From: Candidatus Rifleibacteriota bacterium
Lineage (GTDB): Bacteria > UBP17 > UBA6191 > JACPRK01
Assembly (NCBI GenBank): GCA_016213865.1
Contig: JACQZL010000016.1
Span: 1 to 6,229, forward strand
Length of the DNA: 6,229 nt
Direction of reading: 5' to 3'
The translations under genes and the position numbers were made by a program. Every line of letters starts with the position of its first letter. Position 1 is the first letter of the stretch. This document shows positions 1 to 6,229 of the stretch, in pieces. The notes below the pieces were generated by a model. It worked only from the letters and a program-made list of their open reading frames with translations, ran no database searches and had not been told where the DNA came from.

Positions 1-570
1 CTCACGAACCTCGCGCTGGCCATTCTCAAGGAGCCCTCCTTCGTGAAGAGGGTGGGGTTGCTGGCCGTCGTGGGCGGCGCGACGCACTTCCCTCCGGGGA
101 TGGAGAAGGGCACCATCTTCGTGGACTACAAATCGGAGTACAACCTCAACTGCGATCCGGATGCGGCGATGGTGGTGTTCGAATCGGGCATCCCCATCCG
201 GATGTCGGGCCTGGCGCCGGCGCTGCAAGTGACGGTTGGCCGCAAACAGTTGCCGCGATGGCGGAACTCGGGAAAGCCGGCGGGCCGGTGGATTGCGGCC
301 CGGGTGCGGGAACGGCTGGATGCGCACGGCTCGGACGAGACGCACCTGGGCGACGTGCTGGGCTGTGTGCTGGCGGTGAGACCCGAGCTGGCCCAGGTGC
401 GAACGCTGCCCCTGTCGCTGGAGATGTGGGGGCAGACGCTCAGAACGGTGATCGACCCGACCGGCAGCGGACGTGCGGTGCAGGTGGTGCTCACGGTCGA
501 GCCGCGAAAGTTCATGCCGGTGTTCCTGCGGGCGATGGACCGGGCGCTCGCGGCGTCGCCCGGGCAATGA
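1..570 (+). CDS. Nucleoside hydrolase-like protein (IUNH fold), 5'-truncated by window edge
   Basis: The reading frame is open from base 1, so the start codon lies outside the window and 189 C-terminal residues are visible. The first codons give LTNLALA, the motif that follows GP in inosine/uridine-preferring nucleoside hydrolases. Next come a VVGGA strand and SEYNLNCDPDAA, which matches the family EFN-x-x-x-DPEAA block; its Glu and Asn contact ribose in characterised enzymes. The following strand, VFESGIPIRMSGL, is also typical. Known members cleave the N-glycosidic bond of ribonucleosides for salvage. The usual C-terminal His-Asp pair is not intact: the segment reads THLGDVLGCVLAVRPEL, with Gly directly before the Asp and a His three residues before it. 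The segment before EYN lacks the usual GN. Fold assignment is fairly secure. Substrate and activity are uncertain, and the calcium-binding N-terminal Asp cluster cannot be seen. Confidence 0.8.
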   Translation, partial: LTNLALAILKEPSFVKRVGLLAVVGGATHFPPGMEKGTIFVDYKSEYNLNCDPDAAMVVFESGIPIRMSGLAPALQVTVGRKQLPRWRNSGKPAGRWIAARVRERLDAHGSDETHLGDVLGCVLAVRPELAQVRTLPLSLEMWGQTLRTVIDPTGSGRAVQVVLTVEPRKFMPVFLRAMDRALAASPGQ

Positions 571-578
571 CGCGAAAG

Positions 579-601
579 CCGGTCGGTCAGGACGCGACCG
601 G
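579..601. terminator. GC-rich inverted repeat between convergent genes, possible bidirectional terminator
   Basis: CCGGTCG (579-585) pairs perfectly with CGACCGG (595-601) around a 9-nt loop. It lies nine bases past the nucleoside hydrolase stop and 19 bases past the stop of the opposing thioredoxin-like gene. No T-run follows on either strand, so intrinsic termination is plausible but unproven. Confidence 0.4.
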
Positions 602-620
602 AGTGCGCGCCCGGGTCAGC

Positions 621-1148
621 TCACCAGCCTACTTCGGAGCCGCTGCCGGGGGCGCGGCGCTGGCCGCCAAAGCGAGGTGGGCTCGTCGGCTCGGGTGCCA
701 CGGCGCTGCTCCACTCGAGGAGCCGTTCGTAGGCCTCCGTGCCGCGCAGCCAGAGACGGCCCTGAGCATCGAAGATCTCGAAGTGGGGGAGGGCCTCCAG
801 CTTGTGCTGTCGCGCGACGGGAGAACCGAAGTCGATGCCTCGCGCCCCTGCCCGGTCGATGTCGATCGTCCGGACCACGACGTCGGCCCGGGCAGCCACG
901 AGACGTTCGAGCTTCGGAGCCATCAGGCGGCACGGTGGGCAGCGATGGCTGAAGAAGTCGAAGACGGTCAGCTTGCCGGGCACGACGTAGCCCTCGAGGT
1001 CGAGGCGTTGCCCGGGGCTGCCGATGAGGCCGATGGGGTCGGCCGCGCCGGGCCGCAGGTGCGGAAGGTCGACCGCGGGGAGAGGCCCGCCGCCAGCGGT
1101 GATGACGAGGATTGAAAGGATGAGGAGGGTTAAAATCGAACGGGTCAT
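621..1148 (-). CDS. Exported thioredoxin-fold protein with CPPC motif
   Basis: 175 residues. Residues 1-19 are a hydrophobic export signal (MTRSILTLLILSILVITAG) with no lipobox Cys. A thioredoxin-like domain follows: the strand and active site TVFDFFSHRCPPCRLMAP carries Cys70 and Cys73. A VVRTIDIDR strand, then GIDFGSPVARQ and LPHFEIFD follow, where Pro121 is the expected cis-proline and the last strand leads into a DAQG turn. The GID-x-x-SPVA-x-Q block is shared with a family of short periplasmic thioredoxin-like proteins. It probably works as a thiol-disulfide reductant or oxidant outside the cytoplasm; direction and partner are unknown. From about residue 151 there is a Pro/Gly/Arg-rich tail without visible structure. 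The ATG at 1148 is preceded on its strand by AGGAGA with 6 nt spacing. The gene is divergent from the histidine kinase and convergent with the nucleoside hydrolase. Confidence 0.85.
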   Translation of the reverse strand: MTRSILTLLILSILVITAGGGPLPAVDLPHLRPGAADPIGLIGSPGQRLDLEGYVVPGKLTVFDFFSHRCPPCRLMAPKLERLVAARADVVVRTIDIDRAGARGIDFGSPVARQHKLEALPHFEIFDAQGRLWLRGTEAYERLLEWSSAVAPEPTSPPRFGGQRRAPGSGSEVGW

Positions 1149-1184
1149 GAGAGTTCTCCTGCCTTGGTGACTCGAGGGTTGCTG

Positions 1185-1212
1185 TTTGTGATTCAGGTCA
1201 CCTGCAAGTCAA
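1185..1212 (-). promoter_or_regulatory. Candidate promoter with palindromic spacer, upstream of the exported thioredoxin-like gene
   Basis: Read on the minus strand, TTGACT (1212-1207) is a strong -35 match. After 16 nt comes CACAAA (1190-1185), a weak -10. The spacer contains CAGGTGACCTG (1204-1194), two perfect 5-bp arms around one central base. The predicted transcript start lies about 30 nt before the ATG. Position and dyad suggest a repressor or MerR-family site, but the palindrome is short and the -10 is poor. On the plus strand only a very weak match (TTGTGA at 1186, TCAAAC at 1209) was seen for the histidine kinase. Confidence 0.35.
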
Positions 1213-1321
1213 ACGCCTCGAGACGAGGAAGGTAACCGGCCAGCGTGAAGGCCGCACGCGGAGGGGTGTTACCCTCGAGCGGTCTTCCTCGTTGAAGCAG
1301 TGACGGCCAGGAGGCTTTGGA

Positions 1322-2764
1322 ATGCGAAGACGGATCATGGGCTTGAGCATCGGATTGGTGCTGCTCTTCTCGATCTCGACCGGGCTCCTCCACTTCTGGC
1401 GGATGGCTGTTCAGATGAGGATGCTGGCAGCCGAACGGCTACGTTCGATCGTGGCGACGGCCGCGGCTGGGGTCGACGGAGACGCCCACGCGGAGTTGAA
1501 TCGCTGTCTGGACAAGAACTGCCCCAACTACCGCAAGCTGGCCGGCTTTCTTCGCCAGGTTCAGAGCCAGAACGGCCTTTCGACGGAGGTCTACACGCTG
1601 GCGCGGACGGCGACCGGGACGCGATTCGTGCTGCGCACCGAACATGAATCGGACTTCGGCATGCCCTACGAACTGCGTCCGGAGATGAGGCTGGTCTTTG
1701 AACGGGGCGAGCTGGTCACGACCGGCGTCTACGAGGATCGGTGGGGCTCGTGGATGTCGGCCTACGCGCCGATCGTCGATTCCGCGGGCCACGTCGTCGC
1801 CTTGCTTGAAGCGGACTACCGGGCCGAGGAACTGTCGGCCATGGTGTTGCGCGATGTTCGGGACAACCTGCTTCTGTGGTTGCTGGGGCTGGCCTTGACC
1901 GTGGTGCTGGGGAATCGTCTGTCCCGCCAGCTCACCATGCCGCTGGCCCAGTTGACGCGGGCCGTGGACGCGACCGGCGAGGGGGAGGAACATCATCCGC
2001 TGCCCCTGGAGGCCCCGGCGGAACTGGGAATGTTGGCCCGCCGATTCCAGGCCATGCGGGAAGCGGTGGCGCAGGCGCGGGCGCGGGAACGGCTGGCGAC
2101 CGTCGGGCAGATGGCCGGGGCGATGATCCACGACCTGAGGGGCCCGCTGATGGTCGTGTCCGGGATGACGGAGCTGATCCAGGGCGAGGATTCGGCGGAG
2201 GAACGGGCTGACCTGGTGAGGCGGGTGCTTGAACAGGTCCGGCGGATCGAGGCGATGGCCCGCGATGTCCTGGAGTTTTCGCGCGGCACGTCGCACCTGG
2301 AGCTGGGCCGGTTCCGGGCGGCGGGCTTGGTGGACGGAATCGCGGAGGACGCGACACTTCTGGCCCGGCAAAAGGGCGTGCAGCTTCGCGTGGAGACGGG
2401 CTGGGACGGCGAGGTGGAGGGCGATCCGGACAAGCTGCGGCGAGTGACCTACAACCTGACGAAGAACGCCATCGAGGCGACGCCCTCGGGAAAGAGCGTC
2501 GTGCTGAAGGTGAGCGGCGGCGAGGGCCGATGGCAGATGCAGGTCTGCGACGCGGGACCGGGGCTTCCTCCGGAGGTGGCGAACCGGCTCTTCGAGGCCT
2601 TTGCCACGCACGGGAAGAAAGGCGGCACCGGCCTTGGGCTGGCCATCGTGAAGAGCATCGTCGAACGCCACTCGGGCACCGTCACTCACCGCCCCGGGCC
2701 GGAGGGCGGAGCGGTCTTCAGCGTGGACCTGCCGGTGTCGCAAGGCGAGCCCACGGTGAAGTGA
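1322..2764 (+). CDS. Membrane-bound sensor histidine kinase (extracytoplasmic sensor-HAMP-HisKA-HATPase)
   Basis: 480 residues. TM1 is about residues 6-26. Residues 28-182 form the extracytoplasmic sensor, with VYTLARTATGTRFVLRTE, a YEDRWGSWMSAYAPIVDSAG block and LLEADY, resembling Cache-like sensors of kinases and cyclases. TM2 is about 183-199, and a HAMP linker runs to about 250. The H box MIHDLRGPL carries the phospho-acceptor His270. The N box is NLTKNAIEA (378-386), G1 is DAGPGLP (410-416), the F box is LFEAF (423-427), and G2 is GGTGLGLAIVKSIVERHSG (434-452). All ATP-binding boxes look intact, so it should autophosphorylate. The ligand is unknown; Cys62 and Cys67 in the sensor (CLDKNC) could form a disulfide or bind metal. 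The ATG has AGGAGG (1309-1314) at 7 nt. No receiver gene is adjacent, so it is an orphan within this window. It ends 107 bp before the mer promoter and need not belong to that unit. Confidence 0.93.
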   Translation: MRRRIMGLSIGLVLLFSISTGLLHFWRMAVQMRMLAAERLRSIVATAAAGVDGDAHAELNRCLDKNCPNYRKLAGFLRQVQSQNGLSTEVYTLARTATGTRFVLRTEHESDFGMPYELRPEMRLVFERGELVTTGVYEDRWGSWMSAYAPIVDSAGHVVALLEADYRAEELSAMVLRDVRDNLLLWLLGLALTVVLGNRLSRQLTMPLAQLTRAVDATGEGEEHHPLPLEAPAELGMLARRFQAMREAVAQARARERLATVGQMAGAMIHDLRGPLMVVSGMTELIQGEDSAEERADLVRRVLEQVRRIEAMARDVLEFSRGTSHLELGRFRAAGLVDGIAEDATLLARQKGVQLRVETGWDGEVEGDPDKLRRVTYNLTKNAIEATPSGKSVVLKVSGGEGRWQMQVCDAGPGLPPEVANRLFEAFATHGKKGGTGLGLAIVKSIVERHSGTVTHRPGPEGGAVFSVDLPVSQGEPTVK

Positions 2765-2776
2765 ACGCTGGAGCCT

Positions 2777-2836
2777 GTGAGAGCGCGCTCACGCTCGGCT
2801 GGTGAGGCCGCACTCATCGGAGGCCCGCAAGGGGCC
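2777..2836 (+). terminator. Two small inverted repeats after the histidine kinase, weak terminator candidates
   Basis: An imperfect dyad GTGAGAGCGCGCTCAC (2777-2792) has the perfect 10-bp palindrome GAGCGCGCTC at its core. A second stem pairs GGCCC (2822-2826) with GGGCC (2832-2836) around GCAAG. Neither is followed by a T-run. They sit between the kinase stop and the mer promoter, where a terminator would insulate the two units. Function is inferred from position only. Confidence 0.3.
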
Positions 2837-2871
2837 CCGTCTTGCCCGACAAAAATAGTCTGGGTAACAAG

Positions 2872-2902
2872 TTGACTCGGTACCTGGGTACAAGCCGTAT
2901 GT
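2872..2902 (+). promoter_or_regulatory. MerR-type mercury promoter/operator (19-bp spacer with GTAC-N4-GTAC dyad)
   Basis: TTGACT (2872-2877) is a near-consensus -35. A 19-bp spacer leads to GTATGT (2897-2902) as -10; a TATGTG reading would give 20 bp. Over-long spacers are the hallmark of promoters that MerR-family activators untwist. Inside the spacer, GTAC at 2880-2883 and GTAC at 2888-2891 are separated by 4 bp, and the first begins 2 bp after the -35. From memory this is the same geometry as the Tn501/Tn21 mer operator (TTGACT, two bases, GTAC-N4-GTAC). The promoter reads straight into merR, so MerR probably controls its own gene and the three downstream genes, as in mer operons where merR is promoter-proximal. 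An A-rich stretch (2851-2856) lies upstream of the -35. Confidence 0.8.
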
Positions 2903-2921
2903 GAAAGATGAGATGACCGAA

Positions 2922-3338
2922 ATGAACCTCGAAACGCTCACCTCGGGACAGGTCGCGAGGCAAGCTGGGGTGAACCGGCAGACGCTCAGATACTACGAAC
3001 GCCGGGGCTTGTTGCCGTGTCCGCCACGCCGGTGCGGAGGCTACCGCCAGTATCCGGACGAGGCCGTGCTGGTGCTCCGATTCGTGAAGCGAGCTAAGGG
3101 GCTGGGGTTCACCCTGGAGCAGATCCTCGACCTGCTGCGGTTGAGGTCCGATCGGCGTGCGAACTGCGCCGCGGTGCGCGAGCGTGCTCGCGAGAAAATC
3201 GAGGACATCCAGCGAAGGTTACAAGATCTCGAGGCGATGCGGCAGGCCTTGAAGCTGCTTGTCGAGACATGCGGGAACGACGGTTCGGCCCGGGATTGCC
3301 CAATCCTGGAGGCTCTCGAGAGCCGAGACCACGAGTGA
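2922..3338 (+). CDS. merR: Mercury-responsive MerR-family transcriptional regulator
   Basis: 138 residues from ATG 2922. The N-terminal winged helix-turn-helix reads SGQVARQAGVNRQTLRYYER and continues RGLLP, the MerR-family signature. A coiled-coil dimer helix follows. The Hg(II) site is diagnostic: Cys82 (ANCAAV), Cys117 (VETCGN) and Cys126 (RDCPIL). Their spacings of 35 and 9 residues equal those of Tn501 MerR, where these cysteines coordinate Hg(II) across the dimer. CueR, ZntR and SoxR have different ligand patterns, so an Hg(II) or closely related thiophilic-metal sensor is the best call. Two extra cysteines lie in the wing. Starts at GTG 2901 and ATG 2913 are in frame, but GTG 2901 overlaps the predicted -10 and a transcript would begin near 2909. 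ATG 2922 has a GAG 9 nt upstream and leaves a very short leader. It is the first gene of a four-gene unit. Confidence 0.92.
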   Translation: MNLETLTSGQVARQAGVNRQTLRYYERRGLLPCPPRRCGGYRQYPDEAVLVLRFVKRAKGLGFTLEQILDLLRLRSDRRANCAAVRERAREKIEDIQRRLQDLEAMRQALKLLVETCGNDGSARDCPILEALESRDHE

Positions 3339-3349
3339 GGAGGCTGACC

Positions 3350-3697
3350 ATGAAGATGAAGATCGAGGTGTTCACGGCGGGTTGCGGGTTCTGCGAACCC
3401 GTCGTGGAACAGGCAAGACAGATTGCACGCCAGAATTGCGAGCTCCTGGTGCGGGATGTGCGCTCGAATCCGGAGGCGCTTGCTCGGGCAACCGAGCTGG
3501 GCGTCCAGCGCGTGCCGGCGGTGGCGATCGACGGACGGTTGGCCCCCTGTTGCTCGGCAACCTGGTCGGTCGAGGAAGCTCTCCGAGAGGCAGGGGTCGG
3601 TGAACCACGATGCCCCCGGGTTGTTGCGAAGCAGCAGGGGCGAGAAGATGTCCGGACTGCGGGGCCCAAGGCCATCGGGTCGACGCCGAGACCGTGA
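3350..3697 (+). CDS. Small cytoplasmic thioredoxin/glutaredoxin-fold protein with CGFC and CC motifs
   Basis: 115 residues, no signal peptide. The start MKMKIEVFTAGCGFCEP places a CxxC (Cys12, Cys15) directly after the first strand, as in small glutaredoxin/thioredoxin folds. A second half follows with GVQRVPAVAIDG (cis-Pro56) and then APCCSA with vicinal Cys67-Cys68. Two thiol pairs facing each other across a thioredoxin fold suit binding or relaying a soft metal, or reducing metal-thiolate adducts. The recognisable domain ends near residue 84; residues 85-115 form a charged tail encoded where the next gene overlaps. The ATG is 11 nt past the merR stop, with AGGAGG (3338-3343) at 6 nt, and the SD overlaps that stop. 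It is co-transcribed with merR. Exact biochemical role is unknown; a link to mercury handling is inferred from operon membership and cysteines. Confidence 0.82.
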   Translation: MKMKIEVFTAGCGFCEPVVEQARQIARQNCELLVRDVRSNPEALARATELGVQRVPAVAIDGRLAPCCSATWSVEEALREAGVGEPRCPRVVAKQQGREDVRTAGPKAIGSTPRP

Positions 3698-4062
3698 GGG
3701 CGTTGACCGTGGAGCGGGTCCTGGCCGCGATGCCGCAAGGTGAACTGGGAATTTGCCTGTCGCCCTCCTGCGACACGGTCTACTTCTCGCAGCAGTTGGA
3801 CAGCCCGTGGGTTGCGCGGCGCGAAGATGTGACAGTTCGCGTGTTTCGGAAGGAGCAAGCTCCGGGTCGGCTGGTCTGCTATTGCTTTGGGCACACGGTG
3901 GCGTCGATCCGCGAGGAAGTCCTCAGAACCAGGAACAGCGGCATCGAGGAGGAGCTCCGCCGGATGGTCGCGGACCGCCGCTGCTCGTGCAAGACGACGA
4001 ACCCGCAAGGGACCTGCTGCCTGGGAGATGTCCGCCGCGTGGTCGAGGAGGTGAAGAGGTGA
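3610..4062 (+). CDS. CopZ N-domain-like iron-sulfur/zinc metallochaperone
   Basis: 150 residues, 11 cysteines: CC at 5-6, CPDCG at 14-18, Cys49 and Cys54, CYC at 90-92, CSC at 125-127 and CC at 136-137. The order matches the N-terminal domain of Archaeoglobus CopZ and stand-alone 'putative iron-sulfur cluster-binding metallochaperone' proteins. These have an N-terminal zinc-ribbon-like part, then CD-x-VYF and a VCYCFGHTV BFD-like [2Fe-2S] segment with a late C-x-C and NPQGTCCLGDV. No C-terminal heavy-metal-associated (HMA) domain with GMTCxxC is present, so it is a free-standing module. Probable role: binding a thiophilic metal or electron supply in the cytoplasm; metal identity is not settled. 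An in-frame TGA at 3601-3603 forces the start to ATG 3610. It has no convincing SD, so translation probably couples to the upstream gene, whose frame it overlaps by 88 nt. Confidence 0.85.
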   Translation: MPPGCCEAAGARRCPDCGAQGHRVDAETVRALTVERVLAAMPQGELGICLSPSCDTVYFSQQLDSPWVARREDVTVRVFRKEQAPGRLVCYCFGHTVASIREEVLRTRNSGIEEELRRMVADRRCSCKTTNPQGTCCLGDVRRVVEEVKR

Positions 4063-4505
4063 AGTCGACTGGGCGGTCTATCAACGCCTCATCGGGTCCG
4101 CTGGGTGCTTTCGGGTGGTTGGCGGCCGGCGAGCTCGCGGTTGCCGGCGCAGCCTCGTGCTGTTGGCTGCCGGCAATGGCGGCAGCTCTGGGGTTGGGTA
4201 GCGCCGGCGCCGCCCTGGCCTCCTTCGGAGCAGGCTCGTACCCGCTCGGATTCGCCGTCGTGGCGCTGGCGCTGGCCGGCCGCTGGTGGTGGCGTTTGAG
4301 GCACTCAGGGCCGGAAGAACCGTGCTGTGCGACAGGTCGAGGTCAGACGCGCGGGAAGAAATCCCGCTGGCCCTGGTACGCCGCGGGCTTGCTGGCCGGC
4401 GCCGCCGTGGCCTTGTCCGCGGTCAGTGAAATCCGCGGGAGCGAAACGGGAGTGGCCTCGACGTCCGCATTGCTCGACAAGGCTCCGGCTCGGTGCTGCA
4501 GGTAG
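4059..4505 (+). CDS. merT: MerT-like mercuric ion transporter
   Basis: 148 residues with three predicted membrane helices: about 17-38, 44-75 (with a break near 58-62) and 104-122. Vicinal Cys34-Cys35 (ASCCWLP) sits in the first helix, as in MerT. A second pair, Cys89-Cys90 (EEPCCATG), is in the loop between helices 2 and 3, where MerT carries its cytoplasmic cysteines. MerT moves Hg(II) inward through the inner membrane from the first pair to the second. The protein is longer than a typical MerT (about 116 residues) and has a 26-residue tail ending in Cys146-Cys147-Arg, which the usual topology would place outside the cytoplasm. The GTG start overlaps the previous stop as GTGA and has AGGAGG (4046-4051) at 7 nt. 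It is the last gene of the unit. Bases 4506-4638, up to the convergent redoxin gene, show no gene, clear hairpin or T-run. Confidence 0.8.
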   Translation: MKSTGRSINASSGPLGAFGWLAAGELAVAGAASCCWLPAMAAALGLGSAGAALASFGAGSYPLGFAVVALALAGRWWWRLRHSGPEEPCCATGRGQTRGKKSRWPWYAAGLLAGAAVALSAVSEIRGSETGVASTSALLDKAPARCCR

Positions 4506-4638
4506 GTGCGTACCCCAAGAGCGCTGAGAACTCGGTGCTGGCGTGCCTTCACCCTGGCTGTCCGCTGTTTGTCATGCCGCCGAGACGCGACTCACGGCCT
4601 ATCGGTGGCGGCTGCGGCAGCGACGTGAACGCCGGCAC

Positions 4639-5439
4639 TCATCGCCCCGCCGGGACCTTCGCGGGCAGCCTCAGCTTGGCGAGGGCCGCCAGGATGGCCT
4701 CGGGCTCGAGGCGCCTGGTGTAGTCGGGGTCGACCGACGCCAGGGCCACGAGCCCCTGGCGGTCGAGCACGAAGGTGCCCGGGACCGGCAGTTCCCACTT
4801 GCCGTCGGCGTTGAACTTCTCGAGCGTGAGGCCGAAGCCCCGGTAGAGTTCCTCGAGTTTCGGGGGAACCCGGAAGGCCAGCCCGAACGAGCGAGCGACT
4901 CGATTGCCAGCGTCGGACAGCACCTCGAACTCGAGCTTCATGGTCTGCACCGATTCCTTGACGTAGTCGGGCTTTTCAGGTGAAATCGCCACCAGCGAGG
5001 CCCCGGCCTCGCGCAGTCTGGGTAGGGCCTCCTGAAGGGCCGCGAGCTGGGCGTTGCAGTACGGGCACCAGTGGCCGCGGTAGAAAACGAGGACCACGGG
5101 CCCGCGGGCCAGCAACTCCCGGAGCTGCACCGACTTGCCCTCGGAGTTGGGCAGGGTGAAGTCGGGAGCTCGAGCGCCGGGCTTGAGACTGTGCTCGAGC
5201 AGCCCGGAGCGCGTCAGGTCGCGAAGCGCCGTCTCGACGATCGCTCGCTTCTCGGGGCTGGCCTTCCGGCCTGAGGCTGCGCGCATCGCGGCCAGCTTAC
5301 GTTCCAGCGGACCCGGCCCCGGCGGCTTGGCCCCCGGCTCGGCGAGAGCGGCGCCGGTCAGGAAGGCGCTGGCGAGCAGCGCCACCGGGAGCGAGCGAGA
5401 GATCCGGCGAGAATCGAACAGGTGAGTGAGTGCGAACAA
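4639..5439 (-). CDS. Exported peroxiredoxin-like (AhpC/TSA-redoxin) protein with CPYC motif
   Basis: 266 residues from TTG 5439. The N-terminus has Arg-rich residues (RRISR), a hydrophobic stretch LPVALLASAFLTGAALA and a likely cleavage after ALA-33. A linker helix (45-85) precedes the redoxin domain: KPGARAPDFTLPNSEGK, then VVLVFYRGHWCPYCNAQL with Cys125 and Cys128, VAISPEKPDYV, FEVLSDAGNRVARSFG, and a late VPGTFVLDRQG with a likely cis-Pro. This layout is that of peroxiredoxin-like family proteins, which reduce peroxides or exchange thiols; the CxxC allows either a resolving Cys or a disulfide reductase role. The TTG has a perfect AAGGAGG 6 nt upstream, while the longer GTG start (5496) has none and would put 20 extra residues before the signal. 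It is downstream of the anti-sigma-like gene on the same strand, so it may share its transcript, and is convergent with merT. Confidence 0.85.
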   Translation of the reverse strand: MFALTHLFDSRRISRSLPVALLASAFLTGAALAEPGAKPPGPGPLERKLAAMRAASGRKASPEKRAIVETALRDLTRSGLLEHSLKPGARAPDFTLPNSEGKSVQLRELLARGPVVLVFYRGHWCPYCNAQLAALQEALPRLREAGASLVAISPEKPDYVKESVQTMKLEFEVLSDAGNRVARSFGLAFRVPPKLEELYRGFGLTLEKFNADGKWELPVPGTFVLDRQGLVALASVDPDYTRRLEPEAILAALAKLRLPAKVPAGR

Positions 5440-5445
5440 GGCAAG

Positions 5446-5452
5446 CCTCCTT
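5446..5452 (-). promoter_or_regulatory. Perfect Shine-Dalgarno (AAGGAGG) that decides a TTG start
   Basis: On the minus strand AAGGAGG (5452-5446) stands 6 nt before TTG (5439-5437), which is in frame with the redoxin gene. No ATG lies in frame between 5496 and the signal peptide core. The signal peptide reads normally from this TTG. This favours TTG over the upstream GTG at 5496. Confidence 0.7.
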
Positions 5453-5534
5453 GGAGTGTTGCGGGCGCGGTGAACGGCGTCGTCAGGGCCCCGCACGGCG
5501 GCCGGAATCTCAGGCTGCCAGCACCGGCTGCAGG

Positions 5535-5660
5535 CGGGTCATGAGCCGGACGGCGAACCAGGCGGCCAAGGCGGTTCCCGTGCCCCAGCTCGCGAACGGG
5601 TCATGAGCCGGACGGCGAACCAGGCGGCCAAGGCGGTTCCCGTGCCCCAGCTCGCGAACG
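5535..5660. repeat. Exact 62-bp tandem duplication
   Basis: Bases 5535-5596 are repeated immediately as 5597-5658, and identity runs two bases further to 5660, so the match is 64 bp at a period of 62. The copies show no differences. Each unit runs from CGGGTCATGAG to CTCGCGAA. The unit is not a multiple of three, so it changes the reading frame of the gene that contains it. Perfect identity means a recent event or an assembly/sequencing error. Confidence 0.95.
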
Positions 5661-6213
5661 TGAGCGGGTCGGGCGGGAGGATGTGCAGGGCCGGCACGCC
5701 CAGGGCGACGAGCGCGCCGAACAGGGTTGCGGCCGCGCGACGCCGGCTCGGCTCCCAGGAGCGGGCCAGCGACGAGACCGTCAGGTCCGCCACCAGCAGC
5801 GGCATCATCCCCATCATTGCGGCGGTCAGGGTGTGAGCGAAGACGGCGACGTACTGCCCGAAGAGAGGCTTGATCACCCCGGCAAAGAAGTGGCAGACGA
5901 TCGGAATGGGGCAGACGACGCCGAGCACGGTCATCAAGGCCAGGGCGAGCAACGTCTCGATCGCCACGTGCCAGGGCGAGCTCGGCCCTCGTTCTTCGGC
6001 GAGCGAAGCCTTGATGCCGCGGAGGAGCACGTCGGGCACCTCCTCCTCCGGCAGCACGGCCATCTGGCTCCACACCTCGCGAAGCGAACGCTCGACGGCG
6101 AGGCACCGATCGCACCCGGCCAGATGGGCTTCGACCTGGGCACTGTCTTCCGGAGCGAGGTTGCCGCTCACGTAGGCGGCGAGCTCAGGTCCCAGGTCGT
6201 CGCAGGCTTGCAT
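5539..6213 (-). CDS. zf-HC2 anti-sigma-like membrane protein, C-terminus altered by tandem duplication
   Basis: 224 residues as read. The N-terminal zinc-binding anti-sigma domain has Cys4, then His30-x3-Cys34-x2-Cys37 (HLAGCDRC), the ZAS/zf-HC2 pattern of factors that hold ECF sigma factors. Membrane helices follow at about 83-112, 121-146, 160-179 and 187-203. Cys101 and Cys107 flank the first helix (CPIPIVC). ATG 6213 has AAGGAGA about 8 nt upstream. The partner sigma factor would be expected just beyond the window edge, upstream on this strand, but is not visible. After LMTR-206 the frame passes into the second copy of a 62-bp repeat and ends in a Pro/Ser-rich stretch, SRAGAREPPWPPGSPSGS. 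Without the duplication it would read LMTR-LQPVLAA and stop at 5510 (213 residues). The anti-sigma role is inferred from the N-terminal motif and position. Confidence 0.8.
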   Translation of the reverse strand: MQACDDLGPELAAYVSGNLAPEDSAQVEAHLAGCDRCLAVERSLREVWSQMAVLPEEEVPDVLLRGIKASLAEERGPSSPWHVAIETLLALALMTVLGVVCPIPIVCHFFAGVIKPLFGQYVAVFAHTLTAAMMGMMPLLVADLTVSSLARSWEPSRRRAAATLFGALVALGVPALHILPPDPLTFASWGTGTALAAWFAVRLMTRSRAGAREPPWPPGSPSGS

Positions 6214-6229
6214 GGGTCTTCTCCTTGCT

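Follow-up and report, generated by a model that had tools for sequence, protein, structure and literature searches.

A MerT importer encoded without MerA looks self-harming, and the question raised by the locus described here is where the imported metal would go. The window, that is, the whole stretch of DNA analyzed, covers 6,229 nt of a Candidatus Rifleibacteriota contig. Judged from its sequence, the cluster at 2872-4505 looks like a mercury-responsive unit, with a mercury importer and two cysteine-rich partners, and without the usual mercury-removing enzyme.

Organization of the Gene Cluster

The cluster is composed of the following features:

2872..2903, plus strand: MerR-type promoter/operator, with a TTGAC -35, a 20-bp spacer with a GTAC-N4-GTAC dyad and a weak -10
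2922..3338, plus strand: merR-like activator gene (ORF listed from 2901), identified by Pfam/NCBIfam models, alignment of the cysteine triad and a tree
3350..3697, plus strand: mini-thioredoxin gene (trx), with a CGFC motif and a later CC pair
3610..4062, plus strand: gene of a 150-aa CopZ-type Zn/[2Fe-2S] protein that carries an additional CC pair towards its N-terminus (PF18423, NF047645)
4059..4505, plus strand: MerT-like importer gene with a GTG start, identified by a leave-one-out profile and an alignment of 23

These elements are densely arranged on the plus strand, with short gaps or overlaps throughout, in agreement with the tight unit of merR, mini-thioredoxin, CopZ-like protein and MerT described in the initial annotation. 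The trx frame ends at 3697, its C-terminal extension sharing 88 nt with copZ, and the copZ stop overlaps the merT GTG start by 4 nt (4059-4062). The listed merR start at 2901 falls inside the -10 box; therefore, the ATG at 2913 or 2922 is the likelier start. The absence of merA and merP from the unit was also borne out among the nine window proteins, as none matched MerA in the Pfam/NCBIfam models or an HMA domain (MerP) in Pfam; merB was likewise not found in the window. Downstream, a convergent gene of the AhpC/TSA family occupies 4639-5496 on the minus strand.

The Promoter and the MerR Regulator

The mer promoter claimed in the initial annotation is present, as TTGACT-N2-GTAC-N4-GTAC matches once in the window, at 2872-2891, and in none of 200 shuffles. 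A 32-base matrix, built from the MerR promoters of 12 relatives with the window excluded, ranks 2872-2903 at the top with 25.3 bits, the next window site scoring 4.8 bits, and the best scores of shuffled windows (n = 60) averaging 5.3 bits and reaching at most 18.4. The spacer is 20 by the matrix, and 19 is also readable. The 12 sites were hand-picked from an earlier dyad scoring, 11 of them within the 80 loci discussed below, and any locus that had supplied a site was scored by a matrix lacking that site. Two simpler criteria were discarded: a simple dyad score barely distinguished real from shuffled sequence, the position matrix being used instead, and the exact GTACNNNNGTAC was too narrow, occurring in 9 of 94 loci, few of these at merR.

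The predicted regulator exceeds the cut-offs of both PF13411 and PF09278. Its best NCBIfam model is the mercury MerR (TIGR02051), at 127.7 of 150.85 bits, thus below the cut-off, and the CueR model is a close second with 122.5 bits, which counts against a mercury reading. As described for Tn501 MerR (PMC5027573), Hg is bound via Cys82, Cys117 and Cys126, and CPLI follows the third of these; the window protein has CPIL at the corresponding position, and its C89, C124 and C133 (numbered from 2901) align with C82, C117 and C126 of Tn21 MerR. A profile search, from whose hits the window and re-fetched copies were removed, gave 46 further MerR ORFs, and 34 of them have the full triad. Among the aligned references, it is also complete in PbrR (Pb/Cd) and ZntR (Zn), CueR having two of the three residues, so the triad alone does not mean mercury.

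In a tree of 52 MerRs, the window protein pairs with a Gordonia MerR whose gene adjoins an alkylmercury lyase (97/83), and the next partner is a Pirellulales MerR beside MerA (92/68; locus L033). The deeper forks are weak; the PbrR, ZntR and CueR references stand apart from the window MerR, but on long branches. Plasmid MerRs adjoining alkylmercury lyase genes are among its good matches, and the highest identity among the fetched loci (54.5%) is with the MerR encoded in the merA-merB operon of Geobacter argillaceus. Counting against mercury, a 51.5%-identical MerR, annotated as Hg(II)-responsive, precedes a P-type ATPase gene. An operon under a Hg-type MerR, as originally proposed, is still the likeliest reading.

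The Cysteine-Rich Proteins and the Importer

The CopZ-type protein scores over the cut-off of PF18423 and just over that of NF047645 (100.1 of 100 bits). It finds the N-terminal domain of Archaeoglobus CopZ (PDB 2HU9) at E 3e-12 by sequence and 2e-26 with an alignment, and the predicted protein keeps the cysteines that align with 2HU9; its structure model has a pLDDT of 91. In an alignment of 36 rows, C14, C90, C92, C127, C136 and C137 are invariant, and C17, C49 and C54 are kept in at least 90%. The same Zn and [2Fe-2S] cysteine pattern is common to NF047645, 2HU9 and the Csac_0668 family NF045877. Archaeoglobus CopZ is a copper protein with its copper domain at the C-terminus; the window protein differs in having no HMA domain attached and, from the known CopZ-type proteins, in being linked to MerR and MerT. 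The extra CC pair was considered as a mark of MerT-linked CopZ, but is not specific (42 of 47 versus 25 of 33 MerT-less loci).

Regarding the mini-thioredoxin, PF13192 was over the cut-off (scanned as 3350-3625), and relatives were found in loci L012, L025, L035 and L004. The profile for this protein was seeded from the window sequence alone.

The MerT-like protein is divergent in sequence, scoring 15.6 of 32.9 bits with PF02411, below the gathering cut-off, and as a sole query it gave no match at E 0.001 among 6191 candidates. It was found by a MerT profile seeded from two Pfam-confirmed relatives and built without the window, with 34.2 bits (E 9e-9 for 5900 sequences). The motifs comprise CC-x2-P in TM1 (C34, C35 and P38), a loop CC (C89 and C90) and a C-terminal CC tail; in the alignment of 23 rows, C34, C35 and P38 are invariant and C89/C90 are present in at least 90%. 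Three long helices are predicted, but by a weak model (pLDDT 65, pTM 0.31).

Both kinds of domain appear in the name of one NCBIfam family, NF045683 (MerT/CopZ fusion-like heavy metal transport selenoprotein); in contrast, the window genes are separate and lack an in-frame TGA, and a comparison of the window MerT with that model gives a weak match (12.3 of 375 bits). CopZ-family and MerT selenoproteins are also listed in reviews (PMC9312934, PMC13188914). The association of MerT with CopZ is therefore known to annotators; no description of the module was found in the literature titles and abstracts searched, which cover a minority of the subscription journals.

Conservation of the MerT-CopZ Core

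When the CopZ alignment was scanned against 84,980 species genomes, at least 596 pattern matches were obtained, at least 562 of them confirmed, and the best 80 of these confirmed loci, in 78 genomes, form the neighborhood set. A locus was taken as MerT-linked when MerT lay within 2 kb of copZ on the same strand or was fused to CopZ, as is the case in 47 of the 80 (45 of the 78 genomes); the other 33 have no MerT within 2 kb, which counts against the mercury reading. CopZ-MerT fusions account for 19 of the 80, all of them also matching the MerP profile, and the CopZ, MerT and HMA domains were confirmed by Pfam in the four fusions scanned (L028, L041, L014 and the L002 plasmid gene). Thus, in some relatives, acceptor and importer are one polypeptide, [CopZ]-[MerT]-[MerP]; at least one such fusion is publicly recorded as 'Mercuric reductase'. 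A merR gene lies within 2.5 kb of copZ at 39 of the 80 loci.

Within 2.5 kb of copZ, the matrix gives a MerR-type site of 17 bits or more at 31 of the 47 MerT-linked versus 3 of the 33 MerT-less loci (Fisher p 2e-7). The 11 loci that supplied sites to the matrix are all among the 31 positives, and without them the proportions are 20 of 36 versus 3 of 33; L065 carries the same 32-base site as L083, and dropping it too leaves 19 of 35 MerT-linked loci.

The 47 MerT-linked loci span about ten phyla by record titles and tree taxon labels: Acidobacteriota, Planctomycetota, Thermodesulfobacteriota, Myxococcota, Wallbacteria, Omnitrophota, Elusimicrobiota, Chloroflexota and Neomarinimicrobiota, besides Verrucomicrobiota, which we count from the order name Limisphaerales. 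Related clusters, some with the importer fused to its partner, are present in several little-studied bacterial phyla. The parts of the cluster, its promoter, their homologies and this linkage across phyla are established by the comparisons described so far.

The exact gene set merR-trx-copZ-merT is rare, whereas its core is not. Among the best 80 loci, trx was found near copZ in three, although distant ones may be missed, and the window order recurs in Geobacter argillaceus alone, where merC is interposed. Hence, of the conserved, self-contained four-gene module first suggested, the association of CopZ with MerR and MerT stands, and the inclusion of trx and the fixed order do not. Linkage of merA or merP in relatives, which would speak against such a module, is partial: of the 47 MerT-linked loci, 6 contain a MerA-like gene or fragment, and 40 have an HMA (MerP-type) stretch close to copZ or fused with it.

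The gene order in Geobacter argillaceus (L012) is merR-merC-trx-copZ-merT-merP-merB-merA. Both trx and copZ therefore also serve a full mercury operon, and the window set is most readily understood as an abridged version of it, or one without MerA. Import without a reductase, initially called paradoxical, is accordingly a recurrent variant and not a unique module. The window resembles the mer operons of the Tn21/pMOL30 type in its MerR with the Hg-binding cysteine triad, MerR-type promoter and MerT, and the Geobacter operon also in trx and copZ with their order kept; it differs in that merP, merB and merA were not found in the window, and in that the unit begins with merR, which in Tn21 and pMOL30 is divergent. 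A Pseudomonas plasmid cluster (L134; merR-merT-merP-GDCCVxC, beside a Tn3-family transposase) likewise combines MerT with a small cysteine-rich protein and has no merA listed nearby, but its cysteine-rich partner is another one, MerP is present and merR is divergent.

The best syntenic relative is one contig of a Candidatus Wallbacteria genome (L028/L124), sharing a nucleoside hydrolase (70% identity), a TlpA-like protein (53%), a histidine kinase (60% and 48%, two copies) and a peroxiredoxin (55-62%, two pieces). There, the shared genes surround a CopZ-MerT-MerP fusion gene that is preceded by a gene for a CsoR-type repressor, not MerR. The window thus probably derives from a lineage related to this one. 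Different regulators at similar loci count against a simple mercury-only story.

Occurrence of MerA and MerB

In the genomes of the best 80 loci, MerA exceeded the TIGR02053 cut-off in 8 of 78 (6 of 50 plus 2 of 29, one genome being in both) and in 5 of the 45 that are MerT-linked. A looser count, which adds matches within three positions of the profile end and in-locus CVNxGC or SCC-tail pieces, gives at least 14 of 78 and at least 8 of 45; one part of the search used E 1e-100. Inside the locus itself, a MerA-like gene or fragment was found at 8 of the 80, six of them the MerT-linked cases mentioned above. A missing MerA is not proof of absence, because many genomes are drafts, some loci stop at contig ends and the counts concern the matches listed.

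In an evenly drawn sample of 246 Planctomycetota genomes, MerT was matched at E 0.001 in 34 genomes (30 over the cut-off), at 38 places in all. CopZ, sought in these 34 only, matched in 23 (22 over the cut-off), MerT lying beside CopZ in all 23, and 27 of the 38 MerT places are within 2 kb of CopZ. Five of the 34 genomes, all within the 23, overlap the first set of 78. MerA was over the cut-off in four of the 34: two of the 23 CopZ-MerT genomes, both with merA within about 2 kb, versus two of the 11 others (Fisher p 0.58). The absence of MerA was consequently rejected as a mark of CopZ, and MerT without detected MerA is common in Planctomycetota, whether CopZ is present or not.

MerB was detected in four of 46 genomes (the 45 MerT-linked plus G034), and in G006 and G033 it is on the contig of the module, close by. 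In G033 (L041), MerB is near a CopZ-MerT-MerP fusion in a genome without MerA over the cut-off; according to PMC8261052, MerB unaccompanied by MerA is poorly understood. A role in feeding mercury methylation was also considered and rejected, HgcA being over the cut-off in none of the 46 genomes and reaching E 1e-10 in two.

Proposed Function and Alternatives

With a probability of about 0.6, the cluster is a Hg(II)-responsive import-and-capture operon in which the CopZ-type protein is the cytosolic acceptor of Hg(II) from MerT. Hg(II) would convert MerR bound at 2872-2903 into an activator, and MerT would import Hg(II) through the inner membrane by way of its cysteine pairs. In the cytosol, the ion would then be accepted by the CopZ-type Zn/[2Fe-2S] protein, in place of the N-terminal capture domain that MerA provides in classical operons, and the mini-thioredoxin may maintain reduced thiols or accept metal. 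As no MerA was found in the window, the metal would be retained and then handed to the pool of cellular thiols, or to a reductase encoded at another site. Such a relay would fit the domain order of the CopZ-MerT-MerP fusions, with MerP outside, MerT in the membrane and CopZ inside, the topology being that assumed for MerT; in the window, which lacks MerP, the C-terminal CC pair of MerT could substitute for it. That the metal is mercury, which way it is transported and that it is handed over at each step are inferences. The reading is favored by the matches and tree position of the MerR, the presence of trx-copZ-merT within the Geobacter argillaceus operon, the CopZ-MerT fusions, the frequency of MerR-type operators at MerT-linked loci and the MerB close to a fusion in G033; the weak MerT structure model and the unspecific extra CC pair of CopZ count against it. 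The suggestion in the initial annotation that the cytosolic cysteine-rich partners are plausible acceptors gains from the conservation of CopZ with MerR and MerT where MerA is usually undetected.

A degenerate or split classical mer system, having lost merP and merA or feeding a MerA encoded elsewhere, is an unlikely alternative. In its favor, Geobacter argillaceus has the same genes plus merP, merB and merA, MerA-like genes or fragments lie in some MerT-linked loci, and a separate merT2-merP2 cluster is described beside the full mer operon of pMR68 (PMC3737084). Against it, no MerA was over the cut-off in 40 of the 45 MerT-linked genomes (best 80 loci) or in 21 of the 23 Planctomycetota CopZ-MerT genomes, many of both being drafts, and because of these counts the MerA-less state looks usual; in the family of the syntenic Wallbacteria relative, MerA was over the cut-off in none of three genomes, only one of which has CopZ. 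That one or more other soft metals (Cu, Zn, Cd, Pb) are handled, MerT not being chiefly a mercury importer, seems quite improbable. It would suit the copper protein of Archaeoglobus, the triad common to PbrR and ZntR, the CsoR-type gene ahead of the fusion in L028, the CopZ-like genes adjoining P-type ATPase genes in L006 (ATPase-sized HMA proteins lie within 4 kb of copZ at 3 of the best 80 loci) and some of the operators, which resemble Zn/Pb-type sites. It fits less well with the relatives linked to MerA, MerB, MerC and MerP, and with the grouping of the window MerR with MerB- and MerA-linked MerRs and not with PbrR, ZntR or CueR, although these references lie on long branches.

A reduction of Hg(II) to Hg(0) independent of MerA, carried out by the [2Fe-2S] CopZ-type protein with the mini-thioredoxin or ferredoxins restoring its electrons, is very improbable. 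The CopZ-type protein does keep the cysteines aligning with 2HU9, and where no MerA exceeds the cut-off in a genome, it can still adjoin MerT or form one polypeptide with it; anaerobic Hg(II) reduction without known genes has been reported, with thiol-redox proteins proposed (PMC12282025); but a one-electron cluster would be an unusual two-electron reductant, and the same protein is present in operons having MerA.

Implications

For the import-and-capture operon proposed here, the recurrent MerR-controlled MerT-CopZ core offers a concrete candidate acceptor. A broader and doubtful extension is that MerR-controlled MerT-CopZ relays, with or without MerP and fused or split, form a widespread MerA-independent route in about ten phyla, in which an Fe-S/thiol acceptor would detoxify Hg(II) by reduction or stable capture. 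The genetic determinants of anaerobic Hg(II) reducers are said in one account not to have been found (PMC12282025); if the extension were true, the MerT-CopZ relay would supply one of the genetic determinants still missing for the way in which organisms lacking MerA deal with Hg(II). The findings also suggest that surveys based on MerA only can miss mercury-responsive genomes.

Related loci and regulators

In the best syntenic relative of the window, a Candidatus Wallbacteria contig (L028/L124), a CopZ-type Zn/[2Fe-2S] protein, a MerT importer and a MerP-type (HMA) domain are fused in a single polypeptide, whose gene lies directly 3' of that of a CsoR-type repressor (both genes, L028 5421-7197). 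The locus resembles that of the window and its module is of the same kind, but the regulator differs. At L128 5001-7882, the gene of a MerR that is 51.5% identical to the window MerR and annotated as Hg(II)-responsive is followed by a heavy-metal P-type ATPase gene.

CP036351.1 labels a product 'merA: Mercuric reductase' (L002 4965-6200), whose actual domains form a CopZ-MerT-HMA fusion, with no reductase domain in the Pfam scan. On a Planctomycetota contig (L125 2462-5699, shared with L041), merR, a CopZ-MerT-MerP fusion and MerB are clustered, and that genome has no MerA above the TIGR02053 cut-off. A further MerT cluster with a Cys-rich partner is that of a Pseudomonas plasmid (L134 3056-4387), comprising merR, merT, merP and a GDCCVxC (seleno)protein gene and adjoined by a Tn3-family transposase; no merA is annotated in the stretch shown.

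Anti-sigma-like gene and histidine kinases

Window 5539-6213, minus strand: zf-HC2 anti-sigma-like gene
Window 1322-2764: histidine kinase
L123 (Wallbacteria family) 11734-13188: histidine kinase copy
L124 6783-8225 and 13721-15193: two histidine kinase copies

The 3' part of the anti-sigma-like gene holds a perfect 62-nt tandem duplication (window 5535-5658); as 62 is not divisible by three, either the duplication altered the C-terminus or the assembly slipped. The window kinase and its copies from the two Wallbacteria-family genomes have a C-x4-C motif in the sensor region, the L124 copies flanking the CopZ-MerT-MerP gene on both sides. This kinase may sense redox state or metals.
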